This document shows, piece by piece, positions 1 to 64,000 of a stretch of DNA of 64,000 nt. Each line of letters starts with the position of its first letter. Position 1 is the first letter of the stretch. The position numbers were made by a program, and so were the translations under genes. The notes below the pieces were generated by a model that worked only from the letters and a program-made list of their open reading frames with translations, ran no database searches and had not been told where the DNA came from. This DNA is from Haematococcus lacustris. Lineage: Eukaryota; Chlorophyta; Chlorophyceae; Chlamydomonadales; Haematococcaceae. The stretch lies in NCBI GenBank assembly GCA_030144725.1, contig JASKMD010000004.1:1360911-1424910 (forward strand), in the 5' to 3' direction.

Positions 1-1034
<1,034 letters not shown>

Positions 1035-1422
1035 GGGCCAGGGGTTGAGGAGCAAAATCATAGATGTTGAGGGTAGCTGTATTTCCACTGCTCTTGTTAT
1101 CCGCCTGCATATTGTTTGGCTTACTAGGGGATTGGTGAGGAGGGAAGCAACACCCTGGTCATTCAACATCTTCCATTCCCTGCCAGCCTTGCTCACCCCT
1201 GACTTGCCCTGTCACCCTCCTGTCAAGAGGGTCATGACTAGGTGTATTGGGTTGCAAACTGGGCAAGCAGACGGGCAGGTGGGCAGGCAAGAAGGTAGGC
1301 AAACATTTAATGGGCAGTCATCCCTGTAGGCTGGGTGGATTACAAGAGCCATGTTTGCCATGCGCCAAGTAGTAAGTAGGTGACATCTAGCATGACCCTG
1401 CACCTGGCCCCGCCTGATGCAG
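1035..1422. other. Stretch between the hexamer array and the first SET exon
   Basis: Unique sequence with no exon I can support. It probably belongs to introns of the SET gene whose last exons follow. A short GGCAG-rich patch lies at 1259-1300. Confidence 0.4.
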
Positions 1423-2872
1423 CTCTTCCAAGCAGTGCTTCCGCCCCTCTGACCTGCGCTACATCAAGTGAGTGAGAGGATGGTCCTAGAACAGCCAACA
1501 CGCACCTCTGCCTGCTCTAACATCAGTTGGTTACCTACCGGCCCACCCACCCACCCACCCACCCACCCACCCACCCACCCACCCACCCACCCACCCACCC
1601 ACCCACCCACCCACCCACCCACCCACCCACCCACCCACCCACCCACCCACCCACCCACCCACCCACCCACCCACCCACCCACCCACCCACCCACCCACCC
1701 ACCCACCCACCCACCCACCCACCCACCCACCCACCCACCCACCCACCCACCCACCCACCCACCCACCCACCCACCCACCCACCCACCCACCCACCCACCC
1801 ACCCACCCACCCACCCACCCACCCACCCACCCACCCACCCACTGCTCCCCTGCCTCCTAGGTGCTGCTGCGGCGCTGCCGCTTGCCAAGGCACTGTCTTT
1901 ACCCCGGGGAGGCGGGTAGTTTGCAAGCCCCCCGACACTGCTGCTGTGGCAAGCACCCCCCCACCCGATCGAGCAAGTAGCAGGGTGTCAGACATACCGG
2001 GCGCGCCTTGCAGGATTGAACCAGGACTCATACCCCCCAGGTCACGTACTCCCCAGCAGGAAGCTCGTGCAGAGTGCCCAGTGCCAATGCAGCTGCTTGA
2101 TCATTGGGACTGTGGCACGCCCGTCCTCAGCTCAGCAGCTGAGTCCGCGCAAGGAGGGGTAGGGAAGGGGGGCAGGGTAGGAAGGAGGCTGGAGGTTACG
2201 CCTTACCAAGCTGGTCTTGGTAGGGATGGTCGAGCTGGGGCTCCGCGCTACCCCACCAAAGCCACGGCTCGCAAGCGTGGTGTAGGTGGTGGCAATGGCT
2301 CTAAGCGCGGCCGGCGCTCTCATCACACCCAACGCCCGCCGCCTCATGCTATGGACAATCCTTGTGAGCCTCGGCAGAGGAAGATCCAACTCCTACCTCC
2401 CCAGGCTTACCCTTGGGCAGGGCTGGCCCATGGATGCACCCCCTACTCTTCCCCTTTTGCTCCACCCCCTACATCCCTAGGAGCAGCTTGTGAGGCATCC
2501 ATGGCAACAACACGGCCATCCAGTGCTAGCTTGAAGGTGGGAACAACAACAATTGTTGGAGCAGGTGGGCATCACTATGAAACAAGACAGCCTACAACGG
2601 TGGGTTGGGAGCAGCAGGGCAAGCGGCCTTCATCATCGAGTCTTTGCACTGTGGAGAACAGCGTGCGCAAGGAAATGATGACCGGCGTGATGGGACCTGC
2701 GGCACAAACAGACAGCGAGATGGTGACGGGCACAGAGGCATGGCACCATGATGACGTCGGACACACTGTTCATAGCGTGGCTACTGCAATCGTCCGCCCA
2801 AGCTCCTCCGTGGAAGCGCGGTCTAAGGCCACCTCACTCAATGGCCTGGTGAAGCGGAAGCGGCTACTATGA
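1423..2872 (+). CDS. C-terminal exons of a SET-domain (post-SET) protein, partial
   Basis: I infer two exons: 1423-1467 (acceptor GCAG, donor CAA/GTGAGT) and 1861-2872 (acceptor CCTCCTAG, stop TGA). Spliced, they read DLRYIKCCCGAAACQG, which fits the post-SET zinc motif C-x-C-x4-C that closes the active site of many histone-lysine methyltransferases. The catalytic SET core must lie left of the window. The last exon continues for about 310 codons of low-complexity, basic sequence ending KRKRLL, without a domain I recognise. The intron between them is almost entirely a CCCA array reaching to within 20 bases of the acceptor. The splice model and frame continuity are seen in the sequence. The function is inferred from the post-SET motif only. 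A pseudogene cannot be excluded. Confidence 0.55.
1542..1842. repeat. Tetranucleotide array (CCCA)n
   Basis: About 75 perfect copies of CCCA on the plus strand. It fills most of the inferred intron 1468-1860 and ends just before the acceptor, so on the RNA it would act as a very long C-rich tract. Frames through it (THPP or GGWV repeats) are not genes. Confidence 0.97.
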
Positions 2873-3302
2873 TTTAGGAAGTGTTGGCCATGACGGCGGC
2901 AGTTGTCAATGCGCAACAACACATTCTTAGCTTGCCTAGGGAATGACTTTGTTTCTCCTCAAGACTGAAGCTGAGGCGGAACGGACATCCCTTTGGAGGG
3001 GAGAAATGTATGGGCGCGCTCTAGCGTAGTCCCTTAGTGTCGTTTGGGCTGTCGCGGTAATCCCGAGGCAGCTACAGGATACCAGTCACACACGTCAATG
3101 TGAGATGGCAGGTAAAGCCTAGCTGTAAGCGTAAGCTGTGAGGATAACTGGTTCAATTCCAGGGGGTCCCGTCCTAAGCCCAGGCCTTCTCACGGTGGTG
3201 CCTTGTGGCCGACTGTTACAGTGGCCGCGGCTCGAGTGCCCTCAGTGTTACATATGGTGCAAACGGTCCAGTGTCGCCTAAATTGTAAACGACCTCGGCT
3301 TT
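2873..3302. other. 3' flank of the SET gene with tRNA-like B-box
   Basis: Probably the 3' untranslated region and flank of the preceding gene. TGTAA polyadenylation-type motifs occur near 3124 and 3285. Positions 3150-3160 match the pol III B-box consensus exactly (GGTTCAATTCC), with a loose A-box-like string about 30 bases upstream. No full cloverleaf can be drawn, since there is no room for an anticodon arm. It may be a decayed tRNA-derived SINE. Confidence 0.35.
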
Positions 3303-4085
3303 TCCAGACTCATTTCTACACGGATTTACAAGCTGATTGAAGCGTCAGAATGCGGCCGCGCTGAGCCACACGCTGAGCTGGTCGGGCATGTTGAAGGTAT
3401 CCGACCCTACCGAGCCTGCAGACTTGATGTACGTTGACCCAGTAGTAGTGAGCCCCTGTTTAATGCGATGGATAGTGCGCGATGTGTTAGGAGCCCGACC
3501 TCATGTCCAACATGAAAACCAACATGCGCTGGCTCAGGGGCTCTGGAACTAGGAGGAGACCACAGTAGGAGCACAGCAGTGGCAAATGCATCAATCCCTT
3601 GTTAATTAGGCTCCAGAAGGTGGGCAAACCCACCTCCATGCTCCCCACTCTGCTGATGCTAGTCTCATGACCATCGAACTCAATCGAACTCTCCAGCCTT
3701 TCGTCACTAGCTAGGGAACTCACTGTGGACCCCCTGCCAAAGTCTCAACTCATCCTGAGTTATCCCAAGAGGTGTTTTAGAAGATGGCGTGTGCACATGC
3801 CTGCAGGCATGGGCTTGTGTTGTGGGGAAGTCATCCAGCCCATCAGTCTTCTGTGTATAGTGGCTATGGACCTGTGAGTGGTGACATGTTTCAGTGTGAC
3901 ATGTCGCTCTTAAGCTAGTTTTCTAACAGTTTATGTAACGCAAGATCTGTGCTCCTCAACAGCTTGTCCTCCAAATTTCACCCCTACAAATGGAGGGGGG
4001 GCAATGCTGCCCGCTGTGCGTGTTGTGTAAAGTTTGCCCCAGCTGGCAGCACTGGCTGGGTGGAGATCCATGTGGAGGGGGAAAC
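3303..4085 (+). repeat. Dispersed repeat, copy 1 (inverted partner at 26730-27368)
   Basis: The reverse complement of about 26730-27368 aligns over most of this stretch with moderate divergence. Shared landmarks are the GAAGCGTCAGAATGC region, the GATGTACGTTGACCCAGTA region and TTGTTAATTNGGCTCC. Copy 1 has about 165 bases (roughly 3808-3970) that the other lacks. Both read in one frame as a similar peptide (IEASEC.RAEPHAELVGHV), so the repeat may derive from a gene or transposon exon. Confidence 0.8.
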
Positions 4086-5311
4086 AGCTTCGTACCGCTC
4101 CGGACAGAGTCTACAAGCCATCGGCCAGGTCACAACCCAAATGTATGATGTCATCACGGCCTGCAAAATCCTCAAGCCTTCACAGGTTCCACTGGCCCAT
4201 AGAACTTGCGCTGAGGCTGCTGGCAGGGGCAGGAGCTAGCCAGCCAGCTCCAGCCCATGCCCAGTCTTTGCACCACACCCACGCAAGCAGCTGCACAGCC
4301 TGGGCCAGCCCATGCGCCCTGCCCCCACCATCTCCCAGACCACCACCCATCACAGTCTCAGCTGCAGGGACTGCTGCACCTACCGGGGCTCTCCATCCTC
4401 ACCAGGCCTGTTACCAACCTTGTGACCTCACCTGCCGAGGAGCAGCAGCCCATCATGTGAGTGCCCCTGCTAGATGATGGGCTGACATGGCAAGCCAGTT
4501 GTTCAACATCAGCTGCACACTCAGATTGCAGCCAGTTTTTGCCTACTCAACCTAGCACCTTGGTGGTAGCACCATTCGTCACACTCCTGTGTGTGGTGTC
4601 ATGCAGACACACCACTGAGGAGCAGGACGAGCAGAGCATGCCCCCAAGCATGCCCCAGCAACAACAATGGCTCTAGCCTGACCTTCGTTGAACTGCCCTG
4701 CCCTTCTTTGGTCCTTTGGCTGCAGGCAATTGCTGCTGAAGTTCTCCAGCAGATACAGCAAGTACCCACACTGTTGCGCCTTCTGCGGTCACAGCCTGAT
4801 AGCAAGGTGATTGTCAACACTGCAAGATGCTGAGGTACAGCTTGGCCGACTGGAGTTTGCGCTGCAGTACATCATGCAACCTAGGTAACAAGGGAGGGAG
4901 GGGCAGGGGCAGGGGCGGGGGGTGGGGCCTGGAGTGGGGACAATGACTGAGGCACATGTGAAGCTGAAGGTACAGCTGAAGGTACAGCTGAAAGCTACTT
5001 GCATGCTACCTGCCCTGCCATGATGTGTTGCAGGCCCTTCTCGACATCCCAGTTGGCAGCACTACCTAAGGAGCAGGGTCCTGGCACCCCCGCACCCTTG
5101 CAGCAGGGGGCCATCCACTGCGAGGTCAATACGCCGGCATACAGCATGCCATCAGCCTCCATGCAGCCACTCATCCAGCCCCAGCCTCAACCCCAACATG
5201 AGCCTAGCCCCAGCCCCTGCCCCAGCCCCCACCCCAGCCCCCATGCCAGCCCCAGTCCTGGTCCCCACTCCTCCCCTCATCCCAGCCCTCGCCACCACCT
5301 CAGCCCTCATA
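4086..5311 (+). other. Possible host-gene exons in unique sequence
   Basis: No gene is firmly supported. The best candidate exon is 4726-4806 (acceptor CTGCAG, donor AAG/GTGATT), reading AIAAEVLQQIQQVP and onward as an amphipathic helix. A further helical stretch follows around 4828-4890 (DAEVQLGRLEFALQYIM) before a GTAAC donor-like site. From about 5190 to 5310 the sequence becomes CCAGCC-rich minisatellite, into which LINE copy A inserted. Exon assignment is inference only. Confidence 0.25.
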
Positions 5312-6561
5312 GCCCCCCCCGGGCAGCGGGCGAACCGGAGGTGGCAGCGGTGGCTGATGGGGCCCTGCGGGAGCTGGAGCTCAAGTGGGAGGCCAGCGCG
5401 CAACAGGTGGCAGGCCAGGGGGCAGCGGGGGAGCGGGAGCAGCAGGGCAGGGATGTGGAGGAGCGGCTCCCCGAGGAGGTGCAGGGCAGCCAACCGCCTC
5501 GCTGGCTTGACACCTCCGCCAGGGCGCACCAGCGACCCTCGCCGCAGATGAGGGCGGCCCAGCAGGCTGAGCGGAAGCTGGAGGCCCAGCAGCGGCGTGG
5601 GGGCAGGCAGCCAGTTGCTCAGCCCGCCCCCCGGTCCGACACCGTGGACCAGCTGGCTGTGGGTGTTCAGGCGGGCCAGCCGTGTGCGAAGGTGTGGAAG
5701 GAGCTGCTAGACCCCACCCTCCGTCGGGAGCATGTCATCGTGGCCTGGCGGGTGCTTCACGCCAGCCTCATGGTGGGGGCCTTGTGGGGCCACATCCTCA
5801 AGGGTACGGCTGCCCCGGGCTCTTCCGCCTGCCGCTTCTGCCAGCCGGGGCACTTGGAGACCCTCACCCACGCCTTCCTGACCTGCCCCGCCGTGGTCCC
5901 AGCCTGGGAGTGGGTGCTGGACGTGTACGGCCGCCTCACAGGCACCCGCCCACCTTCAGGCGACGCCATGCTGCTCCTCAGTGGGCGCCCCACCTGCGGC
6001 GAGGCCCCCCCCTTTCAGCCCCCTGACAGCCTGCTGTGGCTGCGGCTGCGCGTTGCCTACCTGGGCGCAGTGTGGCGCCTCCGCAGCTCAGGAGCCGCTA
6101 CAGCCCTGCAGCCACAACAGGTGGCGAGGCGGGTCGTGGAGGAGGTCATCTCCACCCTCACCACGGCCGTCAAGCGTGACTGGCATCGGGTGGGGAGGGA
6201 CATCCGCGTGGGCCTCTGCGGCGATGTGCCCTCCACCTGGTTTAAGGGAAAGGACCCGGAGCTGGACGCGGCCCACTTCGACCAGCTGTGGCCCGAGGCG
6301 TGGGGGGGCTGGTTCGCCAAGCAGCCTAGGAGGGAGCGGAGGGGAGGGCAGGAGGGGGTAGAGGGGAGGGTTGGGGCAGGAGGAGTGGAGGAGGAGAGGG
6401 CAGCAGGGAGGCCTAGGCATGGGGAGGGCAGGGCGCAGGGGGGGGGGAGAGCTAGTAGTTCGCCTCTCCTTGCAGTGGCCCGTCCCCTTCCCCGTCGAGC
6501 CAGCCTGAGCTTCAGGGTTGCTGGTGGGGGCTTAGGGCGTTCGGTGGGTGATATGGGCTAG
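5312..6561 (+). pseudogene. L1-like LINE ORF2 C-terminal fragment (zinc-knuckle region)
   Basis: C-terminal part of the LINE polymerase protein, cut off upstream of the reverse transcriptase by 5' truncation; the open frame begins in host sequence at about 4999. It contains the zf-RVT-like cluster (CRFCQ, then HAFLTCP) around 5830-5887. A conserved tail follows: RDWHRVGRDIRV, then WFKGKDPELDAAHFDQLWP near 6177-6297, and a Gly/Arg/Glu-rich end. Unlike the tandem units, this copy reads through the region after YLGAV without a stop, so it shows the intended C-terminus. It has no catalytic domain left and is a dead fragment. Confidence 0.85.
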
Positions 6562-6972
6562 GCTTCGGGGGGCTGTCTGGGTGTCAGGGGACCGGGCTTA
6601 GGTGGTCTTGGTTTGAGCGTTGGGGGTAGGGTTCTCGGTTTCAGGTCGAGGGGCGGAACTTAGGCTCGTGTGAGTGTGGGTAGTTCTGTGGGGAGGGTAT
6701 GGGGAGGGTATGGGGCTGGGTCTGGAGCTAGGGTGGAGGGCGTTGGTGTGGGGGAGTGTCTTGACGTTGTCCTAGGGAGGGGGTTGCTTGGGTTGTGTGG
6801 ACCTTTGCATGTGGGGTGTGGACCTTTGCTTGGGGTGTGTGGACCGCTGTGTTTGGGTGGGGTGCTTGGGGCTCGTGTATGGGGGAACCTTGTTTTGTAG
6901 TAGTCTTCTCTTTTCATCTTTTCTTTAGTGTCAATTACTCTCTTGTAATGCTCCTCCCTTAAAAAAAAAAAA
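5312..6972 (+). mobile_element. L1-like LINE, copy A, 5'-truncated with complete 3' end
   Basis: The sequence matches the LINE units at 35506-60964 from the run of C before GGGCAGCGGGCGAACC to the 3' end. It ends with TGTAA at 6944-6948 and a 12-base poly(A) tail at 6961-6972, the hallmark of target-primed reverse transcription. It keeps 104 bases (6075-6178) and about 300 bases of 3' untranslated region that the tandem units lack. It is therefore the best local reference for the family's 3' end. Confidence 0.92.
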
Positions 6973-7311
6973 TAGCAGCCCCCGCACCAGCCCCCACCCC
7001 AGCCGCCCCAGCTGCAGCCCTAGCCCCGACCCCTGCCCCTGGCACGACCAAAACCTTGCCTGTCTACAGGCCATCAGCCCTGCTGAACGGAGCAGGTGGC
7101 TGTGCGAGGTGAAGGCAACCTTGTCACCCAGCACCATACAGTTCCTCAGAGAGAGGAGGGCTGCCAAAGCTGCAGCATGTTGCTGCCCCCCTCACTTCCC
7201 CTCCCCCTCCCCATTCCCCTCCCCCAGCTCCAGCCCCAGCCCGCCCCCACCAGCCCCACCCCCTTCAGCTGCCACCCGTGCTGCCACAACGCAACGTTGT
7301 GCACCACACAG
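6973..7311 (+). other. Spacer between LINE copies A and B, possible host exon
   Basis: CAGCCC-rich sequence. After a CTACAG acceptor-like site near 7069 it is open as AISPAERSRWLCEVKATLSPS and onward, then turns into C-rich low complexity. It may be a host exon interrupted by the LINEs. No family is recognised. Confidence 0.25.
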
Positions 7312-8841
7312 CGACCCTGGCAGCCTCTGACCCACAGCCTGCTGGCAGACCCCTCCCACGGCCTCAGCACGTGGGTCATCACCGACCCCACCGCCCCCCC
7401 TCGCGAGGCATCAGCCCGCGGCTGCAAGCTCACGTGGCGGCCCTGGCTGAGCTCAAGCTGTTCCGTGCGGTGCCCCCCGCTGGCCAGTCCTTCTTCTCGG
7501 TGCTGGCGGAGCCGCTGTGGTACAACGCGCAAGTCCGCATGAACCCAGCAGCGAGGGAGGCAGCAGCTGAGCAGGGTTGGACCCACGTCCGCCACGCGAG
7601 GGAGGCCCTGCATAGCCCCCAGCTGGAGGGGGAGGCTCGATGGGCTGCCGACCTGGTCAGGGCTTGCCTCCCCGAGCCCTGGCAGGGCATGGTGGACCGC
7701 CTGCAGCCTCCTCAGCCGGAGTGGGAATGCCTGAGGGTTGGGCCAGGGGTGGGGTTTGTGATGCGGCGCCCCCCCCTGCTCCAGCCCTCCCACTGGGTGG
7801 GCCCCAACGGCCGCCTCTACCCCCTAGACCCCACAGGGCAGGGGCCCCTAGGAGCTTTCTGGGCGGAGGGAGGGGCGGCCTGGGAGCCAGCAGCGGTGGC
7901 CCGGCTCAACAAGCCCAGCTACAGGCTGACTCCGGAGGAGCGAGCCACGCACCTCCGCCCTCTACCCGCCCAGCATCACGTGGCGCAGGAGCAGGCTCAA
8001 GGGCAGGAGCAAGGAGGAGCCAGGGCGATTGGCAGGGGAGGGGGGCGGGCAAGGGGGCGGGGCGGGGGCAGGGGGCGAGGGCGTGGAGGAGGTGGAGGGC
8101 GTAGGGGCGCAGGGGGCGGAACGGGAGGGCAGGCTGCCGACCCAGCTGACGAGGGGCCTAGCACCTGGCCTAAGGAGGAGTGGCTCTTGGGCCCCTAGGC
8201 TCACCTGCAGCTGGACCCTCAGGTGTGGGGCATGGGCACCACCACCCTCCTGGACTTCTCGGTCAAGCATGCCAGGGTGCGCCTCCACCAGCTCCAGCGC
8301 GTCAGTGCCGACCCCCTCTACCCACCAGGTGGGGGCCTGTGGCCAGCGCTGTAGGGTGTGCGCCCCCCCCGGGCAGCGGGCGAACCGGAGGTGGCAGCGG
8401 TGGCTGATGGGGCCCTGCGGGAGCTAGAGCTCAAGTGGGAGGCCAGCGCGCAGCAGGTGGCAGGCCAGGGGGCAGCGGGGGAGCGGGAGCAGCAGGGCAG
8501 GGATGTGGAGGAGCGGCTCCCCGAGGAGGTGCAGGGCAGCCAACCGCCTCGCTGGCTTGACACCTCCGCCAGGGCGCACCAGCGACCCTCGCCGCAGATG
8601 AGGGCGGCCCAGCAGGCCGAGCGGCAGTTGGAGGCCCAGCAGCGGCGTGGGGGCAGGCAGCCAGTTGCTCAGCCCGCCCCCCGGTCCGACACCGTGGACC
8701 AGCTGGCTGTGGGTGTTCAGGCGGGCCAGCCGTGTGCGAAGGTGTGGAAGGAGCTGCTAGACCCCACCCTCCGTCGGGAGCATGTCATCGTGGCCTGGCG
8801 GGTGCTTCACGCCAGCCTCATGGTGGGGGCCTTGTGGGGCC
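7312..8841 (+). mobile_element. L1-like LINE, copy B, left part
   Basis: The sequence is homologous to the LINE units from CGACCCTGGCAGCCTC to TTGTGGGGCC. The same copy resumes at 25031 with GGGCCACATCCTC, so the 16-kb minus-strand element between them is an insertion flanked by duplicated GGGCC. The copy is truncated at both ends and has no poly(A) of its own. Compared with other units it carries TGG-to-TAG stops at 8196-8198 and at about 8352. Confidence 0.9.
7312..8841 (+). pseudogene. L1-like LINE ORF2 fragment between RT and zinc knuckle
   Basis: It covers the region downstream of the reverse transcriptase: a conserved segment (SFFSVLAEPLWYNAQVR, WAADLVRACLPEPWQ), a Gly/Arg-rich linker around 8030-8130, and the coiled-coil-like Gln/Glu/Ala segment before the zinc knuckle. 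Two in-frame TAG stops replace tryptophan codons. The reading frame runs into the inserted element's tail after LWG. It is non-functional. Confidence 0.85.
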
Positions 8842-8945
8842 AGAAGAAGAAGAAGAAGAAAAAGACTACTCCGGTATTCACCGGCGTGCATTAAGGGAGG
8901 AGCTACCGCCTGGGGCGCGGCCTGCTCCCACCATCCAGCCAAAGA
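8842..8945 (-). other. RandI 3' terminus: two hairpins plus TTC-rich tail
   Basis: On the minus strand the element ends with a GGAGC...GCTCC hairpin and a CCGGT/ACCGG hairpin with a four-base loop, then a pyrimidine tail of TTC repeats abutting the GGGCC target. The last ~70 bases before the tail are nearly identical to 20681-20750 (plus strand), the 3' end of the 599-bp element. This shared end is the likely template-recognition structure for the reverse transcriptase. Confidence 0.75.
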
Positions 8946-8958
8946 AGAGGCGTCCCCC

Positions 8959-10303
8959 CTACCCTCCCCCCCCTTTGGTAGCCCTGAGTCTGTAGCTTGT
9001 CTTTGCAATAGAGTGGGCTGCCTCCATAGCGTGCCTAGTTAACTTGTTGAGCAGCTTGGTAGTGTTGGCTTGTGTGATCCCGAGGGTTAGGAGGTGTTGC
9101 CGTGTGTGCGCTTCGTAGGTTATGCCCCCTATGCCTAGTAGGATTGGTATGATAGCGACCATATGGTCTTCCTTGCGTATGGTCTCGGCTAAGTGGGTGT
9201 GTTGAGTGAGTGCCTTGTTTAATTGGTCCGTCCACCGTGAGTCCGAGCAGTATTTGATTTCTATGATACAGACCCGCTTGGTGTCCTTGCCGTCCTTGCT
9301 TGCCTTCTTATGAGGGAGCACCATGAGAATATCCGGCCTAGTGGTGTGTTTAGTATCTTCTGGTTTCAGTCCGAGTGTTTGGAGTGTTGTGTGTAGCGTG
9401 TCGCTCGGGAGGTCCACGCTTTCCTTAGCGCCCTTCTCCCAGCTGCCGGTGTCCGCAAAGCTGATGTACCCGCCTAGGGTTCCCTTGCTTATAGCTTTAG
9501 TGATGAGGCGGCCCGCCCCGTTGTGCCTTTCTTGCACCATCGGTAGTGTCTCGCTGCAGCCCGAGAGGAGGTGAGTGGCGCTATCCGCCTCCCCGCAGAG
9601 CGGGCATCGGTCATCAGTCGCCCGTTTCCAGCGCATAGCTAGTTTCTGGTTGTATAGCCCTCCGGTACGATAGAGTAGGGCAGTGCGTTGCGCGTGGGTG
9701 GAGATGTTCGTGTCGATCATCACTCTTTCGCCTGCTCCTTTCGCCGCGGCTTTGGTGATCTCCTGAGTCATCTGGTAGTAGATACTGTCTTGATTGGCAA
9801 GGCCCAACTTGTGTTTGCGGTGCATGTGTGCCCGCACGCTTTGGCGGCAATCCGGCAATGGGGCGGGGGATTCGCCGTCGGCTTCGTTGCTGAGCCAGTT
9901 CTTCGTCTCATTCCGTGTGGTCGGGCTGTAGGCCGGGGTGTTGGCGAGCTCTGGGTGTAGCGCCGCATACTTGGCGAGGGCATCGGCGCCTTCGTTGCCG
10001 ATGATGCCCGAGTGGGCCCTGACTTTGTAGAAGTGGATCGTGGCGGGGCTGTCGATGATGAGGGTGGCGATAGCGGTCAGGATGTCGTTGTGTCTGTGGG
10101 TGATGAGCGACATCGGGTTAGCGAGGGCTCTGCGGATCTGGTAGAGGGAGCAAAGGCTATCGGTGGCGATACGTTTGGCCCCCGCTTTGAGTGCCGCGTG
10201 TATCGCCGTGAGTTCCGCCCTGTTAATGGTTTTGCTTTCTGGGTCGTTTAGGGCGGCTGTGATGAGGACGTTGTTCTCCGGGATATCTGAGGTATAGGGA
10301 AAA
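8959..10303 (-). pseudogene. RandI polyprotein C-terminus: RNase H (part), CCHC finger, restriction-like endonuclease
   Basis: Reading on the minus strand from 10303, the frame resumes the RNase H fold after the 3-kb insertion. It shows RAELTAIHAAL (catalytic Glu), RIATDSLCSLYQIRRAL (Asp) and HSGIIGNEGADALAKYAA (C-terminal His/Asp). A CCHC finger follows (CPLCGEADSATHLLSGC, about 9555-9612). Then comes a PD-ExK nuclease with RPD at 9331-9339 and EIK at 9253-9261, the restriction-like endonuclease of early-branching non-LTR elements. The stop is next to the 3' terminal hairpins. This segment itself looks intact. It is a pseudogene because it is cut off from the rest. Confidence 0.88.
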
Positions 10304-10749
10304 ATATAGGCGTCCTTATTTTCTCATAATGGAGGCATAATAGGGGCATAATAAGGGGTCAACCGCGCCGGTACTCAGAGCTTACAATCGCACGCTTACA
10401 AAAACGTGATGGCCTGATGCTAATGTGACCCTGCAGACGTCGATGGCCTAGCGAGTTGCACGAAATGAATGAAAGAAATCAATCGCTGCACCATTCCAAT
10501 GCCAAGCCAAGCATGAAGCCAAGCATGAATGCAACATGCCCTGGTGCTGGCACACACAGCTGCTCATTGGCAGAGAGGAAGGCCATGGCATCAGGGCAGA
10601 CTCCCTGGGGAACGTATGGCCATGGGGCGGGGGAAGGGTACAGGGGCCGCATGACTAGGGCCAGGCTGTATTGAACATGGCGCGTTGAAGCCCCCGATAG
10701 GAGCGGAGACTGCCTGCGGGCTGTTTAGGACATAGAAGGACATAGCATA

Positions 10750-10909
10750 GAACATAGCAGCGGCAGCAGGGGCAACAACGGCAACACTGGCAGGAGCAGA
10801 AGCTGCAGCAGCAGCATCATCAGCATCAGCGGCAGCAGCAGCAGTGGCTACAGCGGCAACACTGGCAGCAGCGGCAACACCGGCAGCAGCAGCAGCAGCA
10901 ACTCGCGCG

Positions 10910-10940
<31 letters not shown>

Positions 10941-11400
10941 CAGTGGCAGCAGGGGCAACAACGGCAACACTGGCAGCAGCAGAAGCTGCAGCAGCTTCAG
11001 CATCAGCATCAGCAGCAGCGGTAGTGGCTACAGCGGCAACACTGGCAGCAGCGACAGCAGCGGCAACACCGGCAGCAGCAGCAGCAGCTCGCGCGGCAGC
11101 AGCAGCAGTGGCAGCAGCAGCTCGCGCGGCAGCAGCAGCAGTGGTGGCATCAGTGGCAGCAGGGGCAACAACGGCAACACTGGCAGCAGCAGAAGCTGCA
11201 GCAGCAGCAACAGCAGCAGCAGCAGCAGCTCGCGCAGCAGCAGCAGCAGCAGGGGCAACAACGGCAACACTGGCAGCAGCAGAAGCTGCAGCAGCATCAG
11301 CAGCAACAGCAGCAAGCGGCAGTGGCTACACCGGCAACACTGGCAGCAGCGACAACACCGGCAGCAGCGGCAACACCGGCACTGATGGCAGCAGCAGCAG
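10750..11400. repeat. GCA-rich minisatellite inside the 3-kb insertion
   Basis: Degenerate GCAGCA-type repeat with recurring modules of the type GGCAACACTGGCAGCAGC. All frames are open as Ala-, Ser- or Leu-rich runs because of base composition. I do not regard any of them as genes. Confidence 0.85.
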
Positions 11401-12600
11401 CAGCGGGATTGCGCTGGTTGGTGATGCGCAACATGAGTGATGTGGCGTTACACTTGCTCTTGTGCATCTGTGCAATAGAGCAAGCATCAGCAAGTGGTGG
11501 CAGAGCAGTGCACGGGGCACGTGTGGTGGGCAAGGTGTTGTAATGGTGACAGAGAGCGCAGCACTCACTTGGCACAAACATGCACATAGCACCACACAGC
11601 AGCTTGGGCCTCCTGTAGTAGGCGTCATGGAAATGACGAACGCGCGCAAAAGGGTCTGATGGTAGAGTTGAGATGAACCTCCAACTGCACAGTACAGATT
11701 ACAGCACGTGAGCACATGTTGCAACATGTATTGCAACAGATATAGGCTGCTCAGCATTCCCGCTACTGCACATGCTACCACGGTGTTGCTGCAACACCAC
11801 TTGCAATTCTCACCTGCTCGGGTGTTGCGTTTGTCCCCATAATGGGGAACTTCTTGTCGTTGAGCGTCGGAACTGCAAAGATGGTAGCGTCCTGAGTCGC
11901 AAGACCCTCGCGCTGCTGAAGAGCTGTGATTAAGGGCTGTGATTAAGCAAGCCAGCCGCCACCACCTTGACCATTGACAACGACCACCTCCTGCGCGTGT
12001 GCCGCTGTCATACTTGCATCTGTCGCTACGTTGACATTGGCAATGGGTTGACCATGTGGTAGATGCGGGCACTGGAGCGAACCGTTTGGGCTGCCAATAG
12101 CCAGGGTGGACGCCACGGCTTGCCACAGAGACACGGTGGCATTGGTAACGAGATGGCTGAGGCTCAAAGTACGGTGCAGCTTTGGTCAATTAGCTCCCAG
12201 GTGCCTAACTGTGCTATCTCGCTAGATGTTGCAGGGGCGCCACTGCTCGCTGCTGCGTCGCTGCCGCATGTGATAGCTGAAGCTGACTTGCGGCCTCCTG
12301 ACAATTGAGTAGCATTTCCAACGTGGCTGCCTGGCTGTGCGGCTGTCGGGCTGTGCGGTTGTCTGGCTGTGCGGCGGTCTCTGTCGACTTGACTGTGGTT
12401 GACCTCATCTTGACCTCCTTTTGAATCGGTCACACGTCAGTGGCCGCGCAAGTCGTGCAAGCCGCACAAGCTGTGCAAGCCGCGATGGCGTGCAAAGCAG
12501 TCGGGTAGAATAAAGCCCTCAATGGGGTAAGGAATGGCTAGATGAGGCTGTCGGCAAGTCGTGCAAGCCGCTTAAGCCGAGCTACTTATAAGTTATAACT
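11401..12600. other. Non-repetitive middle of the 3-kb insertion
   Basis: Moderate GC, no recognisable protein. The longest frame (minus strand, about 11326-12189) is Cys/Ser-rich without a domain and overlaps the minisatellite. Short patches of GCTGTGCGGCTGTCGG-type near-repeats lie at 12330-12380 and of AAGCCGCACAAGC-type at 12445-12490. Confidence 0.4.
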
Positions 12601-13025
12601 GCCAGGCTGGCGACCGGCAAAACATAATGGTCGAGCGGCAAATGATAATGGTCGAGCGGCAAGTGCACTTTTTGATAATGGTCGAGCGGCAAAGTGCACT
12701 TTTTGATAATGCTCGTGCGGCAAACGAGCGTTGGTCCAGCAACTGCGTTGCGAATGCGTTGTTCGTCGTGCTGGTCAACGTGGGATAGGGGCGGTCAACG
12801 TGGGACGGGTACAGCTACTACTATTGCTACCTCTACGTTGCTCAAGCGACTCTACGCGATAGCTTAGCGGACTTGCTACCTGGCTGGCATGTATACTTAT
12901 AACTGCCAGGCTGGCGACCGGCAAAACATAATGGTCGAGCGGCAAAGCATAATGGTCGAGCGGCAAAACATAATGGTCGAGCGGCAAGTGCACTTTTTGA
13001 TATTGGTCGAGCGGCAAGCACGCTT
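12600..13025. repeat. Clustered CATAATGGTCGAGCGGCAA repeats
   Basis: A ~20-base motif (ATAATGGTCGAGCGGCAA) occurs about eight times in two clusters, 12625-12715 and 12925-13015. Each cluster is preceded by a shared block beginning CTTATAACTGCCAGGCTGGCG. Several copies are joined by GTGCACTTTTTGAT. It lies near one end of the 3-kb insertion, so it may be subterminal binding-site repeats or a small satellite. Confidence 0.8.
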
Positions 13026-13302
13026 CTCGCAATACGTTTCGGGGTAGCCTTTGCCTGGCTGTGTCTAGCGGCTGTGTCTAGCGGTTGCATACAGTGTTGG
13101 TCAACGGTGGCGGTTACGGGAATGCGAAACCTCAGATATACCAGATAATCGCCGTTACCTCTCGCATTATGCGAACTAATGGTATCGTCCTCGGCTCTGC
13201 TACCATACATCCCTCGGCTGCGCCTCGGGATGTATGTCCGCGCCACCTCGGCCTCGTCCATTATTTTCGCATAATGCTCTCGGACCGCCAATTATCTACT
13301 AC

Positions 13303-16300
13303 ATATAGACCCCCGCCCCGACGCTCGCCGGGGTTGCCCCCGAGGTCTTTATGCAGCTGCCGTCCGTGTACGCGAGCGTGGCCCATTCGGTGATGGCCAT
13401 CCGTGGCTGCGTCGTGGAATGGTGCGTGAGTTGTTCGTGGCTGCGTTGGTGCCCCGAGGTGGGGAGGTCCCTGTCCAGCGGCAAGCGCATATGTTGTTTG
13501 TGACCGCTAGGGGGTGTGGCTGGCTGGCTTTGATTCGTTGGTCTGTTGCGGATTGGGTGTGTGTCTCGTTGAGGGTGGAGGGCAGTGGCAGTGCTAGCCA
13601 GCCAACCTTGGGGGTTGCCTTTGGTGACGAGTTGTTGTCCTGCTGCATTCCAAATGACGTAGATGTGGAGTTTGGCGTGCTTGCCTGGCTTGGGGCATCT
13701 GGTCTTGGTGGGGGGTATGCTAGCCAGGTGCTGGCAGTACTCAGGGTACCGCCGCAGGGTGTCAATGTGTTTAGGGTAGGAGATGCCCTTTTTCCCAGGG
13801 ATCAGCATGATGGTTGCCATGGCCTCCTCTTGAGTAGCTGAGTGTATAGCATGGTTAACGCATTTCAGTGCCACTGCATCATCTGCCGGTACGTTCCATG
13901 TGGATAAGCCAGTGTGGCGAACGAGTAGGCAGTTGTGGTGTGCCCCAAAGGCCGTGTCGTTGGTGTCAGGGCTCCAATAGGTGGTGGTTTCTGGTCTAAC
14001 TGTGAGTGGATCAGCCCATCTTTGCACGGTGCTTGGAAAGCTTCGTGTGGTGTGTAGGGTGTTAAGGGCTTTGTCTTGTGCCCCTCTCATGGGGTGGTGG
14101 CTGCTCTGTGCGTCCTGTCTCCTTAGTAGGGCCACTGCCTCTGTGGCCAGGTTGCGTGTGTGTGGTGTGTGTTGTAACCAAGCGTGTAGATGTTGGTGCT
14201 GGTCTTTTGTCAGGAGGCCAACTGTGCGACCCGACTCGTCGTGGACCGTTACGTGTTGCACTAAGTCGTGCCGTGGCATGATGGGCTCCCCCGTGCTGAG
14301 GCTCATCGCGGGGGCGGTCATGTGGGGGTGCAGTTGGAGGAAGGTTTCGCAATTGCCCGTCCCGACGATGTCCGTCTGCGGGTTGATGGGGTAGGTGTGA
14401 AAGGTGGCCTTCGAGTGCAGGTTGTTGCACCGGGGTAGCCAGGTGTGCGGGTCCGGTAGTCCCTGTCGGGTGTGGGCCGGCAGGTGCGCGTCAGGCCTCG
14501 CATGTCTGGCCTCTTGTATCTGCCTGTTTTCCTCGTCGTAGTCGTTGCGCTTTGCCATGTAGTCCAGGTGTGCCGTGATGAGCGGCGCCGGTTCGAGAGT
14601 GGGGTGCCAGTGTACTCGTATGAGGTCCGAGTGCGCTGACTGGCGCATGGTTGTCTTAAAGTCATTGCTGCCGAACTTGCATATAGGGCACAGCCAATAT
14701 CCTGGTTCCTTGTGTCCTGACAAGTGGGCTTCATCTAGGCAGGCTGGGTGGTAGGCCCTCTTGCAGTTATGGCACGTTGGGCTGTCTCCTCTTGGTAGCC
14801 AGCACAGCTCACAAGTGCATACGTCTTTAGCCTCTTCCCTGCTGATGGTCTCTATGTGTGTGGGTGTATAGCCTTCTTCTGCACATAGTGGTAATGCCCA
14901 TCTATCTATGACTGTGGGCTTCCAATGCACCTTGTAGTAGTTTTCCTTGTTGATGCCGTCCCATTGCCAGCCATCTATGCTGGTAATGGCCTCTTGGTGG
15001 CCGTACATGGCCCCAAGTATGCAGCCTAGGTTCTTGGATTTACATCGGCAGGCTTTATCCACCTTCCAGCTGGAAAGTCCTGGGAGGTCAAGGCCTACTA
15101 TGCGCACTATATCTTGCGGAATAGTTTGTGTCTGTCTGCCCTCATTGTTCCGTTTCGTGCCCGCCTTGGGTGGGTTGGGCTTCGTTGGGGCCGATTTTGT
15201 TGCTCGTTGCTCTCGTTTCAGCAGTCGTGAGCTCGTCCGAATGGCCTCATGGACTGCGGGTGCCGCTGCGGCCCGGTCCGCCGTTGCTGGTTGCGTTGCG
15301 TGCATGACCGCATACGCTTTCATATCCATGTAGCGAGCTCTGGTGTCAGGCACTGCGGGTGTGGGCGCAAGTTCCGTGAGGCCCGCGGCCCAGGGTGTGA
15401 TTTTGCGTTGGTCGGGCGGGAGGTCGAGTGATGTGTTGCGGCTGTCTCGGATGGCACTCGTTGCGGTCGCATCTGGGCATGAGGGTTGGGCCGCCATGGC
15501 CGCGAGTTTGTTGAGGGCGATGATGTGCTTCTGCTTGACTTTTTTCCCGTACTTCGATGTGAGCATGTTACCCGTGATGATGTGTGTGTTGCCCTTGCAG
15601 CTGAGCTCAGAAGCATGCGTGATGCCTAGGCTTTTGAGGCAGGTGATGCTGGCACTAACGACATCGTGTGCTTGGGAGCTGCTGGCCTGTGTGATGAGGC
15701 GGCCGAGTGTTTGGCACTCTTCATGGTAGAGAGGTAGCCCCTCTTCCGTGGCCGACAGCCCGGATATAGAGGAATAGACCAGCTGCCTTGCCCTAAGGGT
15801 GTGATGGAGAAGGGTGAGAATGCGGTGTCCTTGTGTGCTAGCCTGGGTACTGAGCCATGTGATTTGTTTGTGCAGCATGCTCCTCGAGATGTGGGCGTGT
15901 GCCACATCTGTGGACTGGAGGCTGTGTGTGAGGGCTGTCGTGTTGCGGGCGTGGTACTCTTGGGCAGTAGAGCTAATGCCTATGCCTAGCTTGCCAGCGT
16001 CTTCTCTGATGATGGCGTTGGGCGTTCCCAGGGGGAGTCTGAGTTTGAGCTTAACGCATTGATTGATGGATCTGTCGTACAGCTCAAGGTCCCCTGGGGT
16101 GCAGGGCACGGCACAGAAGCTGTAGGCTAGGCTGGGTATGACGGCGGTGCGGATGATGTGTATGGCCTGTCTGGCACTGGCAAAGGAGCGTCTGAGTCTC
16201 TCGAGTTTTTGGCGGAGCTGGGTGATCATAGCGGTGTGTTGTGGTTTCCAGTCCAGCGTCATGGTGATGAGCACACCCAGGTAGGTGAATGGTGAGGTCG

Positions 16301-16391
16301 GGCGGTGGTAGGTGACGGGTTTCCCTTGTAGGCTGACGGTTCGGAGTTGTTGGCTGGCCCGCTTATCCGCTTCGGCCGCGTTGCTGCACAT
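13303..16391 (-). pseudogene. RandI polyprotein middle: RT thumb/connection, PHD finger, RNase H start
   Basis: The minus-strand frame starts just after the lost YxDD box (SDWGHLI, then MCSNAAEADKRASQQLRTV). It continues through the RT thumb (FTYLGVLITMTLDWKPQ) and a long region of about 700 residues. That region includes a canonical PHD finger at about 14679-14821: C-x2-C, CHNC, YHPAC, then WLCPIC (C4-H-C3). The frame ends with the start of RNase H (AYTDGSCIK, SVGAGVY), where the 3-kb insertion cuts in. PHD fingers bind histone tails in host proteins. Here one could steer integration or chromatin tethering, which is inference. The upstream frame overlaps at 16259-16391, marking a frameshift. 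Confidence 0.85.
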
Positions 16392-18511
16392 GCCTGTTTC
16401 GACCGAGTGATGGAGCGCCGCTGTAGCGAGGGTTTTACTGTGTGAGATGATGAGGTGACCCCAGTCCGAGAAGGCTGAGAGTTTGTCCGCTTGGCATAGT
16501 CGATGCTGCTGACGGTGGCGCGTACCCCGCTGTCGGCCGTTGCTGATTTGAATTTATAGCCCCTCGCGCCCACTTGCAGCCATCGCAGGAGGGGTTCGAT
16601 GTAAATGAGAAATAGGAAGGGCGAGAGAGAGTCGCCTTGTATGGTGCCCCAGTTGACGGGTACCGGGTCAGTATGGCCGTACGGGGTTTTAAAGCGCGTT
16701 GTAGCGCCCGTGTATAGGTCCTTTACTGCGTCCGTCGCACTGGTGAAGTCGACCAGGAGCGCGTAGATATCTGCCTTGGCCTGTTTAGCATCCTCAAGGG
16801 CCATGACAAGCATCTGCAGCTGTTGTGTGGTGTTCCTGTGGGAGCGGAACCCGGCCTGGTTCTTGCTGAGCATCCCATTAGCTTCAGCATACTCAGACAG
16901 CGTCTTGGTAATGAGGCTGGTCCATAGCTTATAAACGGTGTTGGCTAGGCCCACTGGTCTGTAGGCATTAAGATCTGTTTCCTGGCCCTTGTCTTTGTAA
17001 AGCAGGCAGGTGTCACTGGTTTTCCATGTTCTGGGTGTGCAGCCTGTTGCCCACATGATGATGAAGAGCTGGTGGATGGTGTCCCGTATCTCCCATGGCA
17101 GCATCTTGATGATTTCATTTTCTACGCCGTCTGGTCCCGGGGCCTTGCCTCCCGCCAGCCTGCTGAGGCATTCCTGGAAGCCTGCCTTGTCCATGATGGC
17201 TGTGTGCAGCCAGTGTATGTTTTGGCATGCGTGCAGTGCGAAGGCGTCGTCTGCTTTGGCGCGAGCCCACGGGTAGTTTCGTGTCTGTGTAGTAATGTAG
17301 TGGCCAGTCTTGGGGGTCGGGGCCGACAGCTTCTGCCCATATGCGGCGGTGATTATCCGGTTGAGGTCGGCAGGGGCGGTGCATATGGTTTTGGTGTCAG
17401 GATCAGCTAGCGCCTGCAGGCCTTTGTGGTTGGTGCGGGATGGGCGTAGGATACGTTTGTTAGCCTTCTTGGGCTGGGTGCTGATCAGTTGTTGCATTCT
17501 GGCGCGAGCTTGTGCGATGGCGAGTGCGGAGTCATCGTCGTCTAGTTGGTGGATTCGGTCGCGGTACGAGTTGGTCAGCCGGGCGAGCGCGGCCTGCACG
17601 TGGTTTTCGGTTGGGTCTTCGCCCTGGCGCGCTTGCACCGCCTCCCTTGTTTCCGCATTCGTCGTATCTGTCTCTGGGACAAGTTCATCGATGGTTGGGT
17701 GCACGTTGTTTTGCTTGAAAAACACTCTAGCCTTCCGGCTGAGTTCTCTGGTGGTTTTAAGCTTTTTGCCTAGTGCCTGTCTAATCCTACACATGGTCCT
17801 GCGTTGGTAGTGTTGGCCTCCCCTTGTTAGGGTCTTAGTATTGCATGTCTTTAGAGCTGCCGTCCTGCAGGTTTGTAGGAGGTGCGTAAGCATGGTGGCT
17901 GCGGTGTCTACAGCTTCCCTGGCCGGGCGTCCTGCCACTGATGTCAGGCGCTGTGGTTGTTGAGGGTTGGTCTTGTCAAGTGTAGCCAGGTGGTGGGTAG
18001 CCTCTGTGTATATGGGGGCTAAGAAGGCTGTCAGTTCTGCGTGCAATTGTGGGACGCCTGAGCTGGGTTGTTGCACTGCCAGGCGGTATGCTTCCCTGTC
18101 TTTATTGGTAACGGGGGTGGTGAGGATGGTGTGGCTGTGCTTCAGTGGTTTGTGTGGGGCTGCCAGGTCTATGCCCAGGCGGGCTGTATTCAGTGCGGCG
18201 GTGAGTGGCTTGTGGTCGCTCAGATAGGCGTTGGTATCGACGTGCGTGCGGTGCTCAGGACCGTGTCTTGCGTCGCGTGTTAGGATAGCGTCGATGCGGC
18301 TGTTGCAGTGCGGTTGCTGGTAGGTCCAGGCCCGGTCGCCGGGATCAGCTTCCTTCAGTTGCATTTCTGTGGCGAAGCCCCTCATCATGCTGTCTTGTGT
18401 GTATTCAGTGTGCTCGGAGCGATCCTCTGTTTTCATCGTGGCGTTGATATCGCCCGCCAAGATGAGTGAGCCGGGCAGGTGGCCCGTGGCTGTTCGTATA
18501 TGCTCTTGCAT
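16259..18511 (-). pseudogene. RandI polyprotein: APE endonuclease (C-terminal half) and reverse transcriptase
   Basis: It begins inside the APE domain (ILAGDINATMKTEDR, then RIDAILTRD and YLSDHKPL, the C-terminal APE signatures). The reverse transcriptase follows: GGKAPGPDGVENEIIK, YRPVGLANTVYKLW, NQAGFRSHRNTTQQL, motif A (LLVDFTSATDAV) and motif B (GTIQGDSLSPFLF). The segment between motifs A and B is about 20-25 residues shorter than usual. At about 16497 the YADD box is reduced to DYA, and the frame is lost before DKLSAFSDWG. Catalytic aspartates of motif C are therefore missing. The protein cannot polymerise. Confidence 0.88.
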
Positions 18512-20157
18512 TTTCTCGCGCAGTGAGAGCGCTTCGCCATTGGATCCCGACGGCCAGTACGTGGCGATGATGGTGAGCTGTTCGCACTGGTGTTGGTTGA
18601 GGGTCAGGATGACGCATCGTGCATTTACCTAGGCTAGCATCGATGCTCGGTGAGAGCATAGTGGCTTGCATTTGGATGGCTAAGTTGTGTTTGATGCCTA
18701 TTAGTACTTCACTGTGGCCTCTGTGTCGGTGTGTCGTATAATCTGGCATGACTCTCTTCAGCCAGCCAGAGCCTGGATTGTTGCTCCTGGGCTGGGTCAT
18801 GGTTTCAGTTAGGATCAGGATGTCCGGGCTGTGCTGGTGCACAAGGTTGAGGACGTCGTTCCTGGACCTATGAAGGCTTCTAACGTTCAGGGTCGTTAGT
18901 GTGATATGCTGTCGATTGTGTGTTGGTTGTGGCTGCCGGGTTGGCAAGGTGCTGTGTTGTGGGTGTGGTCCTGGGTGCTCAGTGGGGTATCGTAGGTTAT
19001 CAGTGGGGGGTGGCGGTGTTGTGGGGATGGCGGCGGGGGGTGGAGTGGGGGCTGTGTTTAGGTATCTGTACATCAGGGTCTGTGTGTGCGAGTCCTTGGT
19101 TTGCGCTCTTGGCTTGGTCCGTTTTTTGTCTACGATAGTGCCCGATGATGTGGGCCGTTTACTGCTACTTGACCGGTCTTGTAGAGTGGGGAGAGTGACT
19201 GTGGGGGCGACCTGGCGCAGTCGCGGCCGGGCCTGCTTGTCTGTCGGGTGGGTGTCTGCTGTGGCTGTTAGTATGCGCTTGTAACTCGCTGGTTGTGCAG
19301 TGGGTAGCGGCCGGTGTGTTCGGGGGGTGTGCGCGGGTTGTGTGCCCAGGTCTTGGGTAGTAAGGTCGATGTGGGTGGTACGTAGATGTTGTTCCAGCTG
19401 CTCCGTTGTGGCGCGCCTTGTAGGGTCAGCTAGCCAGCATAGTGGGTGGATGAGGTTAGTATCAGCCGCGTCGCCCTTTTTAATTTGAACGAGCATGCCA
19501 TGCAGCTGGAGCTTGTCTTCCGGGGTGTCCAACCGGCGTGGGTGGCCGCGTTCCGAGTCCAACCAGTGCCATGCGTTGTTAATGTGGCGGATGGTGGTAG
19601 CGTGATTGTGAGTAATGAGGATGGCGGCTGTGTTAGTGTAGCTGTCCGTCTTGCCCGTGAGCGTGGTGAGGAGCTCGGGTGTGATGTTGTTGTTGTAGGT
19701 GGTTGTGGTTGGAGGGCATAGGTGGAGGTCCTTGTGGTGGTGGTATAGGTAGTGGTTTACGGTGGAGATGGTGAAGTTGCCAGATTCCTCGTAGATGTGT
19801 GGGAGGCTGCTACGTAGTGGTATTATCCTATGCTCCTGCCTTGCCTGTTTGGCTAGGTCCTGGATGTGTGTAGTAAGTGCTTTGCAGTGTGTGATAACGT
19901 CCTCAGGCCTGATCATTGGTTTTCCCATGGCCATGTTAAGGGCGTGCACTAGTTTGTACACACATTGTTTGTATTGCCTTTCCATGTAGCAGTGGGACGG
20001 GTTCTGGTTGTCTTCTTTGTGGCTGATGATGTGACTTATACCTTGTCGGGTGGTGGCCATGGTTTGGGCTGGTGTAGCTGCTGGGTCAGGTGCAATGACG
20101 AACACCTCGTGGAAGTGATTCGTGTAAGAATGCGACAGCTCGCAGATGGCTATAGCT
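18405..20157 (-). pseudogene. RandI polyprotein: second protease-like region and APE endonuclease (N-terminal half)
   Basis: After the 599-bp insertion the minus strand continues into a second protease-like unit. VHALNMAMGKPMIRPEDV (around 19917-19972) parallels AHSLNNAAGKPWVKPEDL of the first, and NHATTIRHINNAWHWLDSERG-type sequence (around 19545-19630) aligns without gaps to the first copy's His/Asp block. At the first copy's Cys position this one has Lys, with a Cys three residues earlier, so activity is doubtful. A Pro/Thr-rich linker follows, then the APE N-terminus (LTTLNVRSLHRSRNDVLNL, PDILILTETM, about 18750-18905). A frameshift near 18620 moves into the next frame. Confidence 0.8.
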
Positions 20158-20166
20158 GTCGGAGTC
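20158..20166. repeat. Target-site duplication, left copy (GTCGGAGTC)
   Basis: The nine bases GTCGGAGTC occur here and again at 20766-20774, exactly flanking the 599-bp plus-strand element. Removing the insert and one copy rejoins the RandI protease region. Confidence 0.88.
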
Positions 20167-20254
20167 GGGGTTGGCGGTGAGGCACCTCCACGCGGTGGCC
20201 CTGGTAACAATCCGAGTTGACTTCGGTCGCACGGATTGGCTAAGCTACCTCACC
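20167..20254 (+). ncRNA. HDV-like self-cleaving ribozyme
   Basis: The sequence fits the nested double-pseudoknot of the hepatitis-delta-like class. P1 is GGGGU (20167-20171) with GCCCU (20198-20202), including the typical G1-U wobble. P2 is GGTGAGG (20176-20182) with CCTCACC (20248-20254), seven perfect pairs. P3 is CACC/GGTG (20183-20186/20194-20197) enclosing loop UCCACGC (20187-20193). P1.1 is GG (20203-20204) with CC of that loop. P4 is AATCCG/CGGATT (20209-20214/20232-20237). J4/2 reads GGCUAAG with the catalytic-type cytosine at 20240. P1 is short and wobble-rich. Such ribozymes free the 5' end of several non-LTR retrotransposons. Confidence 0.85.
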
Positions 20255-20449
20255 ACCGCACCCAGCGGTATATAAATTGGGATGCAACGGGAAAGCCTTC
20301 CCAGGCTTGAACGGGCACCGCTTTGTCCAGCGGAATACAAATGAGGTCCGGGTGCCGCACACGACCGCTGCGGGTCACCGAGCTGTTGTGGAGTTGCTGG
20401 CGTCATCAAGGAGGGAGCAGAGCTACCTCAACGCGGGACGTTGGCTGAC

Positions 20450-20486
20450 AGCTGAAGTTCGGACTTTTGGAGCCTGAACTTCAGCT
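20450..20486 (+). other. 11-bp perfect hairpin in the 599-bp element
   Basis: AGCTGAAGTTC at 20450-20460 pairs with GAACTTCAGCT at 20476-20486 around a 15-base loop. Role unknown; it may be part of the element's RNA structure. Confidence 0.7.
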
Positions 20487-20680
20487 TTTAGTGCGACATC
20501 CGGCGGACAAGGCTGGAATTGCTCTCGTCAACGAGGAGAAGAGATAAGGCCAGCTGCCGAGTGCACTAGTCTTTGCTCCTCTCATGCCTCTTTGTTTGCC
20601 TTGGGTGCTAGCTGTGGTCTGTGGCTACAGCTAGGGCAGCTTGGTGGGGACATGTCCAGCCTGTGTCCAACGTTTGGAGG

Positions 20681-20765
20681 TGGGAGCAGGCCGCGCCACA
20701 GGCGGAAGCTCCTCCCTTAATGCACGCCGGTTTGTACCGGAGTAGTTTTCTTTCTTTCTTTCTTT
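20681..20765 (+). other. RandI-type 3' terminus of the 599-bp element
   Basis: It shares the GGAGC/GCTCC and CCGGT/ACCGG hairpins with the minus-strand end at 8867-8940. The four-base loop of the second hairpin differs (TTGT here, GAAT there) while the stem is unchanged. It ends in TTTC repeats abutting GTCGGAGTC. Confidence 0.8.
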
Positions 20766-21742
20766 CTGTCGGAGTCTAGGAGCTTCCACTGCCCACCCAA
20801 CTTCCTGAGCGCCATGCTGTGGCCGTTTGTTTTGCACAAAAAGTTGAGTGTGGCGTACTCTATCGCTATGGTGTCGAAGTTGTCGTCGTTCCAATCGTCT
20901 GTGGTGCGTAGTTGAGCGACACTCTTAATAGTGAGGCCGTATTTGTATCCAAGGTATAGGTGAATGACCTCGTCGCTGAAAGCACCCCCGTCCCCGCGTG
21001 CGGTGTGCCACGCCTTCTTGTCGCCTTCGTCGTGCAATGTTTTCTGCCAGGTTATCCAAAAATTATGTAGGTCCTCAGGCTTCACCCATGGCTTGCCAGC
21101 TGCATTGTTTAGGGAGTGGGCCTGGCAATTGCGGTTTACCTGTGCTTCAAAAAACCGGGGGTTAGGGTTAACTTCTGGATGATGCTCCTCATAGTGGGAT
21201 GGGCCTGGGTTGGCTTCAATATCACCTCCTGCTAGCAACAGCCAGCCTATATAGAGCAAGTAGATAGCACTGTAGCAGGGGGACATGACGCCAAGGCAAT
21301 GGGCTAGCTTGGTTAAAAGGGCTGGGATGCCCATGCGGGTAGGCAGATCAGGCATGCGGTTGATGCGCAGCTTGTGTATTGTGTACCGTTGCAAAGTCGC
21401 GTTGTATTGGTGAACTAGGATGCTGGTGCTTTCTGGGTTGGATGTGTAGTGGCCATGCGACTGCCAGGTAGTGAGGGCTGTTGACAGGTGCATCAAGGCA
21501 GTATGACGTTCCACTGAGCCATCAAGGTAGAGGTACAGGGTGTAGGCAGATCCAACAGAGATCGCTCTCCATCTCCTGATCTTCTTGAGGTGTCGTCGGA
21601 GGCAAGCTCTAGATTGGGAAGGGGTAATAGCAGGGGGTGGGGGGGTGGGGAGCTGGCCCCTCATAAGAGCGATGCTGGCGATAGCAATGGCGATGTGTGT
21701 CATCCAACTGAGTGTCTCGTGTCCGTGGTCATAGCTCGGCAT
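20766..21742 (-). pseudogene. RandI leader protein, 2A-like site and Josephin-like cysteine protease
   Basis: Continuous minus-strand frame. A leader starts at the ATG at 21740-21742 (MPSYDHGHETLS), runs about 180 residues with basic stretches and ends in a hydrophobic segment (YLLYIGWLLLAG) directly before GDIEANPGP. Downstream comes a domain with NRNCQAHSLNNAAGKP (Cys codon 21125-21127), GAFSDEVIHLYLGYKYGL, and FLCKTNGHSMALRKLGGQW followed by LLDS. That is the Cys / His / Asp order of Josephin-like cysteine proteases. A cysteine protease is a known part of Dualen elements. The frame is cut after LLDSD by the 599-bp insertion. Upstream it stays open through the 114-bp repeats, so the true start is uncertain. 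Confidence 0.8.
21200..21229 (-). promoter_or_regulatory. 2A-like translational recoding site (GGDIEANPGP)
   Basis: It fits the 2A consensus D-(V/I)-E-x-N-P-G-P exactly and is preceded by a hydrophobic helix-like stretch, as in 2A sequences of other non-LTR elements. 2A makes the ribosome skip the Gly-Pro bond, which would release a ~180-residue leader from the protease-polymerase part. The motif is seen. Activity is inferred. Confidence 0.85.
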
Positions 21743-21835
21743 GGTGCTAGTGTCTATAGTGTCAGCTGTCTGAATGTGTCGCGAGGTGCCTCCCCTGACT
21801 CGTTGGTGTAGTTGTCCATCCTCTGCCTTGTTGTT

Positions 21836-24800
21836 GTAGGCATGGCGGTACCTGATGCGGGGCAGAGCACCAGCATGGGCAGCATGCATGGCTGCTCCTG
21901 GCAGCGTCATGGGCTGAACACATCGCTGGACACTCTCTGCCGTGTTATTGTAGGCATGGCGGTACCTGATGCGGGGCAGAGCACCAGCATGGGCAGCATG
22001 CATGGCTGCTCCTGGCAGCGTCATGGGCTGAACACATCGCTGCACACTCTCTGCCGTGTTGTTGTAGGCATGGCGGTACCTGATGCGGGGCAGAGCACCA
22101 GCATGGGCAGCATGCATGGCTGCTCCTGGCAGCGTCATGGGCTGAGCACACCGCTGCACACTCTCTGACTTGTTGTTGTAGGCATGGCGGTACCTGATGC
22201 GGGGCAGAGCACCAGCATGGGCAGCATGCATGGCTGCTCCTGGCAGCGTCATGGGCTGAACACATCGCTGCACACTCTCTGCCGTGTTATTGTAGGCATG
22301 GCGGTACCTGATGCGGGGCAGAGCACCAGCATGGGCAGCATGCATGGCTGCTCCTGGCAGCGTCATGGGCTGAACGCATCGCTGCACACTCTCTGCCGTG
22401 TTGTTGTAGGCATGGCGGTACCTGATGCGGGGCAGAGCACCAGCATGGGCAGCATGCATGGCTGCTCCTGGCAGCGTCATGGGCTGAGCACACCGCTGCA
22501 CACTCTCTGACTTGTTGTTGTAGGCATGGCGGTACCTGATGCGGGGCAGAGCACCAGCATGGGCAGCATGCATGGCTGCTCCTGGCAGCGTCATGGGCTG
22601 AGCACACCGCTGCACACTCTCTGACTTGTTGTTGTAGGCATGGCGGTACCTGATGCGGGGCAGAGCACCAGCATGGGCAGCATGCATGGCTGCTCCTGGC
22701 AGCGTCATGGGCTGAACACATCGCTGCACACTCTCTGCCGTGTTATTGTAGGCATGGCGGTACCTGATGCGGGGCAGAGCACCAGCATGGGCAGCATGCA
22801 TGGCTGCTCCTGGCAGCGTCATGGGCTGAACACATCGCTGCACACTCTCTGCCGTGTTGTTGTAGGCATGGCGGTACCTGATGCGGGGCAGAGCACCAGC
22901 ATGGGCAGCATGCATGGCTGCTCCTGGCAGCGTCATGGGCTGAGCACACCGCTGCACACTCTCTGACTTGTTGTTGTAGGCATGGCGGTACCTGATGCGG
23001 GGCAGAGCACCAGCATGGGCAGCATGCATGGCTGCTCCTGGCAGCGTCATGGGCTGAACACATCGCTGCACACTCTCTGCCGTGTTATTGTAGGCATGGC
23101 GGTACCTGATGCGGGGCAGAGCACCAGCATGGGCAGCATGCATGGCTGCTCCTGGCAGCGTCATGGGCTGAACGCATCGCTGCACACTCTCTGCCGTGTT
23201 GTTGTAGGCATGGCGGTACCTGATGCGGGGCAGAGCACCAGCATGGGCAGCATGCATGGCTGCTCCTGGCAGCGTCATGGGCTGAGCACACCGCTGCACA
23301 CTCTCTGACTTGTTGTTGTAGGCATGGCGGTACCTGATGCGGGGCAGAGCACCAGCATGGGCAGCATGCATGGCTGCTCCTGGCAGCGTCATGGGCTGAA
23401 CACATCGCTGCACACTCTCTGCCGTGTTATTGTAGGCATGGCGGTACCTGATGCGGGGCAGAGCACCAGCATGGGCAGCATGCATGGCTGCTCCTGGCAG
23501 CGTCATGGGCTGAACACATCGCTGGACACTCTCTGCCGTGTTATTGTAGGCATGGCGGTACCTGATGCGGGGCAGAGCACCAGCATGGGCAGCATGCATG
23601 GCTGCTCCTGGCAGCGTCATGGGCTGAACACATCGCTGCACACTCTCTGCCGTGTTGTTGTAGGCATGGCGGTACCTGATGCGGGGCAGAGCACCAGCAT
23701 GGGCAGCATGCATGGCTGCTCCTGGCAGCGTCATGGGCTGAGCACACCGCTGCACACTCTCTGACTTGTTGTTGTAGGCATGGCGGTACCTGATGCGGGG
23801 CAGAGCACCAGCATGGGCAGCATGCATGGCTGCTCCTGGCAGCGTCATGGGCTGAACACATCGCTGCACACTCTCTGCCGTGTTATTGTAGGCATGGCGG
23901 TACCTGATGCGGGGCAGAGCACCAGCATGGGCAGCATGCATGGCTGCTCCTGGCAGCGTCATGGGCTGAACACATCGCTGCGCACTCTCTGACTTGTTGT
24001 TGTAGGCATGGCGGTACCTGATGCGGGGCAGAGCACCAGCATGGGCAGCATGCATGGCTGCTCCTGGCAGCGTCATGGGCTGAGCACACCGCTGCACACT
24101 CTCTGACTTGTTGTTGTAGGCATGGCGGTACCTGATGCGGGGCAGAGCACCAGCATGGGCAGCATGCATGGCTGCTCCTGGCAGCGTCATGGGCTGAACA
24201 CATCGCTGCACACTCTCTGCCGTGTTATTGTAGGCATGGCGGTACCTGATGCGGGGCAGAGCACCAGCATGGGCAGCATGCATGGCTGCTCCTGGCAGCG
24301 TCATGGGCTGAACACATCGCTGCGCACTCTCTGACTTGTTGTTGTAGGCATGGCGGTACCTGATGCGGGGCAGAGCACCAGCATGGGCAGCATGCATGGC
24401 TGCTCCTGGCAGCGTCATGGGCTGAACACATCGCTGCACACTCTCTGCCGTGTTATTGTAGGCATGGCGGTACCTGATGCGGGGCAGAGCACCAGCATGG
24501 GCAGCATGCATGGCTGCTCCTGGCAGCGTCATGGGCTGAGCACACCGCTGCACACTCTCTGACTTGTTGTTGTAGGCATGGCGGTACCTGATGCGGGGCA
24601 GAGCACCAGCATGGGCAGCATGCATGGCTGCTCCTGGCAGCGTCATGGGCTGAACACACCGCTGCGCACTCTCTGACTTGTTGTTGTAGGCATGGCGGTA
24701 CCTGATGCGGGGCAGAGCACCAGCATGGGCAGCATGCATGGCTGCTCCTGGCAGCGTCATGGGCTGAACACATCGCTGCACACTCTCTGCCGTGTTGTTG

Positions 24801-25030
24801 TAGGCATGGCGGTACCTGATGCGGGGCAGAGCACCAGCATGGGCAGCATGCATGGCTGCTCCTGGCAGCGTCATGGGCTGAACACACCGCTGCGCACTCT
24901 CTGACTTGTTGTTGTAGGCATGGGGGTACCTGATGCGGGGCAGCAGGCCAGCATGGGCAGCATGCGTGGCTGCTCCTGGCAGCGTGGTGGGCTGAACACA
25001 TCGCTGCACACTCTCTGCCGTGTTGTTGTT
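21836..25030 (-). repeat. Tandem 114-bp repeat array (28 units) at the RandI 5' end
   Basis: There are about 28 head-to-tail units of 114 bp, very similar to one another. At least three variants are interspersed, read on the minus strand as NNTAESVQRCVQ, NNKSESAQRCVQ and NNKSESVQRCAQ. The outermost unit next to the target site (25030) is the most diverged. 114 is divisible by three and the whole array is open in the frame of the 2A leader. The placement at the 5' end recalls promoter monomers of rodent L1 elements. A coding role is the alternative. No CRISPR-like unique spacers are present. Confidence 0.93.
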
Positions 25031-25116
25031 GGGCCACATCCTCAAGGGTACGGCTGCCCCGGGCTCTTCCGCCTGCCGCTTCTGCCAGCCGGGGCACTTG
25101 GAGACCCTCACCCACG
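25031..25116 (+). mobile_element. L1-like LINE, copy B, right part
   Basis: It continues copy B after the RandI insertion: GGGCCACATCCTC through the zinc-knuckle coding region to CTCACCCACGC, where homology to the LINE stops. No poly(A) tail is present, so the 3' end was lost or rearranged. Confidence 0.88.
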
Positions 25117-26201
<1,085 letters not shown>

Positions 26202-26416
26202 TTATGGGAGGTGGTGCGTTTCATCAGCATAGGCACTTGTCCAACAACGTTGAGCGTGTCTTGCATTTAAGAGGAGGTGGCGCTGGCTCGCAACACGGCA
26301 CTGCGCCTGTTCTACGAGTTCACCGACAATACTGGGCCTGAGCCTGGGCCATGGCAGGGGCAAACACGAGAGGGGGATGAGGAGCGTGGCGATGGGGTGG
26401 GGGAGGAGGGGGAGGA

Positions 26417-27422
26417 GGCTACCCCTCCCATTGAACCACCACGTAAGGGACATTTGACTTTGCGGCGTGCCTGGTGAGAGTTGAGTTGTCATTTTAACGC
26501 GGAACGCCTTATCATTGCATCGCGCTTGCGCCCGCGCGCCCGAGCTGCTGGCACCCACGGTGACCGGCAGTCTGCCAGGCACGCGAACGGTTCCGCTGTG
26601 CGCGATGGGCCTTTCAAGTGTTGCCTAACAACACCCACAACGCGGGATGCAGAGTTCTCCGCTGCGGTACACTTTACGCATGGAGCCCAGTTTTCTCAAC
26701 ATCATCTTACACAGCCTCCCCCTCCGCATGAATCTCCACCCAGCCAGTGCTGGCAGCTGGCGTAGACCTCACACAACACGCACAGCTGGTAGCCTGGCCC
26801 CCCTGCCGTTTGTAGGGGTGATATTTGGGTGTCGGCATGCTGCAGACATGTGCACACGCCATCTTCTAAAACACCTCTTGGCATAATCTCAGCATGAGTT
26901 GAGACTTTGGCAGGGGGTTCACAGTGAGTTCCCTAACCAGTGACGCAAGGCTGGAGAGTTGCAATGAGTTGCATGGTGGTCAGACTGGCATCAGCAGAGT
27001 GGGGCAGCATGGGGGAGGTTTAGGCCACCTCTTGGAGCCGAATTAACAAGGGATTGATGCAGATGCCACTGCTATGCTCATGCCGTGGTCTCCTCCTAGT
27101 TTCAGAGCCCCTTAGCCTAGTTCCGTCGCCCCAGAGCCAGCGCATGTGGGTTATTATGTTGGACATGAGGTCGGGCTCCTCGCACATCGCGCACTATCCA
27201 TCGCGGTAAACAGGGGCTCATTGGTACTGGGTCAACGTACATCAAGTCCGCAGGCTCTGTAGGGTCGGATACCCGGCAACATGCCCGACCAGCTCAGCGT
27301 GTGGCTCAGCGCGGCAGCATTCCGACGCTTCAATCCGCGTGTACATCCGTGCAGAAATGAGTCCGGAAAAGCCGTTGTCCCTTATCGTTAGGGGGGTTGG
27401 TGGTTCAATGGGAGGGGTAGCC
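26417..27422. mobile_element. 1.0-kb element with perfect 24-bp terminal inverted repeats
   Basis: Positions 26417-26440 (starting GGCTACCCCTCCC) and 27399-27422 are perfect inverted repeats. A second block of similarity lies inside them (ACG..TAAGGGACA), interrupted on one side by about nine bases. The interior (26730-27368) is the inverted partner of 3303-4085. No transposase is present. The flanks are purine-rich, so a target duplication cannot be called. It is probably a non-autonomous DNA transposon. Confidence 0.7.
26730..27368 (-). repeat. Dispersed repeat, copy 2 (inverted relative to 3303-4085)
   Basis: The reverse complement of this stretch aligns with 3303-4085, including TTGTTAATTCGGCTCC, CCCTGCCAAAGTCTCAACTC and AGGTGTTTTAGAAGATGGCG. 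It lies inside the TIR element. Confidence 0.8.
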
Positions 27423-27772
27423 AGGAGGCGGAGGGTGGAGAGGAGGAGCCGGATGATGATGACGAGGATGGTGATCATGATGATGCTGAAAGCGATGAGG
27501 TTGGTGACGAGGACGAGGACGAGGACAAGGAGGGTGGAGGCAAGGAGGAGAGCGAAGGGGGGCGAGACGAGGAAGAAGAGGATGGGGTGAAGGAGCGCAC
27601 GGAGTGCATGTGAGGTGCAAGTGGCACTACTGGTGCTCAAGCCAGAACATATGAGTCTGTGCGGGGGCCATACCACACCACTTGCCTGTGTGCCGCCCTC
27701 TAGACTTAGCCCTGGTGGACTGGCGATGGTCCCTGGACCTCCTGCCACCTCTTTTTCTTCTGCCCTGCACAT

Positions 27773-27774
<2 letters not shown>

Positions 27775-27803
<29 letters not shown>

Positions 27804-28413
27804 ACGCCTAACCCTAACCCTAACCCCAACCCATTTCCTTCTGACCTGCACATGCCAGATGATGAGATGATAGACGCATGTGGACTATAAGCATCAACGC
27901 CATCATCATCATCAGTACATCGGCAGCCTCGCCCACCCACCACTCCCCTACCCCCTGCCCCCGCCCCCCGCCCCTCCACTGCATAGCAGGTTGACCTTGC
28001 AGGCTGCAGGCTGCATCAGCCTAGTCATGGTCAGGGGCCTGCCCTCCCCAGCCACACCACCTCACACATACTTGCACCGGCCACACCACACACAGCACCG
28101 CACCTCACCTCCTTGACCCCTGAACCCTCCCAGTCCCCACCAGCCCTCCGGCCCACCACACTCCCTGTCAAACTCCTTGCCACCTGTCACCCCCCCACTG
28201 CCCCACACATAGCAGCTGTGTGACCTTGCCTGGCGTGTCCAAACTGTTGCAGCGTGGACGCAGTGCACCTCGGCAATGTCTCCCGCTTCATCAACCACAG
28301 GTCAGTCGAGGAGCTGACTGCTTGACACCTCCTCTGTGGCCCTGCAGCTGCTGTGAAGCAGGCACAGGCTGCGCTATGGCCTCTGTGGCTGACGGGATAG
28401 GGGTAGTGGTCGT
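27775..28413 (+). repeat. Segmental duplication, copy 1 (partner 29853-30440)
   Basis: A short GGGTCG run, a telomere-like CCTAACCCTAACCC stretch, a CATCATCATCATCA run, a C-rich intron-like region and a SET exon all recur in the same order in copy 2, with few substitutions. The long hexamer array sits exactly at the junction between copies. Confidence 0.88.
28253..28400 (+). pseudogene. SET-domain exon fragment, copy 1
   Basis: Exon 28253-28300 (acceptor TTGCAG, donor GTCAGT) encodes [15 protein letters not shown]. Joined to 28348 (acceptor CCTGCAG) it gives the SET core [11 protein letters not shown], the AdoMet/lysine-pocket motif of histone-lysine methyltransferases. The usual Pro-Asn after HSC is missing: the sequence continues [15 protein letters not shown] and runs straight into the GGGGTC array. 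No post-SET follows. It is a fragment or a gene broken by array expansion. Confidence 0.65.
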
Positions 28414-29852
<1,439 letters not shown>

Positions 29853-30440
29853 ACGCCTGACCCTAACCCTAACCCCAACCCATCTCCTTCTGCCGTGCAC
29901 ATGCCAGATGATGAGGTGATAGAAGCCTGTGGACAATAAGCATCAACGCCATCATCATCATCATCATTACATCGGCAGCCTCGCCCACCCACCACTGCCC
30001 TACCCCCTGCCCCCGCCCCCCGCCCCTCCACTGCATAGCAGGTCGACCTTGCAGGCTGCAGGCTGCATCAGCCTAGTCATGGTTAGGGGCCTGCCCTCCC
30101 CAGCCACACCACCTCACACACACTTGCTCCGGGCTACGCCACATACAGCACCGCACCTCCCTGACCCCTGAACCCTCCCAGCCCCCACCAGGCCTTCGAC
30201 ACTCCCGCAGTCCCTGTCAAACTCCTTGCCGCCTGTCCACCCCCCACTGCCCCACACATGGCAGTTGTGTGACCTTGCCTGGCGTGACCATACTGCTGCA
30301 GCGTGGACGCCGTGCACCTCGGCAACGTCTCCCGCTTCATCAACCACAGGTCAGTCGAGGAGCTGACTGCTTGACACCTCCTCTGTGGCCCTGCAGCTGC
30401 TGTGAAGCAGGCACAGGCTGCGCTATGGCCTCTGTGGCTG
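29853..30440 (+). repeat. Segmental duplication, copy 2 (partner 27775-28413)
   Basis: Same order of landmarks as copy 1: telomere-like CCTAACCC, the CAT run, C-rich sequence and SET exon. Small differences include one extra CAT-run unit and scattered substitutions. Confidence 0.88.
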
Positions 30441-30460
30441 ACAAGCCCGCTGAGACATGA
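30302..30460 (+). pseudogene. SET-domain exon fragment, copy 2
   Basis: Exon 30302-30349 again encodes [15 protein letters not shown] with the same acceptor and donor, then 30397 onward gives [16 protein letters not shown] and a stop after KPAET. The two copies of the GNVSRFINH exon differ only at third codon positions (Ala GCA/GCC, Asn AAT/AAC). The downstream part diverges because copy 1 runs into the hexamer array. Confidence 0.62.
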
Positions 30461-30672
30461 CAGCCCTCCATGAACTGTTAGTCAGGCTGTGGGACAGCTG
30501 ATTCTTTCATGGCTGCGGCAGGGCCCCAACCCTGACCCTGCTCAGCCTGCTGCTCCCTCAGCAATGAGCAGTAGATCACCCGGTTGAGCTGGCTGGGTGG
30601 CTACCGGGTGAGCCAAGGTCAGCATATGCCAAGCGAGCTCGGCAAGCGACGGCGAGGGCCAAAGTGCTCAAG
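30461..30672. other. Spacer between SET fragment and minus-strand ORF
   Basis: No gene seen. It contains a short CCCTGACCCTG string like the array at 1-1034. Confidence 0.4.
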
Positions 30673-31612
30673 CTATAACCCCTTACGGGCAGCGAGCTTG
30701 CCCTTGGAGGCCAGCACCGCGCCCTTCAAGAGGGCCTTGCCCAGCAACCCCAAGTGCCCCGGGGAGCGCGGAGAGGCTGATGGGGGAATACCGGCAAGGG
30801 AGCCAGAGGCAACAGACCCCTTAAGAGGCACGGGATGGACAGCGGGAGGGATAACAAGGGGGGGAGGGGCGGCCCAAGGGGGGTTCAGGGGGGCAGAGAG
30901 CTGATGGGGGGGAAGAGGGATGTGGGGGAGATGCACCCCTCGGGGTGGGACAGAGCAAGGCGCATGCGCTCGGGACACAAAAGCCCCCTGGGCGCTGGGC
31001 TGGAAGGTGGTGGGCGTTGGAAAGAGGGTAGAGAGCACGGGCCGGGTAAGGCATGGGCGATCCAAAACCATCGGAGAAGGCACGGCCCCAGCCCCAGCCC
31101 CAGCCCCAGCCCCAGCCCCAGCCCCAGCCCCAGCCCCAGCCCCAGCCCCAGCCCCAGCCCCAGCCCCAGCCCCAGCCCCAGCCCCAGCCCCAGCCCCAGC
31201 CCCAGCCCCAGCCCCAGCCCCAGCCCCAGCCCCAGCCCCAGCCCCAGCCCCAGCCCCAGCCCCAGCCCCAGCCCCAGCCCCAGCCCCAGCCCCAGCCCCA
31301 GCCCCAGCCCCAGCCCCAGCCCCAGCCCCAGCCCCAGCCCCAGCCCCAGCCCCAGCCCCAGCCCCAGCCCCAGCCCCAGCCCCAGCCCCAGCCCCAGCCC
31401 CAGCCCCAGCCCCAGCCCCAGCCCCAGCCCCAGCCCCAGCCCCAGCCCCAGCCCCAGCCCCAGCCCCAGCCCCAGCCCCAGCCCCAGCCCCAGCCCCAGC
31501 CCCAGCCCCAGCCCCAGCCCCAGCCCCAGCCCCAGCCCCAGCCCCAGCCCCAGCCCCAGCCCCAGCCCCAGCCCCAGCCCCAGCCCCAGCCCCAGCCCGC
31601 TGCTGCTGCTGG

Positions 31613-31643
<31 letters not shown>

Positions 31644-34558
31644 GGTGCTGTTGCCGCTGCTGCTGCTGCTGTTGCTGTTGCTGCTGCGCTTCAGGCACCA
31701 ACCTCGCCCCCTCTGTGCCAGCAGTGCCACCCCCTGCTGAGGTGTGCTGGTGAGGTGTGGCGGCAGCCTGGGGCTGACTAGCTGTGATAGCCCTGCCGTC
31801 CAGCGACTGTGCCCCTCCGCAGTCGGGCCGAGAGGCCTCGTCTTGGGTAGAAGCGGGTGAGGCTGAGGGGGAGGGGAGGAGAGCTGATAGCAGCTCCGGC
31901 TGAGGGACAAGGGTGCTCCTACCGGCTCGGAGGGCCCTGCTAGCGGCGGAGAACACGACGGCTAGAGCCTTGCCCCCCACATCCCCCGACTTACCTCCGG
32001 TGGAGTTGGCCATGTCCATGCGGGGAAGAAGGGACCTCCTGCCTCGTGTAGGAGCTGCTGCACCGCCAAGCTGGAAAGGCCGACTCGCGGGCCCCTGACC
32101 AGTGGAGGGGGCGGCTGGGCTGCTCGGCGATAGACCCTGCGCCTCTTTCTCCCCCGGCTGCGCTGACTCACCCCTGGAGCACACCCGGGCAGCCCAGGAC
32201 GGGCCCAGCCACGGAGTCCCCCCGGAAAGCTCTGCTGTAGCTGGGCCCCAAGAGCTATCGAACCGGGAAGGCCTTCCACGGGGCGGAGCAAACGGGTGGA
32301 TCCCGAGACCCTTAAGCCCTGGCCCTCTAGCCCCTGATTCATCCCCTGCCCCCGCTACAGCCTCTTTCCCCGCCCCCGCTTCCACCCCAGGGCTGTGCTG
32401 CTGCTGCTGCTGCTGCTGGGCCACCTGGGCGCCTTGCGCCACCCGGGGCCCCTCATCCCCAGCTGTGCCACCCCCATCTGAGGTGCGCTGGAGGGGGGCG
32501 GCAGCAGCTGAGGCAGGGTGAGGGCCCCGGGAGGTAGGGCTATGCAGCGTCTGCTGCTGCTGAGCACCCTGGGCGCCCTGCGCCACCCGGGCCCCCTCAT
32601 CCCCAGCCGTGCCACCCCCAACTGAGGTGCGCTGGAGGGGGGCGGCAGCAGCTGAGGCAGGGTGAGGGCCTCGGGAGGTAGGGCTATGCAGCGTCTGCTG
32701 CTGCTGAGCACCCTGGGCGCCCTGCACCACCCGGGCCCCCTCATCCCCAGCTGTGCCACCCCCATCTGAGGTGCGCTGGAGGGGGGCGGCAGCAGCTGAG
32801 GCAGGGTCAAGGTCCCGGGAGGTAGGGCTGTGCTGCTGCCGCTGCTGGGCCACCGGGGCGCCCTGCGCCACCCGGGCCCCCTCATCCCCAGCTGTGCCAC
32901 CCCCATCTGAGGTGCGCTGGAGGGGGGCGGCAGCAGCTGAGGCAGGGTCAGGGTCCCGGGAGGTAGGGCTGTGCTGCTGCCGCTGCTGGGCCACCTCGGC
33001 GCCCTGCGCCACCCGGGCCCCACCATCCCCAGCTGTGCCACCCCCATCTGAGGTGCGCTGGAGGGGGGCGGCAGCAGCTGAGGGAGGGTGAGGGAGGGTG
33101 AGGGAGGGTGAGGGAGGGTGAGGGAGGGTGAGGGAGGGTGAGGGAGGGAGGGAGGGAGGGTGAGGGTGAGGGAGGGGGAGGTAGAGCTGGGGGGTCACCT
33201 GGTGACATGGTAGGGGGCTGAGCAGGGTGTGGTGGGGGAGGTTGAGCAAGGGGGGGTGGAGGAGGTAGAGCAAGGGGGTCATCAGGTGGCTGGGAAGGGA
33301 GCTGGGCAGGGGGCTGAGGAGGAGGATGGAAAGGGGGAGGGGGGGGAGGTTGAGCAAGGGTGTCACCTGGTGGTTGGGTAAGGGGCTGGGCAGGGGGTGG
33401 AGGGGGAGATAGAGCAGGTGGGTCACCTGGTGGCTGGGCAGGGGGTGGTGGGGGGGGTTGAGCAGGGGGAGGTGGGGGAGGTTGTGCAGGGGGAGGCGGG
33501 GGAGGATGAACGGGGGGTCCACCAGGAGGCTGGGCTGGTGGCTGGGCAGGGGGTTGGGGAGGAGGATGGGCAGGGGGAGGCGGGGGATGTTGAGCAGGGG
33601 GGTCACCTGGTGGCTGGGCAGGGGCCTGGGCAGGGGGGGGTCCTTGGTCGAGCAGAGGCTGTGTGTCCCCCCACAGCTGCAGGATCTGCAGCTTGCCCCA
33701 GCCAGTAGGAGTGGCATACACCTCAGGCAGCAGGGCTAGCTTTGGGTCCCCTAGAGGGGGCACCACGACAGCCTCCACTATGGCCCCGTTACCCCCAAGC
33801 GACCCCCAAAAACTGCTGGTGCGGGAGTGGGCACCCAGCCGCTCGCTGAGCACGACTGCTGTGTGCAGGTCCAGGGCCTCCGGCAAGCCCGCTGTTGGGG
33901 CCGGGCTGACCTTGTACCCCACTGCCTTGAGCACCCCCTCTACCAGACCCTCCCTAGACGCCAGGGGGTAGTGGTGGTGGAAGACCAGCTTGACTGCACC
34001 TGGGGGGGGGCCATGGTCCATGGGCTCCACGGGCACACGCACGCTCCGGCCAAAGAGAGGCATCTCCAACCACGGCTGGGAGATGAACTGGGAGTCCAAG
34101 GCCCTTCCCTCCATGCTGGCTGCATCATGCACGACCACCAAGCTGTAGAGGGGGTGGCCTGCAGTGTGGAGGGTGGAGAGGGAGGCAAAAGCACTGCCAT
34201 GCCGTTGTTTGTGAGCTAGCAGGGCTGTGCTGCAAGTCTCTGCGAGAGCCCAGGCATCTTCATAAGGGGCAGGCAGCAGGGGGTTAAGCTGTTGGAGCCG
34301 CAGCAGCTCCTTGCTGGCGACGCGCCCGATTGGCACGAGCCATGCCATGGGCCCGCCGACCAGGGGCTCAAAAAGGGGAGGGCATGGGTCCCGGGACAAG
34401 AGAGGGGCCCGGGACCACGCAAAGTGCCGAAAGACAGGCACAAGCTGCTGCGATCTGCAGCTGGCCTCCATGACGCGATAAGCCGAAGCAACCTGGAGGG
34501 CCACAGGCGCAGGCAACACGCGAGCTTGAGACGGGCACAAACTAAGGGTCAAGCGCAC
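30673..34558 (-). CDS. Large Pro/Gln/Ala-rich protein of unknown function (one frame break)
   Basis: Two overlapping minus-strand frames (34558-32948 and 33717-30673) appear to be one gene with a single-base break within the repetitive stretch around 33080-33700. The N-terminal ~330 residues are non-repetitive ([20 protein letters not shown], then [20 protein letters not shown]). Next come a long Pro-rich run and five ~141-144-bp repeats coding [18 protein letters not shown] moderately complex segment follows, then a poly-Gln tract, a (GA)n tract from the CCCCAG array, and a basic end ([20 protein letters not shown]). I recognise no domain. It could be a retroelement gag-like ORF1 or a host low-complexity protein. 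There is no CCHC knuckle. Coding status is moderately supported by the non-repetitive N-terminus. Confidence 0.4.
31084..31597. repeat. Hexanucleotide array (CCCCAG)n
   Basis: About 85 copies, in frame with the minus-strand ORF as Gly-Ala. It is followed on the right by CTG/GTTGCTG triplets (31598-31690) coding poly-Gln on the minus strand. Confidence 0.97.
32430..33080 (-). repeat. Tandem minisatellite, five ~141-144-bp units
   Basis: The AGCTGTGCCACCCCCATCTG landmark recurs at 32461, about 32605, 32749, 32890 and 33031. Spacing is a multiple of three, so the coding frame of the minus-strand ORF is kept. Units differ in the length of the Gln run. A GAGGGAGGGT microsatellite follows to about 33170. 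Confidence 0.92.
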
Positions 34559-35335
34559 TGGTTGAGCACTTAACTCAGCCTTCCCCCATTGACCCGGGGG
34601 CTAGGCTTGGTTCTCAGGTACGCCGGCTCGCACTGAATTCAGTGGAGCAAACCCCGGCGGTGGGCCTCCGACCGTTGTCGTCTCCTTGGCAGTGACGCGA
34701 CAGGCGCCGGCAGAAGCCGAGGCACGCGGGGGAAAGGAGGAAGGGGGGGAGAAGGAGAAGAGGGTGGGGGAAGGGCAGCTGGGCGGAAGCTGCAGCGGTT
34801 GAGGCGGTTGCCTCAGGAAACTGATAGCGCTGTAGGCTCCCGCGAACTGCTGGCTGTGGTACGCACAAGAAGCGACAGCAGCTGCACACAGCGATAGCAA
34901 GGAAGGACCTGCGGCTGGAAAGGCTGCTGGAGGCGGTTGGAGCGGTTACACCTGCGGCAGCTGCGAGGTAGCGGCGGCTGGGATGAGGCGCTCAGGTGGC
35001 GGCGCCTGAGAGAAAAGGCTGCGGCTGGCGCAACCTGGCAGACGTTATGAAGCGGAAAGCCGAAAAGAGCAAAAGCGCTGCTGGCGGTCGCTGGCGGCTG
35101 CTGGCGGCTGCTGGCGGCTGGCTGCGGCTGAGAGCAGACAGACAGAGACGACCACACCACCTTAACGCAGCTCCTGCTCCTTGCTGTTTAGCTGCTCCGC
35201 AGGCTGAAACTCGCGACTTGCTGCCTTAGCAACAAAAACTGCGAAACAACGCTCCTCCGGCTGCTCCTGCTGCGAAATCGCTAGCTGTGCTAACGGGAGG
35301 CGCTAACTCGCGACCCACGCGAAACGGCAGGCTGC
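34559..35335. other. Upstream region of the minus-strand ORF
   Basis: No gene supported. GGCGGCTGCT near-repeats occur at 35085-35125. It could hold the 5' untranslated region and promoter of the minus-strand ORF; no clear TATA box is visible. Confidence 0.35.
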
Positions 35336-35405
35336 GAAAAGTGCGGGAGGCGAAAAGTGCGGGAGGCGAAAAGTGCGGGAGGCGAAAAGTGCGGGAGGCG
35401 AAAAG
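35336..35405. repeat. 16-bp tandem repeat at gap edge
   Basis: GTGCGGGAGGCGAAAA repeated more than four times and running into the N-gap, so its true length is unknown and it probably caused the assembly break. Confidence 0.95.
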
Positions 35406-35505
35406 NNNNNNNNNNNNNNNNNNNNNNNNNNNNNNNNNNNNNNNNNNNNNNNNNNNNNNNNNNNNNNNNNNNNNNNNNNNNNNNNNNNNNNNNNNNNNNN
35501 NNNNN
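35406..35505. other. Assembly gap (100 N)
   Basis: Exactly 100 N, a conventional placeholder size, so the real distance is unknown. Confidence 0.99.
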
Positions 35506-37000
35506 GGAGTCACGATGGGCTGCCGACCTGGTCAGGGCTTGCCTCCCCGAGCCCTGGCAGGGCATGGTGGACCGCCTGCAGCCTCCTCAGCCGGAGTGGG
35601 AATGCCTGAGGGTTGGGCCAGGGGTGGGGTTTGTGATGCGGCGCCCCCCCCTGCTCCAGCCCTCCCACTGGGTGGGCCCCAACGGCCGCCTCTACCCCCT
35701 AGACCCCACAGGGCAGGGGCCCCTAGGGGCTTTCTGGGCGGAGGGAGGGGCGGCCTGGGAGCCAGCATCGGTGGCCCGGCTCAACAAGCCCAGCTACAGG
35801 CTGACTCCGGAGGAGCGAGCCACGCACCTCCGCCCTCTACCCGCCCAGCATCACGTGGCGCAGGAGCAGGCTGAAGGGCAGGAGCAAGGAGGAGCCAGGG
35901 CGGTTGGCAGGGGAGGGGGGCGGGCAAGGGGGCGGGGCGGGGGCAGGGGGCGAGGGCGTGGAGGAGGTGGAGGGCGTAGGGGCGCAGGGGGCGGAACGGG
36001 AGGGCAGGCTGCCGACCCAGCTGACGAGGGGCCTGGCACCTGGCCTAAGGAGGAGTGGCTCTTGGGCCCCTGGGCTCACCTGCAGCTGGACCCTCAGGTG
36101 TGGGGCATGGGCACCACCACCCTCCTGGACTTCTCGGTCAAGCATGCCAGGGTGCGCCTCCACCAGCTCCAGCGCGTCAGTGCCGACCCCCTCTACCCAC
36201 CAGGTGGGGGCCTGTGGCCAGCGCTGTGGGGTGTGCGCCCCCCCCGGGCAGCGGGCGAACCGGAGGTGGCAGCGGTGGCTGATGGGGCCCTGCGGGAGCT
36301 AGAGCTCAAGTGGAAGGCCAGCGCGCAGCAGGTGGCAGGCCAGGGGGCAGCGGGGGAGCGGGAGCAGCAGGGCAGGGATGTGGAGGAGCGGCTCCCCGAG
36401 GAGGTGCAGGGCAGCCAACCGCCTCGCTGGCTTGACACCTCCGCCAGGGCGCACCAGCGACCCTCGCCGCAGATGAGGGCGGCCCAGCAGGCCGAGCGGC
36501 AGTTGGAGGCCCAGCAGCGGCGTGGGGGCAGGCAGCCAGTTGCTCAGCCCGCCCCCCGGTCCGACACCGTGGACCAGCTGGCTGTGGGTGTTCAGGCGGG
36601 CCAGCCGTGTGCGAAGGTGTGGAAGGAGCTGCTAGACCCCACCCTCCGTCGGGAGCATGTCATCGTGGCCTGGCGGGTGCTTCACGCCAGCCTCATGGTG
36701 GGGGCCTTGTGGGGCCACATCCTCAAGGGTACGGCTGCCCCGGGCTCTTCCGCCCGCCGCTTCTGCCAGCCGGGGCATTTGGAAACCCTCACCCACGCCT
36801 TCCTGACCTGCCCCGCCGTGGTCCCAGCCTGGGAGTGGGTGCTGGACGTGTACGGCCGCCTCACAGGCACCCGCCCACCTTCAGGCGACGCCATGCTGCT
36901 CCTCAGTGGGCGCCCCACCTGCGGCGAGGCCCCCCCCTTTCAGCCCCCTGACAGCCTGCTGTGGCTGCGGCTGCGCGTTGCCTACCTGGGCGCAGTGTGA
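35506..37000 (+). pseudogene. LINE unit 0 ORF2 C-terminal part
   Basis: Open from the gap to the stop at 36998-37000 created by the shared 104-base deletion. It contains the Gly/Arg-rich linker and the zinc-knuckle region. Its first Cys is changed to Arg (RRFCQ instead of CRFCQ, at about 36752), as in units 1-3. Confidence 0.85.
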
Positions 37001-37499
37001 CTGGCATCGGGTGGGGAGGGACATCCGCGTGGGCCTCTGCGGCGCTGTGCCCTCCACCTGGTTCAAGGGAAAGGACCCGGAGCTGGACGCGGCCCACTTC
37101 GACCAGCTGTGGCCCGAGGCGTCGGGGGGCTGGTTTGCCAAGCAGCCCAGGAGGGAGCGGAGGGGAGGGCAGGAGGGGGTAGAGGGGAGGGTTGGGGCAG
37201 GAGGAGTGGAGGAGGAGAGGGCAGCAGGGAGGCCTAGGCATGGGGAGGGCAGGGCGCAGGGGGGGGGAGAGCTAGTGGTTCGCCTCTCCTTGCAGTGGCC
37301 CGTCCCCTTCCCCGTCGAGCCAGCCTGAGCTTCAGGGTTGCTGGTGGGGGCTTAGGGCGTTCGGTGGGTGGGGTGGGCTAGGCTTCGGGGGGCTGTCTGG
37401 GTGTCAGGGGACCGGGGACTGTTTTGTAGTAGTCTTCTCTTTTCATCTTTTCTTTAGTGTCACTCTCTCTCTTGTAATGCTCTTCCATCAGATAAAAAA
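35506..37499 (+). mobile_element. L1-like LINE unit 0, cut by the gap
   Basis: It begins in the middle of the unit (GGAGTCACGATGGGC matches 39766 of unit 1) and ends with TGTAA (37473-37477) and six A (37494-37499). It shares the 104-base deletion after YLGAV and the short 3' untranslated region with units 1-3. At one variable site (DPLY) it matches unit 4 rather than units 1-3, suggesting conversion or a different origin across the gap. Confidence 0.93.
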
Positions 37500-37514
37500 G
37501 CAGCCCTGGCGGGT

Positions 37515-38270
37515 ATGGGGGCGAGGGAGCAGGGGGCCCAGCAGTCCCTGCTGGCCAGCGCGGTTCTCGACCAGTACTACGGCGACCGCTCCTCCTTCTA
37601 CTTCTACAATCGCGACCAGCCCGCGCACACCCCCACCCTCACCTCCTCTCTCCAGCTCCCCGGCCAGCCAGGTCAGCCAGCAGACCTTACCACGCCGGCC
37701 GGGGTAAAGGGAGCGTGCAAGGCTTTCCAGCAGCACTACTCAGCTGCCGAGCCCACCGGTGTCTACGCAGCCAAGCCGGTGGACACAGTTGCGCGCGCCA
37801 CGCTGCTGGGCAGCCTCACCTCCCACCTCACCCCCACCCACGCCAGGGCTGCCGAGGGCCCCGATGGCAGCCCTATGCTGTCAGAGGAGGAGCTGGGCCG
37901 GGCTCTGCAGGGCTGCGCGCACAGCAAGGCCCCGGGGCTAGATGGACTGCCCATGGAGGTCTATGACCGGCTGTGGGTGGAGCTTGGGCGGCCGCTGCGG
38001 GCCATGTTGCGAGAGGCCCTGGCAGACACCGCTGACCCTGCCCCCCTGGCTGAGTTCCTGACAGGCATCATCACCCTCGTGCTCAAGGCTGGCAAGCCGA
38101 GGGACCAGGTGGCCGGCTACCGCCCCATCACGCTCCTCAACTGCGACGTGCGCCTGGTGGCCAGGGCAGTGGAGGACCGGCTGCAGCTGCCCTTGGACCT
38201 GTTGGTGTCCCCTCTCAGTCCGCCTTTATCCTGGGCAGGGACATCAGCGACAGCGTGCAGTTCCACCTAG
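37515..38270 (+). pseudogene. LINE unit 1 reverse transcriptase, N-terminal part
   Basis: It reads from MGAREQGAQQ and SSFYFYNRDQ through the RT fingers (SKAPGLDGLPMEVYDRLW, GIITLVLKAGKPRDQVAGYRP, ITLLNCDVRLVARAVEDRL). The frame breaks near 38205-38225. The continuation of the RT is in the next frame at 38255, so a single base has been gained or lost. The same break is present in units 2, 3 and 4. The endonuclease domain that normally precedes the RT is missing by 5' truncation. Confidence 0.88.
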
Positions 38271-41260
38271 GCCTGCTGGAGTACCTGCAGCAGCGGGGCA
38301 GCCCAGCCTGGCTGTTGTTGCTGGACCTGGCGGGTGCCTATGACAACGTGTCCTGGGGCTTGCTCCAGGACACGATGGAGGCCATGGGGTTCTGCCGGGA
38401 GGGGCATGTGCTCTGGGCTCAGCTGCTGCACCGGGGGGCCACGAGCCAGGTGCTGGTCAACGGCCACCTCACCGACAGCTTCCCACTTGCGTCGGGGCTG
38501 CTGCAGGGCAGCGGGGCTTCCCCGCTCTACTGGTGCATCGTGCTCCAACCGCTGGTCAGCTACCTCAGCTCGCTCCAGCTGGCAGGCCGCATCAGCACAC
38601 CCACCATCCCCTCCAGCCCTCTGGCCATGCACAGGGCCGCCCTGAACCCCGCGCTCCCCTCCAAGGAGTATGCGGACGACCTCACCATCGTGGTGCTCGG
38701 TCGGGTCAGAGACGGGATGGTGGTAGTGGAGGCCCTGGGCCTGTTTCGCGCCGCTGGGGGTCCTGCGCTTAGCGTGAGCAAGAGCTCAGCCCTGCCGTGC
38801 GCCCAGCCAGAGCCTGGGCCGGGTAACCAGGAGGGCTCGGGCCCCGAGGGGGCGGGGAGGGGAGGAAGGGGGGGTGACGGGGGGGTAGGGGGCGGGCAGG
38901 GGCAGGTGGGCGAGCAGGGGCTAGGGGGTGGGCTGGGGGAAGGTGGCGGGCAAGGGCAGCAGCAGGGCGGGCGGGAGCAGGGTGGGGAGCCGGAGGTGGT
39001 CATCCCAGCTGTCCGAGCGGGGGTGCCAGTGCGCCACCTGGGGGTCCCTCTTGGGGCGGCCTCCTACGCTGCCACAAGCGAGGCCGCCTTCGGTGGGGCG
39101 GCGGCGGCCATGATGGCAGCCTCCCTCCCTTGGCGGCCCCAAGGCCTCAACCTCCTGGGGCGGGTGCAGGTGGCACAGCAGTGCCTGGCCTCCAAGTCCA
39201 TCTACCAGATGGCATTCGTGCAACCTTCCGCTCCTCTAACGCAAGCCATGGCCGCGGCTGTCAACCGCTTTGTGGCAGCCTCAGACCTGCCCCAGGAGCG
39301 CAGCCCCAACAGCAGCCGCCTCTACCCTAACAAGGCCATCTGCGTGATGCCCCTGGGGGAGGGAGGGGTGGGGCTTCCCGACCTGGGGGTCACCAGCACG
39401 GCCATGCTGGCGAAGTTGCTGGCCCAGCTCTGGTCGCCCAGGGTTCGACCCTGGCAGCCTCTGACCCACAGCCTGCTGGCAGACCCCTCCCACGGCCTCA
39501 GCACGTGGGTCATCACCGACCCCACCGCCCCCCCCTCGCGAGGCATCAGCCCGCGGCTGCAAGCTCACGTGGCGGCCCTGGCTGAGCTCAAGCTGTTCCG
39601 TCCGGTGCCCCCCGCTGGCCAGTCCTTCTTCTCGGTGCTGGCGGAGCCGCTGTGGTACAACGCGCAAGTCCGCATGAACCCAGCAGCGAGGGAGGCAGCA
39701 GCTGAGCAGGGTTGGACCCACGTCCGCCACGTGAGGGAGGCCCTGCATAGCCCCCAGCTGGAGGGGGAGTCACGATGGGCTGCCGACCTGGTCAGGGCTT
39801 GCCTCCCCGAGCCCTGGCAGGGCATGGTGGACCGCCTGCAGCCTCCTCAGCCGGAGTGGGAATGCCTGAGGGTTGGGCCAGGGGTGGGGTTTGTGATGCG
39901 GCGCCCCCCCCTGCTCCAGCCCTCCCACTGGGTGGGCCCCAACGGCCGCCTCTACCCCCTAGACCCCACAGGGCAGGGGCCCCTAGGGGCTTTCTGGGCG
40001 GAGGGAGGGGCGGCCTGGGAGCCAGCATCGGTGGCCCGGCTCAACAAGCCCAGCTACAGGCTGACTCCGGAGGAGCGAGCCACGCACCTCCGCCCTCTAC
40101 CCGCCCAGCATCACGTGGCGCAGGAGCAGGCTGAAGGGCAGGAGCAAGGAGGAGCCAGGGCGGTTGGCAGGGGAGGGGGGCGGGCAAGGGGGCGGGGCGG
40201 GGGCAGGGGGCGAGGGCGTGGAGGAGGTGGAGGGCGTAGGGGCGCAGGGGGCGGAACGGGAGGGCAGGCTGCCGACCCAGCTGACGAGGGGCCTGGCACC
40301 TGGCCTAAGGAGGAGTGGCTCTTGGGCCCCTGGGCTCACCTGCAGCTGGACCCTCAGGTGTGGGGCATGGGCACCACCACCCTCCTGGACTTCTCGGTCA
40401 AGCATGCCAGGGTGCGCCTCCACCAGCTCCAGCGCGTCAGTGCCGACCCCCTCAACCCACCAGGTGGGGGCCTGTGGCCAGCGCTGTGGGGTGTGCGCCC
40501 CCCCCGGGCAGCGGGCGAACCGGAGGTGGCAGCGGTGGCTGATGGGGCCCTGCGGGAGCTAGAGCTCAAGTGGAAGGCCAGCGCGCAGCAGGTGGCAGGC
40601 CAGGGGGCAGCGGGGGAGCGGGAGCAGCAGGGCAGGGATGTGGAGGAGCGGCTCCCCGAGGAGGTGCAGGGCAGCCAACCGCCTCGCTGGCTTGACACCT
40701 CCGCCAGGGCGCACCAGCGACCCTCGCCGCAGATGAGGGCGGCCCAGCAGGCCGAGCGGCAGTTGGAGGCCCAGCAGCGGCGTGGGGGCAGGCAGCCAGT
40801 TGCTCAGCCCGCCCCCCGGTCCGACACCGTGGACCAGCTGGCTGTGGGTGTTCAGGCGGGCCAGCCGTGTGCGAAGGTGTGGAAGGAGCTGCTAGACCCC
40901 ACCCTCCGTCGGGAGCATGTCATCGTGGCCTGGCGGGTGCTTCACGCCAGCCTCATGGTGGGGGCCTTGTGGGGCCACATCCTCAAGGGTACGGCTGCCC
41001 CGGGCTCTTCCGCCCGCCGCTTCTGCCAGCCGGGGCATTTGGAAACCCTCACCCACGCCTTCCTGACCTGCCCCGCCGTGGTCCCAGCCTGGGAGTGGGT
41101 GCTGGACGTGTACGGCCGCCTCACAGGCACCCGCCCACCTTCAGGCGACGCCATGCTGCTCCTCAGTGGGCGCCCCACCTGCGGCGAGGCCCCCCCCTTT
41201 CAGCCCCCTGACAGCCTGCTGTGGCTGCGGCTGCGCGTTGCCTACCTGGGCGCAGTGTGA
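38255..41260 (+). pseudogene. LINE unit 1 reverse transcriptase palm to zinc knuckle
   Basis: Motif A is LLLLDLAGAYDNVSW, motif B is GLLQGSGASPLYW (an unusual Ser-Gly in place of Asp-Pro) and motif C is YADD at 38669-38680. The thumb follows (VRHLGVPLG, about 39028), then a long conserved C-terminal region. A Gly/Arg-rich linker (about 40150-40270), a Gln/Glu-rich helix and the zinc-knuckle region with RRFCQ close the frame. The stop at 41258-41260 arises from the 104-base deletion. The lost C-terminal tail is still present out of frame to 41588. Confidence 0.9.
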
Positions 41261-41759
41261 CTGGCATCGGGTGGGGAGGGACATCCGCGTGGGCCTCTGC
41301 GGCGCTGTGCCCTCCACCTGGTTCAAGGGAAAGGACCCGGAGCTGGACGCGGCCCACTTCGACCAGCTGTGGCCCGAGGCGTCGGGGGGCTGGTTTGCCA
41401 AGCAGCCCAGGAGGGAGCGGAGGGGAGGGCAGGAGGGGGTAGAGGGGAGGGTTGGGGCAGGAGGAGTGGAGGAGGAGAGGGCAGCAGGGAGGCCTAGGCA
41501 TGGGGAGGGCAGGGCGCAGGGGGGGGGAGAGCTAGTGGTTCGCCTCTCCTTGCAGTGGCCCGTCCCCTTCCCCGTCGAGCCAGCCTGAGCTTCAGGGTTG
41601 CTGGTGGGGGCTTAGGGCGTTCGGTGGGTGGGGTGGGCTAGGCTTCGGGGGGCTGTCTGGGTGTCAGGGGACCGGGGACTGTTTTGTAGTAGTCTTCTCT
41701 TTTCATCTTTTCTTTAGTGTCACTCTCTCTCTTGTAATGCTCTTCCATCAGATAAAAAA

Positions 41760-44700
41760 GCAGCCCTGGCGGGTATGGGGGCGAGGGAGCAGGGGGCCCA
41801 GCAGTCCCTGCTGGCCAGCGCGGTTCTCGACCAGTACTACGGCGACCGCTCCTCCTTCTACTTCTACAATCGCGACCAGCCCGCGCACACCCCCACCCTC
41901 ACCTCCTCTCTCCAGCTCCCCGGCCAGCCAGGTCAGCCAGCAGACCTTACCACGCCGGCCGGGGTAAAGGGAGCGTGCAAGGCTTTCCAGCAGCACTACT
42001 CAGCTGCCGAGCCCACCGGTGTCTACGCAGCCAAGCCGGTGGACACAGTTGCGCGCGCCACGCTGCTGGGCAGCCTCACCTCCCACCTCACCCCCACCCA
42101 CGCCAGGGCTGCCGAGGGCCCCGATGGCAGCCCTATGCTGTCAGAGGAGGAGCTGGGCCGGGCTCTGCAGGGCTGCGCGCACAGCAAGGCCCCGGGGCTA
42201 GATGGACTGCCCATGGAGGTCTATGACCGGCTGTGGGTGGAGCTTGGGCGGCCGCTGCGGGCCATGTTGCGAGAGGCCCTGGCAGACACCGCTGACCCTG
42301 CCCCCCTGGCTGAGTTCCTGACAGGCATCATCACCCTCGTGCTCAAGGCTGGCAAGCCGAGGGACCAGGTGGCCGGCTACCGCCCCATCACGCTCCTCAA
42401 CTGCGACGTGCGCCTGGTGGCCAGGGCAGTGGAGGACCGGCTGCAGCTGCCCTTGGACCTGTTGGTGTCCCCTCTCAGTCCGCCTTTATCCTGGGCAGGG
42501 ACATCAGCGACAGCGTGCAGTTCCACCTAGGCCTGCTGGAGTACCTGCAGCAGCGGGGCAGCCCAGCCTGGCTGTTGTTGCTGGACCTGGCGGGTGCCTA
42601 TGACAACGTGTCCTGGGGCTTGCTCCAGGACACGATGGAGGCCATGGGGTTCTGCCGGGAGGGGCATGTGCTCTGGGCTCAGCTGCTGCACCGGGGGGCC
42701 ACGAGCCAGGTGCTGGTCAACGGCCACCTCACCGACAGCTTCCCACTTGCGTCGGGGCTGCTGCAGGGCAGCGGGGCTTCCCCGCTCTACTGGTGCATCG
42801 TGCTCCAACCGCTGGTCAGCTACCTCAGCTCGCTCCAGCTGGCAGGCCGCATCAGCACACCCACCATCCCCTCCAGCCCTCTGGCCATGCACAGGGCCGC
42901 CCTGAACCCCGCGCTCCCCTCCAAGGAGTATGCGGACGACCTCACCATCGTGGTGCTCGGTCGGGTCAGAGACGGGATGGTGGTAGTGGAGGCCCTGGGC
43001 CTGTTTCGCGCCGCTGGGGGTCCTGCGCTTAGCGTGAGCAAGAGCTCAGCCCTGCCGTGCGCCCAGCCAGAGCCTGGGCCGGGTAACCAGGAGGGCTCGG
43101 GCCCCGAGGGGGCGGGGAGGGGAGGAAGGGGGGGTGACGGGGGGGTAGGGGGCGGGCAGGGGCAGGTGGGCGAGCAGGGGCTAGGGGGTGGGCTGGGGGA
43201 AGGTGGCGGGCAAGGGCAGCAGCAGGGCGGGCGGGAGCAGGGTGGGGAGCCGGAGGTGGTCATCCCAGCTGTCCGAGCGGGGGTGCCAGTGCGCCACCTG
43301 GGGGTCCCTCTTGGGGCGGCCTCCTACGCTGCCACAAGCGAGGCCGCCTTCGGTGGGGCGGCGGCGGCCATGATGGCAGCCTCCCTCCCTTGGCGGCCCC
43401 AAGGCCTCAACCTCCTGGGGCGGGTGCAGGTGGCACAGCAGTGCCTGGCCTCCAAGTCCATCTACCAGATGGCATTCGTGCAACCTTCCGCTCCTCTAAC
43501 GCAAGCCATGGCCGCGGCTGTCAACCGCTTTGTGGCAGCCTCAGACCTGCCCCAGGAGCGCAGCCCCAACAGCAGCCGCCTCTACCCTAACAAGGCCATC
43601 TGCGTGATGCCCCTGGGGGAGGGAGGGGTGGGGCTTCCCGACCTGGGGGTCACCAGCACGGCCATGCTGGCGAAGTTGCTGGCCCAGCTCTGGTCGCCCA
43701 GGGTTCGACCCTGGCAGCCTCTGACCCACAGCCTGCTGGCAGACCCCTCCCACGGCCTCAGCACGTGGGTCATCACCGACCCCACCGCCCCCCCCTCGCG
43801 AGGCATCAGCCCGCGGCTGCAAGCTCACGTGGCGGCCCTGGCTGAGCTCAAGCTGTTCCGTCCGGTGCCCCCCGCTGGCCAGTCCTTCTTCTCGGTGCTG
43901 GCGGAGCCGCTGTGGTACAACGCGCAAGTCCGCATGAACCCAGCAGCGAGGGAGGCAGCAGCTGAGCAGGGTTGGACCCACGTCCGCCACGTGAGGGAGG
44001 CCCTGCATAGCCCCCAGCTGGAGGGGGAGTCACGATGGGCTGCCGACCTGGTCAGGGCTTGCCTCCCCGAGCCCTGGCAGGGCATGGTGGACCGCCTGCA
44101 GCCTCCTCAGCCGGAGTGGGAATGCCTGAGGGTTGGGCCAGGGGTGGGGTTTGTGATGCGGCGCCCCCCCCTGCTCCAGCCCTCCCACTGGGTGGGCCCC
44201 AACGGCCGCCTCTACCCCCTAGACCCCACAGGGCAGGGGCCCCTAGGGGCTTTCTGGGCGGAGGGAGGGGCGGCCTGGGAGCCAGCAGCGGTGGCCCGGC
44301 TCAACAAGCCCAGCTACAGGCTGACTCCGGAGGAGCGAGCCACGCACCTCCGCCCTCTACCCGCCCAGCATCACGTGGCGCAGGAGCAGGCTGAAGGGCA
44401 GGAGCAAGGAGGAGCCAGGGCGGTTGGCAGGGGAGGGGGGCGGGCAAGGGGGCGGGGCGGGGGCAGGGGGCGAGGGCGTGGAGGAGGTGGAGGGCGTAGG
44501 GGCGCAGGGGGCGGAACGGGAGGGCAGGCTGCCGACCCAGCTGACGAGGGGCCTGGCACCTGGCCTAAGGAGGAGTGGCTCTTGGGCCCCTGGGCTCACC
44601 TGCAGCTGGACCCTCAGGTGTGGGGCATGGGCACCACCACCCTCCTGGACTTCTCGGTCAAGCATGCCAGGGTGCGCCTCCACCAGCTCCAGCGCGTCAG

Positions 44701-46019
44701 TGCCGACCCCCTCAACCCACCAGGTGGGGGCCTGTGGCCAGCGCTGTGGGGTGTGCGCCCCCCCCGGGCAGCGGGCGAACCGGAGGTGGCAGCGGTGGCT
44801 GATGGGGCCCTGCGGGAGCTAGAGCTCAAGTGGAAGGCCAGCGCGCAGCAGGTGGCAGGCCAGGGGGCAGCGGGGGAGCGGGAGCAGCAGGGCAGGGATG
44901 TGGAGGAGCGGCTCCCCGAGGAGGTGCAGGGCAGCCAACCGCCTCGCTGGCTTGACACCTCCGCCAGGGCGCACCAGCGACCCTCGCCGCAGATGAGGGC
45001 GGCCCAGCAGGCCGAGCGGCAGTTGGAGGCCCAGCAGCGGCGTGGGGGCAGGCAGCCAGTTGCTCAGCCCGCCCCCCGGTCCGACACCGTGGACCAGCTG
45101 GCTGTGGGTGTTCAGGCGGGCCAGCCGTGTGCGAAGGTGTGGAAGGAGCTGCTAGACCCCACCCTCCGTCGGGAGCATGTCATCGTGGCCTGGCGGGTGC
45201 TTCACGCCAGCCTCATGGTGGGGGCCTTGTGGGGCCACATCCTCAAGGGTACGGCTGCCCCGGGCTCTTCCGCCCGCCGCTTCTGCCAGCCGGGGCATTT
45301 GGAAACCCTCACCCACGCCTTCCTGACCTGCCCCGCCGTGGTCCCAGCCTGGGAGTGGGTGCTGGACGTGTACGGCCGCCTCACAGGCACCCGCCCACCT
45401 TCAGGCGACGCCATGCTGCTCCTCAGTGGGCGCCCCACCTGCGGCGAGGCCCCCCCCTTTCAGCCCCCTGACAGCCTGCTGTGGCTGCGGCTGCGCGTTG
45501 CCTACCTGGGCGCAGTGTGACTGGCATCGGGTGGGGAGGGACATCCGCGTGGGCCTCTGCGGCGCTGTGCCCTCCACCTGGTTCAAGGGAAAGGACCCGG
45601 AGCTGGACGCGGCCCACTTCGACCAGCTGTGGCCCGAGGCGTCGGGGGGCTGGTTTGCCAAGCAGCCCAGGAGGGAGCGGAGGGGAGGGCAGGAGGGGGT
45701 AGAGGGGAGGGTTGGGGCAGGAGGAGTGGAGGAGGAGAGGGCAGCAGGGAGGCCTAGGCATGGGGAGGGCAGGGCGCAGGGGGGGGGAGAGCTAGTGGTT
45801 CGCCTCTCCTTGCAGTGGCCCGTCCCCTTCCCCGTCGAGCCAGCCTGAGCTTCAGGGTTGCTGGTGGGGGCTTAGGGCGTTCGGTGGGTGGGGTGGGCTA
45901 GGCTTCGGGGGGCTGTCTGGGTGTCAGGGGACCGGGGACTGTTTTGTAGTAGTCTTCTCTTTTCATCTTTTCTTTAGTGTCACTCTCTCTCTTGTAATGC
46001 TCTTCCATCAGATAAAAAA
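41760..46019 (+). mobile_element. L1-like LINE tandem unit 2 (4,260 bp)
   Basis: Same length, boundaries and lesions as unit 1. It differs at single sites, for example WEPAAVARL where unit 1 has WEPASVARL (around 44288). Confidence 0.95.
41775..45520 (+). pseudogene. LINE unit 2 reverse transcriptase (two frames)
   Basis: RT fingers at 41775-42530 and palm to zinc knuckle at 42515-45520, with the same frameshift and deletion-derived stop as unit 1. YADD is retained, and the zinc-knuckle Cys is Arg. Confidence 0.88.
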
Positions 46020-49000
46020 GCAGCCCTGGCGGGTATGGGGGCGAGGGAGCAGGGGGCCCAGCAGTCCCTGCTGGCCAGCGCGGTTCTCGACCAGTACTAC
46101 GGCGACCGCTCCTCCTTCTACTTCTACAATCGCGACCAGCCCGCGCACACCCCCACCCTCACCTCCTCTCTCCAGCTCCCCGGCCAGCCAGGTCAGCCAG
46201 CAGACCTTACCACGCCGGCCGGGGTAAAGGGAGCGTGCAAGGCTTTCCAGCAGCACTACTCAGCTGCCGAGCCCACCGGTGTCTACGCAGCCAAGCCGGT
46301 GGACACAGTTGCGCGCGCCACGCTGCTGGGCAGCCTCACCTCCCACCTCACCCCCACCCACGCCAGGGCTGCCGAGGGCCCCGATGGCAGCCCTATGCTG
46401 TCAGAGGAGGAGCTGGGCCGGGCTCTGCAGGGCTGCGCGCACAGCAAGGCCCCGGGGCTAGATGGACTGCCCATGGAGGTCTATGACCGGCTGTGGGTGG
46501 AGCTTGGGCGGCCGCTGCGGGCCATGTTGCGAGAGGCCCTGGCAGACACCGCTGACCCTGCCCCCCTGGCTGAGTTCCTGACAGGCATCATCACCCTCGT
46601 GCTCAAGGCTGGCAAGCCGAGGGACCAGGTGGCCGGCTACCGCCCCATCACGCTCCTCAACTGCGACGTGCGCCTGGTGGCCAGGGCAGTGGAGGACCGG
46701 CTGCAGCTGCCCTTGGACCTGTTGGTGTCCCCTCTCAGTCCGCCTTTATCCTGGGCAGGGACATCAGCGACAGCGTGCAGTTCCACCTAGGCCTGCTGGA
46801 GTACCTGCAGCAGCGGGGCAGCCCAGCCTGGCTGTTGTTGCTGGACCTGGCGGGTGCCTATGACAACGTGTCCTGGGGCTTGCTCCAGGACACGATGGAG
46901 GCCATGGGGTTCTGCCGGGAGGGGCATGTGCTCTGGGCTCAGCTGCTGCACCGGGGGGCCACGAGCCAGGTGCTGGTCAACGGCCACCTCACCGACAGCT
47001 TCCCACTTGCGTCGGGGCTGCTGCAGGGCAGCGGGGCTTCCCCGCTCTACTGGTGCATCGTGCTCCAACCGCTGGTCAGCTACCTCAGCTCGCTCCAGCT
47101 GGCAGGCCGCATCAGCACACCCACCATCCCCTCCAGCCCTCTGGCCATGCACAGGGCCGCCCTGAACCCCGCGCTCCCCTCCAAGGAGTATGCGGACGAC
47201 CTCACCATCGTGGTGCTCGGTCGGGTCAGAGACGGGATGGTGGTAGTGGAGGCCCTGGGCCTGTTTCGCGCCGCTGGGGGTCCTGCGCTTAGCGTGAGCA
47301 AGAGCTCAGCCCTGCCGTGCGCCCAGCCAGAGCCTGGGCCGGGTAACCAGGAGGGCTCGGGCCCCGAGGGGGCGGGGAGGGGAGGAAGGGGGGGTGACGG
47401 GGGGGTAGGGGGCGGGCAGGGGCAGGTGGGCGAGCAGGGGCTAGGGGGTGGGCTGGGGGAAGGTGGCGGGCAAGGGCAGCAGCAGGGCGGGCGGGAGCAG
47501 GGTGGGGAGCCGGAGGTGGTCATCCCAGCTGTCCGAGCGGGGGTGCCAGTGCGCCACCTGGGGGTCCCTCTTGGGGCGGCCTCCTACGCTGCCACAAGCG
47601 AGGCCGCCTTCGGTGGGGCGGCGGCGGCCATGATGGCAGCCTCCCTCCCTTGGCGGCCCCAAGGCCTCAACCTCCTGGGGCGGGTGCAGGTGGCACAGCA
47701 GTGCCTGGCCTCCAAGTCCATCTACCAGATGGCATTCGTGCAACCTTCCGCTCCTCTAACGCAAGCCATGGCCGCGGCTGTCAACCGCTTTGTGGCAGCC
47801 TCAGACCTGCCCCAGGAGCGCAGCCCCAACAGCAGCCGCCTCTACCCTAACAAGGCCATCTGCGTGATGCCCCTGGGGGAGGGAGGGGTGGGGCTTCCCG
47901 ACCTGGGGGTCACCAGCACGGCCATGCTGGCGATGTTGCTGGCCCAGCTCTGGTCGCCCAGGGTTCGACCCTGGCAGCCTCTGACCCACAGCCTGCTGGC
48001 AGACCCCTCCCACGGCCTCAGCACGTGGGTCATCACCGACCCCACCGCCCCCCCCTCGCGAGGCATCAGCCCGCGGCTGCAAGCTCACGTGGCGGCCCTG
48101 GCTGAGCTCAAGCTGTTCCGTCCGGTGCCCCCCGCTGGCCAGTCCTTCTTCTCGGTGCTGGCGGAGCCGCTGTGGTACAACGCGCAAGTCCGCATGAACC
48201 CAGCAGCGAGGGAGGCAGCAGCTGAGCAGGGTTGGACCCACGTCCGCCACGTGAGGGAGGCCCTGCATAGCCCCCAGCTGGAGGGGGAGTCACGATGGGC
48301 TGCCGACCTGGTCAGGGCTTGCCTCCCCGAGCCCTGGCAGGGCATGGTGGACCGCCTGCAGCCTCCTCAGCCGGAGTGGGAATGCCTGAGGGTTGGGCCA
48401 GGGGTGGGGTTTGTGATGCGGCGCCCCCCCCTGCTCCAGCCCTCCCACTGGGTGGGCCCCAACGGCCGCCTCTACCCCCTAGACCCCACAGGGCAGGGGC
48501 CCCTAGGGGCTTTCTGGGCGGAGGGAGGGGCGGCCTGGGAGCCAGCAGCGGTGGCCCGGCTCAACAAGCCCAGCTACAGGCTGACTCCGGAGGAGCGAGC
48601 CACGCACCTCCGCCCTCTACCCGCCCAGCATCACGTGGCGCAGGAGCAGGCTCAAGGGCAGGAGCAAGGAGGAGCCAGGGCGGTTGGCAGGGGAGGGGGG
48701 CGGGCAAGGGGGCGGGGCGGGGGCAGGGGGCGAGGGCGTGGAGGAGGTGGAGGGCGTAGGGGCGCAGGGGGCGGAACGGGAGGGCAGGCTGCCGACCCAG
48801 CTGACGAGGGGCCTGGCACCTGGCCTAAGGAGGAGTGGCTCTTGGGCCCCTGGGCTCACCTGCAGCTGGACCCTCAGGTGTGGGGCATGGGCACCACCAC
48901 CCTCCTGGACTTCTCGGTCAAGCATGCCAGGGTGCGCCTCCACCAGCTCCAGCGCGTCAGTGCCGACCCCCTCAACCCACCAGGTGGGGGCCTGTGGCCA

Positions 49001-50278
49001 GCGCTGTGGGGTGTGCGCCCCCCCCGGGCAGCGGGCGAACCGGAGGTGGCAGCGGTGGCTGATGGGGCCCTGCGGGAGCTAGAGCTCAAGTGGAAGGCCA
49101 GCGCGCAGCAGGTGGCAGGCCAGGGGGCAGCGGGGGAGCGGGAGCAGCAGGGCAGGGATGTGGAGGAGCGGCTCCCCGAGGAGGTGCAGGGCAGCCAACC
49201 GCCTCGCTGGCTTGACACCTCCGCCAGGGCGCACCAGCGACCCTCGCCGCAGATGAGGGCGGCCCAGCAGGCCGAGCGGCAGTTGGAGGCCCAGCAGCGG
49301 CGTGGGGGCAGGCAGCCAGTTGCTCAGCCCGCCCCCCGGTCCGACACCGTGGACCAGCTGGCTGTGGGTGTTCAGGCGGGCCAGCCGTGTGCGAAGGTGT
49401 GGAAGGAGCTGCTAGACCCCACCCTCCGTCGGGAGCATGTCATCGTGGCCTGGCGGGTGCTTCACGCCAGCCTCATGGTGGGGGCCTTGTGGGGCCACAT
49501 CCTCAAGGGTACGGCTGCCCCGGGCTCTTCCGCCCGCCGCTTCTGCCAGCCGGGGCATTTGGAAACCCTCACCCACGCCTTCCTGACCTGCCCCGCCGTG
49601 GTCCCAGCCTGGGAGTGGGTGCTGGACGTGTACGGCCGCCTCACAGGCACCCGCCCACCTTCAGGCGACGCCATGCTGCTCCTCAGTGGGCGCCCCACCT
49701 GCGGCGAGGCCCCCCCCTTTCAGCCCCCTGACAGCCTGCTGTGGCTGCGGCTGCGCGTTGCCTACCTGGGCGCAGTGTGACTGGCATCGGGTGGGGAGGG
49801 ACATCCGCGTGGGCCTCTGCGGCGCTGTGCCCTCCACCTGGTTCAAGGGAAAGGACCCGGAGCTGGACGCGGCCCACTTCGACCAGCTGTGGCCCGAGGC
49901 GTCGGGGGGCTGGTTTGCCAAGCAGCCCAGGAGGGAGCGGAGGGGAGGGCAGGAGGGGGTAGAGGGGAGGGTTGGGGCAGGAGGAGTGGAGGAGGAGAGG
50001 GCAGCAGGGAGGCCTAGGCATGGGGAGGGCAGGGCGCAGGGGGGGGGAGAGCTAGTGGTTCGCCTCTCCTTGCAGTGGCCCGTCCCCTTCCCCGTCGAGC
50101 CAGCCTGAGCTTCAGGGTTGCTGGTGGGGGCTTAGGGCGTTCGGTGGGTGGGGTGGGCTAGGCTTCGGGGGGCTGTCTGGGTGTCAGGGGACCGGGGACT
50201 GTTTTGTAGTAGTCTTCTCTTTTCATCTTTTCTTTAGTGTCACTCTCTCTCTTGTAATGCTCTTCCATCAGAAAAAAA
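46020..50278 (+). mobile_element. L1-like LINE tandem unit 3
   Basis: Same architecture. It differs from unit 2 by Lys-to-Met in STAMLAMLLAQLW (about 47934) and Glu-to-Gln in EQAQGQEQ (about 48653). The A tail has seven A (50272-50278) without the preceding GAT seen in units 0-2. Confidence 0.95.
46035..49780 (+). pseudogene. LINE unit 3 reverse transcriptase (two frames)
   Basis: RT fingers 46035-46790 and palm to zinc knuckle 46775-49780, with shared frameshift, shared 104-base deletion stop and Cys-to-Arg in the zinc knuckle. Confidence 0.88.
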
Positions 50279-50293
50279 GCAGCCCTGGCGGGT

Positions 50294-53200
50294 ATGGGGG
50301 CGAGGGAGCAGGGGGCCCAGCAGTCCCTGCTGGCCAGCGCGGTTCTCGACCAGTACTACGGCGACCGCTCCTCCTTCTACTTCTACAATCGCGACCAGCC
50401 CGCGCACACCCCCACCCTCACCTCCTCTCTCCAGCTCCCCGGCCAGCCAGGTCAGCCAGCAGACCTTACCACGCCGGCCGGGGTGAAGGCAGCGTGCAAG
50501 GCTTTCCAGCAGCACTACTCAGCTGCCGAGCCCACCGGTGTCTACGCAGCCAAGCCGGTGGACACAGTTGCGCGCGCCACGCTGCTGGGCAGCCTCACCT
50601 CCCACCTCACCCCCACCCACGCCAGGGCTGCCGAGGGCCCCGATGGCAGCCCTATGCTGTCAGAGGAGGAGCTGGGCCGGGCTCTGCAGGGCTGCGCGCA
50701 CAGCAAGGCCCCGGGGCTAGATGGACTGCCCATGGAGGTCTATGACCGGCTGTGGGTGGAGCTTGGGCGGCCGCTGCGGGCCATGTTGCGAGAGGCCCTG
50801 GCAGACACCGCTGACCCTGCCCCCCTGGCTGAGTTCCTGACAGGCATCATCACCCTCGTGCTCAAGGCTGGCAAGCCGAGGGACCAGGTGGCCGGCTACC
50901 GCCCCATCACGCTCCTCAACTGCGACGTGCGCCTGGTGGCCAGGGCAGTGGAGGACCGGCTGCAGCTGCCCTTGGACCTGTTGGTGTCCCCTCTCAGTCC
51001 GCCTTTATCCTGGGCAGGGACATCAGCGACAGCGTGCAGTTCCACCTAGGCCTGCTGGAGTACCTGCAGCAGCGGGGCAGCCCAGCCTGGCTGTTGTTGC
51101 TGGACCTGGCGGGTGCCTATGACAACGTGTCCTGGGGCTTGCTCCAGGACACGATGGAGGCCATGGGGTTCTGCCGGGAGGGGCATGTGCTCTGGGCTCA
51201 GCTGCTGCACCGGGGGGCCACGAGCCAGGTGCTGGTCAACGGCCACCTCACCGACAGCTTCCCACTTGCGTCGGGGCTGCTGCAGGGCAGCGGGGCTTCC
51301 CCGCTCTACTGGTGCATCGTGCTCCAACCGCTGGTCAGCTACCTCAGCTCGCTCCAGCTGGCAGGCCGCATCAGCACACCCACCATCCCCTCCAGCCCTC
51401 TGGCCATGCACAGGGCCGCCCTGAACCCCGCGCTCCCCTCCAAGGAGTATGCGGACGACCTCACCATCGTGGTGCTCGGTCGGGTCAGAGACGGGATGGT
51501 GGTAGTGGAGGCCCTGGGCCTGTTTCGCGCCGCTGGGGGTCCTGCGCTTAGCGTGAGCAAGAGCTCAGCCCTGCCGTGCGCCCAGCCAGAGCCTGGGCCG
51601 GGTAACCAGGAGGGCTCGGGCCCCGAGGGGGCGGGGAGGGGAGGAAGGGGGGGTGACGGGGGGGTAGGGGGCGGGCAGGGGCAGGTGGGCGAGCAGGGGC
51701 TAGGGGGTGGGCTGGGGGAAGGTGGCGGGCAAGGGCAGCAGCAGGGCGGGCGGGAGCAGGGTGGGGAGCCGGAGGTGGTCATCCCAGCTGTCCGAGCGGG
51801 GGTGCCAGTGCGCCACCTGGGGGTCCCTCTTGGGGCGGCCTCCTACGCTGCCACAAGCGAGGCCGCCTTCGGTGGGGCGGCGGCGGCCATGATGGCAGCC
51901 TCCCTCCCTTGGCGGCCCCAAGGCCTCAACCTCCTGGGGCGGGTGCAGGTGGCACAGCAGTGCCTGGCCTCCAAGTCCATCTACCAGATGGCATTCGTGC
52001 AACCTTCCGCTCCTCTAACGCAAGCCATGGCCGCGGCTGTCAACCGCTTTGTGGCAGCCTCAGACCTGCCCCAGGAGCGCAGCCCCAACAGCAGCCGCCT
52101 CTACCCTAACAAGGCCATCTGCGTGATGCCCCTGGGGGAGGGAGGGGTGGGGCTTCCCGACCTGGGGGTCACCAGCACGGCCATGCTGGCGAAGTTGCTG
52201 GCCCAGCTCTGGTCGCCCAGGGTTCGACCCTGGCAGCCTCTGACCCACAGCCTGCTGGCAGACCCCTCCCACGGCCTCAGCACGTGGGTCATCACCGACC
52301 CCACCGCCCCCCCCTCGCGAGGCATCAGCCCGCGGCTGCAAGCTCACGTGGCGGCCCTGGCTGAGCTCAAGCTGTTCCGTCCGGTGCCCCCCGCTGGCCA
52401 GTCCTTCTTCTCGGTGCTGGCGGAGCCGCTGTGGTACAACGCGCAAGTCCGCATGAACCCAGCAGCGAGGGAGGCAGCAGCTGAGCAGGGTTGGACCCAC
52501 GTCCGCCACGTGAGGGAGGCCCTGCATAGCCCCCAGCTGGAGGGGGAGGCACGATGGGCTGCCGACCTGGTCAGGGCTTGCCTCCCCGAGCCCTGGCAGG
52601 GCATGGTGGACCGCCTGCAGCCTCCTCAGCCGGAGTGGGAATGCCTGAGGGTTGGGCCAGGGGTGGGGTTTGTGATGCGGCGCCCCCCCCTGCTCCAGCC
52701 CTCCCACTGGGTGGGCCCCAACGGCCGCCTCTACCCCCTAGACCCCACAGGGCAGGGGCCCCTAGGGGCTTTCTGGGCGGAGGGAGGGGCGGCCTGGGAG
52801 CCAGCAGCGGTGGCCCGGCTCAACAAGCCCAGCTACAGGCTGACTCCGGAGGAGCGAGCCACGCACCTCCGCCCTCTACCCGCCCAGCATCACGTGGCGC
52901 AGGAGCAGGCTCAAGGGCAGGAGCAAGGAGGAGCCAGGGCGGTTGGCAGGGGAGGGGGGCGGGCAAGGGGGCGGGGCGGGGGCAGGGGGCGAGGGCGTGG
53001 AGGAGGTGGAGGGCGTAGGGGCGCAGGGGGCGGAACGGGAGGGCAGGCTGCCGACCCAGCTGACGAGGGGCCTGGCACCTGGCCTAAGGAGGAGTGGCTC
53101 TTGGGCCCCTGGGCTCACCTGCAGCTGGACCCTCAGGTGTGGGGCATGGGCACCACCACCCTCCTGGACTTCTCGGTCAAGCATGCCAGGGTGCGCCTCC

Positions 53201-54040
53201 ACCAGCTCCAGCGCGTCAGTGCCGACCCCCTCTACCCACCAGGTGGGGGCCTGTGGCCAGCGCTGTGGGGTGTGCGCCCCCCCCGGGCAGCGGGCGAACC
53301 GGAGGTGGCAGCGGTGGCTGATGGGGCCCTGCAGGGAGCTGGAGCTCAAGTGGAAGGCCAGCGCGCAGCAGGTGGCAGGCCAGGGGGCAGCGGGGGAGCG
53401 GGAGCAGCAGGGCAGGGATGTGGAGGAGCGGCTCCCCGAGGAGGTGCAGGGCAGCCAACCGCCTCGCTGGCTTGACACCTCCGCCAGGGCGCACCAGCGA
53501 CCCTCGCCGCAGATGAGGGCGGCCCAGCAGGCCGAGCGGCAGTTGGAGGCCCAGCAGCGGCGTGGGGGCAGGCAGCCAGTTGCTCAGCCCGCCCCCCGGT
53601 CCGACACCGTGGACCAGCTGGCTGTGGGTGTTCAGGCGGGCCAGCCGTGTGCGAAGGTGTGGAAGGAGCTGCTAGACCCCACCCTCCGTCGGGAGCATGT
53701 CATCGTGGCCTGGCGGGTGCTTCACGCCAGCCTCATGGTGGGGGCCTTGTGGGGCCACATCCTCAAGGGTACGGCTGCCCCGGGCTCTTCCGCCTGCCGC
53801 TTCTGCCAGCCGGGGCATTTGGAAACCCTCACCCACGCCTTCCTGACCTGCCCCGCCGTGGTCCCAGCCTGGGAGTGGGTGCTGGACGTGTACGGCCGCC
53901 TCACAGGCACCCGCCCACCTTCAGGCGACGCCATGCTGCTCCTCAGTGGGCGCCCCACCTGCGGCGAGGCCCCCCCCTTTCAGCCCCCTGACAGCCTGCT
54001 GTGGCTGCGGCTGCGCGTTGCCTACCTGGGCGCAGTGTGA
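50294..54040 (+). pseudogene. LINE unit 4 reverse transcriptase (three frames)
   Basis: RT fingers 50294-51049 and palm from 51034. It has the shared frameshift plus a private one-base insertion near 53332 (GCCCTGCAGGGAGCTGG), after which the zinc-knuckle region continues in another frame to the shared deletion stop at 54038-54040. Confidence 0.88.
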
Positions 54041-54540
54041 CTGGCATCGGGTGGGGAGGGACATCCGCGTGGGCCTCTGCGGCGCTGTGCCCTCCACCTG
54101 GTTCAAGGGAAAGGACCCGGAGCTGGACGCGGCCCACTTCGACCAGCTGTGGCCCGAGGCGTCGGGGGGCTGGTTTGCCAAGCAGCCCAGGAGGGAGCGG
54201 AGGGGAGGGCAGGAGGGGGTAGAGGGGAGGGTTGGGGCAGGAGGAGTGGAGGAGGAGAGGGCAGCAGGGAGGCCTAGGCATGGGGAGGGCAGGGCGCAGG
54301 GGGGGGGAGAGCTAGTGGTTCGCCTCTCCTTGCAGTGGCCCGTCCCCTTCCCCGTCGAGCCAGCCTGAGCTTCAGGGTTGCTGGTGGGGGCTTAGGGCGT
54401 TCGGTGGGTGGGGTGGGCTAGGCTTTGGGGGGCTGTCTGGGTGTCAGGGGACCGGGGGCTTAGGTGGTCTTGGTTTGAGCGTTGGGGGTAGGGTTCTAGG
54501 TTTTAGGTCGAGGGGCGGAACTTAGGCTCGTGTGAGTGTG

Positions 54541-54748
54541 TGTAGCGAACGGCTCCTCGAAGCCTAGCTCGCCTCACGGTACTTCTGTACTGCAGTGTGA
54601 CATGGTGGGCGAAAGGGGCAGGTGGGCCTTCGTGCACACCTGCTTCAGAGGTTCGACTCCTCGGGGGAAACGTTCTAAACCCTGGCCGTGTCATGCTGTG
54701 GGAAAGAAGGTAGTTATCGGTTGTCGGCGCTGCTCTTAGCACGCTACA
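54541..54748 (+). repeat. Chromovirus 5' LTR
   Basis: 208 bp, identical to 60462-60669. It contains AGAGGTTCGACTCCTC near 54648-54663, which matches a tRNA T-arm with B-box sequence. Confidence 0.95.
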
Positions 54749-54751
54749 TTT

Positions 54752-54763
54752 TGGTTTCCGACC
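54752..54763 (+). other. Candidate primer-binding site
   Basis: TGGTTTCCGACC begins three bases after the LTR with the TGG expected to pair with a tRNA CCA end. The tRNA is not identified. Confidence 0.5.
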
Positions 54764-54798
54764 GACGTTGCTACTAACGCCACTTTCTCCCTAAGCAA

Positions 54799-56651
54799 AT
54801 GACTGCCAACAAGGAGCCTCCTCCTGGAGGAGACAAACGACCGGAGCGTTCTGCTCCTGGGAGCCAAACTCCTGGCTCCCCGCCCCCAGCGACTCCGAAC
54901 GCCACTCTGGTGTTCCAGCAGGGGTTCCTGCTGCGACTGGGGCGCCAACTACTGGCACGACGGTGACTATCACCACACCCTGTCTCTTCCTGTGCCTATC
55001 ACAAGCCCCGCCTTCGCGGAAATCGAGAGGGTTACTGGTCTACCACCCGCTCAGGCGATGGATCTGCTGAAGAACGTCCTGCAGACTCTGAACGCTATGT
55101 CCTCCGCTCAGCCTTCGGCTGGCCCAGCACCTTCAGCTGTGGCGGCCCCTGGAGCTGCCCCGCTCTCTTATGCAGGAGCCCTGACAGCTGCCCCGATCCT
55201 GCCTGATGTTGGCACGTCTGCGGCTACTGCGCAATTTGACGAGATTCAGAGGCTTCGCCAGCAGCTGGTGGGAGCGAATGCGAACCTCCAGGCTTCTCAG
55301 AACGAAGCTGTCCGGATCCGAGCGGAGCTCGCTGAGATGGAGCGTCTCCAGGGCCTGCAGAATGCGCTGGTGAGTGGAGAGCAGACTGTGGCAGACATAC
55401 GCAACCAGTATTCGCAGTCAGCTCGACCTGCTGTGAATGGTAGCAGTGGCACCTCTGCTGCAAAGCCTGCTCCTGCTGCACCAGCCTCGTCTGGCACCAC
55501 CGCACCTGCTGCACCTGTCGCACCTGCTTGCGCCGCACCCGTTGTCAGTAGGACAGGCACCTTCATCTCAGGTTGCGTCCCCTTTACCTGTGTCAGCATC
55601 TCTGCCCAGGGTCAAGGTTCCAGGTCCTGAGAAATGGACAGATCAGTGCCTCAACACCTCTCGAGTAGCAGAAATATTCTGTGAAGACCTTGAAGTCCAC
55701 TGTGCATATTTGCGCATTGACCCTGCTGATGCCCTGCCAAACTTCCTGACAGGCAAAGCACGTGAGGTATGGTATCCAGCCACTAGGAATGCCCATATCC
55801 TTGCACATGGCGTTAGGCCCACCTGGTCATTCCTGCGTACCTCTTTTAAAGAGATGGCTGGTGATGACCTGCGTAATGACTCAGATGTGCACCGCAGGAA
55901 GCTGCTGGATCCAGGTGCATTACGCATGACAGCTGGTTCTACCCTCAATGCGTACATCACTGAGTTCAGGAATACCCTGACTGTTGCAGGCATGACTTGC
56001 ATGGCACCTGCAATGCTTGTGGCCACCTTCATTAGGGGTCTCACCCCTGAGCTGCAGGGACGTGTTGTGCATGACCTGGCACTCATGTCTGAGCCCACCC
56101 TCACTGATGCTATCCAGGCTGCAGTGAATGGGCAGAAGGTGCTGTTTGCAGTATCCACCAGCATTGGGGGACGTCGCCCTCCTCCACCTGTAGCTGCCTT
56201 TGTGCCTCACAAGCAGATGGACCGTATCAGAGGCTTCACCGCTCCTGCTGGAGGATTTCCTCCTGCGGCCCCTCGTGGCCCCTACTGGGATGTCAGCAGC
56301 AGCAGCAGCAGTGGCCACCGTGGAAGTCGCCACAGCAGCCAGGGTGGTGGACGTCCTCCACGGCCCCCTCCTCCTGCTGCCCCTGTGTCTGATGCCCCTC
56401 CCAGGCCACCTCCTGGCCATGCCTGCCACCACTGCTGGAACCCCGCCCACTTCAGGGACTACTGCAACCTCAAGCACCTGTCTGCTGAGGAGGCCCGCCG
56501 GGTCTCTGGGTTCCCCCGCCCCTCCTCCCTGGGCCCTCCTTCTGGCCATGGTGCTGGGGACCGTCCCCCACGGGGTCCAGGCAAGCGTGACCGCAGCCCA
56601 GGCAAGGGTGGATGGAAGCAGCAGGGTGGCAAGGGTGACCGCCGCCGCTGA
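54799..56651 (+). pseudogene. Chromovirus gag (frame-broken)
   Basis: The first ATG is at 54799, but the frame changes near 54.9 kb. From about 54992 to 55570 comes a helical N-terminal part with a coiled-coil-like stretch (FDEIQRLRQQLVGANANLQ). A break near 55565 leads to the capsid-like region (WTDQCLNTSRVAEIFCEDLE, LNAYITEFRNTLTVAGM). A Gly/Pro/Arg-rich tail contains a zinc knuckle, CHHCWNPAHFRDYC (C-x2-C-x4-H-x4-C, about 56424-56465). It ends with TGA at 56649-56651. Gag packages the RNA in cytoplasmic particles. Confidence 0.85.
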
Positions 56652-58020
56652 TGTGTTGCCCAACCAGCCGGTCAGAACTGTGTTGGTGCCTGTAGCACTG
56701 TGCCCGCTGAGGAGGCATGTATGCCCAAGGGTCCTGCTGCAGACGACTGTGTATTACACTTCTCGTTTTCTGGCAAAGTGAATGGCTATGATTGCACTCT
56801 GCTGTTTGACAGTGGGGCAGCGGCTAGCTTTATCAATTGTGCTGCTGTTGAGCAGTACCAGCTGTCCAGTTATAAACTGAAGCAGCCCAAGGAATTCCTT
56901 GTGGCTAATGGGCAGCCCGTAGTTTGTACGCATGCATGCAGCGTCCAGTTGAATGTGCAGACTCTGAGCTGCAGGGTCGAGTTGTTGGTGATGCCTGAGA
57001 TGTTCTCTGCCTTTGACATCTTAATGGGCAGTGACTGGCTTCAGTCCAATGGTGTGCTGCTGGACTACCTAGCACGTACTATTACAGTACAAATGGCTTC
57101 TGCTAAAACAATACTCAAATGTGAGCCAGCAGCGCCAATTATGGCTCCCCATTGTGCTCATATCCTGGCAAAACATAAGCAAGCCACTGTGTCAGCAAAA
57201 GTGGCTTACAGGTGGTTAAGGAAAGGCGGCCAGTCCCTGGTTGCCCTCATCTCGTCTCAGCCCATCAACCCTACCCCAGCAAGTGTGCTGTCCGTTCACC
57301 CAACCCCTAATCCAGCTAATTTGCTGTCCAATGACCCTGACCCCCTCTCTCAATCAACTACCTCACCCTCTAACTCACCTATCAATTACCCAACCTCTAT
57401 ACCCCCTGCGGTGGCAGCTCAGCTGACAGCACTCATATCTGAGTACGACGATGTCTTCGCCCCTTTCAATACTCTACCCCCTCAACGTCCAGTGGGACAC
57501 ACCATTCCCCTTCAGCCTGGCTGTAAGCCACCAGCTTTGCCATCATATAAGATGAGCCAGCCAGAGCTGTTGGAGATGAAGAAGCAGGTAGCAGCCTTCC
57601 TGGAGCAGGGCATCATCGAACCCTCCTCCTCTCCCTACGCTGCCCCTGTCCTCTTTGTCAAAAAGAAATCAGGTGAGTTGAGGATGTGTGTAGACTATCG
57701 TCAGCTGAACAAAATCACACTTAGGGATCAATACCCACTACCTCGAGTGGATGACCTGTTTGACAGGTTGGCTGGGTGTACAGTGTTCTCGTCACTTGAC
57801 CTGCAAGCTGGATATCACCAGATCAGGATCCCTGATGAGGATGTCCCTAAGACAGCCTTCAGGACACCCAGTGGCCTGTATCAGTTTAAAGTTTTGTGCT
57901 TTGGTTAACCAATGCGCCAGCCACGTTTCAACGTGTGATGAACAATGCTTTTGCTGATGTCATTAATGACTGTGCACTTGTGTACATAGATGATATCCTC
58001 ATCATGTCCAAAAACTGTAC
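56652..58020 (+). pseudogene. Chromovirus pol, protease and reverse transcriptase part
   Basis: It is in the same frame as gag after the single TGA. Aspartic protease motif [12 protein letters not shown] lies at about 56802-56838, with the flap/C-terminal [12 protein letters not shown] follows: [37 protein letters not shown] (motif A) and [16 protein letters not shown]. One base is missing at about 57904. The next frame carries [15 protein letters not shown] and the catalytic [11 protein letters not shown] (about 57981-58010). Another break follows at an A run near 58011. Confidence 0.88.
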
Positions 58021-58770
58021 CAGAACACTTCACACATTTGAGGAGAGTTCTTGAATTATTACGTAAGCATCAGTTTAAAGCTAAACTATCCAAATGTGAG
58101 TTTCTTAAAACTGCACTTAAATTCCTGGGTCACATTGTGAGTGACCAGGGCATAGCTGTTGACCCTGATAAAGTGAAAGTCTATTACTTCCTGGCCTGTG
58201 CCACGCAGCCTAACTGCCATGCAGCAGTTCCTGGGTGCTGCAAATTTTGTGCGCAAATTTGTACACAACTTCAGTGCTATTTCAGCACCACTGACTGACC
58301 TGACTGGTAAAGCAGGTACAGATTTCAATTGGCACAAATGGCCTGATGATAAGTTAAAAGCTTTTGATGCTCTTAAGCATGCTATTTCTAGAGTACCTTT
58401 ACTCAAAATCCCAGATATTACTAAACCTTTCCAGGTTTATTGTGACGCCTCTTTGCAAGGCGTAGGAGCAGTACTCATGCAAGAGGGTTATCCTCTGGCT
58501 TATCTAAGCAAAAAGCTGATTCCAGCTGAGAAAGAACTATACCACTGGTGAACAAGAACTACTTGCAATTATTACTGCGTGTAAAGAGTGGCGGTGCTAC
58601 CTGGAAGGTGTTCCCTTCACGTTGTACACAGATCACAAGCCTTTGGTAGCTTTAAAAACACAGAAGGTCTTGTCAAGACGCCAAACCAGGTGGTTGGAGT
58701 TTCTCTCCCGGTATGATTTTACCATTGAGTATTTACCTGGTGATACTAACCCTGCTGACCCTCTGTCACG
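58021..58770 (+). pseudogene. Chromovirus pol, RT connection and RNase H part
   Basis: [20 protein letters not shown] and CEFLKTALKFLGHIVSDQGI are RT thumb signatures. Breaks occur near 58185 and 58545. RNase H shows VYCDASLQGVGAVLMQ (58438-58485) and LYTDHKPLVAL (about 58623-58655), with two of the catalytic acids visible. Confidence 0.85.
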
Positions 58771-59830
58771 CATACCTGATGCTCCTGTCAGCAATCCTGT
58801 CATGGTTATGACCAGGAGCAGGAAGCGCCTTTTGGAGGGGGAGGAAGCTGGTGTGGTACAGCCTGCTCAGCCTGCCATTCAGCAGCCGCAGCAGGAGCCA
58901 CAGCCTCAGCTGGTTCTGGAACAGCCTCTACCCCCACCTCCTTTGCCTGTGCACCCTTTGCACGCTGTCAATATGACAGAGCAGCTGCTGGCAGCGTATG
59001 CAGCAGATGAGGACTTTGCCAGCTCGGTGGATCAATATGATCAGGATAAGCATGGCTTGTATCGCACCAAAGGCAAGAACCAGATAGTGGTTCCTAATTG
59101 CCAACAGCTCAAAGCCAGGATATTGGTGGAGATGCATGATGCACAGTTTGCAGGCCATGTGGGGATCACCAAGACGCTGGAGCGTATCTCCAGGATATTC
59201 TGGTGGCCACGCATGAGGTCTGAAGTACGTCACTATGTGAGTAACTGTGATGCATGCCAGCGCAACAAGTCTGTGAATACCAGACCTGGTGGTTTACTCA
59301 CGCCACTGGCCATACCCTATGACAGATGGGAGTCCATGTCCATGGACTTGATCACTAAACTACCGCCCGGTGATCATGGCTTTGATGCCATTGCTGTCTT
59401 TGTGGATAGGTTGTCTAAAATGGTACACTTTGTGCCATGCCGTGAGTCTATGAACGCTGAGGGCTTTGCCCGCCTGTTTCATTGACAATGTGTTTAAACA
59501 CCATGGAGTGCCCAGAGAAATAATCTCTGATAGGGGCTCTCACTTTACTAATCATTTCTGGGCGTCAGTTATGGCCATTCTTGGTGTAAAAGAATGTAAA
59601 TCCAGTGCTTACCATCCTGAGTCTGATGGTCAAACAGAGCGGTACAATCGTACCCTGGAGGAAATGCTTCGACATTACATCTCCCCTGCCCAGTCTGACT
59701 GGCCCTTCTTCCTGTCACTGGCTGAGTTTGCTGTGAACAACAGCTGGCAGGAATCCATCCAGTCCACGCCCTTCCTGGTCAACACTGGCCAGTCACCTCT
59801 GACACCTGCCTGCTGGAGCTGCCAGGTGAG
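58771..59830 (+). pseudogene. Chromovirus integrase
   Basis: Zinc-binding HHCC region at about 59132-59262 (MHDAQFAGHVG, CDACQRNK). In the DDE catalytic core, SMDLITKLPPGD gives the first Asp, ISDRGSHFTNHFW (about 59524) the second, and YHPESDGQTERYNRTLEE the Glu. A break near 59482 splits the core and another near 59825 precedes the C-terminal part. Integrase joins the cDNA to host DNA. Confidence 0.87.
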
Positions 59831-60388
59831 GTGTACTGTCCCTCTGCCAGGAAGCTGTCTGAATGGTGGCAGAGTAATGTCAAGCAGGCACGCCATTTCA
59901 TGGAACAAGCTCAGCAGCGTCAGGCCTATCTGGCCAACAAAGGACGCAGGGATGTGGAGTACCACCCTGGCCAGCTAGTGCTACTGAGCACCAAGAATCT
60001 CAGGCTGAAGCCAGGTAAGGCTAAGAAGTTGCTGCCTAGGTTCATTGGGCCTTTCAAGGTGCTGGAGCATGTAGGTCCTGTTGCTGTGCGCCTAGACCTG
60101 CCTCCTGCCATGGCACGCATGCACCCTGTGTTCCATGTCGCCCTGTTGAGGCCCTACACTTCTGAGCATCCTCACTTGCCTCCTCCTGTGGATTGGCTAG
60201 ATGAGGCGCCTCTGTATGAAGTTGAGAAGCTGCTCGCCCATCGTGGTGTACGTGCTGGTAGAGCACGAGGCTACTTGGTCAAGTGGCAGGGTTATGATGA
60301 CTCTTACAACACGTGGGAGCCAAGGAATAACCTTGTGAACTGCCAAGAAGTGTTGACTGCATATAATGCAGTGCATGGTTTGTCTTAG
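59831..60388 (+). pseudogene. Chromovirus integrase C-terminus with chromodomain
   Basis: GPY/F-type region (LLPRFIGPFKVLEHVGPVAV, about 60030) followed by HPVFHVALLRPY. The chromodomain is at about 60217-60370 (YEVEKLLAHRG, GYLVKWQGYDDSYNTWEPRN). Chromodomains of chromoviruses bind methylated histone H3 and steer insertion into heterochromatin, which fits the repeat-rich target here. Confidence 0.9.
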
Positions 60389-60448
60389 CATCACTGCTAT
60401 AGTGTTGCGAGTCCTTGTGTTCTCACGAGGGCGGAGCGTTTCCTCTTT

Positions 60449-60461
60449 GGAGGGGGAGGAA
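60449..60461 (+). other. Polypurine tract
   Basis: GGAGGGGGAGGAA directly before the 3' LTR, as needed to prime plus-strand DNA synthesis. Confidence 0.85.
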
Positions 60462-60669
60462 TGTAGCGAACGGCTCCTCGAAGCCTAGCTCGCCTCACGG
60501 TACTTCTGTACTGCAGTGTGACATGGTGGGCGAAAGGGGCAGGTGGGCCTTCGTGCACACCTGCTTCAGAGGTTCGACTCCTCGGGGGAAACGTTCTAAA
60601 CCCTGGCCGTGTCATGCTGTGGGAAAGAAGGTAGTTATCGGTTGTCGGCGCTGCTCTTAGCACGCTACA
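60462..60669 (+). repeat. Chromovirus 3' LTR
   Basis: 208 bp, identical to the 5' LTR at 54541-54748. Followed by the GTGTG target duplication and the rest of LINE unit 4. Confidence 0.95.
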
Positions 60670-60964
60670 GTGTGGGTAGTTATGTGGGGAGGGTATATTG
60701 AGGGTCTGGGGCTGGGTCTGGAGCTAGGGTGGAGGGCGTTGGTGTGGGGGAGTGTCTTGACGTTGTCCTAGGGAGGGGGTTGCTTGGGTTGTGTGGACCT
60801 TTGCATGTGGGGTGTGGACCTTTGCTTGGGGTGTGTGGACCGCTGTGCTTTGGTGGGGTGCTTGGGGCTCGTGTATGGGGGAACCTTGTTTTGTAGTAGT
60901 CTTCTCTTTTCATCTTTTCTTTAGTGTCACTCTCTCTCTTGTAATGCTCCTCCATAAAAAAAAA

Positions 60965-61072
60965 GGAGCCGCTACAGCCCTGCAGCCACGGTAGGTGGCG
61001 AGGCGGGTCGTGGAGGAGGTCATCTCCACCCTCACCACGGCCGTCAAGCGTGACTGGCATCGGGTGGGGAGG
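60965..61072 (+). mobile_element. L1-like LINE unit 5, start only
   Basis: Directly after the A tail of unit 4, the sequence matches copy A from 6091 (GGAGCCGCTACAGCC) until the gap. It includes the segment deleted in units 0-4. It is therefore a LINE copy with a different 5' truncation and not another repeat of the 4,260-bp unit. Confidence 0.88.
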
Positions 61073-61572
61073 NNNNNNNNNNNNNNNNNNNNNNNNNNNN
61101 NNNNNNNNNNNNNNNNNNNNNNNNNNNNNNNNNNNNNNNNNNNNNNNNNNNNNNNNNNNNNNNNNNNNNNNNNNNNNNNNNNNNNNNNNNNNNNNNNNNN
61201 NNNNNNNNNNNNNNNNNNNNNNNNNNNNNNNNNNNNNNNNNNNNNNNNNNNNNNNNNNNNNNNNNNNNNNNNNNNNNNNNNNNNNNNNNNNNNNNNNNNN
61301 NNNNNNNNNNNNNNNNNNNNNNNNNNNNNNNNNNNNNNNNNNNNNNNNNNNNNNNNNNNNNNNNNNNNNNNNNNNNNNNNNNNNNNNNNNNNNNNNNNNN
61401 NNNNNNNNNNNNNNNNNNNNNNNNNNNNNNNNNNNNNNNNNNNNNNNNNNNNNNNNNNNNNNNNNNNNNNNNNNNNNNNNNNNNNNNNNNNNNNNNNNNN
61501 NNNNNNNNNNNNNNNNNNNNNNNNNNNNNNNNNNNNNNNNNNNNNNNNNNNNNNNNNNNNNNNNNNNNNNNN
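61073..61572. other. Assembly gap (500 N)
   Basis: Exactly 500 N, between a LINE fragment and the site-1 protease gene. Confidence 0.99.
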
Positions 61573-61644
61573 AGGTTTCCCCTTCCTTCCCCCCCTCCCC
61601 CTCACCCCCTCTCCCCCCTCCCCCCTCTCCCCCGCCCCCCCCAC

Positions 61645-64000
61645 CTGCAGGATGGCCATGCTGTTGTGCAGGGTTGATGCGGCCGGACCCCTGCTCGTAC
61701 ATGTTCAGCTGCGGCAGCCGGTCCGCCCCCTCCACCAGCGCCTGCGCATGACCCAGGGGGGGGGGGGGGGGAGCCAGCGCAAGAGTGGAAGGCTCAGCAG
61801 GGGGGGAGAGGGAGGCCCAGTTTCTCACCTCCTTCCCAGCCACAGTGCTGACTTGGCCGCCGGCTGGCTTGGCCCACACTGTCAGCCGCAACCTAACCAC
61901 CTAACCACCCAACCACCCAACCACCAATCCTAGGCAGCAACCGTTAACACGGCATGGAGCCTGAGGGCAATGCCCCCTGCCCAGCTTCACACCTCCCGCC
62001 TCAACGCTCTACCTCAAGGCAAGGCCACCTCAACTCTCCTTCCTAACCACCCGCCCCGCACCCTGCCCTGCTGGTCCCGCCCCGGCCCGCTCCCCCCCAG
62101 CCCGCCGCCAGTTGGTGTTGTGGCGCGCACCTGCTTCATAGAGCCGGGGTTGAGCAGCTGCCAGCGCTTGTCCGGCGGCACAGTGCTAGCCAGCAGGCTC
62201 ACGGCCCCCGCCACCACTGGGGAGGCCACGCTGGTCCCTGAGGGGTAGGGGGATAGGGGGGGAGGGGGAGGGGGGGAGGGGTAGGGGGGGAGGGGTAGGG
62301 GGGGAGGGGTAGGGGGGGAGGGGGAGGGGGGGAGGGGTAGGGGGGGAGGGCGGGGCAGGCTGAGTGGGTCATGGGGTGGTGGTGGTGGTGGCGGGCAGGG
62401 TGTGGTGGTGGTGGTGGTGTCAGGGTGTGCTGCTGACCTGACAGGGTGCGGCAGCCGCCCTGGATCCTGCTGCCGTGCACATCCTTGCTGTAGGCCATGA
62501 CGTCGGGCTTGATGCGCCCACTGCCCCGGCCCAGCTCCCAGGTGGTCATGCCCCTGCACCGCATGCAAGCCATGCAAGCCATGCAACCAAGGAACGTCTA
62601 GCTCTAGGCCCAGGCTGCGCCCCAAACAAGCGTGAGAGGCAATTAGGGAAGCTGGACCAAGCAAGAGGTGGAAGAGCACCAGGGCCCCCATCATGATGTT
62701 TGTTGGCATGCTTGCAGCGCAGCAAGCAGCAAGCCCCACACGCATGCCTGGCACGCCTCGCCCCTGTTCAGCTGCCACAGACACGCTCACGGCCAGGCAG
62801 CAGGGCGCACAGCATGGGTTAGGAGGCGCTAGGCACTGCTCTTGGCCCTAACCCGCCTCCCTTCCCATCCTGACCCTGACCCTGACCCTGACCCACTACC
62901 CTCCCTCCTCCCTGACCCTTCTCACACACTTCCCTCACACTTCTTTCACACTTCTCTCACACCTCCCTCGCCCTGCCCTCCCCCTGCCCTTCTCCTCCTC
63001 CTCCTCCTCCTCCTCCCCACCTTGATGAGAAGGGAGCGATGTTGCCAGCGTCATCAATGCCGCCCACCCCAATGACGTCGGGCGCGTCAGCCGGGTTGTT
63101 GAGTGTGCCGTACAGGGGGCCATCGTTGCCTATGGCGCTGACCATGAGCACCCCCGCACTCGTCACCTCGAGCACCTGTGGTGCAAGCCAGGCCAGGCCA
63201 GGCCAGGCCAGGCCAAGGCAGGCTCAGGAGGAGAGGGTTAGGGTAGCCAGGCCAGGACAAGGCAAGTGGTGCGGTGGAGTAGGGGCTCGCGAGATGCTAG
63301 GGTTGCACAGTATGGGGTGCATTGCATACCCACGCAAAAGCAAGCTGGCTGGCTTAGGGTGGCTCAGGTTTAGGAGGGGGTTCAGGGGCGTCGCATGAGG
63401 GGGTTCAGGGGCGTCGCATGAGGGGGTTCAGGGGCGTCGCATGAGGGGGATTGGGGTTTATCGCATGAGGGGGGTTAGGGTTATCGCATGAGGGGGGCTT
63501 GAGCTCAGGAGGGGGCAGGGCGGGGGGGCCTGAGGGCCACATGGCAGGGCAAAGGCTGTGGGGGGCGGTGGGTTGCAGGTTGGTTGCAGGGGGGGCAGGC
63601 CACATGCACTGATGAAGACGAGCTGGCCTCACCCTGCCCCTTACCCCCTCCTTCCAATCTGCTGACTTCCCTGAGCTTCCCCGAGGTCTCTGACTCACCC
63701 TGCCCCCACCACCCCCCTCCATGCAATACCCTGCTCCCCCTGCTTTCCCCCTGAACACAGGTCCAGAGTCATGGACTCAACCCACCCCCTGAGAGCCCCC
63801 TCCACCACTCCCACAAACTCCCACCAGCTGATGCAAGCTCCCCCCCCAGCCCCCCTCCCTCCCCACCGCCTCCCGCTCCCACTCTTCCCACTCCCGCCCC
63901 CTCCCTCCCCACCGCCTCCCGCTCCCCCTCCCCCTCCCCCCCCCCCCTCCCTCCCCCCCGCCTTGGCCTCAGGCCCCTACCTTGTCGACAAAGGGCTGGT
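61645..64000 (-). CDS. Site-1 protease (S1P/MBTPS1-like subtilase), internal exons
   Basis: Five minus-strand exons with GT-AG borders are visible. 64000-63981 ends with PFVDK. 63175-63021 ([20 protein letters not shown], with the oxyanion Asn) ends FSSR. 62553-62438 reads [18 protein letters not shown] through GGCRTLS. 62237-62131 reads [16 protein letters not shown] with the catalytic Ser. 61741-61645 reads [20 protein letters not shown]. Order and motifs are diagnostic of site-1 protease, a Golgi/ER membrane-bound subtilase that cleaves membrane transcription factors such as bZIP stress regulators. The Asp and His exons lie right of the window. 3' exons fall in or beyond the gap and LINE. 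An extra C in a CCC run near the end of the last exon shifts the frame out of the expected SMAILQ-type ending, probably an assembly error. Confidence 0.9.
62240..62350. repeat. Intronic G-rich minisatellite
   Basis: [19 protein letters not shown] repeats in the S1P intron, close to the splice acceptor of the catalytic-Ser exon. Confidence 0.9.
63376..63500. repeat. Intronic tandem repeat of about 24 bp
   Basis: AGGGGGTTCAGGGGCGTCGC recurs several times, then degrades to TTAGGGTTATCGCATGAGG forms, in the large S1P intron (63176-63980). The rest of that intron is low-complexity with no other feature seen. Confidence 0.88.

Follow-up and report, generated by a model that had tools for sequence, protein, structure and literature searches.

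A SINE-like element of the green alga Haematococcus lacustris with a predicted HDV-like ribozyme at its 5′ end and a 3′ end shared with Dualen-type LINEs

The window analyzed here is a stretch of 64,000 nucleotides from the genome of Haematococcus lacustris (308 Mb, 597 contigs), an alga that is grown industrially. It contains a SINE-like retroelement inserted into a minus-strand LINE of the Dualen/RandI type (Table 1). The element lacks a sizeable protein frame (the longest frame wholly inside the 601-bp window copy is 66 aa), is flanked by target duplications, and shares its 3′ end with the LINE. The 9-bp duplication GTCGGAGTC grows to 11 identical bp when the CT beside the tail is counted.

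Table 1. Features of the SINE, its predicted ribozyme, and the host LINE (positions in the window)
Feature	Position	Strand	Basis
Non-autonomous SINE-like retroelement, 601 bp, (TTTC)n tail	20167..20767	+	Target duplications at both borders; full-length relatives at 98-99%
5′ target-site duplication GTCGGAGTC	20158..20166	+	11-bp match = 20156-20166
3′ target-site duplication GTCGGAGTC	20768..20776	+	11-bp match = 20766-20776
Predicted HDV-like self-cleaving ribozyme, 88 nt; predicted cut between 20166 and 20167	20167..20254	+	Descriptor match; RF00094 weak match
P1 5′ strand GGGGU (GGGGC in other aligned copies)	20167..20171	+	Fold analysis, copy alignment
P2 5′ strand GGUGAGG	20176..20182	+	Fold analysis
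P3 5′ strand CACC	20183..20186	+	Fold analysis
L3 UCCACGC; U and G placed for reverse wobble, CC for P1.1	20187..20193	+	Role by analogy with HDV
P3 3′ strand GGUG	20194..20197	+	Fold analysis
P1 3′ strand GCCCU	20198..20202	+	Fold analysis
P1.1 GG, pairs with CC 20188-20189	20203..20204	+	Pairing demanded by descriptor
P4 arm AAUCCG/CGGAUU, inner GAC-UUCG-GUC	20209..20237	+	Fold analysis
J4/2 GGCUAAGCUA; C at 20240 = predicted catalytic cytosine	20238..20247	+	Role by analogy with HDV
P2 3′ strand CCUCACC	20248..20254	+	Fold analysis
SINE 3′ end common to Dualen-type LINEs, including hairpin GCCGG-loop-CCGG	20679..20746	+	90% over 83 nt vs 8937-8856 minus; three-way alignment
(TTTC)n tail of SINE	20747..20767	+	Sequence
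Host LINE, Dualen/RandI type, interrupted by other insertions	8840..25111	-	Pfam domains and motifs; frame open to 25111 through tandem repeat
3′ end of host LINE, resembles SINE 3′ end	8856..8937	-	BLAST, alignment

In the host LINE, Josephin-like, APE-type endonuclease and reverse transcriptase (RT) domains exceed the Pfam cut-offs, and an RNase H match lies below its cut-off. The LINE also carries a CCHC motif and, after it, the PD...E-x-K motif of a restriction-like endonuclease (RLE). PD and E-x-K are both present in seven of nine aligned rows, at identities down to 32%. The Dualen group has been described as encoding APE and RLE (PMC4640811). Roughly 68 nt at the 3′ end of the SINE match the host LINE and also, elsewhere in the genome, a LINE tail left by truncation (L024), the only hit besides simple repeats in twenty 10-kb stretches near RT matches and around the window; the GCCGG/CCGG stem of the hairpin is conserved and its loop is variable. 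LINE/SINE pairs are marked by such common 3′ ends. A first interpretation from the letters of the DNA alone (the sequence-only reading) had linked the short element to RandI/Dualen. At the level of sequence the link is supported, through ∼68 nt in common with the host LINE, which lies in the window as well and has both APE and RLE features; the SINE may be mobilized by Dualen. A search for the 5′ end and the target duplication of the host LINE itself found neither, and the shared-tail pattern had no match in viral or in prokaryotic contigs. An RT family search (best 150 of 4,540 candidates) led to other retroelements, its loci L001 to L010 having no match to the host LINE.

The first 88 nt of the SINE can be drawn as an HDV-like ribozyme, with P1, P1.1, P2, P3 and P4 in nested double-pseudoknot order. 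In element numbering, the helices are P1 (1-5/32-36), P2 (10-16/82-88), P3 (17-20/28-31), P1.1 (22-23/37-38) and P4 (43-48/66-71), joined by J1/2 (6-9), L3 (21-27, UCCACGC) and J4/2 (72-81, GGCUAAGCUA). The core nucleotides (U and G of L3, C of J4/2, and the cut-site G) are all present, and in the RF00094 alignment HDV letters are matched in L3, J1/4 (GGUAACA) and J4/2 (GGCUAAG). Base roles in L3, J1/4 and J4/2 are assumed by analogy with HDV, the C at 20240 being likened to HDV C75/C76. All of the structural claims of the sequence-only reading are found in the letters of 20167-20254: the five helices, the 7-bp P2, the P3 loop UCCACGC, P1.1, P4 and the GGCUAAG of J4/2. The G-U wobble claimed for P1 is there as well, in the window copy actually as two wobbles (G1·U36 and U5·G32). 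The predicted cut also falls where it had been placed, at the first base after the 9-bp duplication, as the upstream GTCGGAGTC ends at 20166 and the ribozyme starts at 20167.

Some features count against the fold, namely the short P1 and the G·U at the cut site. J4/2 is about 3 nt longer than that of HDV. P1 is 5 bp, P2 7 bp, P3 4 bp and J1/2 4 nt. HDV-like ribozymes usually have a P1 of 6 or 7 bp, a P2 of about 7 bp and a short J1/2 (PMC4908430); P2 and J1/2 of the candidate fit this description, whereas P1 is shorter. A P1 of 4 nt is mentioned for one R2 lineage (PMC3774820). The best nested fold of the segment is a different structure at −34.8 kcal/mol, pseudoknots being outside the energy model, and both nested halves of the pseudoknot are weaker (P1+P3+P4, −17.5 kcal/mol; P2+P3+P4, −23.2 kcal/mol). 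An alternative 6-bp register of P2 (GCGGUG/CACCGC) can also be drawn and competes with the 7-bp helix.

How often such a fold arises by chance was estimated with a structural descriptor, one of the computational checks proposed with the sequence-only reading. The descriptor combines the helices with the core letters and was composed after the candidate had been seen. It has a single match in the 64 kb on both strands, exactly at 20167. Dinucleotide shuffles gave 74 matches in 69 of 800 sequences (59.4 kb, both strands), a chance rate of ∼8 × 10−7 per base, or about one per 1.3 million positions and ∼0.1 per window, and none of these 74 matches combined a P2 of at least 7, a P3 of at least 4 and a P4 of at least 6. 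There was no match in 36 other loci of the same genome (258,654 bases per strand, of which 248,205 are distinct; three loci are contained in others). A match lies at the element start in 20/20 fetched full-length copies. Because the descriptor postdates the candidate, the independent part of this result is that the match falls exactly on the first element base. A relaxed descriptor gave a chance match within the SINE body of truncated copies, and the stricter form was therefore used for the counts.

The covariance model, another proposed check, matches only weakly. RF00094 spans its whole length on the window copy (20165-20252), and its cut site is the element start or at most 1 base away, but the score is only 20.1 bits (E = 2) against a gathering score of 50. 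Copy L031, which carries the majority sequence of the family, scores 22.2 bits (E = 0.75), with the model displaced by one base; the printed model leaves P2 unpaired. The second HDV family, RF02682, gives 14.7 bits on L031, with model position 1 on the first element base. No Rfam family reaches its gathering score in the window. By themselves, the RF00094 scores are insufficient for genome-wide significance: a search of the whole genome yielded nothing at an E of ≤10 (best 86 of 29,492 candidates scored), and the identical search gave below-cut-off matches in 4 of 14 control genomes.

We then considered the copies of the element. A core pattern has 406 matches in the genome, and those listed, a part of them, read as the SINE family; the reversed control pattern has none. 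A similarity search returned 39 other full-length copies at 98 to 99% among the best 40 of 999 candidates, a list biased toward full-length copies. All 39 cover the first element base, with three partial rows besides. The 20 of them that were fetched all begin at the same GGGG, and in 18 of these 20, for which 3′ flanks were available, an exact target duplication abuts the start. The abutting duplications are 10 to 15 nt long, apart from a single 20-nt case where the target is itself repeated. Of the other two copies, L032 shows an inexact 10-nt duplication displaced by two bases, and in L036 no target duplication was found. The 20 include two rows on contig C420 with alignments starting further upstream, and on inspection these also begin at G1.

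A further eight copies were chosen for a differing core and fetched at the 5′ end only. Their flanks diverge at G1 in every case (8/8), and L064 and L065 have a common flank, representing one insertion event. In total, 28 of the 31 other fetched copies start at G1, and the remaining three (L057 to L059) are a single duplicated locus with a SINE copy 5′ truncated at about base 26. The sequence-only reading had named copies starting upstream of 20167 as evidence that would speak against it; there are none among the 31, and the 28 start at the base equivalent to 20167.

A C immediately precedes the element in 22 of 29 copies (window, L031 to L050, and L064 to L071), or in 21 of 28 when L064/L065 are counted once (P about 7 × 10−7 at 29% C). 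Fifteen of the copies L031 to L050 have this C, and in 13 of them it lies within the exact target duplication, as it does in the window copy. The excess suggests that the top strand is preferentially cut there, or that a G added to the end of the cDNA pairs with a target C, rather than copying of a cap.

A uniform start would likewise be expected of an internal promoter from which transcription begins at G1, the likeness to HDV then being a coincidence or a decayed relic. TATATAA occurs ∼100 nt inside the element, along with five A-box-like sites of one mismatch each, and the trypanosomatid Pr77 has been described as promoter and ribozyme in one 5′ sequence (PMC4035085). However, no B box, tRNA or tRNA-like head was found in the SINE, which does not appear to have a classical Pol III-derived head, and a coincidence would have to produce a descriptor match at one given base together with all of the HDV-like letters in L3, J1/4 and J4/2. 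We regard the promoter explanation as very improbable, and the best reading is that the 5′ end of the SINE is set by the ribozyme, not by a Pol III promoter.

The family is young: over ∼560 nt, the 20 other aligned copies are 0 to 3 nt away from the majority sequence. The window copy differs by 4 nt and is slightly damaged: C5T turns P1 pair 5, a C-G pair in the majority sequence, into U·G and weakens the helix, and C49A lies in the P4 arm. One may ask whether the ribozyme formerly worked and is now unneeded and merely carried along by copying, as the helix-weakening changes in the window copy and several others could indicate. Against this, the 20 copies have no change in bases 1 to 88 but 20 in the 472 nt that follow (bases 89 to 560; Poisson P = 0.024, a weak difference). 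The family is also very young, and the exact start is retained in all 20. We regard loss of need as very improbable.

Each of the eight copies chosen for a differing core has one to three changes in its first 95 nt. Two keep all pairs (L066 and L068, with U36C), and six break at least one, with no compensatory change: U36A breaks pair 1 in L064/L065, where inner P4 is also broken, and further breaks lie in P2 and P4 (L069), P3 (L067) and P4 (L070 and L071). These pair-breaking changes resemble decay that followed insertion. Among the 28 other copies, no compensatory helix change was found, and because these are nearly identical to one another, within-family covariation is neutral for the fold.

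The ribozyme might instead be the LINE's own, with the SINE as a short, internally deleted Dualen LINE of the kind known as a SIDE in R2. R2 SIDEs are indeed built in this way, from a ribozyme and the 3′ end of a partner (PMC3414825). The 5′ coding region of the host LINE served to locate LINE copies (best 40 of 147 candidates), and six upstream stretches were fetched; two of the six reach an apparent 5′ start, which leaves this explanation some room. None of the six has a descriptor match on either strand, even in relaxed form, and they match the SINE over no more than 11 to 14 nt (E = 3.2). Furthermore, L053 and L056 have a common apparent 5′ start near GGTTTTGCGAAAACC, which by eye is unlike the head of the SINE, and when the whole window was searched with the SINE by BLAST, LINE similarity appeared at the 3′ end only. 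For the LINE stretches sampled, an origin by internal deletion seems unlikely.

Taken together, the element is very probably a SINE that combines an HDV-like ribozyme as its 5′ head with a 3′ end mimicking Dualen/RandI LINEs. This rests on a fold that can be drawn and would seldom arise by chance, on the common start of the copies, their number and their target duplications, and on the 3′ end in common with the LINE. As sequence evidence, a 5′ HDV-like ribozyme is supported, and self-cleavage is predicted. Cutting, read-through transcription and mobilization by Dualen are steps that we infer. The SINE would be transcribed by read-through from upstream, which we propose because the search for a Pol III promoter found none that is convincing. 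The folded first 88 nt would then cleave the transcript immediately 5′ of G1 and so give it a 5′-OH end at exactly the first element base. Dualen reverse transcriptase would recognize the tail and the hairpin of the shared 3′ end and copy the RNA to its 5′ end by target-primed reverse transcription. With a precise cut at G1 and copying to the end of the RNA, each new full-length copy would start at G1 beside a 10- to 15-bp target duplication, would include the ribozyme, and would be independent of any fixed upstream sequence. The same logic of read-through, self-cleavage and target-primed reverse transcription has been published for R2 and its SIDEs (PMC3414825; PMC3774820) and for trypanosomatid elements (PMC4035085).

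HDV-like ribozymes at the 5′ ends of non-LTR elements are established for R2, R4, L1 and RTE (PMC3774820) and also occur in trypanosomatid elements (PMC4035085). Like the R2 SIDEs and R2/R1 hybrid SIDEs of Drosophila, the algal SINE is non-autonomous and joins a 5′ HDV-like ribozyme to a LINE 3′ end (PMC3414825). In the hybrids, the source of the ribozyme differs from the mobilizing LINE, as may be the case here. The ribozymes of these SIDEs are described as R2 derived and the elements as located at rDNA sites (PMC3414825), whereas the algal SINE has a head without a known LINE source, dispersed insertions and hundreds of core matches. The trypanosomatid L1Tc/NARTc/SIDER elements, short ones included, also carry an HDV-like ribozyme (Pr77) at the 5′ end; Pr77 is described as common to the LINE and its short partners and as a promoter besides (PMC4035085), while the algal ribozyme was not found in the six Dualen stretches examined. 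Relative to the HDV genomic and antigenomic ribozymes and their relatives (RF00094 and RF02682), the candidate has the same double-pseudoknot order, the letters of L3, P1.1 and J4/2, and a cut before P1, but differs in a P1 of 5 bp rather than 6 to 7, a longer J4/2 and a low Rfam score.

Among green algae, SINEX-1, -2 and -4_CR of Chlamydomonas are listed as SINEs whose origin is unknown and whose partners are RandI/Dualen, and SINEX-2_CR has a similar (CTTT)n tail (PMC3747384). The likeness is one of description, and the account in that source mentions no ribozyme in the part that describes them. Tentatively, green algal SINEs of "unknown" origin could form a class whose ribozyme head was acquired independently of the mobilizing LINE: promoterless elements that ride host transcripts, excise themselves and hijack Dualen via a short 3′ mimic. 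In the titles and opening abstract lines of the top-ranked open-access papers, we found no report that links Dualen, algal SINEs or green algae to HDV-like ribozymes. Retroelements headed by such ribozymes are already known, and what appears to be new is the host lineage and the partnership with Dualen. The element would extend the 5′ ribozymes of non-LTR elements to green algae and the Dualen group, and perhaps to a SINE with a head that did not come from its partner. It also suggests, for a family that is young and of high copy number, how a SINE that lacks a Pol III promoter may obtain a precise 5′ end, and this answer is testable.

Pattern searches for other HDV-like families gave 12 genome matches representing three distinct sequences (control, 2), 28 matches (control, 15), and 11 matches (control, 77), one of the last being a copy of the SINE family with GGCGAA. 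Seven of the 28 were fetched and set aside; three were the duplicated 5′-truncated SINE copy, and four had no descriptor match. A small repeat family (C74:763286 and relatives L060 and L063) matches a loose core, TCCTTGG..GGCAAC..GGCTAA, without a descriptor match.

The LINE has several features of its own. Its N-terminal region contains two Josephin-like (ubiquitin protease) matches on the minus strand, at ∼19490-19952 and 20786-21136, one strong (5 × 10−9) and one weak and below the cut-off (0.02). Upstream of the weak match, the N-terminal frame reads GDIEANPGP (21200-21226, minus strand), a 2A-like ribosome-skipping motif. The 5′ coding end comprises a 114-bp in-frame (38-aa) tandem repeat at ∼21830-25030, seen also in L051 (784-1869); L052 lies wholly within or beside this repeat, and the array length apparently varies between LINE copies. 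The RNase H domain is interrupted by ∼3 kb of other DNA with alanine-rich open frames (10113-13299). Seven proteins named as Agrobacterium, Hydrogenophaga or Bosea (P0004, P0006 to P0009, P0015 and P0016), from contigs of 1.3 to 2.1 kb, are 65 to 93% identical to the algal LINE and probably stem from algal DNA that contaminates bacterial assemblies. At 25324-26199, a (CCCATG)n array runs for 876 bp without interruption.
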